Below are positions 1 to 64,000 of a stretch of DNA of 64,000 nucleotides, piece after piece. Below the pieces are notes generated by a model. The model saw only the letters and a list, made by a program, of their open reading frames with translations, did not search any database and had not been told where the DNA came from. This stretch comes from Zingiber officinale (Eukaryota > Streptophyta > Magnoliopsida > Zingiberales > Zingiberaceae). The position numbers and the translations under genes are program-made. Location: contig NC_056002.1 in NCBI RefSeq assembly GCF_018446385.1, positions 5,691,474-5,755,473 of the forward strand, given 5' to 3'. The stretch's first letter is position 1. Each line of letters starts with the position of its first letter.

Positions 1-477
1 TAATACCAAATACAAGAGGCTTACGATTCTAGTATTTCGAATATGTTTTTCGAAGTTGTGTTCTTTTGTTTTATTTTTCCTTGTGATTTGATTGTTCTTT
101 TCAGTTAACCTAAAGTTATTTTAGGAAATTAAATATTAGATTTCTATAAAAGGTTTTGTCTAGTCGGTGGTGGTTGCTCCCATATCCAAGAAGGTCATGT
201 GTCTCGCCACGTCAGTACTGGGAACCAATTATAGAAATTAATATTTAATGGAATTAATAACTTAAGGTGATTTGGGTCGAACGTGTTAAGTTCCGCAGGA
301 GATCCAAGTCAAAACCTAAAAGAATAAATAGATTAAGTTTTGGATCAAACGTGTTAAGTTCCGCAGGCGATCCAAAATTTAATTTAAAAGAACACATAGT
401 AGCTAGGAAAAGGTTCAGACCTTTGTACAAAATTTTTGTACAGTGGAACCTCTAGGCTTTCCGAGTAGCAACCAACA
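1..477 (+). mobile_element. 3' end of a long LTR (partial)
   Basis: This block is a direct repeat of about 6465-6934, the last 470 bases of the complete long LTR further right. Both end in GAGTAGCAACCAACA, so a plus-oriented LTR ends at 477 and begins before the window. It abuts a minus-oriented LTR of the same family at 478, which suggests insertion of one into the other. The superfamily is not determined. Fossil, non-coding. Confidence 0.6.
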
Positions 478-3400
478 CCTTCTTCTTCCTTCCTTCAAGT
501 TTCGGCCAAGCAAAAACTTCCAAAGGATGAAGAACTTTTTCCACCAACCAAGCTCCAAGGGATGCAAGAAACAAGCCTCCTTTCTCTCCTTTTCTCCAAG
601 TTAGATCCGACCACTTCTATGTCTCCAAGAGGTGATGAAGTCTCGGCCACAAGAAGGAGAAGAGAGAAGGGGAAGGGGAACCTCTAGGGGCCGACCACAC
701 CTAGGAAGAAAAGAGAGGAAGAAAAAGAATAGAGTCGTTCTTTATTAAGGTACCTCTACCCCCTCTTTTATAATCCTTGGTCTTGGCAAATAAGGAAATT
801 TTAATAAAAACTTCCTTAATTCTTTTGCAATGAAAAAGAAAAATTAATTAATTAAAAATTAATTTTCTTTTTCCAATTTTCTTGGCCGACCACTTTCTCC
901 CCAAAACAAGGAAAGTTTTAATTAAAACAAGAATTAAAACTTCCTAATTTGTTTCCGGAAATTTATAAAAATTTATCCAATAATTTTTATCCCTTCATGA
1001 TTGGTTAATAAAAAGGAAATTTTATAAATTAAAAACTTTCTTTTAAACATGTGGATAATGTTGGAGGATCGGTGGCCGCTAGAGGGGGGGTGAATAGCGT
1101 CTCACCCAAAACTTTACTTCCTATAATGTTAGTGCACAGCGGAATACAAAAATAAACTAACAAATACGAAAGTTAACCTAAAAACAATAAGGAAGAAGAC
1201 AACAAACCAAACACAAACCCTAACACAAGGCGTTTACGTGGTTCGGAGATAACTTGCTCCTACTCCACGGAGTGTCCGTAAGGTGGACGATCCCTCAATC
1301 CGTCGGTGGATTAGTCCCCGACAAACTCCGGCTAGCTCAACCTCCTTGTGGGTGGAGAAACCTCACCACAACTCCAACCAAGATCTCTTGGACAAAAGAG
1401 AAACCTTGAGCACTTAGTGACTACTAATTAGGCTTTAACCAAGTCTAATTTCGTCACCTTGGCCGGCCATACCAAGCTCCTTCTTATAAAGCTTGGAACA
1501 AATCAGAACCTGATTTGCCTGTTACCAGTCGACTGGTCCTTGCACCAGTCGACTGGTGCCAGCCCAACGGCTCTCTCAACGGCTCTGCTACAGTGCATCA
1601 GTCGACTGATCCATCACCAGTCGACTGCTACATTGCGCTACAGTACGCTACAGTAACTGCTACGGTGCCGCTACAGTGAAACCCTAAAACTAGGATTTTA
1701 CTCCGAGTACAATCTCTCATGCACTTGTACCCTCACCCTTATGACTCATTTGACGCTTTCTTTGCAGCCTTGACCTTTTGCCTTCAAGCCTACTTCCTTT
1801 GGCTCTCGTCCCTCGGATGCATCCAAGCCCGCGGCTTGTCCCCAATGCTATCCTTCGCGTATGCCTCGAAGTCGCTTCCCTCGGCCATTGTCCTTGTTGC
1901 CTTGTCCACGGTCCCTCGGATGCTCCATCCTTCACCGGACCCGAAGCCGTCAACTTGAGTCACATGTGTCACCTGCAGTCCTGCACAACTCAAGTACACA
2001 TATCAAATAACAAGGATAAACCTAACTTAAACCCTTTGCCCAAACACCAAAACACATGGTCCCACGGACCATTAGGATTGCTCCAACAGATAATTTCCAA
2101 AAAGGAAAGTTATCTCTAAAAATTAAAATCTCCTTTCAATCTACAAATAAGGAAAGATATTAAATCTTTTCTTAATCTTTTGTAGAAACTAATAAAAGAG
2201 AATTTTTAATTTTTAAACTTTCTTTTAAATCATGAAAATGATTAAAAGGAAAGTTGTTACCAAAATTAAAGTAAACCTTTTTATCTACAAATAAGGAAAG
2301 AGATTTAGCTCTTCTCTTAATCTTTTGTAGAATCTTATAAAAGGAAAGATTTAAATTTTTAAGCTCTCTTTTAAATCATGTTATCCACACAAGAAAAATT
2401 TTTAAAATTAAAATTCCTTTTTATTTTAATAGGGCCGGCCACCTAAGCTTGAGTTCAAGCTAAGGCCAGCCACATGAATTCACCCATGAACCAAGCCATG
2501 GCCGGCCCTAGTTTGGTCTCCAAGCTAGCTTGGTCGGCCCCTATAGGATGGGTAAGAAGGTGGGTATAGGTGTGTATAATACTCTATAATTAAGAGGCTA
2601 CGATAGGGACCGAGAGGAGGAATTGGTTTTGGTCTCCCGATGAAATTAAGCATCTCGTGTTCCCCCGAACACACAACTTAATTTCATCAATAATAATTCA
2701 TTCCACTAAAGAATTATTATTGAACTACCGCACCAATCCCAAATTACATTTTTGGGCTCCTTCTTATTATGAGTGTGTTAGTCTCCCTGTGTTTAAGATA
2801 ACAAATGTCCACTAATTAAGTAAGTTACTGACAACTCACTTAATTAATATCTACCTCCAAGAGTAGTACCACTCAACTTCATCGTCATGTCGGACTAAGT
2901 CCACCTGCAGGGTTTAATATGACAATCCTTATTAGCTCCTCTTGGGGACATTCTCAACCTATATCACTAGGACACATTTTCCTTCTATAATCAACAACAC
3001 ACAATATAAGTGATATCATTTCCCAACTTATCGGACTTATTGATTTATCGAACTAAATCTCACCCATTGATAAATTAAAAAAATAAATATCAAATATATG
3101 TGCTTGTTATTATATTAGGATTAAGAGCACACACTTCCATAATAACTGAGGTTTTTGTTTCTTTATAAAGTCAGTATAAAAGAAACGACCTCTAATGGTC
3201 CTACTCAATACACTCTAAGTGTACTAGTGTAATTATATAGTTAAGATAAACTAATACATAATTACACTACGACCTTCCAATGGTTTGTTCCTTTCCATCA
3301 TGGTCGTAAGCTACTGTTTATAATTTATAAGGTACTGATAACATGATCCTCTGTGTGTGACACCACACACCATGTTATCTACAATATAAATTAATTGAAC

Positions 3401-3499
3401 AACTACATTTATCATAAATGTAGACATTTGACCAATGTGATTCTTATTTCTAGATAAATGTTTATATCAAAAGCTAGACTTTTAGTATACATCCTAACA
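478..3499 (-). mobile_element. Long LTR fragment, inverted, interrupted by a solo LTR
   Basis: Read on the minus strand this starts TGTTAGGATGTATAC at 3499 and matches the first ~1.8 kb of the plus-oriented LTR that starts at 4546. Shared landmarks are the GGCCGGCC-rich stretch near 2430-2530 and the 'cctctcggtccctat' type motif. A different LTR (1059-2088) is inserted in it. With the copy at 4546 it forms a large inverted repeat. Fossil of an undetermined LTR family; no coding sequence seen. Confidence 0.6.
1059..2088. mobile_element. Solo LTR, 1,030 bp, with 5-bp target duplication
   Basis: It begins TGTTGGAG and ends CTCCAACA, the short inverted ends typical of an LTR. It is flanked on both sides by GATAA (1054-1058 and 2089-2093), a perfect 5-bp target duplication. 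It carries the 'gctagaggggggtgaatag' block seen in other LTR families here, and CAGTCGACTGGT repeats near 1525-1630. No internal region is present, so it is a recombined solo LTR. It sits inside an older LTR. Confidence 0.8.
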
Positions 3500-4545
3500 A
3501 GAGAAAGTCCTCGTAGGTAGGACAATCGGACAAGGGGATGGCGCCCAAGGAGTTGGGGCAATAGGAGATCCACTCAGCTAGGAAACAATTTCCCCTTGGA
3601 CCGAGCTGCAGGAGGGTAGAGTTGAAGGCAGCTGCTCGGAAGACAGGACCAGAGTGCTTTTCCTATCTGGTGTGGATCATGGGGAAGGCACAGTAGCCGA
3701 AGGCGTTCGCTCAGAAGATAGTTATTTAGTGGTGTCAGAATGACTTCTCTTGTGTCTGACCCTAAGTTGTGTTTTAGATACAAGGGAAGGAACTTCCTTC
3801 GGTGTTATAAGAGGGTTGGGAGGTAACCTTTCTTCCACACTAGCTATCGCACCAGTACCACCCACTCGGTTGCTGGAAGCCTCTCCAAAGAGGTCGAATG
3901 ACTGACCTTCTTTTTCTACCAAAAGGGCTTGATCTCGCCAATCTATTTTAGCCTCTTCCAATCGTAGAGACTCGGAAACCAGAGCCTTGAACATGATTCT
4001 CGCTGTATAAAATAGAAAAGACCTCTGTTAGTGATAACATAAAAACTAAGTTACCAATTCTTACCAAAAGAGAAGAGAAGTGTTGCTTAGACTGGACTCA
4101 ATTTGAACATATAGAGGAGGTCCTCCTGTAACAGCTAGGGAATGTTGAATTGCAGGTTGATCAGCTTCTTCGAAGCATAAATGAATGTAGGTTCGTAGCG
4201 GTGGTCTCCTAACTCAGGAGAGGGGGAAATGCCCACTTGCCAACCGGTCGGTCAAGACGCAGAATCAGACACTTTAGATAAAAAAGAAATATGATTTCCA
4301 TCCTTTATTAGATGAAGATATTTTCTTGAAGAAAACTACTTCAGGATAGAATTGAAACAAGAAAATCCTATGCTCTAATTTTTTTAAAATAATAAAATAG
4401 TGGAAAGTACGAGGGGTCAAGGGAATTTCATATAAATGAAATAGGATCGTCATTCCACACATCGATCGGAAGGCATTGGGAGCAAGTTGTTAGAGCAAAA
4501 TATGAAAGTGTTGACTTATTTTAGATAGAAAGTGGGGGATAGGGA
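3500..4545 (-). mobile_element. Gypsy-type gag-like fossil, downstream part
   Basis: Minus-strand reading blocks at 4274-4462 and 3722-3994 resemble the plant 'putative gypsy type transposon' gag-like family (PF04195 type). The first contains the segment IPLTPRTFHYF; the second is charged and coil-like. This block continues the gag-like fossil at 6940-7297, from which it is separated by the LTR at 4546-6934. The copy is clearly broken in several places. Family assignment is from remembered motifs and needs a profile search. Confidence 0.5.
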
Positions 4546-6934
4546 TGTTAGAGTGTATACTGAAAGCCTAAGCTTTTATAAACATTTATTTTGAATAAAA
4601 AATCACATTTGGTCAAATTGTCTACATTTAGTTGCAGCTGTTCAATTAATTTATATTGTAGATAACATAGTATGTGGTGCCATATACAGAAGATGATGTT
4701 ATCAGTACCTTATAAATTATAAACAGTAGCTCATGACCAAAATGGAAAGGAACAAACCATTGGAAGGTCGTAGTGTAATTAGGAATTAGTTTATCTTAAC
4801 TATATAATTACACTAGTACACTTAGAGTGTATTGAGTAGGACCATTAGAGGTCGTTTCTTTTATACTGACTTTATAAAGGAACAAAGACCTCAGTTATTA
4901 TGGAAGTGTGTGCTCTTAATCCTAACATAATAACAAGCACATATATTTGATATTTATTTCTTTAATTTATCAATGAGTGATATTTAGTTCGATAAATCAA
5001 TAAGCCTGATAAGTTGGGAAATGATATCACTTATAGTGTGTGTTGTTGATTATAGAAGGAAACTGTGTCCTAGAGATCTAGGTTGATAATGCCCCCAAGA
5101 TGAGCTCATAAGGATTGTCATGTTAAACCCTGCAAGTGGACTTAGTCCAACATGACGATAAGGTTGAGTGGTACTATTCTTGGATTAAGATATTAATTAA
5201 ATGAGTTGTCAGTAACTCACTTAATTAGTGGACATTCGTCATCTTAAACACAGGGAGACTAACACATTCATAATAAGAAGGAACCCAAAAATATAATTTG
5301 GGATTGGTGCGGTAGTTCAATAATAGTTCTCTAGTGGAATGAATTATTATTGATAAAATTAAGTTGTGTGTTCGGGGCGAACACGGGATGCTTAATTTTA
5401 TCGGGAGACCAAAATCAATTCCTCCTCTCGGTCCCTATCATAGCCTCTTATTTATAGAGTACTATACCCATCTATACCCACTTTCATACCCATGATGTAG
5501 GGGTCGGCCAAGCTAGCTTGTGGATCAAGCTAGGGCCGGCCAAGCCTTGGTTCATGGGTGGCCGGCCCTAGCTTGAACCCAAGCTTAGGTGGCCGACCCC
5601 CATTAAATTTAAAAGAATTTTAATTTTAAAATTTTCTTATGTGAAAGATATAATTTATTGGAGAGATTTAAAATTAAAATATCTCTTTTAAAAGGATCTA
5701 CAAAAGATTAAAGAAAGAGATTAGATCTCTTTCCTTATTTGTAGATTGGAAAGATATTTTATTTTTCTTCTTTATAAATTATTCACATGTGGAAAATTAA
5801 AATTATAAAAATTTCTTTTTATCAACCATGAAGGAATTTTAAAGGGAAATTTTATTTTTTAAAATTTTTGAAGACAAATAAGGAATTGAAATTGCCTTGT
5901 TTGCTCTTATTGATGTGGTCGGCCATGACATGAAGGTTTAGGAAATTTTTGTTTAATTTTTCTTAATTAATTCATGTCAAGGAAAGTTAAGGGAATTTTA
6001 TTATAATTAAATTTCCTTATTTACCAAAGCTAAGGATTATAAAAGAGGGGATTGGGGTGCCTTCATGACATACAACTTTTATTATTCTTCTCCCTCTTTT
6101 CTTCCTTGGTGTGGCCGGCCTCATCTTTTCTCTTCTCTCCATCTTTGTGGCCGAAATTCCCCTTGCTCTTGGAGATTAAGTGGTGGCCGGTTTCTAGCTT
6201 AGAGAAGAAGGAGAGAAAGCTTTCATCCCTTGGAGTTTGGTTGGTTGTTTCTCTTCTTCCTTGGAGGTGCACTTGATTTGGCCAAACCTTGCAAGGAGGA
6301 GAAGAAGGTGCTTTGGTGGTTTCTCATCTCGGAAGACCGTTGCCCACACAACGTCCGAGGTTAGAAGAGGAATACGGTAGAAGACTTAGAGGTTTTTGCT
6401 TGCAAAAGAAAAGGTATACTAGTATTTTATTTCCGCATCATACTAGTTTTATCTTCATGTAAAAATACCAAATACAAGAGGCATGCGATTCTAGTATTTT
6501 GAATTTATTTTCGATGTTGTGTTCTTTGTTTTTCTTTTCCTTGTGATTTGATTGTTCTTTTCGGTTGACCTAAAGCTATTTAAGGAAATTAAATATTAAC
6601 TTTTCTTAAAAGGCTTTGTCTAGGCGGTGATGGTTGTTCCCATATCCAAGAAGGCCATGTGCCTCGCCATGCAGTCCTGGAAGCCAATTTTGGAAATTAA
6701 TATTTAATGAAATTAATAACCTAGGTGATTTGGATCGAACGTGTTAAGTTCCGCAGGAGATCTAAGTCTAAACCTAAAAGAATAAATAGATTAAATTTTG
6801 GATTAAACGTGTTAAGTTCCGCAGGCGATCCAAGTTTAATTTAAAAGAACACATGGTAGCTAGGAAAAGGTTCAGACCTTTGTACAAAAATTTTGTACAG
6901 TGGAACCATTAGATTTTCCGAGTAGCAACCAACA
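4546..6934 (+). mobile_element. Solo long LTR, 2,389 bp, perfect target duplication
   Basis: The block begins TGTTAGAGTGTATACTG and ends CGAGTAGCAACCAACA. AGGGA lies immediately on each side (4541-4545 and 6935-6939), a perfect 5-bp target duplication, so the boundaries are firm. It contains GGCCGGCC-rich segments (5520-5600, 6110-6120) and AT-rich blocks but no reading frame that I recognise. It inserted into a minus-strand Gypsy-type gag-like sequence. Its first ~1.8 kb matches 478-3499 in inverted orientation and its last ~470 bp matches 1-477. Confidence 0.8.
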
Positions 6935-6939
6935 AGGGA

Positions 6940-7297
6940 AGCACAAACTAGTCTAAAGCTGATCTTTGAAGAAGGCGACGTATCCCGGCGAAGGATGGTG
7001 GGGACTGGCTTGAGGGTCGGGAATGAGAATACACAAGTTTTTAGGGATCTCCAAAGCTAGATAGACCATCTCAAGGTCGTAGTTATCGAAATTAGAATGA
7101 GTGAACATGTACCAAGGGGTAAAAGTTTCTTGGGCCATGGATAAACAAATGAGAGATGCAGGAACATTGAAAAAAACACTTACTAGGAAGATCGTGGGAA
7201 AGAGAGCGTAGTGGTTAGAAGTCATCAGAGAAGAAAACTGAAGAAGACAAGGCACAAATGAATTACTTCCTAAAACGCTTAGGGTTTTTGACAAGAG
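6940..7297 (-). mobile_element. Gypsy-type gag-like fossil, upstream part
   Basis: A minus-strand reading block from about 7294 contains DLEMVYLALEIPKNLCILIP and then PSPGYVAFFKDQL. This resembles the start of plant gypsy-type gag-like proteins (PF04195 type). The solo LTR at 4546-6934 lies immediately downstream and the sequence resumes at 4545. Broken fossil; age not measurable here. Confidence 0.5.
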
Positions 7298-7596
7298 CCC
7301 TGAGATATCTTTAAAGCCTAACTGTCCGATTAGAATGGCTTGATTGGTTACAACCGTCAGATCGGAGGAGATGAATCACCATTGATTCGTATGAAAAGAT
7401 ATGCATTGGCTATCACATCAAAGAAAGGGGAGTTGGTGGTACACGTGGTGGTTGCCTATAAAATAGTATTTATGATGAACAAGATAATCGTATCATTTCG
7501 TTAGTACGATCACACATGTATCGCCGACACCTTACCCTACATTTCAAGCGCTTGACATACATTTTTTTTTGAGAAAGATAACGTTAACAATAATAT

Positions 7597-9068
7597 TGAG
7601 GGGCGATAGTTAGAGTCACTAACAAATCGGATAAACGGACGACAATAGGACTCAGGTCTAGTAAATCGGTCACGAACCTTCTTCGACTAGACTTGAAAAG
7701 GAGGCTTGTGACACGGAGTGTTGTGAGTGGACCCAAAGATAATGTGGGGTCGATAGTCAAGATGATGTGATAGTTAAAGTCAATATGAGTTGACAGTCAA
7801 AGTCAAGGTAAGGTAGTAGTCAAAGTCAAGGTGTATGTATTTGAACATACCACTTTCAATAGGGTTCAACTCTCCACTTTTCATAGGCATGACTCCCAAC
7901 ATAAATTCGACCGACCCCAAAGTAGTTCGGACCTCCAATTCTCATCTCTCCATTTATCATGGGCATGCCTCCCATTATAAACTCGACAAGTGCCAGAGCC
8001 GATCGGACCTCCAGAGCTCAACTCTTCACTTCTAATGGGCATGCCCCCAACATAAACCCGACCAGTTCTAGAGTTGGTTGGACTTCTGGGGCTTGGTTCT
8101 CAACTTCTCATGGGCTTGACCCCTAACATAAATCTGATCAGCCCTAGAGTCAATTGATCCTCTAGGGCTCAGCTCTCCACTTCTCATGGACATGACTCCT
8201 AGTATAAATTCAACTGGCGCTAGAGCCAGTTGGACTTTCGGGGCTCAGCTACCCACTTCTCATGGGCATGACTCCTAGCATAAATTCGATCGACGCCAGA
8301 ACCGGTCGGACCTTTGGGGCTCAGCTCCCCACTTCTCATGGGCATGACTTGTAGTATAAACCCGATCGGCCCCAGAGTCGATCGAACCTCTGGGGCTCAG
8401 CTCCCCACTTCTCATGGGAATTGGCACTAACATAAATCCGACCGGATGGCCCCAGAGCCGGTCAAACCTCTGGGGCTCAGCTCCCCACTTTCATCGGTAC
8501 GACTCCCAACATAAATTCAACTAGCCCTAGAGTTAATCGGACCTCTAGGGTTCAGCTCTCCACTTCTCTTAGGCATGACTCCCAATATAAATCCGATCGG
8601 CCCACGCCGATCAAACTTCAACAGGGTTTGGCTCCCCACCTCACATAGGCATGACTCCCAACCTAAACTCGGTTGGCCCCAAGCCGATCGGACTCCCTCT
8701 AGAAGAAAGTATTATCAGAGAATCACAATCACTTGTCATAAAATAATGGCTACTCACCATAGAATATTCCACTATTTTGACATATACACGAAATGAAATC
8801 TTCCTCTACATAGAGGAAGGTTAATGCACATCCTCCACTACCCGACATATCCTGACACCAGACATTCTCTAATGTTTATTTATTGCGGAGGTTATGAGAG
8901 GCGATATAAAAAGGGAATCATCTCCGTTGGCCAGGTTCGTACATACACACGTATCCATACTATTATTTTAATGTTATCTTCTTCTCTATTTTTCACCGGG
9001 GCTACGGTTCTGACTTGAGCATAGGATTGTCTATGCTAAGGACCCCCTTCCTGATTCTCTCTCTAACA
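7597..9068 (+). mobile_element. Probable Gypsy LTR with minisatellite
   Basis: About eleven ~77-bp repeats (7860-8703) are followed by a strong TATA-like sequence at about 8906 (GATATAAAAAGGG). A TGACTTGAG...GGACCCCC motif near 9010-9050 resembles the region downstream of transcription start in monocot Gypsy LTRs, and the block ends CTCTCTAACA. I see no clean target duplication, so both ends are approximate and the superfamily is tentative. Confidence 0.45.
7860..8703. repeat. Minisatellite, ~77-bp unit, about 11 copies
   Basis: The units share the core 'catgggcatgactcc' followed by 'cataaa', a 'gaccggcc.cagag' stretch and 'ctctggggctcag'. The copies have diverged by scattered substitutions and small length changes, so the array is not recent. 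It lies upstream of the TATA-like site of the surrounding LTR-like block, where it would be part of U3. Confidence 0.8.
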
Positions 9069-10165
9069 TTCCTATTTGCTCCCTTCGTGGTGTGCGCGGG
9101 TCCATGACTTTCAACTTCTGGTCCTTCCTCCGTCAACATTCTTGTCTTCTCATCGACTGCTCATCTACTCAGCTTCCGGACGGAATCACTTGGTATCACT
9201 TTAATGCATGATTACGAGGAAGAGACCCTACTGGAACACTTGTAACTAAAAGTTGTTGTCGATGAGGGGTAGGGTTACCTTAAGCAATAGTAATCTTAGT
9301 CACATGATTGTTTACCCTTCTAGTGTGTCTCTTGTTCCTCAATGAGCAATCAATTGTATAGACAAGCTAGGAAGAGAATTCTTGTGCTGTAGATCTGGAA
9401 ATCAACATCGTTCGCATTTGGTCAGATGAGATTTATACATCAGACCTAAGAATTGTGGTGGATTAGGCATTACAAAATATTTCAATATCGACAATAGCTG
9501 CCTACTATGTAAATGGTGGATTGCCATGGAATGAACTGGTTCATCCAAACTGGTTGCACCTCGGTTGAAGTCACAAAAGGCTTTGTTCGAGCATCTAACT
9601 AGAATCTTCTCGCCGACGACGACCCTCTTCCTCTCTAACAGATCGAAATTGCTCAATGACTCGCCCTCCCGACCATTTTGATAAACTATTAAATAAGAAA
9701 GACTGGACCATTATCAACTCCTACCTGTTTTAATTGTCTTCAACCACCATATCAACAACCAATTGGCTCTGTTGAATCCTCATGGCTACAAAATGAAGTA
9801 AAATAAAAAACTATGCAATCCCAAACCATTCAAGTCCATTAACACTTACATTACATAAGCATGGTTAACAATGGCCAACGAGGGAACTCTTTCTTCAGAG
9901 TGTCCTTCACATAGAGTCAAACGACAAAAAACAAAAGCAAAGTAAACCTTATCCATATAGGCAGGCGTGGACAGTTTCACCACCACTGCCATATGCTCGT
10001 ACAGAGAAGCAGTTCTTTCTTCTCTCCAAGAGCAGTGACTAATCTAGACTCTGACACAAGGTCTAGTTCAGTTCAATACAATGACTGTTTAAGGGACAAA
10101 GTAAAATATGCCCTTCTCACTCGAATATATATGATATAAATACTGCTCCGTAGAATCTTAAACCT
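9069..10165. other. Intergenic, nothing recognised
   Basis: This stretch lies between the LTR-like block and the 3' end of the expansin gene. It has short open frames on both strands but none with recognisable domains or repeats. The last few hundred bases should include the expansin 3' UTR, but I see no decisive polyadenylation signal. Confidence 0.4.
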
Positions 10166-11089
10166 TCAGCGGAATTGTCCGCCACTGAAGGTTTGGCCGA
10201 AGGACCAGGATGGAGGAGCCGTATTGTAAGAGAGCACAGCTCTGCCATCACTTGTGATGACCTTGAAGGAGAGGGCTTGGCCATTGAGGAAGGTGTTGCT
10301 CTGCCAATTCTGGCCCCAGTTCCTCGACATGGGCTGCCACCCCGTCCTCGACCCCTTGATCATGACGGCATGAACATCCCCGGCTCCTCCCACGTTGGTG
10401 ACCAAAACCAAGTTGAAGTAGGAGTGGCCGTTGATGGTGAACCTTATGCCACCTCTCTTCCTGCAGGGTACCCTGCGAAAACAGAATAAGCAAATAATTA
10501 CTTATTTTTGATAAATTTACGAAATCTCTAAGAAGTCGAGGGCTTCGTCACCCACCTGCGATACGCAACGGGTACAATCCCAGCTCTGTACTGAGCAATG
10601 CGGAGGAAGACTGGCTGAGAGAGATCGAAGTGTTGGCGAGGGGGGTTGCACCACCCCCCTGCATCGTTTGGCAGAGCGCTGTTCGGAGGGCAGAAGTTGG
10701 TGGCGGTGACAACGATGGATCCCCGCAAGCAGTTCCTGCGATCATTGACGCACGCCAACTCGTAGCAAGCCCCGCAGCTAAGGCCGTTGTTGAAGAGGGC
10801 AGTGCTGAGGGCTGCGGTGTTGGTGCCGTAGCCTTGGCTGTACAAGTTGCCGTACCCACAAGCTCCTCCTGCAACGCAAAGTCTGAATTATGATTGATTT
10901 CTTTGGAAATAGGCAGAACTAGTTGTAAGTACGAAGGAAATTAAGCACACCCATAGTCCCTGAAGCATCACTTCCTCCATAGAATGTGGCATGGGCTGTC
11001 ACCCATCCTCCTCCGTAGCCATGCACAGCTGGGAGCAGTGAGACTAGGGAGAGGAAAACAACTCCAAGAGAACTCATTCTCGGAACCAT
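10166..11089 (-). CDS. EXPA: Alpha-expansin, 3 exons
   Basis: Alpha-expansins are secreted wall proteins that loosen cellulose-xyloglucan contacts at acid pH during growth. Minus-strand exons are 11089-10951, 10868-10556 and 10472-10166, all with GT-AG introns, giving 252 residues, the usual family length. Residues 1-24 form a signal peptide (hydrophobic [17 protein letters not shown]). The six-stranded double-psi barrel domain carries TFYGG (35-39), GACGYG (48-53), cysteines at 50, 78, 81, 86, 93, 106 and 120, and the hallmark HFD (126-128). The C-terminal cellulose-binding-like domain follows from VPCRKRGG (152 on) and holds conserved tryptophans ([14 protein letters not shown]). I chose the ATG at 11089. 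An in-frame ATG four codons later (11077) is also possible, and one at 11152 would lengthen and spoil the signal peptide. The subfamily number cannot be assigned without a tree. Confidence 0.96.
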
Positions 11090-11193
11090 GTCCTTGAAGG
11101 AGGAGCAAATGCAATGGGTTGAGAGGAAATGGAGGCAGTCGGAGAGGCTCAAATAGGTGTTTGAACTGGTGGGTCTCCTTTGTTTTAACCCCC

Positions 11194-11201
11194 CTATTTA
11201 A
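11194..11201 (-). promoter_or_regulatory. Candidate TATA box of the expansin gene
   Basis: The minus strand reads TAAATAGGGG here, about 105 bases upstream of the chosen expansin ATG. That is a normal spacing for a plant TATA box followed by a short 5' UTR. Supported by sequence and position only. Confidence 0.4.
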
Positions 11202-11204
11202 TGC

Positions 11205-14200
11205 TACTGCTCTTGACTGCAAGTTAGGACGCCATGGAGCAAAATGAGGCCTCTGAAAATTTTAAGAGGCAAATTTGCCAACAAATTACAGCATAGACAG
11301 AGTGACTGAGGTGAGTGAGTAAAATGCATGGTGAAAGGCTTAAGTAGGAGATCCATAAACTTTTCCACAGTTCCACTTGCTACGCACTCAAACTCCTTTG
11401 ACAACTACTTCACCATGACGTGCTCCCCTGTGTTGTTCTAGCTTCTCCATGCAAATAGATGCACAGTTCGTCAATTCACAAGGTAGTAACAACTTTGATG
11501 GTCCAAGTCAACATGACGTCGGAGACAATGCAATCCGTGTGATAGCAATCGCGGAGACTCTCAACAGGGACACGTAGAGTAGTAATTGTACTCGTGGAAT
11601 AAGCTTATTACAACGCTATAAGTAGTCAAGAAAGAACAAAATCTAACCCAAAAGTCAAGAAGCTCTTGATATTTAAGAACAAAATATCCGTGTTAGAGAG
11701 TTCAATTCAACTAAAATTGTCAAGACACTTAAATGGAGAAATGAAATACAGGGTCGAGTCTCTTTTTTCGTTTCACATATCCCTATTCTTTTAACAGAAG
11801 ACACCAAAAGGGAAAGACCAAAAGAGAGGAGCATATGAGGGGCTCATTGTAAGGGTAGCGACAATGGTGGCACCCGCACCATCATGGGCGAAGAGGTTGA
11901 CGTCAAGGTGGACCAAGAGTATCATATGGACATGGCTAGAATGAAGAACATGGGTAAGCTAGCTTACTTGGAGATTTCACTGTACATTAGCAGTTTGGTC
12001 TTTCTCTTTTGCCAATGTCTTGAGTAAGAAATCTTAGGCAAGTAAAGTGAAGGACAGCAGTCTGAATCAGAAAAAAAAGTAAAGAAAAATCTCAACCAAA
12101 TATTGTCTGGTGAAGCTTTAATCATTCCTTTAACTGCCTATAACAAACACAGTTAACTTTCAGAACCTTTATCCCTTCCCTTTTGAACTTTTCTGGAGCT
12201 TTTTCCACAAGGTTTATCATGGATGATGATCTGCACGCTTGATTTCTGGGTCCCTTTAATTTCTTTTCAGCGAGCTACTCCCACTGAGGCAAAAAGCTCA
12301 ACCAAGGAACTATAATTTATCATTAGATGCTTAACATGAACCAAATCATTTCCCTTAATCAGTATTAACAAGCTCAACGCTCTACTATGGCACCAGGGTT
12401 ACATCTACTCATGTCAAATCCCTGTAAAGAATCTTACATGTGCTAACAACAAATGCACAAGAATAGTCCTTGTCAATCTTCTGGAATGCATGATGATGAC
12501 CACCAAAAATAAGATCCAAAGGTTGCATTGTCGGTGCAAGAGAGAAATATCAAGCATATCTTGTTACGAGTTTGTGCACAATTATTTAACTCTGGATGGC
12601 AACTAGATTGCACTTTGAAAACTGTTAAACTGGTGGTTCCTTTAATGAACTTAATCTGAGCTTAATTGCTCTTCTTTGAGAATGTTTTAATGGTAACTGC
12701 ATGCATTAATCAGTGCATCTGTATATCAATGTCAGGAGTACACATTGTGAAGTTACTTGCATTTAATTGCCCTCCTATAGTTTTGTCAACTTGGCATCTG
12801 AGCATTGAAATGAATGATTAACAAATTGTAGCTGGTCATGTACTTGTGGATATCAATTGTATTTGAACAATAACTTTGCTACGAGTGAGATGATATTTAA
12901 TTTGTATGGTTAAAATCATTAGCATTTAAGGTTTACCAGTTAATGTTAGAGCAATCTGATTCTTACTTGCTCATAGAGTTGGCTTTTGTCCTTGTGCCCA
13001 TTGAAATAGAACAAAAGTTGTTCTCTTTATGTGTAGCTAGTGGATGTCTAAAGTGATAATGCTATCTACTTTTGAAATTTCAATTCAAGCATGTTACGAG
13101 CCTATGACCTAAGCATTGAGAAAATTATAAACATAAATAAAATTTAAAATTAAAATGATGAAAACATAAAGGACAAAATTTTCAATTTTGCTCAATAAAA
13201 AGATTACATGTTAAAAAATTTCATCATAGCACAATAGTGATTAAATTAATTGTTATTGATAACTTATGATAATAGAATGTGTATTGAAATTATATATAAA
13301 ATATTTGATGGTAATCCGACTCATATTGCACAACTAATTGGTGGTTGGATATGGTAAGGAGATTAACCGACATTCTCAATTCCCCTGCCTACTAACCTTT
13401 GTCGATCGTCTTTCCAAAGTCAAGAATAGAATTCTAAAAGCAAGTATGAAGATTCAGTGTAGTTTCTAGCGATGTAGATAGAGAACCAACCTCTATGTGT
13501 TGATAACAATGTGGCAAGTCCAGTGATGCAAGGAACATTAACTATATCGAAGAACGCCATCAATGTTCAACAACACTGAGCTGTTTGGCACTCAACGAGC
13601 CTGAAAAGTCAAGCCAGTCATGTGATCCTCGTCACCCCCTTTGACCTTCAAGCAAGAGCAACAACACATTTAGCCAAATCTTGATGATCGAGTATCTGAT
13701 GCATGCCCCATGCCCTGTTTCTGTCCATCCAGCCCAGAAGAAATTAAGGAAACGTTCGGAAAGGGTATGAAGAATTTGACGGCTCAATCTCGCAAGCCAA
13801 TACAAGGAAAAGCGCGTTTGTTAGATTCGTCCGTCCACATGGCGGCCACATGCTGCGGCTTCAAAATCTGCGAAATACAGTGGCTTCTTGACAGATTTCT
13901 GCAGTCAGAGGGAACAAAACACTGTACGAATCCGTGTTGCAGTCGTAAAAGCTCTTGTCCGAGTCATGAATGCGAAAGGATGGCATCGACGGGAAGTTCG
14001 ATACAGCTAATGCAGTACTGCGCGAGAACATCTAAGGACGCATGCCGCTCTGTCGATGAGCGAAGCAAGCACGAGCCTTCATGTCTGCGCTGCTGCACTT
14101 TAAGGGCACCACCAATTCTGTAGTTTGGCCCGGATCTAATAATTTATGCACATGGTCATGCGTTCACCTATCCCACAGTAAATCCAAAAACCTAACCAAA

Positions 14201-14462
14201 CCTGCTATGGAAGGATTTTTTTTTGACTTCAGAAATCTGCTGGTCTATTTCTATAAATCTATCAGATCATGACCAACTTGATTGTACCATGGAAGCATCT
14301 GATAATAGATCATTATTTATTTCTATAAATTTATTATGTGATGATTAACTCGGCTATATCCTGAAAGCACCCTGTCTAATAATGAGTTTACAGTTGTGAT
14401 CTTAGTGAATAAATTGAAGTAAAAAAATGATATCATTTATTCTAAGCAATCTAACATCATTG
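11205..14462. other. Upstream and intergenic DNA, no gene recognised
   Basis: This 3.2-kb stretch upstream of the expansin gene is mostly AT-rich, single-copy-looking DNA. One 137-codon open frame at 13710-14123 is cysteine-rich but has no recognisable motif, and I do not call it a gene. I see no inverted or long direct repeats. The first few hundred bases probably include expansin promoter elements, none of which I can name with confidence. Confidence 0.35.
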
Positions 14463-15345
14463 GATTTGATCCGGTGATAAGGTGGGATCTGTCCGAAAGA
14501 AGATCATGACCATATGGCAGGGCAAGATCAAGGCAGTCAACATTCCTGGATCATCGTCTAACCGGACGCCCTACTCGTCCGGCCTGATTAAGGAATTGTC
14601 GAACCAACATCACTACAACTCGGCCAAGTACCCAGCTTCCGACGTTCTGAGAAATCCATCGCCGAAGCACATGCCAAACGCCCATCTCGCTCGGACTCTC
14701 ACCGGGTCCCGGATCCTGCAACACAGAGACACGACTCACTCGTTCGGCAGCAGGGGTCAGATCAGTCGAAGCGACCAAGCGGTCTTCCCGCTCGGCCCTA
14801 GAGACGGCAGCGCCAGGACATCGACGGTTAGCCGAGCGACTCTCCAACTCGGCCCCCATGAAGAGTAGCCATCCGACAGACGCGAATCGACAGAGCGGCT
14901 CTCCCGCTCGGCACTCTCCCGCTCGAACCAGTAACGGACAAAGGAAGCAGCTGGGAATATCTTCCTAGGATCCAGTGTTGCAGACAGGCGACATGACTGA
15001 CGACATGGTCAGACAGAGAATCATACGGTGGAAGCTTCCACTGTCACGTCAGGGATATGCTCGGGCTGTTGAGGTATGACGTTAGACATGCTTTTCTGAC
15101 ATGTCCTTTCAAGGTATGCTTTGGGGAGCGTGCACGCCTTGGGAAGCATGCACGCATTTCCTGGGATAGGATAAGGACCCCAGGGGCTTCGACGGAGGTA
15201 TGTTCATTCTACTGTAGCTATTGTTGTACTGCCACTTTCATTTTTTTGCTTGTTTGCTGTTTCGCCGGAGATCTGACTTTAGCGTCGGAGGATCATCGCC
15301 GGGGAACGACTCTTTGGCTCGACACTGAAAGTATTTATATAATTT
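14463..15345 (+). mobile_element. Gypsy LTR-like fragment
   Basis: This GC-rich block has repeated CTCGGC/CCGCTCGG elements. Near 15255-15310 it has a TGACTTTAGCGTCGGAGG plus CGCCGGGGA motif typical of the transcribed part of monocot Gypsy LTRs. Neither end shows a clear target duplication. No coding region is attached, so it is a fossil fragment or solo LTR. A SINE lies directly to its right. Confidence 0.4.
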
Positions 15346-15364
15346 ATATCTTTCATCACCCTTG

Positions 15365-15574
15365 ATGGCAGAAGACGAATACGCTCGCCTCCAGCGCCCC
15401 CACCAACCCATCCTAGGGCCAACACGAAGAAGGTAAATCATGGGCGGCTACTAGCCTTTAGAATAGTGACTAGCACATAAGGGAGACATTTATCTCGATT
15501 TTGCCGAGATTCGAATCCCAAATCTCATGATGATAACATCTCATGTATTAATCACTAGACTCATCCGAGGGGAC
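15365..15574 (-). mobile_element. tRNA-derived SINE, flanked by 19-bp target duplication
   Basis: The ~210-bp body is the reverse complement of the SINE at 47667-47860. Both share the 5' CCCCTCGG start, an A-box-like GTCTAGTG, a B-box-like GGGATTCGAATCTCGG, and the downstream stretches CCCTTATGTGCTAGTCACTA and GGCTAGTAGCCGCCC. It is flanked by ATATCTTTCATCACCCTTG at 15346-15364 and 15575-15593, a perfect 19-bp duplication, which marks LINE-mediated insertion. It has about 16 extra bases between the A and B boxes relative to the other copy. Such SINEs encode no protein and rely on a partner LINE. Confidence 0.85.
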
Positions 15575-15593
15575 ATATCTTTCATCACCCTTG

Positions 15594-16449
15594 TGCACAC
15601 GATAAGTAAATCACAGATAATATTTTACCTTAACTTAGTGTCAAACGGTAAAGGGCAAGGGTTCAATGTAAACACAAATTGCGTGAGAATGTTTACGGAT
15701 CCATTAAAGAAATTAAAATTTATTAGGTAGTGTACTTTGGGCTCGATTATGGCCATTTGTTGGAGTCAGATGGTTGGGTTTTTCAACGTAGTTTAAGCCC
15801 ATCTCAGATTTTGATAATTCATTTTTTTTAAAAAAAATAATTTTCAAGAAATTAAATTGGAAATTCTAAAACAGTTTGTAAAAAGCTGATTCTAAATTTT
15901 TCAATAATTTTTCAAGAAGAGTTGAAAATTAATTTTGCAGAACTCAGGTGATTAGAGAAATTAATTTGCATTTCTTATAAGTTTGAAAAGTAAGGCGAAA
16001 TTTAAATACCTTAATTATTAAAAAAATCCTAAGAAGAGCAACAGCCCCATTCTCGTAGATAGGCCAGGCCGTTCGGACCGGGCCTCGGCCTTAAACAGCC
16101 GGTTTACTTAGGTCCAGGAAATCAATCGAGACGCTCAACCGGCCGGTCCATCCGGCTCTGTAATTTCTCTTCTTTTTTTTTTTTAATTATTATTTTTCTC
16201 GACCTTTTGTTTAATTTTTGGTCGATCCGATTATTTTCCATGTGGACTTTGGAGTCGATAACGTTACGCGTTTGAGGCTGAGAATTACGAGTGCATCTTC
16301 TTCTCCTCCTCAAAAATAAAATAAAATAAAATAAAACACACACCAAAAAAAAAAAAAAAAAAAACTTGGCGTGTTTGTTTATTTATTCCCTTCCCGTTTT
16401 AGTTTGAACGGGAGTTGAATCGCAGAACCACCGGCGTAAGGTAGGAAAA
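15594..16449. other. Upstream region of the epimerase gene
   Basis: This holds AT-rich DNA, a GC-rich patch of uncertain origin at about 16060-16160, and an AAAAT-type microsatellite followed by a run of about 20 A at roughly 16312-16364. The promoter and 5' UTR of the epimerase must lie here, but no clear TATA box is visible. Confidence 0.35.
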
Positions 16450-19400
16450 ATGATCGCCGCCGCCTCTTCGTCCTCTGTGGCCATCGCCGTCCCTAACGGC
16501 GGACGCCTCCGCAAGCTCGTCCTCGCGCCGCCGCTCAGCAGCCTATCCGTCAGGTCCCACCTACCATCTCTTCTTCTCCTTCTTCTTCTTCCCCCCTTTT
16601 ATTTTCTTGGTTTCTTCCGCCCAAAGATTGCTCCTAGTTCTTCTCCCCCCTCCTCCCCCCGCGTTACTGTGTTTGGTTACTTGCATTTTCTGTGGGTTGA
16701 ACAAATCTAGTTGGAACGATCGTTGCATCTTTTCCATCTTAATTTTATCCCTCTTTGTTCCTTTTTTTGTAGCTCGCATAAGATCGAACCTTCTTTTGTG
16801 AAATCCGCTAATAGATGTTAATCTGATACTTTTGGTTGGGTGGCTGCTATGGTTCCCTTCTTATGTTGCATCTGTCAAATTTTCAGGAGGAAGTCCCAAA
16901 CTGCTATCAGAGCATCTGCGCGAGTTGATAAATATTCAAAGACTGACATAATAGTTTCGCCATCTATTCTATCTGCTAACTTTTCTAAGCTGGGCGAGCA
17001 GGTTAGCTCCTGTTCTTGATATCTGAAAATGATTAATTTTGCCTAGTTGATCGCCACATTCGTTATTTTGTTGCTTTCATAAGTAGGCAACCCGCTCTTA
17101 ATATTATGCTTCTAAATTTTCCTAATAGTAGTTCTCTATTACAACTGAAGAAGACTTTTCTGTTTGTATTTCTTTTACTCGATAAAATTGGATAATTAAG
17201 CTGTGATATTGTGTGCTAAGACCTATGATTCAATTAGTTCAGCTTCCTAGATTTTATTTTCTTGCATACATTAGTAGATTTGAGGACAAACGATACGAGT
17301 AAGACTATCTTTTGGTATTGGACCAAATTGACCATTTTTTGCTTCTATAATTTGATAAAAAACATAAGGAAAACTTAGTTTATCTTTTTCAATCCACATT
17401 AGCATTAGCCTTTTTCTTGAAAAGTTTGAAATAAAAACAACAACAATAACAACCACCACCAAGTCTTATACCACTAGCTGGGATCAACTATATGGATCTT
17501 TTTATGCCATTAAACTCTATCTCCTACTATATCATCATCTATACTTAAATAATTTTTTTTTTATTATTGTTAACCAAGTCTTTTTGGTCTTCATCTTCCT
17601 CGTTGATATATGTGTTTGTCATAGTTTCACATCGTCTAACTAGAGCATTTATTGGTCGTCTAAGTATTAAACGCGTCTCTCGAAGTTTTTCCTAAATAGA
17701 TGCAACTCCGATTTTCTCTCGAATACTTAATTTTCTCTCGAAGTTTTTCCTAAATAGACGCGACTCTATGATAAGTTTTTTCTAAGTCAATTAATACCAT
17801 ATGTAGATCTTATTTTTGGTCTCGATATTTTTCAATTAGTTATCTAATATGCAAGGATGAACTCAAATTGATTTTTGGACACCGTGGTCTCTTTCCTTAA
17901 TTTTTTTATTACTTTCTCTCAAAGTTTCATGGTATGACTCGTTAGTTTAATACCTCTATAGTTTGCACAATTTTGTATGTCTCCCTTATTCTTATATAAG
18001 GGAATTAAAATACCTACCCTCTATTGATCAAGATTTTTTTTTTCATTTTCAATATCATGTTAAATAATTTTATAAGTTATTCAATATCTTGTTTTCCTAG
18101 GCACTTCCATACCTCTATCGGAATATCATTTTGTCCAACGACTTTTTCATTGTGTATCCCATTTAAAACTTGTTCTACTTCTGAAGTTTGAATTCTACGA
18201 TAAAAATTTAAATTTTTATACTCATTTGACATACTTAAATTACCTAAGTTAAATTGGTCACCTAAACTTTCATTAAAAAATTAATGAAAATACCTCTTCC
18301 ACCACTTTGTTATTTCTCCATCGATTACATTTTATTTGGATAAGATCTCTTGTCTTCCTTTCACTCATTATTCTATAAATGTCTCTTTTCTCTTCTTTTG
18401 TATCCAATTTTTGATAAAATCGTTCTAAAGTTTTATTTTTGCTTCATTCACTACTTTCTTAGCCTCTTTTTTTTGCTATTGTATTTCTTTTTTAATTTTT
18501 TTTGTTCTTACAAATATATAATTTCTTATAAGCTGTTCATTTGTCCTTCACTTTCTCGTGTACTTTCTCATTCCACCACTAATATTTCTTACTTAGTAGT
18601 GCATGTCCCTTTGACTCATCAAATACACTCTTAGCTATTATTTTCAACTTTGATATAATCTTATCCCAAGTCTTATTAGAGTTATCATATATTTCATCTA
18701 ATACTTGTACTCCTATCTTCTCCTTAAATATATTTTGCTTCTCATCCTTTAACTTCCACAACTTAATTCTAGGAATCATATATATTTTATTTCTATTGAT
18801 ACTATGTTTGAGGCGTATCCAACACTATTAATCTATGTTGGGTAGTTAAGCTTTCTCTAGGGATGATTTGCAATCTTTACAAATCTTTCTATTCTTTTTC
18901 CTAACCATAAGAAAGTCAATTTGTGATTTATTATTCTCACTTTTGAAGGTGACTAAGTGTTCTTTTTTCTTAAAAAATGTATTAGCAAATATAAGGTCAT
19001 ATGTATCGCAAAATCTAATATAACTTTTCCTTCTTCATTTTTTGTTTCAACCCCATAACCCCCATGTACCCTCTCATATTCCAGATTTTTACTCCGACAT
19101 GCCCATTTAGATCACTTCCTATTAAAATCATTTCATTTGGCAGAATGTTTTTGTAATACTTTATCTAAGTCGTCCTAAAATCTTTATTTGATAGTTTTAG
19201 CTAATTCTACGTGCGGTGTATATATGCTGATTATGTTCATAGTTTCTATCGCCACTATTATCTTAAAGGTTGTAATTCTATCCCCTTTTCTAACTACTCA
19301 ACTTCATCCTTTAACAAACTATCTACAACAATACCCACTCTATTTCTTGCTTTACTCTTTCTTGTGTACCATAACTTAAAACTCGAGTTCTCTATCATCT

Positions 19401-22400
19401 TTGCCTTCTCGCCTACCCATTTTGTCTCTTGTACACACAAAATACTAATTCTTTTCCTAATCATTGTATCTACTACCTCCATTGATTTACCAGTGAGGGT
19501 TCCTATGTTCCATGTTCCAAATCTTAGACTATTAGTTTTCCTATCATATTTGTTCTTATCCAACCTATGATGTGAAAACTCTTACCTATTTAACACTACT
19601 ACTCAAGTTCTCATAAAGATGTAGTGGTCCTTGCCGATACGTTACAGTCGGACCCTGCAAGGCGAACTCTTATGTATTTAGCACTACACCCGAGTTCTGA
19701 AGGTGTAGCAGCCCTTGCCGAGACGTTACAGTCGGACCCTGCAATGCATTCCTTCCAGTGAACAACCTAGCATTAGCACAATAGTTTAATGGATCTATTC
19801 ATTGAACAATTGTCATAGTTTTAATGCTGGCTGACAACCTAACGCAGCCCTTTTCCCTTATCCGGGCTTGAGACCTGCCATGACTGGTTCGTCATGGGCA
19901 GAATTTGAAATTAAAACAAATGTAACTAATATTTATCTCCCCTTTAACCTATTTTAATCTATTTTCCCTGTCTAATTGATATCTTGTGAGCATGTTACCA
20001 AACTACTATAGAAAATGCAGTAACTTTTTTCCTGGTGAACTTCAGAACATGCTAATTAACTGATCAGTTTCTTCATGCATATCTATTTACTTGGAACTAT
20101 GGGGGTGGTCCAATAGATGGGCTTTCTTACACAAAGTGTTGTTCTCTGGTTACATTCTTATTTGTTTTTTCTTTGGAAAATTATTTTCTGAATTAGTGAT
20201 TTCTGTTTTAGATTTTGGACAATAATAATATGGTGTTCTCAAAGATTATTGCTTGATAAGGGAGTTGTAATTAGTTTCAAACATACAGGTTAAGGCTGTT
20301 GAAGTGGCAGGATGCGATTGGATTCATGTAGATGTGATGGATGGGCGTTTTGTGCCAAATATTACCATAGGACCTCTAGTTGTTGATGCATTGCGCCCAG
20401 TGACAGATCTTCCGTTGGATGTGCACTTGGTATTTGCCTCCTCTTCTGCAATTTTTAATAAGCTTCAGATTCAAAGTTATAACCATCACCTATTTGTAAA
20501 TTCTATATTTGAAAATTGGTCACCACTGTATTCTGTTTCTGTTTTAATTGTTTAAAAACCTTTCATTACGGTGTTTTCCAAATTTTAGATGATCGTGGAA
20601 CCTGACCAACGAGTTCCAGATTTTATCAAGGCTGGTGCAGACATTGTGAGTGTTCATTGTGAACAATCATCTACAATTCACTTGCACCGGACAGTCAATC
20701 AGGTAATCAGTAGATTAGTCTATTTCCTAGTTCCATTGGAATGTCATGAAACATCAACACTTTGATAGTTCATTTATTGGATACTTGTAATCTAATTGAT
20801 TTTTCCTCTACAAGTAGCTATTATTTCTATCAACTGTTTAGGCTTGCCTAAAGAAATAATGTTTCAAATTTCAACTCATCTTTGGAACTTGAGACAAGGG
20901 AAATTGTCAATGTGGCCTACCTCATACAGTACGTTGAGTGTTTCTTTTTTTAATAAAATTACAACCTTTAAAAGGTGATCCTAATCATGGATCATCAAAT
21001 TTTGTTCTTTCCTTGATCCCATCTTGCTGTTCTTATTATCTCACAGTTCAGTCTGGTGCCATGAATATTATTGATGAAATTTTTTGAAAGACAATTATGT
21101 ATATAAGACTTGATTTCAGGTAAAGAGTCTAGGAGCAAAAGCTGGAGTTGTGCTGAACCCTGCAACACCATTAAGTGCCATAGACTATGTCCTAGATGGT
21201 GAGACTTTTTCTTACTTGATATTTTCATGATTCTTCAAGGTAACTTCTTTGTGAAATATTACTGAATTGATCCTACTGGTTATTTAGTTTGTTGGATAAT
21301 TGAGTGCTAACGTTTATTCTAGTGTTGTTTTATTTGCTTAGGTTAGTTCAAGAACAATATTCAATTTCGAACTATATTATGAATGCAGTGAAAGTAGAAA
21401 GAATAGAAGCGCACAACCTAATCAAGGGCTAGCATATGCTTATATAGAAAGGTCTCGTCTGGTTTATTTTTTTCAAGACAGTAGAGTTGATGTGTCGAGA
21501 GGGCAAAGGGGTTTGGGTTTCTTGAAGAGATATTTTTCCTGCCAAGCCGCCTGGTGTGAATGACAAGGCGAATTGTAGGTTCCATTTGCACTTTCAAAAT
21601 GAACATTTTGCATAAGAAAATTATTAATAGAAAAATATGACCTTAATTTCAACATATAAGTGGAAGGAGAAGGCTTGGAATGAGGATAATGGGTCTTATG
21701 ATCAACGTCCCAATTTGTTTTGCTACTTTAGATGTAATGGAGGAGCTATATAAGCACCTGATGGATGTACCTATGAGCAGAATATTGGATTACTAAATAT
21801 TTTGTTAGCTTGTCTGCAAAGTTCATGTGATTTTTTACTCCCAAGTCTTTATTTTTTCTGCAGTTAGAAGGTTTCGGGTTTCATCTATAGCCATTATTCT
21901 TAAGATATCTTGATTATGTTGACAGTAAATGAGCATTTCACCTTTTTGCTTGGACAGTGGTTGATCTGGTCTTGATTATGTCTGTAAATCCTGGCTTTGG
22001 TGGGCAGAGTTTTATTGAAAGTCAGGTGAAGAAAATTTCTGAGTTAAGGAGGTTATGTGCTGAAAAGGTGAAGATCAACAAATTTATTTATTCATAATCA
22101 ACTTTTATGACCAAAGAATTGTGCATTTCATAGTTGTAACCTTGGTAAACAGGGGGTGAACCCGTGGATTGAAGTAGATGGTGGAGTTGGTCCTAACAAT
22201 GCATACAAGGTATTTTTCTAGTTTCATGTCTTTGTTTTCTTCCTAAATCTTACCATACCAGGATACTTTTTTAGTAGCAGCTGGGATAGAAAATTCATGT
22301 TATTAATTTTTTTTATATATAACTCTGATTTTTGGGATTTTGTGAGGTTTCTAGAAGCAATTCAATAATGCTACTCAGATATTATTTTGAATGGTTTTTT

Positions 22401-23054
22401 ACTATCTTGTCCTAGATTTAAAGAATACAATATAGATAATTTACACGCAGCCTAACAAGACTGAAGCAAAGAGTGAACCTGAGGAAATCTTTAGTGAAGA
22501 AAATTTATTACAATTTTCTTCTATCCTGATGGACGAAGAACTATGAAAAGCATAGTTGCTACTTTCTTTCGTCCTTGTGAACCTAAATCTATGAAAATTG
22601 TGAGCAACCTTTTCCCTGTGTTGAGAGAGAGGGTAGGTCTGTGGAAGGATGATTGAACTTGATTACTTTGTATTCACTTGCATGCCCAGAGCTTACAATG
22701 CCTAATCCAACCTGTTTCAGTTTCACAGATCTAGGAAATCATATTTTGATTGTTCAATGAATGCAGGTGATTGAAGCTGGGGCCAATGCAATAGTTGCAG
22801 GATCAGCAGTTTTTGGTGCTAAAGATTATGCAGAAGGCATGGACGTCACTTTATTTTCAGAACCTTGTATTTTTTTGTGCTCTTTAGAAGATATTATAAC
22901 ATTAATTATATGTTTTAAAGGACAGGAAAAAAACACTTATTTACAAAAGCACAGTAACATTTGGTTTGTTTTTTTTTTCTATAATGATGTTTTTGATCTT
23001 GCAGCAATTAGAGGCATAAAGACTAGCAAAAGGCCCACTCCAGTTGCGGTTTAA
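16450..23054 (+). CDS. RPE: Ribulose-phosphate 3-epimerase, chloroplast, 9 exons
   Basis: This enzyme interconverts ribulose 5-phosphate and xylulose 5-phosphate in the Calvin cycle and the pentose phosphate pathway. Exons: 16450-16553, 16887-17001, 20289-20429, 20589-20702, 21120-21198, 21958-22067, 22153-22209, 22767-22836 and 23005-23054. They give 279 residues, close to the ~281 of the Arabidopsis plastid enzyme. Residues 1 to ~45 are Ser/Ala/Arg-rich and fit a transit peptide. The TIM barrel starts at [15 protein letters not shown] (59-73). Metal and catalytic residues are present: His86 and Asp88 ([13 protein letters not shown]), His119 (LDVHL) and Asp230 (IEVDGGV). The phosphate-binding [10 protein letters not shown] and [12 protein letters not shown] are also intact. 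Intron 2 (3.3 kb) holds an antisense LINE. The last intron uses a GC donor (GAAG|GCATGG); no GT donor gives the expected AIRGIK continuation. Confidence 0.97.
17441..19903 (-). mobile_element. RTE-clade LINE, truncated, in epimerase intron 2
   Basis: The minus strand carries an AP-endonuclease start at 19563-19294 ([19 protein letters not shown], then [13 protein letters not shown]). Further on are a segment near 18779-18579 ([21 protein letters not shown]) and a reverse-transcriptase stretch near 18190-18060 ([19 protein letters not shown]). The 3' end is a GTTGTTATTGTTGTTG microsatellite, as in plant RTE elements. A 16-bp duplication with one mismatch brackets it (17425-17440 and 19904-19919). 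At about 2.46 kb it is shorter than a full RTE, and its frames carry stops and shifts, so it is dead. A duplicated ~83-bp block lies in its 5' leader at 19580-19743. Confidence 0.85.
19580..19743. repeat. Two-copy tandem repeat in the LINE leader
   Basis: Two units of about 83 bp share 'ccttgccga.acgttacagt' followed by 'cggaccctgcaa'. They lie just upstream, on the minus strand, of the LINE endonuclease start, so they form part of its 5' leader, where tandem promoter-like units are common in LINEs. Confidence 0.65.
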
Positions 23055-24433
23055 AGTTCATCGGTGCTATTCTTGAAGCTCACTGCACTGAGGTAACACA
23101 GTGATAGTCAACAAGTGTTAGTTTATCTCACTGAACCATATAAATTGGCATTTCCAAGATGTGATATTATATGTATAAAACTTTTCATATTTGCGCAAAA
23201 GTTAAAGTTTATTTGTGATTTCTGACATTTCAAACTTTACTTTCTAATCTCCCTTCAATTACCTGGTGGTAAAGAACCTGTTCTTCGATACAAGTTGATC
23301 AGTTCCTTTCTAGTTATTGTCGGTACAGATAAACTGGTTTTGCTTTGGCAGCTAAAGGAAAGTAAAAGACATGGAGCTCTAGTCAACCAGGCTTCGATTT
23401 GGTTATATGCCTCTATTGTTCGGTGATGTTCAATGTTTATGGTTCGTGAAATGTAGCATTTACAGGGATCTAGCTAGAAGGTTGTTGCAATGTTGTTTCT
23501 TGACATATTGAATTAGAGTTGGTTTGATGCGTAAACAAAGCATGCCATACTTGCTTTATTACCTATTTTTTGTAAATTTTGTTGATAATAAAGAAGTGGA
23601 GAAAGATACTGAGTATCAAAAAGATTAATTCAATTCCCTGTCAACATGCCCATGTTTCTTTGGGACATTATATTGCGACCTTAGTTATCAAACTCAAACC
23701 AAACAATGATTCTGATGATACAAGGCTTTTCTTTCATGAGGTACAACACTCCTATTAACAATATTTTTGCAGCTCTAACGCAACTCCCACTAAGTAGTAA
23801 TCCAATAAAAAATTATACTATCAACTTGTCACATCTATTGGATGGACTTGAGTATTATGATATTAGAGATGATATTTGACTTGGCTAAATCATGAATTGA
23901 ATTTGTTTGTTTATGTTCTACGAGGTGAACATGTCTAATAAAATGGTTTGCAATTCAAGTTCTCCAAAATGAACTTATCTAGATCAGTGCACTTTTTTCT
24001 GCGTAATACAAAATATTTTACTTGGCTTTAGTTCTCTGTCTTTCATACGTTTAATAAAGCAAAAGAACAGTAAGCAAATAGAAACATTTATTAACTGGTT
24101 TTCCTAGCTTTTAAGTGGAATCAAATATACAAGGTAGGTCGCAGCTATAATATGTGGACAGCAAATACGCTAGGTTGAACTTGGAATGGACTTAAAAATT
24201 TGAAACACAACAGTGTTATTGTTATTTAATTACTTATTTATTTTGGATAGAATGAAGAGTTTTAATGCTACATACAGACAGCCTTTGATAATCATGGTTC
24301 AAAAAGCAAAATTGATCATTCAAAGAGATTATACACAATTGTAGTTTTTTAATTATCTCATTATTTGCCAAATTATGATTTTCATTGATTTTTTTAACCA
24401 CCAAAATGATGCGTAAAGATACAAAGAATTAAT
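23055..24433. other. Convergent intergenic region with two 3' UTRs
   Basis: The epimerase (plus) and the kinase (minus) end toward each other across 1.38 kb. An AATAAA at 23587-23592 could serve the epimerase and a TTTATT at 24087-24092 (AATAAA on the minus strand) could serve the kinase. Both are candidates by position only. No further gene is visible. Confidence 0.4.
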
Positions 24434-27400
24434 CTACTGGATGAAGATGTTCCAGGAGTGATCTGAGGAAAGGCTGTCCTTGATCCTTTCGAGCCTCTTG
24501 AGAATATCAAGAAACGAGGGCCTCTTATTAATTTCAGCAGCCCAACAAAGCTCTATCAAGCTGCAAAAGTTAGACAACAAATACAGGATATCATTTCCTG
24601 TTTTATGAAACAATTGCATAGCATGCTTAACTAATTGAGCCTGAACAAACCGGTGACCGGATATAAATGAACAAAATGAATTAACGGCTTCCTATTCCCT
24701 TTCATCTATTTCTAATTTCTGCTGATGAATAAATTAAAAATGAATATATAATGAAAATTTAAACCATGTAATTGTTCAGCAAAAATAGATTGCAGGAAAA
24801 TAAAAGCAACTGGAATTGCACAAGTGAATTTGCACTACAATTTTATTTCTTACTCTCTCAGTTCTGGTGTATATCCTTTAGCACGGATCTTTGGACGGTT
24901 GCCTTCTGCGACAATCTTGGCTGCTTCATATGGTTCATGGCTTAAAAATGGTGCCTCACCTTCAAGCATCTAAGCAGACAACATAAATAAGCAGACACCA
25001 TAATGGATGTCGATAGATTGACTAATTGCTGCTCGTTGAAAACTGAATGGTTAGTCAAAGAACACTTACCTCATACAATATCATAGCAAAAGAGAACACA
25101 TCAACTTTCTTATCATATTTGCGATGTTTGAATACTTCAGGAGCCATATACCGGTCTGGCTCTCAAAAAAGAGAACTGAAAATCAGATGGTGTAAAAACA
25201 TTATTCTGGATTTCAGAAATTTAGTAACTCACAACTTCCAGTTTCTCCTGTCATTTTGTATACATCGTGTGCATTTTGGGTACTGAGGAGCTTGCTGAGT
25301 CCAAAGTCTCCAACTTTCAAATGATCCGCATTTGCATTGACCAAAAGAACATTTCTGAGAGTGGCTTACTTGAGTAAGTACTACAGACAACCCTATACTA
25401 AGAAAGTATACAAATGCAAATTGAATTCACCTTGGTTTTAGATCTCTATGTATTATCACATTTGGTTCGTTATGAAGATATGCCATGCCCCTGTCTCACA
25501 ATAACCATAGTCATCGTCAACAACTACCACATGCAATGTAGAGAGATGATGTATACAGAACATGGTATTTGTCATTGAATTGTCAGGAAGTGTCTCATAA
25601 CAGCATCATTAGGGCTATTACCACCCAAAAACCGGGACATCACAAATCACTTTTCATATCTAGTTCCTTGACCAATTTTGTATGATAAACTATAATTAGG
25701 AATGTTAGTTGTTAATACAAAATTCTTTTTGCTCATAAGTAAGTTTATGGTTGCTTATCTTTTTCCTATACATCATGTTAACATCTAACTAGGTTATTCA
25801 AACAGAGCATCTACAACTTAAGCAGCAAGGCACAAAGGTTTAGAACCAACTCAATTGATACCAAAGGTAAGGCAAGTTGCCCAAAAAGGTAATATCCCAT
25901 CTTTTTATTCGAAAGATTGTGTACCTTGCTGACAGTTACCATCCAAATAGTAATTTCTCATTACAATTAACAAATAAAACTGGAACCATATATGTAAAGA
26001 TGTAAATGGTTATAAATGAAATACATAGATACCTGGCAATATCTAGTGCAAAGTTGATAGCTACTTGTGGACTAAGTGAACTCATTTCCTTGAGATACTG
26101 ATGAAGATCACCCTGATAGAAGATGTTAAACGTTATCAAGTTAATTTCCCTTTTAAAAAACAGAAAAATATATGATTCTTATACCCCTCTTAAATACTCA
26201 GTAACTAGCATCAAGGGTTTTTTGTCGGTTACAGCTCCAAGGAATTGGACGACGTTGGGATGCCTCAGTTTTACCAATACATTTACCTCGTGGCGGAAGT
26301 CTTGGCTGAATAATAACATGATAGCTCGTAAGGTGTCATCATTTGTTGTTTACAATGGATCATTCAATGTTCTCTAGTAAACAATTACTCAGATTGTTGT
26401 AAGACGCAGTGATGTACTAATTGTAACATAGAATATGAAGGCAGTAATGAGAGTTCTGCATAAAGCGCCAATAGGAACATATGAACTAAGTAAATTTATT
26501 TCTTATCTATGTCAAAATTGAATTTTGTACTAAAAGGCTTACATAACCAATAGTCGTAAAAATAGGAACACCTGTTACTATAAGTTTAAAATAATAGTCG
26601 TAAAATTTCCAAAAGATAAAAGAAGATGAAAGTCAACAAAGTATGGTCTTACATAACCAATCTGTCATCTGATAAAGATGGAAGAATACGTTTGATAGCA
26701 ACAGGTGTTCCACGCCAATAAGCTTTTATAATTTCGCCAAATGAACCCTACAGTTGCAAGCTACATCACTAAAGAGGAAAGTAGTCAAGAAATAAGAGAA
26801 CAAATGCTCAGTCAACTAGAGACTACGAGAATCATTCGTATTGAAGATAACAGTTGCTGTGCCAGAAAAATAATTAACATAATTGCGAGAGAAGACAAAA
26901 GGTAACATAAATCCATATTGAGATGTTTGGCAAATGGAATCAACAAAAAAATGAATCCCTTCTTTTTAGCTATTATAACTAAGCAATTACCGGCATGTAG
27001 TACAAGCAGCAATGATAAATTGACAGAACACCAGCAAGAACTTTTTTTCATGATATTTAAATAAAATAAAATTAGTCAACAACTTTCTCAGAATATAAAA
27101 ATGCTCATAGGTTTCCATGTTAAATACATGTTTTTCGTACCATAAAAAATAAACCTCTATGCAAACATCATTTTCTTGGTTGTCATTGTTCAAATTTTCT
27201 GGAATCTTACAAATCACAATCAGTCTTCCTTGGAGGCATCCAAGAATTACATCTAGCATTTTACATATCAAGGATGAAAGGCCAACTTTTCCATCTTCAA
27301 TAGCACAAGATCAAATTGGATCTTAGAATCATCCTTTGCCACTGTTACTGCAGATTGTATTTGAGAAAAAGGCAGAAACAGCATGGTAAATGATCTGCAA

Positions 27401-30400
27401 AGTTTCATCATGATTGTCCAAATCCAGTTATTTAATTATAAAAAACCAGACACTGGTAGATATCAGAAGTAGTCTACCAAGAGTAGAAATGAACATTCAA
27501 CCTTATACAGACAAAAGCTTTCAGAAACCAAAGAAATAGTTGAATTCAATTCTCAAACCTCCTAGGTTCATGTAGAGATGTCATATTGAAGATTTTTCAT
27601 GACTGAAATTTTCAAATGTATAAGTTTATTTATTCATCATGTGATTGATGCACACATGAAGTCAGCTAAAATCTAGTAGCGCAGACCTTTCCGATGATTG
27701 TTGCAACAGAAAAATCCAGCTCAGATGGGTCAATTTCCCAGTCACACTTGCTAGGAAGAGGAGGTGGCACTGGCTTTGGTTCAAAATGGCTTCCATTTTG
27801 TCCCTGCAATGCGAACAGAGATTATTAAAGTTAGAGGTAGTCAATAAAAGGACAAGCGATCCAGGTGATCTTAAAGTAGGCACTACAACAATGACCTCCT
27901 AAAAGTTTGACATGTCATAACTCAATATGCATTATACAAAATAGGATAGAAGACATAGAACAAACATTTATAAATTTAATATACTGAACATGGTATAGAA
28001 AATCTTAAATCTCATGTACTAGTAATACACATTGCCTTTGCAATCAGCATTTGGCAGTGGTAGCTGCCATGCTAATTAAAAAATAAAGGTTGAAATAGAG
28101 ATAGCATGAACAGAAGAGTTAACAAAGAGAATGGCATATACCAGTTATGTTCTTCCCAGGTGTTGTTCTTCATATTTATGACTAAGGGAAGGCAGAGTAG
28201 AAAAGAACAGGAATAAGGAACTAAGATATACGAATAATTAATAGTAGTGGCAAAGGCTCTATTTGAATCATTCATTTAACCAGCTGCACTAAGGTAGGGT
28301 AGGCTCCTAGTGCCAGAAGGAATCAATTACTCTGAACTCAATCTGTATTTGCCAGTTTGGTGGATGAATCAACATAAGCAGTGACAACACTTCAGACTGG
28401 GCATATCCACATTGTTCCTATCTGTACATATGAAAAATGGAATTTTGACCAGAAAGCATGATCTGCTACGTCATACTGAAGCTTAACAATGAAACCAAGC
28501 CATGTATTAACAAACCCTTCCTAGAGCCCACCAATTCTTCCTCGGAATAAAGAAAAGAGAAAACAAATGTTTGTTAAATTTAAACTTTCTTAAAGAGGTT
28601 AAATTCCAAAAATAAAGCAAGTAAAATGACAAATTTGATGAGTTAGGAAGCGAGGAATCTGAGGTTTACAAATCTTCTCTAAAAGAACTCTTTATTCCTA
28701 TAGGTGACCACTTAAACAAAACTATTTAAAGACAATTGCATATGCAAAAAATGAATCATGTCAATAGTAATAATTAAAAAACAAAACAAAAAATCTCACT
28801 AGCAGATTAATAAATACAAGTTAAATTTTTAAAAAAACTCCTAGGTGTAACTTTTTTTGCCAAGAAGAAATCTTAATGATACTTCACTAATAAAGCCTTA
28901 ATAGACATGGTTAGCTGATATCATGTGGAAAGAGAATCAGCAAATCTTTTTTTGTGCCCACATACAACAGAAAAATGACATAGGATCAAGATTAGATGGC
29001 AGTAAAACAGAAGGAATTTAGGAAACTGATTGACACCATATTACCACAAAAATAACGTCATCTTAATTATCTTAAAGGGAGAATAAGTTATAGGAGTATT
29101 GAGCCATATGCAATATGGCAAACTATTGCAAAGTTCAATCATTTGAAATTTATAGGTTAGCTGGAGATTTTACAAGGACAAATTTCTCATACAAAAGAAC
29201 TTGAATTTGAAAAGTAAAGGCAAACATTGTTTTTTCAAACATCAAGTTCAGGTCATTGTTAAAATTCCAAATCCTGAAGATAAGCATAACTGCAAGATAT
29301 GTATAAGTGCCAGGGAAGATGAAATTTTGCATTCCAGGAACTCATGTAATGGATGAAAATGCTACTCAGAAAAATTGTTAGTGTTTATACCTAGCAGTAC
29401 AAGAATGCAAATGTTAGTCAGCACAGAAACTTACAAAAGATAATCCACCATTTGAACTTAGAAGCTCAATCATGCTACGCTTCTTAGCGCCTTCTGCATC
29501 AGCTAATGGCTGTCAAGAACCATAATAGTGAGGGTAAGTCCACCATAGTTGAGCTCTTTCATGTATGATAAAAGTAATTTATTCTACTTTTTAATCATAG
29601 CAACAACATCGTCAGATATCTCAAATAAAACACAGTATTTGCTCTTTAAAACTAGTAGTATCACTGCTCAGTCAATTGTTGCAGAAAACTGATTACGACT
29701 GTGCTTTTAAACATTTAATTGGTAAATATACCATACTAATATGGGTTAGATCTGTTTAGTATATTGTTAAGTAAATTAAATTGTATCAATCTTGGGTGAA
29801 AACAAACAGGGAGCCCCAAACTTACAAAATCATAGACGCACCAGTTTTTGAATTTTCACCAAGACTACCCCCCATTCCCAAATTATAACTTGTCCACTTG
29901 TATCCCTGCTGGCGTAAACACCTGCATCCCCCATCAGTTGGGCCCGTCCTCTGTCTCAGCTTCACCCTCGTCACCTCCCTCATCATCTCCATTGGTGTAT
30001 GCCCACAGTTGCCACTTGCCAACCCCGTTCTACTGCATTGGCTTCACCATCACCCCCTCCTTTGTCATTCCACGTAGCAGCCATGATCTCACATGCACAA
30101 CAGCACTGACCTTAGTGCACACAACCTCAACCACTGACAACAAACTTTAAGAACATGTGGTTGGTGTCAACACATGGTGGCATGTCAATGCTCCTTGGCA
30201 TCTACTGACACGAGACAAGTATCAGCAAGCTGGTCCAACCGGCTTGTGCATTCTGTGTGGAGCATCAACAGCATGGAGAGAAGTGGGCTTCATCCTGAAG
30301 CTAACGGAGACAAGTGCCAACAAGGGTAATTAAAGAACAAGGACATCTTTTTGATGAAAAATCAAACAGGGGAGCCCCTTTGATATTCTAAAAATTGGAG

Positions 30401-32657
30401 TGTCCCTTTGATTTTTGTCCATTGATCTTTTAATAAGTTTTCAGTTTTGTTTCTTATTATGAAAGATTTTAGTAATAGTTGTTTAAAATGTTAGTAATAT
30501 TTTCACTTGATTGAGTTGTACCTAGGAAAGAGGTTTGAGGTGTAAAAATTGGACTATGTAATATCAGTTTTGCCTGGCATGGAACCTTGACCGAACACCG
30601 ATCATGTCTCCCTAGCTTAGCCACTGCTATCCATCTTACTAACATCTCCACAAAGAGTGTCCAGGATAACATGTGGGAGCTGGTTATGTCCATGAAACGT
30701 ACCAACTCTTAGATAAGATAATTATTTTCATATACCAATAAAAGTAGGAAAAACTACATTGATATCCATATGAAGCAAACAACCCATTTTTGAAAAGTGA
30801 ATACACATAAGTGAGCTTACTCCTGCCAGTCTAGGATTTCTGTGATAAATCATAATCCTGTGCACAGACAGATCATGTAGGACAAGTGAATGCACAAAAG
30901 TGTGTTTACTCCAGCTAATCTGCATTTTATGATCTAATCCTATGAGCTTATTATCTTTAAAACTAGAGTTTCTTGCTTTACCTTCTGAAAGTCGCTCTAA
31001 TCTCATATGCTACCGTGTCACTAAAAACAATCAGTAGTTCTAAATTGATAATTTTAACTACAAATTTTGTAAGCTGAACTGAGTGGACTGACCAGATGAT
31101 ATCTTATAATTGTCTAATACTATTCTATTTGATGTTTATATATTTTTGTTTTGACAAATAATTTCCTAGGTGATTCAAATCTGATTTTCAAACCAATCTG
31201 ATTCATTATCATGTTTTCCACAACCCAAATTCATTGAAGTCACTAAACCTAGGATAGGCGAGCAAAATAGCATGAATCTGATATAGAGATATTCAAGGTC
31301 ACATTTGCTGACTGTTGTGGTTATAAATTCTAACATTTTGAGTTTTCAAGTTAATAGATTTCTAATAGCCAAAAGCCTTCGGTCTTAAAGTTGAAATGAA
31401 TTTGCTAGTTTGACTAGGTTTGACTTGTAATTGACCCAATCCTGCTTTAAAATTTAAAAGGTAAAGCCCAGCAAAGAACAAGTTAAATGGCCAAGTAGAA
31501 TCTATCAATCTCAGATCAGCATAATTGTTTGACCATGATCATTATCATTTTTTTGGCTTTTCTTCAATCTTATTCAAAGTGGTGAATTGAATTAAAAGTT
31601 GGTAATGAAGGTTAATAATAAACTTCATATGTATTTCAGATTTTATAAGCTTCTCGACAACTAGTAATATATCAGTTGTACCCACTTTCAACTCCTGCTT
31701 TGTTAAAATTCCTCCGACATAACATGAGAGTCATTGGTGAAGGTCCAATTTATTTAACCTGAATTTCATCCTTGCAAGATATAGAATAAGTACAGGCAAG
31801 AATATTATGTAAACAAGTATGAAGCCCTATTTTTCTCCTTGAGTCAATTCTAGAACAAAAAATTTATGCTGTCATAATCATTACAGTCCTCAATTTAGTG
31901 GATACAAACATAAAAACAAGGAAGTAAAATTTCCAAGCAAAATTTAGGCCTGCCTCTAATGCTGTTGCCTAGATAAGAAAAAAAATAACCATAATCACAA
32001 GCCAATTTCAAAGCCTTTCCCGAGTTTTGACCCTAAAAAAAAACTCTCCCAAGTTATGAATGCTACTTTTTATAATAAATCATAAAAAGTTACCATGCTT
32101 GTTTCCGCAATCTCCTCAGCATTATATCACATTCAATTTTCTAATTATTTACTTTATTTTCAGTTTTGTGTCCATTTGATGTGGTAGAGGAATTAATAGT
32201 TCAACCCCCTGATTAACTACATCCATAATACTAGAACGCCATCCCTCAAAAAGGATCACACAAAATACTCTCGGAGAGTACGAAATCGAACGAAAAGACG
32301 AGGATACGGGGGAGTAGACATGTTCCGCCTCACCGTGTTCTTCCACCGGTCTTGGGAATTGACGTCGGCGCCAAACTCGATGAGGCACTTGGCTATCCCG
32401 ACCCAACCGTGGAGCGCCGCGACGTGGAGAGGGGTCCGTTTGTCGTAGTCGTGGGCATTGACGAGGTCAGGGTCCTCCTCGAGGAGCTTACGCACGGCGG
32501 CGACGTCGTTTTGGTGGGTGTGCCAGAGGATGAGCGACGTCCGGCTGACCCGCGCCTTCTCCTTCTCCTTCTGCTTGCCAGAAGCGGACGAGGAACGCGC
32601 TGACGAGTCGCATGCCTCGCCGGCGCCATTGTTACCGTCGGTGCGGACGCTGTTCAT
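24434..32657 (-). CDS. VIK: Ankyrin-repeat protein kinase, VIK/ILK type, 11 exons
   Basis: This resembles Arabidopsis VH1-INTERACTING KINASE, a Raf-like (group C) MAPKKK tied to receptor-kinase, vein-patterning and sugar-transport signalling. Minus-strand exons: 32657-32334, 29509-29435, 27803-27687, 26747-26653, 26305-26185, 26112-26033, 25490-25431, 25354-25233, 25155-25070, 24969-24854 and 24560-24434. All introns are GT-AG and the phases agree, giving 440 residues (Arabidopsis VIK 438). Residues ~38-107 hold ankyrin repeats (TPLHVAALHGWVGIAKCLIE). The kinase domain has a glycine loop GKGSFGE (171-177), Lys191 in VAIK, HRDLKPRN (285-292), DFG (307-309), APE (336-338) and a C-terminal RPSFLDILKRLE. 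All key residues are present, so it should be active. Intron 1 is 2.8 kb. Confidence 0.96.
29510..32333 (-). other. Intron 1 of the kinase gene, with a GC-rich island
   Basis: This 2.8-kb intron is AT-rich except for a GC-rich stretch at about 29850-30300. The stretch is bracketed by similar short sequences, AAACAGGGAGCCCC near 29807 and AAACAGGGGAGCCCC near 30353. The bracketing suggests an old inserted segment. I could not assign it to a transposon family, and its open frame at 29848-30150 has no recognisable domain. Confidence 0.35.
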
Positions 32658-33199
32658 GGGCTCGCGAAGAAGAGGGCCCTCCGTCGCCGTCCGGATCCAA
32701 ATTGAGAAAGGAATTAATTGCTAAACAAAATTAAGGATCGCAAATCAACAATTAATGGCCACGTCACTTTTCCTTTTTTCTTTTCCCCCCAATTTTATTA
32801 ATCAATTTAATTCTGACGATTCATAATGCTGGAGACAGAATTTTCTTTTCGTTCACGCTTGTGCTGGAAGTGCAAATGGGCTGGCACCACGGGACCCACT
32901 GGGGCCCGGCACCGTTGAAAAACATGAAGAGAGCATTTCGCTCATTTTCACGGGCTCCTTTATTATATTGGACTTCTACTACTCTGTTTCTTGCTTCTTT
33001 GTGTTCTTGTTGAAAGCGTGCACTCGATCACTCAAATGATGTAATTAATTACTTTCCTGGTGAGAAAAAGAGGATGGAAAGAGGAGTAAGCGATGAGAGA
33101 GAAAAAAAAAAAACAAAACCTAAGGTTTACAAAGAAAAATAAGATATAAATAGATAGTAAAAGAAATAATAAAAGAGTAATTTATCCTTATATAATAAT
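32658..33199. other. Upstream region of the kinase gene
   Basis: The kinase 5' UTR and promoter should lie here. It includes pyrimidine-rich runs (about 32770-32790) and an A-run near 33103, but no convincing TATA box on the minus strand. Copia-derived sequence begins to its right. Confidence 0.35.
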
Positions 33200-33652
33200 A
33201 ATTTAACATATACTAGCATCCACTTAAATTCATGATGCATAAAACTTTGAGAGTTTGTTAATCAGAAATTGAAAATATGTGATAGAATATGCCTTAGTGA
33301 GTAAATCTGTAATTTGCATGAAAGATAAGACAAATGACAAAGTGATTGTGTCATTCTAATAGTGATGGTGAGTGAGATGACAACCGATTTCGATATGCTT
33401 GATGCGCTCATGAAAGATAAAATTGTGAATAATTTGAATGACACTGAAGTTGTCACAATGCATAGGGGTAAGGTTTGAGAGAAAAACATTCATATCAGCA
33501 AGTATCCAATGTAATCAAACAATTTCAGCAGTAGTAGAAGTTATATCATGATATTCTGCTTCAGTAGAAAATGAGAGATAACATTTTATTTTTTATTCTT
33601 CCAAGAGATAAGAAAATCTCTCAAGAAAATACAAATCTTGTGGTGAACTTAT
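33200..33652 (-). mobile_element. Ty1-copia RNase H fossil fragment
   Basis: The minus strand encodes recognisable Copia RNase H motifs: FLISWKNKK, then STEAEYHDITST, then LHCDNFSVIQI. Downstream is AT-rich sequence that may be the remains of a 3' LTR. The fragment is broken by several changes. A gag-only LTR element is inserted directly upstream of it on the minus strand. Confidence 0.7.
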
Positions 33653-36600
33653 GATATATAGAATCACCGCCTCAATGTTGGCTAGAGGGAGGGTGAATAG
33701 CCCCTGTACAAAATCAAACAAAAATACCTTCCTCAACTTATAACTTAAACAAACACTTGCATAAAAGAATAAGGAAACCAAAAAAGACAAAGACACAGAA
33801 ATTTTTACTTGGTTACAAATGGGGAGATTATTAATCCAAGGAAGTAGAGCGCACTAATATCTCCTTCAAGCAGAGAAGACTCTTTACAGCAATGATCACA
33901 CGAAAACAGAAAGCTAAATGGAAAAATGTAAGCATATAAGTGTTGTTGCAAGAATGCTTGTTGTATTTAGCTACTTGGACTAAGACTGTATTTATAGCAT
34001 TGGTCGGGGCGCCTGGGAGGGTTCCAGGCGCCTGGGGGGATAAAACTTTATCCCTTTCGCAACGGATCGCGGTCAAACGTGATCCGGATAAACTTCAGTT
34101 CCAGGCGCCTGGACCAAGAAAGTCAATCATGTTCACTTTTTCCAATCCGGGCCTTCCGCTCCGGCTCCGTTCGCTTGGGTGATTTCGGACATTCGAAATA
34201 GGGCTCACCCAACCCCAACTTTCGGCCTTCTCCTCGAGCAACCTTCCGCTCTGACTTCTCGTCCTTCAGAAACGCCGCACGCCTCCTCGTCCGCTCGTGT
34301 ACTCTTCCGCAGCACCTCATCCCTCAAACGCACCGAGTCCGTTGGCTCTCTCCCGTGTCTTCCTTCTCGCTAGCTGCGTCTTTTGCTCGACTTCCTGTGC
34401 TCCTAAGTTCCTGCACACTTAGACATAGGGTTAAAAACAACAAGATCTAACTTAACTTGTTTCATCACATCAAAATAACATTGAGGTACCAACAATCTTC
34501 CCTTTTTTGATGTGAGCAACCCAAGTTAAGTTAAGTTAAGATAAACCAATATAAAATAAAAGTAATAAATTTACAATTAAAGTGCAAAAATTTTTAAAAG
34601 TTAAACTACCTCCTCCTAAACTTAATCTTCCCTTCTCCCCCTTTGATCACATAAAAAATGGGGTACAAAAAAAATCTAAGGGTTAAATTTAAAAAAAAAT
34701 AGGAAAGTTTTTTTGAAAAAAAACTGATTTTCAATATTTTGAAAAACCTATCAAGTTTATCTTGATAACACTTAAAATAATTTTTATAAAAATTTTCTTA
34801 AAAAAATATTGATATAATATCAATATTTTTCTAAGTTTAAAAAAAAATAATTTTGTAGAAATAATTTTGGAAAAAGTAAAGCTGATACTAAAAAAAAAAA
34901 TTAAGTTAAAATTTCTAAGTTTAAAAAAATGAGTAACTATTTAAAATATTTTTTAATTATAATTAAATACTTTATCAATTAGTCAATTAAATATTTTATT
35001 TCGTTAATTGACTTCCAAGCTGTGGTGAGACACTAGGCCTTCTTGGTTATTAGATCATTAACCACTTTTAGACAAAGCCTCATAATGAAATCAAATATTT
35101 AATGTACTTTTTGAAAGCTCTAAGTCTAATTAAACTTTAATTTAGACAAGTCTTTGGAACCCAATATAGGTTCCTTCCAACTGGGTTAACTAGAAATTTC
35201 TTTGGTATATATTTCTGAGAAAATTTTCTAATTTATCTTTTGTGGTAATAAAAGTACCAATTTAGACCATTAAAATTTCTACTACTTGTATTAGATGAGC
35301 ATGCATGATTTTTAAAGTTCTTTATTTCTTTTTGCAAAATATTATTTTCCAATTTTACTTTGTCAAATTCTTCTAATGGTAAAGATTTAGCTAGAATTAA
35401 TTTCAATTCTTTATTTTTTTTTTCAAGTTTGCAACAATCTTTAGTTAATAATTTAATACATTTAAACAACTTATCAAGTGGAAGAGATCGTACCTAACTT
35501 ACCTTGTCAATCTCGTTGTCTGTAGCTCCCCCTGAACTGCTGCTTTCTTCTGTTGACGCTCCCCCTTCATCGGACAAGCTTTCTTTGTGTTCATCTTCCT
35601 GATGACTTGCCATCAACTCAAGTATGGAAAAGGCTTCGAACTCTGATTCGGACGACGTTTCGTCCCACGTCGCCTTTAGGGTCTTGTACTTGTTCTTGCC
35701 TTTGTTCTTCTTGTTGATCTTTAACTTAGGGCAGTTGTTTTTAACATGCCCTTCTTCATTGCAGTGGTAGCATCTGATCGTTTTTCTTTTTCTACCCTGT
35801 GGATGGTTAGATTTTCTAGATTTACGTAACTTTTTAAAACATCTTATCATCATTACCGTTTCATCGTCGTCGAGAGAGGACTCTGAACTTTGTTCATCCA
35901 TCTTTGCCTTAAGGGCAATGTCGTGCTTCGGCTCCTTCTTTGTATCTGCACATCTCGATTCATGGACTTCAAAGGTTGAAAATAATTCTTCTAAGGTAAC
36001 ATATTCTAAATCCTTAGAGATATAGTAGACATCTACTAATGATGCTCATTTTGTATTTCTACGGAATGCATTAAGAGCATGCCTTAGCGAATCTCGGTTG
36101 CTTACATTTTCTCCGAGATTCAAAAGTCTGGTGATGAGCTCCTTGATCCTCGAGTGAAGGTGTGCAATTGTTTAGTCTTCCTCTAATCGGAGGTTGCTGA
36201 TCTGGTTACGAAGTAAGTCCTGTCTCGCAAGTTTCACCTCTGAGGTTCCTTCATAAAGTTCCAGGAATTTTTCCCAGAGCTCCTTGGCAGACCCGTAAGT
36301 TCCAATCTGATTGACTTCTTGTGGCGGGAGGGCGCTCAGCAGATGAAGCTCTGCTTTTTCATTTGCCACAAAGTCTGCTTGTTCCTTCTTCGTCCATTGA
36401 TATTTTTGCTTGCCTTCCGGCACTTCAAAACCGAATTCCATTATTAATAATAAATCAAAGTATGTTTTGAAAAATACCTCCATTCTCTTTTTCCAGCTCG
36501 CGAACTCCCACTCGAACTTTGGTGGGTAAATGCTTGGTCCGGCCATCTCGCGTGCTTCATTCGGCGGTTAGTCCTCCTGAAGCGAACCTCGCTCTGATAC

Positions 36601-37481
36601 CACTTGTTAGGACCTTTGGCCGCCGGCTAGAGGGGGGTGAATAGCCCCTACACAAAATCAAACAAAAATACCTTCCTTAACTTATAACTTAAATAAACAC
36701 TTGCATAAAAGAATAAGGAAACCAAAAAGATAGAGGCACAGAAGTTTTTACTTGGTTACAACCTGGGAAGTTGTTAATCCAAGGAAGTAGAGCGCACTAA
36801 TATCTCCTTCGGGCGGAGAAGCCTCTTTACAGCAATGATCGCACAAAAACAGAAAGCTAAATGGAAAACTGGAAGCGTACAAGTGTTGTTGCAAGAATGC
36901 TTATTGTATTTAGCTTTTTAGACCAAGGTTGTATTTATAGCCTTGGTCGGGGCGCCTGGAAGGGTTCCAGGCGCCTGGAGGGGGATAACACTTTATCCCC
37001 TTCACAACGGATCATGGTCAAATGCGATCCAGATAAACTTCGATTCCGAGTGCCCGAACTGATTTCGGGCGCCCGAACTGATTTCGGGCGCCCGAACCAG
37101 GAGAGTCAATCACGTTGACTTTTTTCAGTCAGGACCTTCCGCTCTGACTCCACTCGCTTAGGTGATTTCGGCCATCCGAAATAGGGTTCACTCGAACCTA
37201 ACTTCCGGCCTTCTCCTCGAGCAATCTTCCGCTCTGGCTTCTCATCCCTCAGAAACGCTACGCGCCTCCTTCTTGTCTGCCCGCGTACTCTTTCGCAGCA
37301 CCTCGTCCCTCAGACGCACCAAGCCCGTCGGCTCTCTCCTGTGTCGTCCTTCTCGCTAACTACGTCTTTTGCTCGACTTCTTGTGCTCCTAAGTTCCTGC
37401 ATACTTAGACACAAAGTTAAACACAACAGGACCTAACTTAACTTGTTTGATCACGTCAAAACAACCTTGGGGGTACCAACA
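33653..37481 (-). mobile_element. Gag-only LTR retrotransposon (TR-GAG type), copy 1
   Basis: LTRs lie at about 33653-34494 and 36605-37481 in minus orientation. The tRNA-iMet primer site (TGGTATCAGAGC) is at 36602-36591, next to the upstream LTR. The internal region has a Copia-type gag with FEWEFASWKKRMEVFF and LWEKFLELYEGTS (36546-36172), followed by a CCHC zinc knuckle, CYHCNEEGHVKNNC, within 35901-35494. No integrase or reverse transcriptase is present, as in the known non-autonomous TR-GAG class. A CTTAT duplication (33648-33652 and 37482-37486) is likely, but the left end is degraded. Broken copy; its LTRs differ visibly, so it is not young. Confidence 0.75.
36591..36602 (-). promoter_or_regulatory. 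Primer binding site, initiator tRNA-Met type (copy 1)
   Basis: The minus strand reads TGGTATCAGAGC directly inside the upstream LTR, the standard Copia primer site matching the 3' end of initiator tRNA-Met. It fixes the element's orientation as minus. Confidence 0.8.
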
Positions 37482-37642
37482 CTTATGCGGTTGTTCTTCA
37501 AGCTTTTCAAAATCTTGATCTTTCTAGTTTCTTTAACATTCGGTTTCTTCGACCTGGTTATGTGTTTATGCATCTCACATCGAGTGAGGACATGGCTTGT
37601 ATGTGGACTCATGGTGTTTGATCGACCGAGATAAGATTCAAA

Positions 37643-37925
37643 CACTACAACAAAAATGTTAAAAGACAACACCCCTACGACAACGGTTTTAGAAGGAAGT
37701 GTTGTTAATTTGGTTAAAGACAACAGTTTTTGACAAAACCGTTGTCTTTGAGCTTTCAAAAAAAAACAAAAGACAACAGTTTTATAAAAATTATTGTCGT
37801 TGAGCGACTTTTTGTAAAATCAACAACACATTTTACAACGGTTTTCTAAAACTATTGTCTTTAAGCGCTTTCTTAGGGGGTCAAAGACAACGATTTATTA
37901 AAACCGTTGTCTTTGACTTTTTTCT
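37643..37925. repeat. Left terminal and subterminal repeats of the CACTA element
   Basis: The terminal inverted repeat is followed by several copies of AAAGACAACGGTTTT, often facing each other (for example AAAGACAACAG...AACCGTTGTCTTTG), so the arm can fold into hairpins. Such motifs bind the transposase in the En/Spm group. Confidence 0.85.
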
Positions 37926-38114
37926 TTCGCCGTTTTTTCCCTTCACAGTTTTTGTTGTGGCGGTGTTTTGCATTCCCTCCGAAAATTTTTTGGCACCCTA
38001 TTTTCCGCCTTAGCCTTCCCGAACCCTAAACTCCTCTCCTCATACGATCTCTCCCCCCCCCCCCCCCCTACCTTCCTACCGAAACCTTCAGAAGGGGTGA
38101 GAGGATGGATTTTA

Positions 38115-38515
38115 GGGGCTCCCTCCTCCTCTTTCCCCCTCTGCTCATCACCATCGCCAGATTCCCGTTCGCACTGCCGTTTCGGTGACCCCGACTTCAC
38201 CCTCAGCCCCGGCACGCTGTACGACGTGCTCGGCGTCGCCGCTGCCACATTGGGGCTCGAGATCATGGTGGCTTACTGGAGGCTCGCCGGCGCATGCCAC
38301 CCGAACGCGGTGGTCGCGGCGGACCGGCTGACGAGTTCATGTGGATCCACGCGGCCTACGAGACGCTCTCTGACTTGGACAAGAGCACCGAGTATGATCG
38401 AGGGGTCCTCGTCGCCGATCGGAGATGGAGGTCGTTCCATTCTTCCTGATCGTCGTATTCCTTCTACGCCGGCCGACGCCAACCGCGGACGTGGGAGATG
38501 GACCAGTGCTGGTAA
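38115..38515 (+). pseudogene. Captured DnaJ11-like chloroplast J-protein fragment
   Basis: One frame gives DPDFTLSPGTLYDVLGV, then YWRLAGACHPNAVVAADR. After a frame shift near 38330 another frame continues ADEFMWIHAAYETLSD, DKSTEYDRG and, past a stop, WEMDQCW with its own stop at 38513-38515. These match the J-domain and the characteristic WETDQCW tail of small plastid J-proteins of the DnaJ11 type. The catalytic HPD triad reads HPN, one in-frame stop and one frameshift are present, and no intron is seen, as in the parent family. It lies between CACTA terminal repeats, so it is a captured, non-functional copy. The parent gene is not in this window. Confidence 0.8.
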
Positions 38516-39487
38516 CTAACAAGATGCATCAAAGGTGTTTGATTATATGCCGATCTCAAATTTTCTACCCTAAATTTCTTTATTGCTGTTCTTTGTACAT
38601 GTTCACAGATCAAATAATCTTTGATCTCGCCAAACAACCTCTTCTTATTTCAATTTTGTTTTCCCTTTTCCTTAGGCAATCGTATTAATCTAAGATTACA
38701 ATCAAAACTAAAGAAAACCTTTGACTTCATGTTCTGTTTGCTTTAAAAACAAGAAGTTCTGAGACTTCTCGGATCTCTATTTGATCAGCAACTCTTTGGT
38801 TTTTTTAAGAAAGGTTTTTACTCAAGTTGCTACAATTAATTCATAGATGCAAACGGAGGAAGCATTTGATTGTGATGGTTTCGCTTCACCTTCCTTTAGA
38901 GGAACAGCTGAACAACTTTGTAACAAATGAATAAGCCTTCTTGTCTCATCTAACCTTAAAAAGTGTACCAGCTTCCTACTTCCTTGAGTTAGGACATGGA
39001 GGCAGTGAGGATGGCAGCAATTATGAGTAAGAACATGGAGGCAGTGAGGATGAGCGAAAGGTATGTCTCACCTAGGTTTTGTTTGGAAAAGTGATTTTTT
39101 TTTAAAAAAAATAATTTTATTAAACATATTTAAAATCATTGGGGTAAGTTACAAGGCTTGCAAAGATGAAATGTGAGTTTTTCCAGGTTGTGTTGTTTCA
39201 TTATTTGTCAGCATTTTGCAATCAATTGGTTTATAAGAATCTTTGAATTTTTGAAGCATATGTAATGAAGCATTATTTTAAGAACAAGGAGAAGCTACTT
39301 TTATATAAATGTGAGTTTGTACAACTTTTGTGTTTCTTCCTTTGGCGATAAGAATTTATTGCTTGGAACTGCAGAATTCTCCTTTTTCTTTGCTTATGTT
39401 TGGAACTAATCTTGCTTTCTGAAAACCATTAGTGTTTGTATAATGGTGTTGTATCTGCCTCAAGGTTGGAATTGGTCTTGCTTCCTT
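38516..39487. other. CACTA interior between the captured genes
   Basis: This stretch is AT-rich. It includes a short repeated block (ACATGGAGGCAGTGAGGATG near 38993 and 39033) followed by a GTATGT donor-like site. I do not recognise a parent gene. It could be intron or flank captured with either fragment. Confidence 0.35.
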
Positions 39488-40838
39488 CCTTTGAGAAATG
39501 GAAATGAAAATTCATATACAATTGAAGTAATTGTTTATGATTATTTTCTGTGACAACAGAGAATTCAATTGTGTTACTCTGCTGATTTTCCTTGCTTAAA
39601 TGTTGGAAAACCAAAAGGACCATCATATGTGCCCCTTGAGGTTTTTGAGCTCATTCTACTTCACTTTTTTTTATTTTTTTTTGAAAGAACCTTTATTTTT
39701 ATCCTGACAAATTTGGCAAACTATTCAGTTCTGCTCCTTAGTTTCACTGCAAAGATATACCAAATCACTGTCAACATTTCAACAAGCTTCCCTGGTGGAA
39801 AAGTCAAGGTTGAAGCCTTATGAATGAATAAGTGTCCTCAGTGAGGTATGTGTCGATCTTTAAGATTGGTTTTGTTGGTATGACATGTATGCTGTTTTTT
39901 CATGCTTCTCCTTGGATGATAGATAGGCTTTGAGATTCAATAATTATGATGCTCACCCACTCCTACATGCATGTAGCGTTAGCATTGCCACTGCTTTTAC
40001 TCAAATAGAAGGCGTAGTATTGCAACCTCCCCGGGTATGATTTTATGTTTTGTATTTATATTTTTACGTATTATTTGAGGTTATTTATGACAAAAGCAAA
40101 TGCTGCAGCTCAGAGTTGGCAATGGAGAGGACTTTATTCCATCAAGGGGGAGATGGAATTTTAACCAAAAGGTGTTTTTTTTTTCTTTCAATGAGTTTAT
40201 TATTGTAGTTAAAATATATACCTCTTTCAGAAATTAATGGAGCCGTCTCAAATCACCCGTTGGGTTGTTGTTAATTTTTTAGCTCGACGTGATGTTTCAA
40301 GCCTCATACATGACATGCGCAAATGCACAAATATGAAGCGCATTGTATGTTTTGACATTACTTTTTTCCCATGGAGTTTTAAATGCAGGGACAATTATTT
40401 TTAACCAAATTTGTCATACAAGGAATTATGACTTCTACATGTGCTCTAATGCTGGCATGATTGCAAGCTCTGTGTTTCAAAAGTTGTACTCTATTTAAAG
40501 CCTTTACATTTATAAATTTTTAGCATTCTTGGTCGGTGTGGATTTTATTTGGGTGCTTTCTTTTTTACAAGTACCTGCTTTGTGAATTACTAGGTATATT
40601 TTCAAAATTAAATTATCAATGTTCTTGACAGGAACTTGCTTTATGGATTAAATTCTGCCATTTGTCTAAATAAATTCAATATTTCAAGAGCTATAAGTAA
40701 TTCAAGTTTTTCTTATATTGGTGTTTGTAATTTCATAGGGTACAACCCGACCCACTCATGACCATGTGCTAATGGATGAGAATGGATTTATTACTGATTT
40801 CCTGCAGGAGCTTGTTCATTCCCTTTCTCATGTGTAAG
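39488..40838 (+). pseudogene. Captured AGO4-clade Argonaute fragment, multi-exon
   Basis: Argonautes of the AGO4/6/9 clade load 24-nt siRNAs and direct DNA methylation. Exon-like blocks appear in family order with splice sites. 39488-39643 is the PAZ end (VIVYDYF, RIQLCYSADFPCLNVGKPK). 39731-39845 is CSLVSLQRYTKSLSTF and ASLVEKSR. 39927-40034 is NYDAHPLLHACSVSI and FTQIEG. 40109-40171 is LRVGNGEDFIPSRGRWNFN. 40231-40344 is the MID start (ITRWVVVNFLARRDV). 40389-40462 is CHTRNYDFYMCSNAGMI. 40739-40838 is GTTRPTHDHVLMDENGF and LQELVHSLSH. GKPK after CLNV indicates the AGO4 clade, since AGO1 types have other residues there. N-terminus, early PAZ and central PIWI with the catalytic residues are absent, and at least two in-frame stops occur. 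One intron appears to use a GC donor (ATT|GCAAGC). Confidence 0.88.
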
Positions 40839-42164
40839 CACTTGTTTATATATACGTAACTAATATTTTAGTTCTCCAATGATTAATATTGTAATTGAGA
40901 TATCCTATTCTATGTCCAAATGTACAAATATAAGAGGAGTACAACTGTGATATCTGTGGGTAAGTTGGTTCGTGATTTGTGCCATACCTTATAAATTGTT
41001 AGGACCCCTGTATTGAAAAATCTGGACTGTGGTTTCATTTGAAGGTTTGACTATTCTTTCCAAGTTAAACTTGTGAAAATTTTAGGTCAACTAGAGTCCA
41101 TCCAATCCTACCAGACAAGATTAGTGACTGGTTCCAGTTTTAACCTGCTGAAGTGAATTGTCCAAGATTTTGAAACTTGTCTCCTTTGATCATAAATAAC
41201 TTGCATGTTTTGACAAGATCTAATAAACATTTCTTTTATTTATATGATTGTTTTTACAAGATCTAATGATTTTTTTTTCTATAATTGTAGATTGTGCCTT
41301 GTCCATTGTTAGCACTTGCAATTTACTTGGAAGTTGTTTCGGTGTTGTCCTACATAAGGTCAACGACTGATGCAAAACATAAAGGTAAAACCTAAATTAT
41401 CATATCTTTGCATATTCATAAATAAAATATGTTGTCTTTTAACATTTTAGCTTCTGTTGTGTTTTTTGTTTTTTTAACTCATGTAGTTCAATGAAATAAT
41501 GGGTTAAGCTTCCGAATCCAAGTTCGGTCTAGAGAAGGACCATAGTGAGTACTTAACCAAATACCAAAGGTTTCATTGATTCAAATGAAACTTGAGGGAC
41601 TAAATTTAAGTATTCAAACCTCTATCATGATCATGGGTATTGGCTAAGTCTCAACTTATTAGGAGGTAAGAAATGACCCCTCTTTCTTCTTTAGAAATCT
41701 AGCACATCATATTAATATTTTTTTTCTTCTCTTCATCCTGAAGGAAAGTAATCTCCAGGACGTTTATTTTCAGAAAAGGGATAAAGCTAGGTTTGCAAGC
41801 TAAGTCTATGAAGTTTTGTATGCAGAAAAAGGACCAGTACGTGAAGATTGTTAGCACATCCTGATCACTTGATCTATTCAGAAACGGATAAGTTAATTTG
41901 CATGGTTGTGGTTTGATAAACTTAATTTTGTGGTTGTCATGAACTTATGGTCATGTTTGGATAGCTTAGCTTGTAGTAATTGTAGAAGTTTATAAACTTA
42001 ACTTAAGTGAATGTACATATATGTTGTACCAGTTTTTGGTTGAGACAAGATGTATAAAACGCAACTGAATGTATATATGTTGACAATGGTTTTGTGAATG
42101 TATATATGTTGTACAGGTTTGTGTGTAAAAAAATTATTTTATCTATTCGTGATGCATTTTCTAA
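40839..42164. other. CACTA interior, right part
   Basis: AT-rich sequence follows the last clear Argonaute exon. A possible further exon near 40930-40972 reads RSTTVISVG before a GTAAG donor, which fits the AGO sequence after HSLSYV. No other protein family is recognised. Confidence 0.4.
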
Positions 42165-42515
42165 TCAACATAGACAACAATTTTTTAACCGTTGTGAAAA
42201 TTATGCAAAGACAATGGTTTTAAACTAAATTGGAAGAAAGACAACAGTGTATTTGTTGTCAAAAGCATATCTGCGATCAAAATTATTGCAAAACTGGCAA
42301 TTACAATGGTTTTATATGTTGCAGAACTGTTGTCATTGGTATTAAAAGACAACGCTTTAAATCCGTTGCATGACTATTGTCTAATGTGATCAAAGACAAC
42401 GGTTTTAAACCGTTGTCTTTTACCGCACATTTAACAACACTGCCAATTACAACGGTTTTAAAGAGCCTACGACAACGGTTTTTAACCGTTGTCTTTTAAT
42501 AATTTTGTTGTAGTG
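42165..42515. repeat. Right terminal and subterminal repeats of the CACTA element
   Basis: Multiple copies of the AAAGACAACGGTTTT motif in both orientations lead to the terminal inverted repeat ending TTGTTGTAGTG. The motif is the same as on the left arm, which ties the two ends into one element. Confidence 0.85.
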
Positions 42516-42529
42516 AAAGTAATGTTAGG

Positions 42530-42911
42530 AATATAATATACATTAGACAGAGACAAATTATACATACAAATAGAGTCAATACCGGCTAATGGCATGGGAG
42601 AACCATCAACGCTTATGACCAAACACAAAAGGAGATGAATTTATAGATACAAAAGAATTGACATTAGGCGATATATGATGTGAAACTCGAGAATCAAAGA
42701 TCCAAATAGGAGAAGGTATACATGAGGTACCACTAGAGGGCAAACCTATGTGAGAAGAGGTAGACATGGCATGTGACTGAGATGCAAGGAACTCCTGAAA
42801 CAGTTTGGTAAGAGCAGCGATTGTGGCATTGGATGATTGAGTCACTCCAGAATTTGTAGGAGGAACTGTTGTTGCCATGTTGGGTGCTCCAGGTTTAAGG
42901 AATCATTATTG
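42530..42911 (-). mobile_element. Ty1-copia gag/protease fossil fragment
   Basis: The minus strand (42878-42606) encodes a short gag-like tail, then WIFDSRVSHHISPN, which matches the Copia aspartic-protease region (usual form WIFDSGASHHM). A related but separate copy of part of this sequence lies at 62750-62955. The fragment is broken. A CACTA element lies directly to its left, and a large Copia-like element inserted directly to its right, with flanks TAGTT and TGGTT. Confidence 0.7.
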
Positions 42912-43194
42912 TAGTTTGTTAGTAGAATTTTTCCTGGGTCAAGGTTGACTAGGTTGACTAAGTTTGAGTTGACTCAAGCTTGAGTCTTGATATTTGAGTT
43001 CTAATATTTGACAATGTATGGAGATTGCAAGTGTAATTATCTATAGGGGATATTGATGGTCAAAGGTTAACTAGAAGAGTCAAGTAGGTCAAAGTTGATT
43101 GGATACTTGACTGAGAAGTCCTAACTGGAGGTTAAGCAAGGAGAAGACCAACGGGAAGGTTGGAAGAAGAAGAAAATCCAAGTAAGTCAGTGTT

Positions 43195-43565
43195 GACCGG
43201 ACACTTGGTGTGGAAAGTCTTGGTGAGTGAAGCCAGACAGTTGGAAAGTCCTAGTGAGTGAAGCTAGGTAGTGAAAAAAGTCCCAGTGAGTGAAGTCAGG
43301 TGAAAAGTCCTAGTGAATGAAGCTAGGCAGAAGGAAATCCTGGTGAGTGAAGTCTGTTGGTGAAAAGCCCTAGTAAATGAAGCAAGACATGTGAAAATCT
43401 GGGTAGTGAAAGTCCTGGTGAGTGAAGTCGGACCCTAGTAAGTGAAGCTAGGTAGTGGAAGTCCTGGTGAGTGAAGCCGAGCCCAAGTAAGTGAAGTTAG
43501 GTGGTGAAAGTTCTGGCGAGTGAAGACAAGCAATGAAAGTCCTAGTAAGTGAAGCTGGGAAACTC
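43195..43565. repeat. Minisatellite in the 5' LTR of element X
   Basis: Imperfect ~35-bp units built on AGTCCTAGTGAGTGAAGC and AGGTAGTGGA are repeated about ten times. Related arrays occur at 48450-48785, 55725-55910 and 56280-56500 in other LTR copies. Confidence 0.75.
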
Positions 43566-45407
43566 TAAGGGGAGATAACCCTAGGTAATATGTGACCGAC
43601 TGGTTTTCGATCGACCGTGCACGATCGATCAAACCAGTAAATTATTAAGAATGCTAACACTATTTTTCTTTACCATTTTATATATATTGTGCTAACTCAA
43701 TATTGCAGACAAGTCTTAGTAGATCAGCTTGGTCAGATACTAAGAAAGGCCAGAGAAAGTCCAAACAGGCCTAAAGGACCAGATGTTTGGCAAGTAAGTG
43801 GAGGTAAGTCACTGGAGGAGAGTGACTAAGTGAGGACGCGTTTCAGTTGAGGGGGCAGTGGGCGTCAGTCCAGTTTAGGTCCATTTCAAAAGTCTAAATT
43901 GAGACCCTGACTAGATTCTGATCTGGAGGACAGGATCTAAGTCATAATTTGATCATATTTTTAATATACTAACTCTATTTTGCAAGGTAATTTTTATGTC
44001 TGGACTAACTCTTTTTGCAGAAAAGAAAATATTGAAAAAGAGTGGTCCGGGTGCCTTGAAGGGATCTGAGTGCCCGGACTTTGGCCGCTCGGAGTTAATT
44101 TGAGCACTCAAACCAGTTTCACACAGGCCTGCCTGGCTAGGCACCCGGGCGATCAGGGCGCCCGGAGTTGGTCCAAGTACCCGAATAAAAAAAATTATCC
44201 AGAAGTTGAGTTAGAGTGCGACAACTGACCGAACTCACGTCAACGGTATAGGTGCCTAGAAGGGGTCCAGGTGCCCGAAGGTAGATAAACTTGGCGGATC
44301 AAGTTTCGATGAGAGCTCACCGCGTCAACACAGTCCAAGCGCTTGGATGGGGCTATAAAAGTAGGCTTTGACTAGCAGGTTTATAACAACATTTTCTATG
44401 ACTTTCATATTCACACGCTATTCTAAAAAGGCTTTGACGACACTGAAAGGCTGCTCCTAAGTTTGAAAAATGAAAATTTCTACAAATTTCCTTTCTGTTT
44501 GTCGATAACATTGACATTACAGATATTGTACTTAACTTTGTAAATCCATTTTGAATTGATAGTGATCACCCATCGAAATCACTCTCACATACGAGTCTTG
44601 GAGTAGGAGTCGTCGAAAGCTCCAAACCAAGTAAAATTACTTCTGTTAGCGTGTGCTTGTTTTAAATTATGATTTTCTATTAACACTATTCACCCCCCCC
44701 CCTAGCATATTTATGGCCCTACAGTTTTCTCAGAATGATGTGAGGTGGCTAGAATTGATTTGTCAATCGATTTCGGGGTCTTCTGCCAAAGCACAGAAGA
44801 CATCTGGATAGATTAGTTGATCGATCCAGCTACCCCAATCGATCAGCCGATTGATTGAGATATGACCGTTATGCAAGTTATGAGCTTTGGACGGCTAGGA
44901 TCACATGGATCTAACATGGCAATCGATTGGGGAGTAAACCCAATCGATTGGAAGCCCTAAATCACGAAGTATAAAGGTGACGACAAGGTTCAAACGCAAC
45001 AACACTTCCACGATTCTTCTCCAGTATTGTTCACCGGACTTTAAGCTTAGAAGACAAGTACTGTTGCACTTTTCAACTGGCCCAGAGGCATCTTCAAGCT
45101 ATAAGAGATCAAACAAGAGAGGTATTTCATTGTATTATTGTACATTTACTTCTTATTTTGAGTTGTACTCTTGTGTGAGCTTGTACGAGGTTTCTCCGCC
45201 TCCGGATTGTTTTGAGAATGAGTATTTAGTGGAGAGTGTGCTCGTATGTGGATCCTTGAATTAGTCACCTTATCTTGAGGTGGATACCAAGTAAATTTTT
45301 TGTGTTAGCATTGAAAGAGTTTGCTTCTAGTTTTCCACTGCAAATCATCCTAAACGAAGCAAGATGAGCTATTCACCCCTGCTCTAGTTCCGGAGTGTCC
45401 CAACAAG

Positions 45408-45419
45408 TGGTATCAGAGC
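45408..45419 (+). promoter_or_regulatory. Primer binding site, initiator tRNA-Met type (element X)
   Basis: TGGTATCAGAGC follows the end of the 5' LTR (CCCAACA) by two bases. This is the standard Copia primer site and fixes plus orientation for element X. Confidence 0.85.
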
Positions 45420-45429
45420 GAGACCACTC

Positions 45430-47220
45430 TTCACCAGACTCATTGTCGAAAAGGGTAGCTAACTAGAGGAAGAAGAAGTTAAATCCATAATTTCAACAAA
45501 GTTAAAGACTTCATCAACAAGCTCAACTTCAAGATAAATTTCTGAGATGGACTCAGATTTGATACACGAGCACCTCCACCATATGGATTTGGAAGTTTTG
45601 ATCTTTGAAGATCAAGGATCAAAAATTTTCTCATGATGAAGATAGAGCAAGAGTTTGCTCTAATGGAAGAATTTGAGGCTCTAAAGGATAGCAAAGGCAA
45701 AATCACCAATAGAAGCAAATGGAGCAAGGAGCAAATTTAAAGATGTGAGGCCAATGACAAAGTGACCAAACTATTGGTCAATTTATTACCTAGCAACATC
45801 TTGAGCAAGATAGGAGAATATGAAGATGTCAATAAGCTTTGGAGAAAATTGACAAAGATTCATGAAATCCTCTCCACTATACCAAATCAAAAAGAATCCA
45901 GAGAGGGACACTTATTGGATCACGAAGAAGAAGATTTAGAAGTTAAGAGATGGCCATCTTCTAAAGGATAGAGCACAAGGATAAAGGTAAAGGGAGATAC
46001 TCTTTATTTCACATGGATGAGGATTCGAAGGTTGATAGATGCTCAACATCCAAAGATGAAGATGAAGATGAAGAGGCATCCATCTCAAGGATTGAGGGGG
46101 AGCGTCAATCCTTGGCACCAGATCAAGAAGAAGCCTCTACATCCGGATTAAAAGAAAGATCATGTGTCGCCCCTATAATCAAAGAAGGTATAATAATTTC
46201 AATTATAAATAATAAATATCACTTTATTTACTTTGAGTGTAGGGAAAGTGGACATTACAAGAGTAAGTATCTGAAGTTGACCAAGAAGAAGGGTCAATTG
46301 ACAACAAAGGACAAGGAGAAGCCCAAGGAAGTTAGTCCCCTCGTGCGAAAAGGCAAGGAGCACATTGTGTGCTTTTCTTACAATCAAAAGGGACATTATC
46401 AGAGTTAATGTCTAAAGGGAAGGAATCCGATCAAGAACAAAGGAGGAAGCTCAACTCAAGGAAGAGCTCTCAAGAGAAAACCCAAGGTATCATTTATTGA
46501 AGCAATTCCTTTAAGCCATGACAAAAAAACATGTTAGGTTCAATCTTTATCATTTTAATGCTATTTATCATGAAAATAGGAAGCATGATAGAATTAGAAA
46601 AAATATGTATCGTATCATGCCAAAACTACTGTATCTAAGGCTAGGAAGGTAGATAACAAATTAGACAAGAATTCTAAGGATTTTAGATAGCCTAAAGATA
46701 AAAATGTCAAAGGCAGTCTAGAAAATCCACATCCAAGGATTAAGGATGGAAACCCAAGCCTTGAGGTCAAGACTTGATAATTGGAAAAGACCCTAAAAAG
46801 AATGAAAAATATTTTTAAGGGGTCAAATGAGCATAATCTAGGGATAGATAAACAAGAATTATCCAATAGTAGGAGGAGTTTGGGATACAAATCTCAAGCC
46901 AAGAAGGATGTCCCTTCTTATCATAGAGTTTCATATAATTATGAAACTAACCCTAGGACTAGGGGTCAAGTCAAGGATACAAGGGAAGTCATCTCTAGAG
47001 TTAACCTTGAAAACACCAATGCAACTAAGGCTTTTAAAAAGCCTAAGAAAGTCACTAAGAAGGTTACAAGGGAAGTTATCGCTAGAGATGACCTAGAGGA
47101 GTCTAGCATGGCCAAGACTTCTAAGAAGCCTAAGAAGGTCATTAGGAAGGTAACTAGGGATGTTATCCCTAGTGAGTACGTAGTACATCCAAGGAGCACT
47201 AATAGATTTTGAATTTCTAA
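45430..47220 (+). mobile_element. Gag-like region of element X (fossil)
   Basis: The plus strand encodes a Copia gag-like stretch (KLLVNLLPSNILSKIGEYED, then VNKLWRKLTKIHE), then acidic sequence. Two degenerate CCHC-like knuckles follow near 46230-46410 (CRESGHYKSK and CFSYNQKGHYQS) and then a lysine-rich repeated segment, KKPKKVTKKVTREVIA, near 47030-47180. The region is broken by several changes. No polymerase domains follow. Confidence 0.65.
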
Positions 47221-47647
47221 GAGTGTGTTCTCTACACCGTAGATAAATTTAGAGAGTGTCAACTCTAATTGGAAGGGTAGTTAACTCAACCTTAATGAAG
47301 TTTGACACTTGGAGGCATGTTGAAGGTTTTGTTAACCTTTGAAAATGTAGGTTTAAGTGTTTACTCTTTTGGAAGAGTAAAATGTGCAAAAAATTTAAAG
47401 ATTTGGACTTAATTAAAATTGACACAAATAGAAAGAGTCAAAGAAATGTCAAGTTGAGATTTTGACATTCTCCTGAGAAATAAGGGCAAACATAGGTCTA
47501 TTTTTAAATTTAGAAATTAATTAGGGATACTTAGATAGATAATCTAGGTAAACTATTTATGCTAAATTGTCGTGATTGTTTACACATCATATGTCATAAC
47601 ATCATATTTTGTATTTACATCATTATGAAAAATATCACATGTCATAT
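47221..47647. other. Non-coding interior of element X
   Basis: AT-rich sequence downstream of the gag-like region, with no recognisable domain or repeat. In a complete Copia element the protease and integrase would be expected here. Confidence 0.4.
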
Positions 47648-47666
47648 CATACATACATCATATAGC

Positions 47667-47860
47667 GTCCCCTCGGGACGGTCTAGTGGCTAGCGCATGA
47701 GGTCTGGGGTTTGAATCTCGGTAAAGTCGAGGTAAATGCCTCCCTTATGTGCTAGTCACTATTCCAAAGGCTAGTAGCCGCCCGTGATTTACCTCCTCCA
47801 TGTTGGCCCTGGGGTGGGTTGGCCGGGGTGCTGGGGGCGAGTGTATTCACCTTTTGCCAC
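47667..47860 (+). mobile_element. tRNA-derived SINE, perfect 19-bp target duplication
   Basis: The 194-bp body starts GTCCCCTCGGGACGG. It carries an A-box-like GTCTAGTGGCTAGCG and a B-box-like GGTTTGAATCTCGG, the internal RNA polymerase III promoter of tRNA-derived SINEs. CATACATACATCATATAGC flanks it perfectly at 47648-47666 and 47861-47879. Its body matches the inverted copy at 15365-15574. The exact duplication implies a more recent insertion than the surrounding retrotransposon. Confidence 0.9.
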
Positions 47861-47879
47861 CATACATACATCATATAGC

Positions 47880-48242
47880 TATAGTATGTTTTCTTTTGAA
47901 AACTATTCATTATGATATATACCATAAATCATCATGCATTAGTTTAATTCTTTATAATTAAGGATAATGGTATTAGCTATCAAATGGCATCCTAGTGGAT
48001 GATCACAATTTAAATGTCTAAATAGAGATGCATAAACCCTTAGATTAGGAAAAACCAATATCTACATCTTTCAAAGACCATAAGTTAACTAGTATGTGTT
48101 TTGATGCACATTAGATATAAGTGAGATATTAGAAGGATAAACAAAACTCAAGATATTGATTTAGTATATCTTTTTGAGTTTTAATTTCATCAAAACACAT
48201 AGTTATGTATAATCCAATCATTGAGAAAGCTAGTGTACAAGT
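47880..48242. other. Non-coding interior of element X
   Basis: Short AT-rich stretch between the SINE and a solo LTR, with no gene or repeat recognised. Confidence 0.4.
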
Positions 48243-49881
48243 TGTTGGGGCAATTTCCCTAGGTCAAGTTTGACCAGTTTGACTAAGCTTGAGATTGATT
48301 AAGCTTGAGTCAACATTTGCGTTTTGATGTTTGACAATATAAGGAGATTGCTGGAGCAATCATCCGGTTATGGAGATGGTCAAAGGGTTGACCAGGGTGA
48401 TGAGAATACAAATCAAGTAGGTCAAGGTTGATAGGAGACTTGACTGGAAAAGTCCTAACTGGAGGTTAGGCGTATGGAAGTCCTAACTGGAGGTTAGGCG
48501 TATGGAAGTCCTAACTAGAGTTTAGGCAGTGGTGGAAGTCCTAACTGGAGGTTAGGAAAATTGGAAAGTCCAAGTGTGATCTTGGCAAAGGAGAAAGTCC
48601 TGGTGAGGAGTCAGGCAATTGGAAAGTCCAAGTGTGATCTTGGCAAAGGGTGGAAAGTCCAAGTATGATCTTGGTAAGTGAGAAAGTCTTGGTGAGGAGC
48701 CAGGAAATTGGAAAGTCCAAGTGTGATCTTGGCACAGGTTGTAAGTCCAAGCATGTGGTCTTGGCAAGGTAAGTCCTAGTGTGACTTGGCAAGGAGAACT
48801 CGATATCTAGGATGAGGCCGAAGGAAGCTCTTGAAGGCAAGGCGTGAAGGATGAGAGATATCCGAGGGACGCAAGGCTGATGGAGGAGGCTAGAAGGCTA
48901 GTTTGAGGTTGGTCGGGTGTGGCCAAATACTAGGCACGAAGACCCAACAGGTCACGGTTGACCAGGAGTTGGGTTGGAGGCTTTAGACTTGAGTTTGAGT
49001 CAAGTCCAGGTTGTTTAATCAATCGGGTGATCGATTGAACCAGGGTCCAATCGATCAGTGGATCGATTGGAGTGTGTTGCGAAGGAAAGAATGGCCCAAT
49101 CGATTGGTCGATCGATCGGGACCATAATTCGTGAGCACAGAGGCCTTCCCAATCGATCGGGCGATCGATTGGGAGCTACCGATCGATAAGCCGATCGATT
49201 GGGCAGGGGAGTTCTCGTGCGATCGTGAGAACACAGAAAGCTTCTGAATCGATCCACTGATAAATTCAGATGTTCCCAATCGATCGGTCGATCGATTGGG
49301 ATTCGACCGTTGGGCAGGATGCAGGTGATGGACGGCTGCGATGGAGCAGTGCTGACGTGGCAATCGATTGGGGATGAATTGAATCGATTGGGAGCACTGT
49401 TTAAAACCTGGGCAGAGCGTTTTCTCCACAGATCTTTGCGATCTTTTCCTGCGAGCTCACAGTGATTTTTCGGCGATCTTCTCCGAGCTTCTCCGCCAGT
49501 TCTTGAATGCTCTTAAGGTGCATCCCCAAGGTTCAAGAGACAACAACAATCAACAAGTAAGCAAGAAGAAGGGGTTATTTCAGTTGTATTTTTGTATCTT
49601 CTTCTTGTGTGAGTGTTGTAGTGTTGTGTATGTTTGTACGAGCCTTCTCCGCCTCCGGCTGCGACCGAGAAGGAGTTGTTTACTAGTGGAGAGTGCTCGA
49701 GTGTGTGGATCCTTGGATTAGTCACCTCTTCTTGAGGTGGATACCAAGTAAATCCGAGTGTTAGCATTGTGGTTGTTGTTGTTGTCTTTGTATTCCGCTG
49801 CACATCATCAAGACGAAGAAAGCACAAGTGCGCGACGAACCACTATTCACCCCCCCTCTAGCAGACACAAAGGTCCCAACA
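48243..49881 (+). mobile_element. Solo LTR related to element X, perfect target duplication
   Basis: It begins TGTTGGGGCAATTTCCC and ends GGTCCCAACA. CAAGT flanks both sides (48238-48242 and 49882-49886). At 1,639 bp it is close to the unnested length of element X's 3' LTR (about 1.69 kb) and shares its order of parts: a minisatellite, then GATC-rich palindromes, then a 3' part with TTCTCCGCCTCCGG and a tail CTATTCACCCCCC. It has no internal region. Confidence 0.85.
49015..49390. repeat. GATC-rich palindromic repeats in an LTR
   Basis: At least six near-palindromes of the type CCAATCGATCGG-CGATCGATTGGG occur within about 375 bases. Similar clusters lie at 44745-44960, 50240-50460 and 61565-61985. 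In the element X LTRs they lie just upstream of an AGTATAAAGG sequence that looks like a TATA box. Confidence 0.75.
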
Positions 49882-49886
49882 CAAGT

Positions 49887-50961
49887 CATGTGCATTTAGC
49901 CCAAGGAACATGGTTGGAAATTGATTTTAAAAATTATTTCAAAGTACTTTTGGAAAACTATAGTGAATGCTATCTTTTGATAGGAGTCGTCATTGTATAG
50001 TTAGACGCAAACTAGAGTAAAACATTGAAGTTCTTAATTGTTTCAAATTTTATGTCAATCTTTGAAAATAGAAAATATTTTCTTATAAAATTATATTTTC
50101 CAGGATAGTATATGGCATAAATAATGTCTACACAAAATTTCATATTTTTTTTAGAAAATCATAGAATTATTTAGAAATTTCTAAAATTCAACTGAAATTT
50201 AATTTTAGGAAATCAAAACCCCAATTAAATTGATAGATTAGGGATGTTCAATCGATCGGTTGATCGATTCAACTGGATTTTCTGTAAACAGAAGCTCTCA
50301 AAATCGATCAGTTGATAGATTGGCCATGACTTGATAGATCAGTTGATCGATTCAAGTACTTTTTTTGGAACAGAAGCTCACAGAATTGATTAGTTGATCG
50401 ATTGAATGACTTTGATCAATTGAATCTCAACTTCAATCGATTGAAAAAATTGATTTTGGATGTGTTAGTCTGATTTCAGTCCATTAAGCCACTTTTAGTT
50501 GTGTTAACCATCATTAACTCTAAGAAATACATTTATATGTAATTAAGAGTAGTTTTCTTGATGAAATAAGAAAGGATTGGTTAAAGAAAACTAAGTTGAA
50601 GTTTAGGATGAGGTTTAGTTTCAATTTTGAATGTGAAACCTCAAAACTTTAAATTTTAGGTTTCTTAAAGATTTAAGAATTTCAAGTCATTGTTGGTATA
50701 ATAACAAAAGATTTGAGCATGTTTTGAGGGGGGCCTACTCCTTGAAGATATGAATTAGATTTTTTTTCAACGAAACAATAGAAGGTTCTAAACTTTCATT
50801 ATTATGAATGCTCAAGATTGAGCTTTGCAGAACAATGGAAGATTGGAAATTTTCATTGTGATGGATGTATGCTCTAGGATGAGCATTTGGAGACAATAAA
50901 GGGTATGAGACCTTCATTATGATATTGTGAACAAGTGAGGTTATAAACTGCATGTGAATAA
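49887..50961. other. Non-coding interior of element X
   Basis: AT-rich sequence with a small cluster of ATCGAT-type palindromes (50240-50460) and repeats of the kind 'aacaatagaaggttctaaactttcattat' near 50770-50930. No protein domain is recognised. Confidence 0.4.
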
Positions 50962-53900
50962 TGTTAGGACCCTTGGCGATTGGCTAGAGGGGGGAGTGAA
51001 TAGCCCCTGCACAAATTAAGCAAACAAAACCTTTCTTGGACTTATAACTTAAAATAACACTTGCATAAATATAGAATGAATAATAAACTAAAAGACAGAG
51101 ACATAGCAGGTTTACTTGGTTACAATCGGGGAGGTTGTTAATCCAAGGAAGTAAAGTGCACTAATTTTTTCCTTCAGATAGAGAAGCCTTTTTACAGCAA
51201 TGACAGCACAGAAACAGAAATCTAAAATAGAAAGTGTCTACAAGTGTTGTTTCACTATTTTTTTGTTGTTAGCTTCTGGGAGCAAGGCTACTTATATAGC
51301 CTTGCTCGGGGCACCTGGAAGGGTTTCAGGCGCCTGGAATGGAATAAAACTTTATCCCTGATGCAACGATACACACCACATCAAGTTTGGCTAAAACTTG
51401 GGTTCCGAACGCCCCAGACTGCTCTGAGCGTCCCAGACTGGTTCCGGGCGCCCCGACCAAGTCCAAGCGCCCCGACCAGGAAAGTTAACACAGTTGACTT
51501 TTTTTGTCCGGGTCTTCCACTCCGGTTTTGCTTGCTTGGGTGATTTTGGCCATCCGGAATAGGGCTCACCCAACCCAACTTCCAGCCTTCTCCTCGAGCA
51601 AGCTTCCGCTCTAGCTTCTCATCCCTTGGAATTGTCGCATGCTTCCTTCTCGTCTGCCAGCGTACTCTTCCACAACATTTCGTCCCTCGGGCAACTACGT
51701 CTTTTCTCCACGAGCAATCTCTCACTCTGGCTTCTCGTCCCTCGGAAACACCACACGCTCCCTTCTCGTTCGTCGGTGTACTCTTCCGTAGCACCTCGTC
51801 CCTCAGACACACTGAGCCTGTTGGCTCTCTCCCGTGCTGTCATTCTCGCTAGCTGCGTCTTTTGCTTGACTTCCTGTGCTCCTAAGTTCTTGCACACTTA
51901 GACACAGGGTTAAACACAACAGGATCAACCTTAACTTATTTGATCACATCAAAACTACTTTGGGGTACCAACAATCTCCTCCTTTTTGATGTGAGTAACC
52001 TAAATTAAGTTAGGGTAAACCAACATAAAGTAAAAGCAATGAATTTTACAATAAAGTGCAAAAAAGTAAAAAAATTAAGCTACCTCCCCTTAGACTTAAT
52101 CATCCCTTCTCCCCCTTTGATCACATAAAAAACGAGGTATCAAAAAAAAAAATCTAAGGTTAACTTTTCAAAAATAAAAAAGTTTTTAGTTTTAAAAAAA
52201 AACTCTGATTGTCTAACATTTTGAAAAAACTTATCAAGTTTTTGAAAACTTTGAAAATAATTTTGATATCACTTAAAAAAATTTGCAATAATTTTAGAAA
52301 CTTTAAGTTTTGCAAAAAAAAAAAATTCTAAGAAAAAAATGTTTGAGTAAATATTTAAAGCATTAATTATAATTAAATATTTTATTTCATTAATTGGCTT
52401 CCAAGCTGTGACGAGGCATTAGGTCTTTTTGATTATTGGAGCAACAACCAGTTTCTATACAAAGTATCTTAAGGAAATCAAACATTTAATCTACTCTCTG
52501 AAAGCCCTAACTTTAAAGTTTTAATTTATACAAGTTTTTATAACCCAATATGGATTCCTACCAACTGGGTTAATCAGAAATTTCTTTGGAACATATTTTC
52601 TAGATAGTTTTCTAATTTGACCCCTATGAAATCTAAGATGCCAGCTTAGTCTATTATAATTTTGGGTTTTAACATTTAAGCATGCATGATTTGTCAAGTC
52701 TTCTACTTGTACTTAAATTTATCATTTTCTATTTTTAATTTATCATATTCTTCTAATAGACAAGATTTGGCTAGAATCAATTTTAACTCTTTATTTTCTT
52801 TTTCTAGTTTGCAACAATTTTTTTATAAATATTTTATAAACTTAAATGACTTATTAGGATGAAGAGATCGTACCTGACTTACCTTGTCAATCTCGTTATC
52901 CATAGCTCCCCCTGAAGTGCTACTTTCTTCCGATATCGCTCCCCCTTCATTGATGCTCTCGATTCTCATTTCAAATGAGATTGCTTCATTTTCGTCGTCT
53001 TGATAACTTGTCATTAACGCAAGTCCGGAGAAAGCCTCAATCTCTGATTCGGACAATGTTTCATCCCATGTCGCCTTTAGCATCTTGTACTTATTAGATT
53101 GGATAGGCTTCTTATTTTTTCTTTTGCCCTTGTCCTTGATCTTTAACTTATGGCAGTTGTCTTTAACGTGTCCTTCTTCATTGCAGTGGTAGCATCTGAT
53201 TGTTCTTTTCTTTCTACCCTGCAGATGGTTAGTTTTTCTAGTTTTAAATAATATTTTAAATTATTTTGCCATTAATGTCGTTTCGTTGTCATTGAGAGAA
53301 GATTCTGAAACTTGTTCGTCCACCCTTGCCTTTAAAGCTACGTTGTGCTTCGGATCCTTCTTCGAATCTGCACATCTCATTTTATGGACTTCAAATGTTG
53401 AAAACATTTCTTCTAAGGTGACAGATTCTAAATCTTTAGATATATAGTAAGCATCTACTAATGATGTCCACTCAATAGATCTAGGAAATGCATTAAGCGT
53501 GTACCTTAGCGAATCTCAATTTCTTACCTTTTCTCTGAGATTCGAAAGTTCGGTGATGAGCTCCTTAATCCTCGAGTGAAGGTGTGCAATGGTTTCATCT
53601 TCTTCAAATCGAAAGTTGGTGAGCTGATTGTGAAGTAAGTCTCGTCTCGCAAGTTTTGCCTCCGAGGTTCCTTCATGAAGTTCCAGGAATTTTTCCCAGA
53701 GCTCTTTGGTGGACTTGTAAGCTCCAATCCGGTTGACTTCTTGTGGAGATAGGATGCTCAGTAGATGAAACTCTGCTATGTTGTTTGCCATGAAGTCAGC
53801 TTGTTCCTTCTTCGTCCATTGATACTTTTCCTTGCCCTCGGGTGCTTCAAAATCAAATTCCATTATTAACAATAAATCAAAATCTACTTTGAAAAATATA

Positions 53901-55145
53901 TCTATTCTCTTTTTTCAGCTCGTGAACTCCCCCTCGAAGTTCGGTGGGTAGATGCTCGGTTCAGTCATCTCGTGTACTTCATTCGGAGGTTAGTCCTCCT
54001 GAAGAGTCCTGGCTCTGATACTACTTGTTAGGACCCTTGGTGGCCGGCTAGAGGGGGGTGAATAGCCCTTGTACAAATTAAGCAAACAAAACCTTTCTCG
54101 GGCTTATAACTTAAAATAACACTTGCATAAATATAGAATAAATAATAAACTAAAAGACAGAGGCACAATAGGTTTACTTGGTTACAACCGGGGAGGTTGT
54201 TAATCCAAGGAAGTAAAGCACACTAATTTCTCCTTCAGACGGAGAAGCTTCTTTACAGTAATGACAACACAGAAATAGAAAACTAAAACAGAAAGTGTTT
54301 ACAAGTGTTGTTTCACTATTTTTTTTATTGTTAGCTTCTGGGAGTAGGGTTGCTTATATAGTCCTGCTCAGGATGCCTAGAAGGGTTCCAGGCGCCTGGA
54401 ATGGGATAAAACTTTATCCCTGACGTAACGGTACACACCACGTTGAGTTTGGCTAAAACTTGGGTTTCGAGTGCCCAGAAGGGTTCTGGGCACCACGGAC
54501 TGCTCTCAGCACCCCGGACTGGTTCCGGGCGCCCCGACCTGGTTCAGGCGCCCCAACCTTTTCGAGCGCCCCGACCTGGATCGGGCGCCCCGACCTGGTT
54601 CGGGCGCCCCGACCTTGAAAGTCAACACAGTTGACTTTTTTCATCCAGATCTTCCGCTCCGGTTCCGCTCGCCTTAGTCTGGGTCTTCCACTTGGCTCCA
54701 CTCGCTTTGGTGATTTCAGTCATCCAGAATAGGGCTCACCCGAACCCAACTTCCGGTCTTCTCCTCGAGCAAGCTTCCGCTCCGGCTTCTCGTCCCTTGG
54801 AATCGCCGCGTGCTTCCTTCTCGTCCGCCAACTTACTCTTCCACAACATTTTGTCCCTCAAACAGCAGCGTCTTTTGCTCCTCGAGCAATCTTTCGCTCT
54901 GGCTTCTCGTCCCACAAAAACACCGCATGCTCCCTTCTCGTCCGTTGGTGTACTCTTCCGTAGCACCTCGTCCCTCAGACGCACCGAGCTCGTCGGCTCT
55001 CTCTCGTGCCATCCTTCTCGCTAGCTACATCTTTTGCTCGACTTCCTGTGCTCCTAAGTTCTTACACACTTAGACACAAGATTAAACACAATATGACCTA
55101 ACTTAACTCTTTTGATCACATCAAAACTATCTTGGGGCACCAACA
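50962..55145 (-). mobile_element. Gag-only LTR retrotransposon (TR-GAG type), copy 2
   Basis: LTRs span 50962-51973 and 54026-55145 (TGTTAGGACCCTTGG...CACCAACA), in minus orientation. The flanks AATAA (50957-50961) and GATAA (55146-55150) agree at four of five bases. The gag remnants on the minus strand include QWTKKEQADFMANNIAEFHL and KELWEKFLELHEGTSEAK (53872-53516), plus a degenerate zinc-knuckle area near 53150-53210. No polymerase is seen. It lies inside element X. Broken copy. Confidence 0.75.
54470..54620. repeat. Short tandem repeats of a GGCGCCCCGACC core
   Basis: About eight 15-17-bp units of the form GGGCGCCCCGACCTGGTTC lie in one LTR of the gag-only copy 2. The partner LTR (51405-51480) has fewer units, so the array changes length between LTRs of one element. 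Confidence 0.7.
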
Positions 55146-55724
55146 GATAACTCTTTAAAGGGAGAGTTTTTTTATGTGTGCCAAAGAAGGAGAATGTAGG
55201 GTTTAAGTTAGGAAATTTTTATTTATCCAACGAGGGAGAATGAAGGAAACTCTCATTCATGCTTTGGCATAAAGAAGTTGAGGCTTTGAGATTAGCCTAA
55301 CTTAAACATATTATCAAATATTAAAAAGGAAGAGATTGTTGGTGCAATTTTCCCTGGGTCAAGGTTGACCAGATTGACTAAGATTGAGTCTTGATGTTTG
55401 AGTTTTGATGTTTGACAATGTATAGAGACTGCAGGTATAATTTCCCCTGGGTTAAGGTTGACTAGATTGATTAAGCTTGAGTTGGTTCAAGGTTAAGTCT
55501 TGATGTTTGAGTTTTGATGTTTAACAATGTATGGAGATTGCAAGTGCAATTATCCATATGGGATATTGATGGTCAAAAGTTGACCAGAAGAGTTAAGTAC
55601 GTCAAGGTTCACTGAATACTTGACTGGGAAATTCTAACCGGAGGTTAGACAAGTGCAAGACCAACAAGAAGGTTGAACGAAGAAGAAAATTCAAGTAGAT
55701 CAGTGTTGACCGGACACTTGGTGT

Positions 55725-55910
55725 GGAAAGTCCTAGTGAGTGAAGTCAGATAGTTGGAAAGTCCTAGTGAGTGAAGCTAGGTAGTGAAACAAGTCCTAGT
55801 GAGTGAAGCCAGGTGATAAACCCTAGTAAGTGAAGCTACGCAGAGGAAAATCCTGGTGAGTGAAGCCAGGTAGTGAAAAGCCCTGGTGAGTGAAGCAAGA
55901 CATGTGAAAA
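55725..55910. repeat. Minisatellite in the 3' LTR of element X
   Basis: Units built on AAGTCCTAGTGAGTGAAGCC, equivalent to the array at 43195-43565 in the 5' LTR. Confidence 0.7.
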
Positions 55911-56279
55911 TTTAGGTATGTCAAGGTTGACAGGACGCCTAGTATTTGTAAGTCCAAGTGGGTCAAGGTTGTTCAGACACTTGTTACGGGAAGAAAAATC
56001 CAAGTGGGTCAAAGAATTGACCAGACACTTGGTGACGAAGTCCCGACAGGTTAAGATTGACCAAATGCTAAGCATGAGGGAGTCCTAACTGTTGGTGCAA
56101 TCGACCTCTAAGATTTTGATATTTGCAATGTACCTAAGTCTGGTCAGTTTGATCAAGGGTTGATCCAAATAAAACTTGATGTTTGGAAAAGAGAAGTCTA
56201 GTCATGACTAAATAAATAGTAAGGATAAGTCCTAACCAAAGGATAGGTAGGTAAGAAGTCTATTGAGTGATTAGTCCTA

Positions 56280-56500
56280 ACTGGAGATTAGGTAAGGGGA
56301 AGTCCTGGTAAGTGAAGTCATACCCTACTGAGTGAACCTAGGTAGTGGAAGTCCGAGTGAGTGAAGTCGAGCCCTCGTGAGTAAAGCTAGGTGGTGGAAG
56401 TCCTGTTGAGTGAAGTCGGGCCCTTGTGAGTGAAGCTAAGTGGTGGAAGTTTTAGTGAGTGAAGTCAGACAATGAAAGTCCTAGTGAGTAAAGTTGGGCA
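56280..56500. repeat. Minisatellite in LTR family Y
   Basis: About six units on AGTGAGTGAAGTCGGGCCC and GTGGTGGAAGTCC, the same motif as in the otherwise different LTRs of element X. Confidence 0.7.
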
Positions 56501-57097
56501 ATCTTACGGGGAGGTAACCCTAGGTTATATGTAACCAGGGAATCTTGAAATATGTTAACACTGGTTTATCTTAATAGTTTATCTATTGTGCTAACTCAGT
56601 ATTGTAGAAAAGCCTTAGTAGATCAGCTTAGTCAGATACCAAGCAAGACTAAAGAAAGTCCAAACAGATCTGGAGGACTAGATGTTTGGCGGGTAAGTGA
56701 ATGTAAGTCAATGGAGAAGGTGACTAAGTGAGGACACGTCCCAGTTGGGGGGACAGTAGGTGTCGGTCCAATTTAGATTCATTTCAAAAATATAAATTGA
56801 GACTCTAACTAGATCTAATTAATACTATGCTTATTGTGCTAACTCTATTTTATAGGTTACTATCTATTTTGAGCTAACATAGACTTGCAGGATCGAATGA
56901 CACAAATTCATCTCAAATGAACATTGGTGAAAGTGCCTCCGAGTTGGCTAGAGGTGCCTTGGAGCTAAAGGAAGGCACCCTTGCACATGAGCTGAAGGTG
57001 CCTTGGAGCAGATATAAGGCGGCTTAAATCGGATGAGAACGTTGCTTCATCGTGGATAAGAAGCCGCTTCTTCGGCAATAAGCCTTGGGGTTGAAGG

Positions 57098-60000
57098 TGT
57101 TAGGACCTTTGGCGGTTGACTAGAGGGGGACCAGTGAATAGCCCCTGCACAAAACAAAAACAAATAACCTTCCTCAAACTTATAACTTAATATAACACTT
57201 GCATAAGAATAAATAAAAGACTAAAAAGACGAGGCTCACAGATTTACTTGGTTACAACCAGGGAGGTTGTTAATCCAAGGAAGTTGAATCGCACTAAGAA
57301 TCTTCTTGAGGCGGAGAAGCCTCTCACAGCAATGAACGCACAAAAAGATGAAATTAAACAGAAAAAGAAAAGTGCACAAGTGTTGTTTGGATATTTCTAG
57401 TTGTCGTAAAGCTTTGGAAGCAAGGTTGTTTATATAGTCTTGCTCGGGACGCTTGGAAGGGTTCCAGATGCCTGGAGGGAGATAAAATGTTATCCCCTTC
57501 ACAACGGATTACGGTCAAACGCGATCCGGATAGACTTCGATTCCGGGCACCCGGAAGGGTTCCGAGCACCCTGACCTAGAAAGTCAACCATGTTGACTTT
57601 TTCAGTCTGGGCCTTCCGCTCCGGTTTCGCTCACCTCGGTCCGGGTCTTCCACTCCGATTCCTCTTGCTTGAGTGACCTCAGCCATCAGGAATACGGCTC
57701 ACTCGAACTCAAACTTCCGGCCTTCTCGAGCAAGATTCCGCTCCGGCATCTCGTCCCTCAGAAATGTCGTGTGCCTTCTTCTCGTCCGCTCACGTACTCT
57801 TCCGCAGCACCTTATCCCTCAAACGCACCGAGCCCGTCGGCTCTATCCCGTGCCGTCCTTTTCGCTAGTTGCGTCTTTTGCTCGACGCCCTGTGCTCCTA
57901 GGTTTCTATACACTTAGACACAAGGTTAAACACAACAGGACCTAATCTAACTTGTTTGATCACATCAAAACAACCTTAGGGTACCAATAATCTCCCTCTT
58001 TTTGATGTGAGCAACCCAAGTTAAGTTAGAGTAAACTAACATAAAGTAAAAGCAATATATTTACAATTAAAGTACAAAAATTTTAAAAATCAAAACTACC
58101 TCCCCTTAGACTTAATCTTTCCTTCTTCCCCTTTGATCACATAAAAATAGGGTATTAAAAGAAATCTAAGGGTAAATTTTCAATAAATAGGAAAGTTTTT
58201 TAGTTAAAAAAAAAAACTGATTTTCAACATTTTAAAAAACTTATCAAGTTTTTGAGCATTTTGAAAAATAATTTTGATAGCACTTAAAAAAATTACAATA
58301 ATTTTAGAAAAAATTTCTAAGTAAAATTTTTTTTCATATCACCAAAAAAAACATCAATAATTTCCTAAGTTTGCAAAATCTAATTTTGGTAAAGTAAAGC
58401 CGATACTTCCAAAAAAAAACTTTAAGTTTTTTTTAAAAAAATCTAAGTTAAAAAAAATTTGAGTAACCATTTAAAGTATTATTTAATTACAATTAAATAC
58501 TTTATCAGTTAGTCAATTAAATATTTTATTTCATTAATTGACTTCCAGGCTGTGGCGAGACACTAGGCCTTCTTGGTTATTGGAGCAACAACCACTTTCT
58601 AGACAAAGCCTCTTCAGGAAATTCAAACATTTATTTTTCTCGCTAAAAGGGCTAAATCTAATAAAAGTTCAATTTAGACAAGACTTTAGAACCCAATATA
58701 GGTTTCAGGCAATTGGGTTAATTAAAAATCTCTTAGGAATATTTTCTTAAGAAATTTTCCTAATTTGTCCCTTGTGGTAAGTAAAATACTAGTTCAATTT
58801 ATTATATTTCCTAATATTTTGATTTTTAACATTTATGCATGCATTATTTTCCAAGTTCTTTATTTCTTTTTGTAAATTATCATTTTCCAATTTTATTTTA
58901 TCAAATTCTTCTAATGGACAAGATTTTGCTAGAATTAAATTTTAACTCTTTAATTTCTTTTTTTAATTTGCAACAATCTTTAGATAATAACTTAACAAAT
59001 TCAAATAACATGTCGGGAGGAAGAGATCGTACTGGACTTACCTTGTCAATCTCATTATCCGTAGCTCCCCCTGAACTGCTGCTTTCTTCCGATGTCACTG
59101 CCCCTTCATCGATGCTCATTTCAAACAAGCTTGCTTCGTCGTCTTGATGACTTGCCATTAACGCAAGTCCAACAATAGCTTCAACTTCTGATTCGGACGA
59201 CGTTTCACCCTACATCGCCTTTAGCATCTTGTACTTGTTCGTTTAGACGGGCTTCTTGTTCTTACCCTTGTCCTTGTTCTTCAACGTAGGATAGTTGTCT
59301 TTAACGTACCCTTTTTTGTTGCAGTGGTAGCATCTGATTGTTCTTTTCTTTCTACCCTGCAGATGTTAGTTTTTCTATATTTAAATAATTTTTTAAATTG
59401 TCTTACCATCATTACCATTTCGTCGTCATCCAGAGAGGATTCTGAATCTTATTCATCCATCTTAGCCTTGAGGGCAATATTATGTTTTGGCTCCTTTTTC
59501 GAATCTACACATCTCGTTTCATGGACTTTAAATGTTGAAAACATTTCTTCTAAGGTAACAGAATCTAAATCCATAGAAATATAGTAAGCATCTACTAATG
59601 ATGCCCACTCAATAGATCTAGAAAATGCATCATGCGCGTACCTTAGCGAATCTCTGTTGCTTACCTTTTCTCTGAGATTCGTGAGTCCGGTGATTAGTTC
59701 CTTCATTCTCGAGTAAAGATGTGCAACAATTTCTTCTGCTTCCAATTTTATGTTACTTAACTGATTCCTTAGTAGATCCCGTCTCGCAAGCTTGGCTTCG
59801 GACGTCCCTTCGTGTAGCTTAAGGAACTTCTCCTAAAACTCCTTTGCTGAGTCGTAGGCAACCTTCTTGTGGCAGAAGGACACTCAGCAGATGGAACTCT
59901 GCTTTGCCATTTGTCATGAAGTCGACATGCTCCTTCTTCGTCTATTGGTATTCTTCCTTACCTTCGGGTACTACAAGACCAAATTTCATTATTAAAAGAA

Positions 60001-60973
60001 ATTCAAAATTGGTTTTAAAGAATACCTCCATTTTCTTTTTCCAGCTCGCGAACTCCCCCTCGAACTTTTGTGGGTAGATGCTTGGTCCGACCATCGTCTT
60101 TACTTCAATCGGTTGTTAGTGCTCTTGAAGCGTCGTAGCTCTGATACCATTTGTTAGGACCCTTGGCGGTCGGTTAGAGGGGGGTGAATAGCTCCTGCAC
60201 AAAACCAATAACCTTCCTCAGACTTATAACTTAATATAACACTTGCATAAGAATAAATAAAAGACTAAAAAGATGAGGCTCACAGATTTACTTGGTTACA
60301 ACCGGGGAGGTTGTTAATCTAAGGAAGTTGAATTGCACTAAGAATTTACTTCAAGCGAAGAAACCTCTTATAGCAATGAACACACAAAAAGATGAAGCTA
60401 AACAGAAAAGGAAAAACGCACAAGTGTTGTTTGAATATTTCTAGTTGTTGTAAAGTTTTAGGAGCAAGACTGCTTATATAGCCTTACTTGGGGCACTTGG
60501 AAGGATTCCAGGCACCTGGAGGGGTATAAAAATTTTATCCCCTTCACAACGGATCGCGGTCAAACGTGATCCGGATAAACTTCGATTCTGGGCGCCCGGA
60601 CCTGGAAAGTCAACCATGTTGATTTTTTCAGTCCGGGTCTTCCGCTCCGGTTCCTCTTGCTTGGATGACTCAGAATAAGGCTCACCCGATCCCAACTTCC
60701 GGCCTCCTCGAGTAACCTTCCGCTCCAGCTTCTTGTCCCTCGAAAATACTGCGCGCGCCTCCTTCTCGTCTGCCTGCATACTCTTCCATAGCACCTCATC
60801 CCTTGGACACACCGAGCCGGTCAGCTCTCTCCCGTGTCGTCCTTCTCACTAGCTATGTCTTTTACTCAACGTCCTGTGCTCCTAAGTTCTTGTACACTTA
60901 GACACAAGGTTAAACACAACAGGATCTAACTTAACTTGTTTGATCACATCAAAACAACCTTGGGGTGTCAATA
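57098..60973 (-). mobile_element. Gag-only LTR retrotransposon (TR-GAG type), copy 3
   Basis: LTRs span 57098-57989 and 60152-60973. GAAGG flanks both sides perfectly (57093-57097 and 60974-60978). The primer site (minus-strand TGGTATCAGAG) is at 60150-60140, and a purine tract AAAAAGAGGGAGAT lies on the minus strand beside the downstream LTR (near 57990-58003). Gag remnants include a C-terminal acidic segment at 59158-58901 and a central gag segment at 59745-59449 (EEIVAHLYSRMKELITGLTN). No polymerase is present. Broken copy. Confidence 0.8.
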
Positions 60974-62440
60974 GAAGGCACCTCCATGGGCATTAGAGGA
61001 GCCTCCACAGCCTACAAAAGGTCAGTTCGAGCAGCAAGAAGTTGTGAACAAAAAATTTGATCTTTCGTCATTCCTACTGCTTCGTCTACGCTCCAACACT
61101 ATGCTACTTTGCTGAGAAGCTGCTTCACCCAACACCGAGCTCGATCCTAGAAATTACAAATGTTGGGTAACCTTTATTTATAGTCATTTCTTTTGTTATT
61201 GTTTCAAAGGAAAGTGTAGAGTTGTTACACTTTCCCTTCATACGTTATGTATTTGATTCCCACTTCCGACGGTTCCATAAGAGGCTATTAGTGAATTACC
61301 CGTTGCTAGATCCGCAAGACTTGGGTCTTGGAGTAAGAGTGGCTAAAGGCTCCAAACCAAATAAAATCAAATCGTGTCTTTTACTTTTCTATTTTTTATT
61401 CTTGTTTCCACTGTATCTACTTTATCTTTTAAAAATAAAAGAAAAGTTTTAAAAATCCACGTGATTCACCCCCTCTCACGTGCCTCTCGATCCAACACTA
61501 ATAGGTCACAATTGACCGAATGTTGGGATTGAGAACCCTAGGCTTGAGTTAAGTAAGTTTGGGTTAATCAATCGATTGATCTAGAGCCTAATCAATCAGT
61601 AGATCGATTGGGCAATGCTTTTGACACAAGGAGCTCAATCGATAGGGTGATCAATTGAGAGGAAATCACACGAGCATAGAAGGTCTCCCAATCGATCAGT
61701 TGATCTATTAGGTTGTTCTAATCGATCAGTGGATCTATTGGAACTAGTTTTCTCGCAATGACGTGAGGCGGCCTGAATTGATTGGTCAATCGATTCTTGG
61801 GTCTTCTGCAAGAGCACAGAAAACATCTGGATCAATTAGTTGATCGATCCAACTACCCCAATCGATCAGCCGATCGATTGAGATATGATCGTTGTGCAGG
61901 TAATGAACTTTAGATGGTTAGGATCGCCTAGATCTGACGTGACAATCGATTGGAGAGTAAGCACAATCGATTGGAACCCCTAAATCTCGGAGTATAAAGG
62001 CAACGACGAGGTTCAAACACAACAACACTTACACAATTCTTCTCTACTATTGTTCGCCAGACTTTGAGCTTGGAAGACAAGTGTTGCTGCACTTTCCAAC
62101 TAGTTTAGAGACATCTTCAAGCTACAAGAGATCAAACAAGAGAAGTTCTTCATTGTATTGTTATACATTACTTCTTGTTTCGAGTTGTACTCTTGTGTGA
62201 ACTTGTACAAAGTTTCTCCGCCTTCGGATTGTTCTGAGAATGAGTGTTTTTGATAGTAAAGAGTGTGCTCATGTGTAGATCCTTGGATTAGTCACCTCAT
62301 CTTGAGATGGATACTAAGTAAATCTTTTGTGTTAGCATTGGAGGAGTTCGCTTTGAGTTTTCCATTGCAAATCATCTTCAATGAAGCGAGACGAGATATT
62401 CACCTCTCCCCTCCTAGCTCCGGAGTGTCCCGACATGGTT

Positions 62441-63328
62441 GACTACCAAATTTCAAAGGAAAAGATAGAATCAACAATCACATTTTCAATCATCAAGTGG
62501 ACTTAAAGAACTCAAAATCCAATCTCCATCGTTCAAAATGTAGCTAGATGCAGAATGTTCCCTCAAAGTTTCAAGGCAATTTAATGGTTGAAACTCAAGA
62601 AAATGTAATTCTTTTACAATTACAATAGGTTAATTTTCCCAGCAAACCAACCACGTGTCCACAACATAGGAATCGCCAAAGAAGCCTCACAACAATCGAC
62701 CTTCACACACCTTGAAATCATAAATCTCGACAACGACATTGAAGTCCTTCCAGATAAGGGAATGTATACCTAAGGTACCACTAAAGGGCAAACCTATGTA
62801 AGAAAAGGCAAACATGCATGATATGTGACTGGGATACAAGGAACTTCTAAAACTATTCGGTAAAAGCAACGATTATGATATTGGATGATTGAGTTATTTA
62901 AGAATTTGTAGGAGGAACTATTACTGTCATGTTGGGTACTCCAAGTTTAAAGAATCATTATTATGATTGATTATCGAATTTTCAAGGAAAAGACAAAATT
63001 AATAATAGCATTTTCAATCATCACGTAGACTTAAAGAATTCAAAATCCGATCTTCACCGTTTAAAATATAGCTCTGAATGTAAAGAACGTGTTCTCCAAA
63101 TTTTAAGACGATCCAACAATTGAAACTTAAGAAAATATAATTTTTTTATAACTATAATGGTCAATTTTTTCAGTAAATTAACCACGAATCCACAACATAG
63201 GAATCGCCGAAGAAGCCTGCCTTCACCCTACCTTCAAAACAAAAATCTCGTCGTCGACGACGACGACGACGTTAAAAGTCCTCCCAAATTCAAACTTTTC
63301 GGCTTGACAGGACCATGCTTTAATACCA
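62441..63328 (-). mobile_element. Copia 5' leader and gag fossil, partly duplicated
   Basis: Two related blocks follow one another: 62441-62745 resembles 62956-63310, and 62750-62955 resembles the gag/protease fragment at 42705-42910. A primer-site-like sequence (minus-strand TGGTATTAAAGC, 63328-63317) adjoins the LTR to the right, so the element reads on the minus strand. The coding part is broken. Confidence 0.6.
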
Positions 63329-63501
63329 TGTAAATAGAATAAAAAAAATGAGAAGGGGATGAGGGAAAAAAAGTTGAAGAGCGTCATTGATTTCTCTTTT
63401 TCCTATAAATGCTGCTTTTCTAAAAAGCAACATAAATTAGAACTTATTCCTCTCTTTGACTATTCCATATCGTAACAAAGTTAGAAGTGAGAACGATAAC
63501 A
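63329..63501 (-). mobile_element. Short Copia 5' LTR, 173 bp
   Basis: On the minus strand it runs from TGTTATCG at 63501 to TTTACA at 63329, directly followed by a primer-site-like TGGTATTAAAGC. It holds a TATA-like CATTTATAGG. It ends only 160 bases upstream of the RING-H2 gene start and faces away from it. Confidence 0.65.
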
Positions 63502-63557
63502 GTTTAGCAGCTTTTGACGAGGCGAAAAAAATTTGATAAACGTGTGAGAAAACTCGC

Positions 63558-63566
63558 ATAAAAATA
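63558..63566 (+). promoter_or_regulatory. Candidate TATA box of the RING-H2 gene
   Basis: The sequence CATAAAAATA lies about 100 bases upstream of the ATG at 63661, a normal distance for a plant gene with a short leader. Positional evidence only. Confidence 0.3.
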
Positions 63567-63660
63567 TCAGCTTGAATTCATTTAACGTGAACAGAAAACT
63601 CAAAGATTCTCACTCTCATTCTCACCACTTCGTAATTTGCTTTAATTTCAAGTATCAAGG

Positions 63661-64000
63661 ATGTCTGGAGCAGAGCAACCCACGACCGGCGGCGGAGACG
63701 ACGGCGTCGTGCTGTCTTTTGCGACTACCAACGGGTTCATTGTCGCGGCGGCGATGCTTCTCTTAATCCTATTCATCTTCTCTTTCATCCTCTGCCTCCG
63801 CGCCAAGCGCCGCTGGGGCGGCGACCCGGTCGCCGCCGCCGAAGATCCCTTTCCGCAGACGTCTGGCCTCGACGCTGAATCCATGAAGGCGCTACCTTGG
63901 ACAATGCTCCGCCCCGACGACTTCGCTGGCGGCGCGGATCACTGCGCCGTCTGTCTCAGCGAGTTCTCGCCGGGGCAGAGGGCGCGGGTGTTGCCCAACT
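63661..64000 (+). CDS. ATL-family RING-H2 E3 ubiquitin ligase, N-terminal part
   Basis: ATL proteins are membrane-anchored E3 ligases that pass ubiquitin from an E2 to target proteins, often in defence and stress responses. The visible 113 codons begin at the first ATG of the frame. After a short acidic, glycine-rich start there is a transmembrane segment at about residues 25-46 (FIVAAAMLLLILFIFSFILC) followed by basic RAKRR. The GLD motif typical of ATLs is at 69-71 (SGLDAESMKALPW). The RING-H2 domain opens with Cys95 and Cys98 (HCAVCLSEF) and reaches RVLPN at the window edge. The remaining zinc ligands lie outside. ATL genes are usually intronless, which fits. The member number cannot be assigned. 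Confidence 0.93.
   Translation, partial: MSGAEQPTTGGGDDGVVLSFATTNGFIVAAAMLLLILFIFSFILCLRAKRRWGGDPVAAAEDPFPQTSGLDAESMKALPWTMLRPDDFAGGADHCAVCLSEFSPGQRARVLPN

Follow-up and report, generated by a model that had tools for sequence, protein, structure and literature searches.

A Pack-CACTA family of Zingiber officinale carrying pieces of an AGO4-like Argonaute gene and a DnaJ gene

The presence of pieces of two unrelated host genes, one DnaJ-like and the other Argonaute-like, between CACTA-type ends in a 64,000-nucleotide stretch of ginger DNA (the window) raises the question of whether they form the cargo of a genuine transposon and, if so, how that cargo was acquired and what effect it could have on the host. 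The features relevant to the boundaries of the element, assigned to a family designated F1, were as follows:

37640..37642, no strand: target site duplication AAA, left copy (sequence; one AAA in the C18 empty site)
37643..42515, + strand: non-autonomous CACTA element, family F1, 4,873 bp (ends, target duplication, relatives, empty site)
37643..37670, + strand: 5' terminal inverted repeat, CACTACAACAAAAATGTTAAAAGACAAC (repeat pairing)
37661..37926, no strand: 5' subterminal repeats of AAAGACAACGGTTTT type, direct and inverted (strong local folding)
42161..42511, no strand: 3' subterminal repeats of AAAGACAACGGTTTT type (strong local folding)
42488..42515, - strand: 3' terminal inverted repeat (repeat pairing; 3' ends of other copies)
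42516..42518, no strand: target site duplication AAA, right copy (sequence; one AAA in the C18 empty site)

Repeat pairing bore out the original prediction of 28-bp terminal inverted repeats with two mismatches, the two 28-nt repeats each starting with CACTA and being 93% complementary. The AAA duplication that it named is present on both flanks, and the subterminal repeats that it described occur at both ends as direct and inverted repeats of the same type, the combination of CACTA ends, 3-bp target duplication and subterminal repeats in both orientations being that of the CACTA (En/Spm) elements. A matching empty site with a single AAA was located on C18 (L042, position 3104), where four colinear blocks were 87.5-92% identical to the window and a nearby gene block 98.5% identical. 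Since the identity of these blocks falls below that of the gene block, and they partly match elsewhere in the window, allelism is not certain; as judged from the alignments, the C18 site is probably an allele of the F1 locus. In the window, F1 adjoins retrotransposon remnants.

The original prediction had been made dependent on the existence of other copies with these ends, and a genome search yielded dozens. The first 498 bp of F1 were matched at 94% identity or above in all 40 scored places (40 of 1,923 first-look candidates, the window's own copy being counted among them). Examination of the 20 best other copies confirmed both ends in 17, the remaining three (L011, L017 and L024) being truncated; among the full-length copies the Argonaute piece was present in all 17, the DnaJ piece was complete in 16, and a perfect 3-bp target duplication flanked 16, L013 being the exception to the last. 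A 30-mer typical of the 3' ends of other copies occurred 199 times in the genome and its reversed control not once, and DnaJ-bearing F1 places numbered at least 53 (counted by eye, with 150 of 297 candidates scored). Both gene pieces without CACTA ends, the other outcome that would have told against the prediction, were seen nowhere among the places read, which were a part of the total. An error of assembly, or a rearrangement confined to this locus, had nothing in its favour, is refuted by the 17 full-length copies at different sites, to which the empty site may be added, and merits practically no credence. The sequence at 37643-42515 is confirmed as a genuine CACTA element, not a product of chance. 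Nested inserts in L018, L022 and L028 were considered as remains of an older, longer element, but this could not be sustained: those in L018 and L022 are alike and resemble DNA beside L017, and that in L028 is partly like DNA beside L024, which gives all three the look of other repeats that had moved into the copies.

The cargo enclosed by these ends consisted of the following, positions within the element being prefixed el:

38164..38512 (el 522-870), + strand: DnaJ-gene piece with a broken frame (PF00226, parent alignment)
38513..39127, + strand: filler between the DnaJ and Argonaute pieces
39128..40988, + strand: AGO4-like Argonaute piece with introns (alignment to L041 on C3 in three blocks; Pfam; PDB Argonautes)
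39129-39170, + strand: Argonaute exon remnant
39560-39643, + strand: Argonaute exon remnant
39741-39845, + strand: Argonaute exon remnant with an in-frame stop
39939-40034, + strand: Argonaute exon remnant
40109-40171, + strand: Argonaute exon remnant
40234-40344, + strand: Argonaute exon remnant
40384..40386, no strand: internal deletion junction at which 1.5 kb of the parent (L041 4515 to 6016, including PIWI exons) is gone
40403-40468, + strand: Argonaute exon remnant
40739-40834, + strand: Argonaute exon remnant
40989..42160, + strand: filler 3' of the Argonaute piece, with one locally stable fold

The DnaJ piece, which on its sequence hallmarks would be DnaJ11-like, matched PF00226 at 5.7e-11 in Pfam. 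Its el 572-870 portion was 88.5% identical to the parent L049 on C20, and el 522-571 resembled, by eye, the 50 bp upstream in that parent. The donor gene, present on both C19 and C20, has an open frame of 184 aa; in the captured piece a net 13-nt deletion breaks this frame, the relevant stretch, 312 nt long in the parent, being reduced among the 14 aligned copies to 299 nt in 13 and to 298 nt in one.

Eight Argonaute exon remnants were recognisable in F1, seven of them within 39560..40834, and the piece as a whole contained the end of an upstream exon, the end of PAZ, L2, the start of MID and the last part of PIWI. Pfam matches comprised Piwi above its cut-off (1.5e-11), with ArgoMid, ArgoL2 and PAZ below theirs. 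Identity to L041 was 89.3% for exons and 88.3% for introns with gaps left out, and 76-85% in the BLAST blocks, where gaps are counted. These alignments point to C3/C4, and to an AGO4-like lineage there rather than to any single gene, as the source; the AGO4-clade label is presumptive and follows from sequence hallmarks. The filler at 38513..39127, compared with a single Argonaute donor, showed no extended match. Both Pfam-supported pieces lie, as predicted, on the + strand, and the proposed search for parents led to the DnaJ gene on C19/C20 and the AGO4-like lineage on C3/C4; with related host genes thereby found for both pieces, and the DnaJ gene and L041 still in existence, the transduplication of two unrelated host genes was confirmed.

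Analysis of coding potential indicated that frames were broken in all 14 aligned F1 copies, the third Argonaute exon remnant containing an in-frame stop in 13 and a frameshift in one. Divergence among the copies was 0.0240 in Argonaute exons and 0.0194 in introns, and at codon positions 1, 2 and 3 it was 0.0269, 0.0256 and 0.0194 respectively; with the first two positions no better conserved than the third, no purifying selection on the captured exons was seen, and a functional protein product of the captured DNA was rejected on these two grounds. They bear equally on the chimeric transcript envisaged in the original prediction, the coding part of which was not supported. A functional spliced DnaJ-Argonaute transcript might be argued from the common strand of the two pieces, from the GT donors retained at several exon ends (e.g. 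39846, 40035, 40172 and 40345), and from the chimeric transcripts into which captured pieces are spliced in soybean Tgm-Express1, as reported in PMC1947982, but the broken frames and lack of constraint make it very unlikely; a non-coding chimeric transcript would be possible.

Stop-to-stop frames of at least 120 aa in F1 numbered two, neither an apparent transposase: one of 200 aa lay over the DnaJ piece, and one of 122 aa at the 5' end ran beyond the element. The ginger genome as a whole yielded 6,544 first-look candidates for the TNP2-type transposase (PF02992), and all 150 scored exceeded the cut-off. The predicted autonomous partner was sought among the first 100 of the 199 repeat sites and 150 of the 6,544 transposase candidates, and none was tied to the F1 ends: of the 98 transposase places considered on C1-C11, not one had a listed, correctly oriented terminal repeat within 25 kb.

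Mutations in the F1 copies also have the signature of methylated DNA: relative to A/T, the rate of transitions is approximately 22-fold at CG, 26-fold at CHG and 7-fold at CHH sites, as measured within the copies alone. This mark of heavy methylation suggests that silencing works on them. The mean difference among 14 copies was 2.4%, far below their difference from the donors; no absolute age is given because methylation-type mutations inflate divergence. The same mutations would be consistent with small RNAs from the element spreading methylation to the donors, with host-like DNA camouflaging F1, or with homology that is neutral baggage, and PMC13317346 and PMC10004981 report that host sequence taken up by maize Helitrons, Pack-MULEs and Sireviruses serves as a store of siRNAs directed at the genes of origin, and that capture can be a form of camouflage. 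The open frame of the DnaJ host gene, and of the L041 exons by eye, weighs against this group of explanations, which we regard as possible though short of probable.

Two further repeats bear on the history of the cargo. F2, a second CACTA family related to F1 and lying outside 37643-42515, contains peroxiredoxin, uridylyltransferase-like and ATP-synthase pieces together with a piece of a different Argonaute; its ends are unlike each other (CACTACAAGAAAAACC versus CACTACAACAAAAATATT), and its marker was found at 22 places in the genome. Its Argonaute piece is presumed to be AGO1-like and its uridylyltransferase-like piece HESO1-like. F3, at 34 places, carries the portion of the AGO4-like gene that adjoins the F1 piece on its upstream side; of 23 F3 places that could be checked, 3 had the F1-type 3' terminal 30-mer downstream, exact and in register, and 20 did not have it in exact form. 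Since F2 and F3 were met through searches with Argonaute sequence, the Argonaute DNA in them reflects ascertainment and cannot count as randomly sampled; in F2, the uridylyltransferase-like piece was not a search target.

A locus on C5/C6 was nearer to the F1 Argonaute piece than were C3/C4, with 92-94% identity over two 272-bp stretches, and its C6 member L048 has a smaller deletion (L041 4657 to 5970) than F1. When the inner 1.2 kb of L048 was searched, 40 of 141 candidates being scored, the allelic pair matched at 95%, followed by AGO4-like loci and F1 copies at up to 94-97% in part. This locus and F3 have their 5' boundary in common, its upstream part starting from the donor base from which 32 other F3 places also start. 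Given an inner part close to a single pair and an upstream start common to F3, the C5/C6 locus could be read as an old element, as a progenitor or as a pseudogene.

Taken together, these data make it very probable that F1 is a Pack-CACTA moved in trans, which multiplied long after the capture of AGO4-like and DnaJ sequences and whose exons are dead as protein-coding sequence. We infer a transduplicated En/Spm-type element mobilised by a CACTA transposase encoded elsewhere in the ginger genome. Its ancestor would have taken up DNA of an AGO4-like gene, introns included, which then underwent internal deletions; the upstream part would have passed to F3 and the downstream part been joined to the DnaJ piece in F1, which would have reached its at least 53 places long afterwards. 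At present the captured exons would most likely act by supplying DNA homologous to the AGO4-like and DnaJ genes, and perhaps small RNA as well.

An adaptive role, with small RNAs from the copies cutting or silencing AGO4-like genes and thereby weakening RNA-directed DNA methylation, would be favoured by residual homology (of 503 exonic 21-mers, 66 have a perfect match in L041 and 263 a match with at most two mismatches, the longest exact run being an exonic 44 nt), by the copy number of DnaJ-bearing F1, by the Argonaute and uridylyltransferase-like cargo of F2, and by the rice CACTA element with a DRM2 exon/intron piece and miR820 (PMC3459959). However, in a fold scan of the window copy (120-nt windows on both strands, 30 shuffles each) nothing resembling a miRNA hairpin appeared within the Argonaute piece, the best fold of which had z -2.8; the strongest F1 folds were the subterminal repeats, with another at el 3901-4020 (z -3.8). 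Moreover, no selection for keeping the Argonaute sequence was seen, silencing seems effective on the heavily methylated copies, and DnaJ, peroxiredoxin and ATP synthase have no known link with silencing, so that such a role appears unlikely. Quite unlikely also is a wider version, wherein a CACTA clan with related ends repeatedly acquired parts of genes for RNA silencing (presumed AGO4-like in F1 and F3, AGO1-like and HESO1-like in F2), small RNAs from which would dampen the silencing genes of the host and allow the clan to amplify; if true, it would extend the rice miR820 scheme to many genes.

That CACTA elements capture genes, and that Pack-CACTA elements capture several, is already known. 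The predicted rarity of a double capture did not hold for multi-locus cargo as such, pieces from more than one locus often being seen in maize Pack-CACTA elements (PMC8903248). The unusual features lie beyond the coordinates of that prediction and are the different Argonaute and uridylyltransferase-like piece of F2 and the adjoining AGO4-like part in F3. With Argonaute cargo in F1 and a second Argonaute in F2, a possible transposon attack on the silencing machinery becomes testable, the places occupied by F1, F2 and F3 offering a natural test of whether a transposon gains from silencing-gene cargo, and the related captures at the C5/C6 locus, in F1 and in F3 allow steps of capture and breakage to be read.

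The accessible open-licence literature yielded no report of the capture of an Argonaute piece by CACTA or Pack elements. Comparable systems include the rice miR820 CACTA (PMC3459959), which likewise carries exon and intron DNA from a gene of the RNA-directed DNA methylation pathway and also has several to many copies; in rice, the targeted gene is DRM2 and, unlike the AGO4-like piece of F1, the captured piece forms a miRNA hairpin. Soybean Tgm-Express1 (PMC1947982) is a CACTA of similar size (5.7 kb) with several unrelated, intron-bearing host fragments; it differs in having five of these, in lying inside a known gene and in its demonstrated chimeric transcripts, whereas F1 lies beside retrotransposon remnants. 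Pack-MULEs and Helitrons (PMC13317346) similarly contain transduplicated host gene pieces able to feed small RNAs, although they belong to superfamilies other than CACTA. The Pack-CACTA capture model invokes neighbouring insertions and predicts hybrids with unlike ends (PMC13317346, PMC8616336), a prediction that the ends of F2 fit. Close in kind are the Pack-CACTA elements of Arabidopsis and maize (PMC8903248), which like F1 have no transposase of their own and carry coding DNA of extant host loci; the difference is that in ginger two related families have pieces of different Argonaute genes.

The terminal repeats, target duplication and subterminal repeats attributed in the original prediction to the 4,873-bp CACTA element at window positions 37643-42515 (family F1; positions within it are given as el, el 1 being window 37643) were each confirmed in place, and Pfam matches established that the DnaJ and Argonaute pieces claimed for its interior were both present. 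The anticipated other copies with these ends were recovered by a genome search: in the 20 best other copies fetched from 40 scored places, both ends were intact in 17, the remaining three (L011, L017 and L024) being truncated. Perfect 3-bp target duplications accompanied 16 of the 17 two-ended copies, all of which carried the Argonaute piece and 16 the whole DnaJ piece, part of the latter having been lost from the two-ended copy L019. A DnaJ protein search, with the best 150 of 297 candidates scored, gave by eye at least 53 broken transposon-type places, the window's included; those listed differed by contig (three on C7 versus none on C8; two on C3 versus none on C4), and none lay on C18 near 6.6 Mb. 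The window element is real, correctly placed, and well explained as a Pack-CACTA.

The window corresponds to C17:5,691,474-5,755,473 in a genome of 3,090,333,446 bases and 211 contigs. An exon of an ankyrin-repeat gene lies at window 32256-32720 on the minus strand with a 99% identical counterpart on C18, and because of this identity in a gene fragment near the element, C17 and C18 look like homologues. On C18 an empty site reads through with a single AAA, flanked by four blocks colinear with the window; since these blocks are 87.5-92% identical to the window, as against 98.5% for the nearby gene block, and part of the flanking DNA is repetitive, the empty site is a probable rather than a certain allelic site. 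The element's surroundings hold retrotransposon remnants, as indicated by Copia-type gag matches (PF14223; zinc knuckle PF00098), some of them below cut-off:

35494-36567, minus strand, Copia-type gag remnant
52823-53914, minus strand, Copia-type gag remnant
59449-59832, minus strand, Copia-type gag remnant

Candidate parent genes were located for both captured pieces. For DnaJ this is a gene whose frame of 184 aa is open at both its C19 and its C20 location, the C20 copy being 88.5% identical to el 572-870. For the Argonaute piece, el 1486-3346 aligned in three blocks (76-85% identity with gaps) with L041 on C3, a gene labelled AGO4-like from sequence hallmarks; its allele lies on C4, and it has near paralogues. 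When gaps are disregarded, exons and introns of the Argonaute piece were 89.3% and 88.3% identical to L041, and since introns are retained, it was DNA rather than mRNA that was captured. Two stretches of L041, of about 155 bp and 1.5 kb, are missing from the element. A further AGO4-like locus, L048, carries an internal deletion:

C6:44,757,480-44,758,680, AGO4-like locus with internal deletion
C5:56,277,995-56,279,173, its allele (95%)

L048 was closer than L041 to the element over el 2724-2995 (93.8%) and el 3010-3281 (91.5%), and not closer over el 2375-2744 (86.4%); its deletion is smaller than that of the element and nested inside it. L048 may be the element's progenitor, or else a pseudogene or an old element.

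In the Piwi search, an Argonaute gene pair (C20:5,506,867-5,507,778 and C19:5,402,996-5,403,907) had the Piwi domain within one 588-aa open frame, and the other matches were split into shorter pieces. The same search revealed a second Argonaute repeat set, typed by eye at 19 places, and the four such places fetched (L043-L046) have sequence in common. These define a second CACTA family, F2:

C11, about 13,525,843-13,531,418 (L043 1-5419 plus L047 94-250), complete F2 element of ~5.6 kb, ATA on both sides
F2 cargo, peroxiredoxin (PF08534, 2.4e-31)
F2 cargo, terminal-nucleotidyltransferase piece (PF22600, 3.6e-07; TUT4 and TUT7 the best-matching relatives of known structure)
F2 cargo, Piwi piece from an Argonaute other than that of F1 (8.2e-34)
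F2 cargo, short ATP-synthase piece (PF00006, 6.8e-05, under cut-off)

We take the nucleotidyltransferase piece to be HESO1-like and the Argonaute piece to be AGO1-like. The former was present at at least 22 places with 91-100% identity (best 40 of 49 candidates scored), and by-eye comparison showed that, among the 19 Piwi places, five have such a piece at a distance of 2.3-2.5 kb. The last ~175 bp of F2 are 86% identical to the 3' end of the window element, its 5' end (CACTACAAGAAAAACC) differs from that of the window element, and the two terminal repeats of F2 are unlike each other.

A third repeat, F3, holds AGO4-like DNA at 34 of 40 scored places (best 40 of 146 candidates), including the C5/C6 locus; the remaining six comprise the L041 gene with its allele, plus four near paralogues. 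An example is:

C6:44,759,699-44,760,415, F3 place (one of 34, with 33 others)

The AGO4-like DNA of F3 starts at L041 base 2397 in 31 places and up to 8 bases away in three, and extends at least to base 3120, where the query stopped; as F1 keeps L041 from base 3125, the F3 part covered by the query is upstream of that in F1. On C12 (27,764,668-27,786,134), fragments of an apparently single split F1 copy occur within ~21 kb of an F3 piece, on the same strand. A 30-mer from the 3' terminal repeat had 199 exact matches in the genome, as against 0 in a reversed control, and for the first 100 sites listed, on the chromosomes these covered, it lay in register downstream of 12/20 F1, 3/15 F2 and 3/23 F3 places.

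As no transposase-sized frame was detected in the element, a partner would be needed for transposition; in the search for an autonomous one, the 30-mer (first 100 of 199 sites) lay within 25 kb of none of 98 transposase places. Mean pairwise divergence was 2.4% among 14 aligned full copies, as against 11-12% between element and donors (gaps left out), which suggests that capture long preceded the burst. Within the element copies, cytosine transitions exceeded the A/T rate about 22-fold at CG, 26-fold at CHG and 7-fold at CHH, a pattern as would be expected of methylated DNA.

A protein role for the captured pieces was rejected because, in the 14 aligned copies, the captured exons have not changed more slowly than the introns, reading frames are broken in all 14, and third codon positions do not change the fastest. 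A small-RNA role would be possible in principle, given that the Argonaute piece has 503 exonic 21-mers, 263 of which differ from donor-gene sequence by at most two mismatches (719 of 1,841 when introns are counted). In a folding scan the strongest local folds were in the subterminal repeats, with one further in filler (el 3901-4020, z -3.8), and no fold in the Argonaute piece passed z -2.8.

Related CACTA families with pieces of two kinds of Argonaute and of a uridylyltransferase-like gene pose a testable question; the sister families came from Argonaute-directed searches, and the counts do not imply an excess over chance. In the accessible portions of the literature on Argonaute capture by CACTA or Pack elements, and on Zingiber and CACTA, no report of the F1 element was found, and the available sections of reviews made no mention of Argonaute capture. 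As described in excerpts of the relevant papers, Pack-CACTA elements of maize often carry DNA from more than one locus (PMC8903248), and soybean Tgm-Express1 has five captured fragments (PMC1947982). The unlike ends of F2 agree with the model outlined in such excerpts, whereby neighbouring Pack-CACTA elements each lose one end to give a single hybrid (PMC13317346, PMC8903248, PMC8616336). For F1, the closest functional precedent is the rice CACTA element carrying the DRM2-derived miR820 (PMC3459959).
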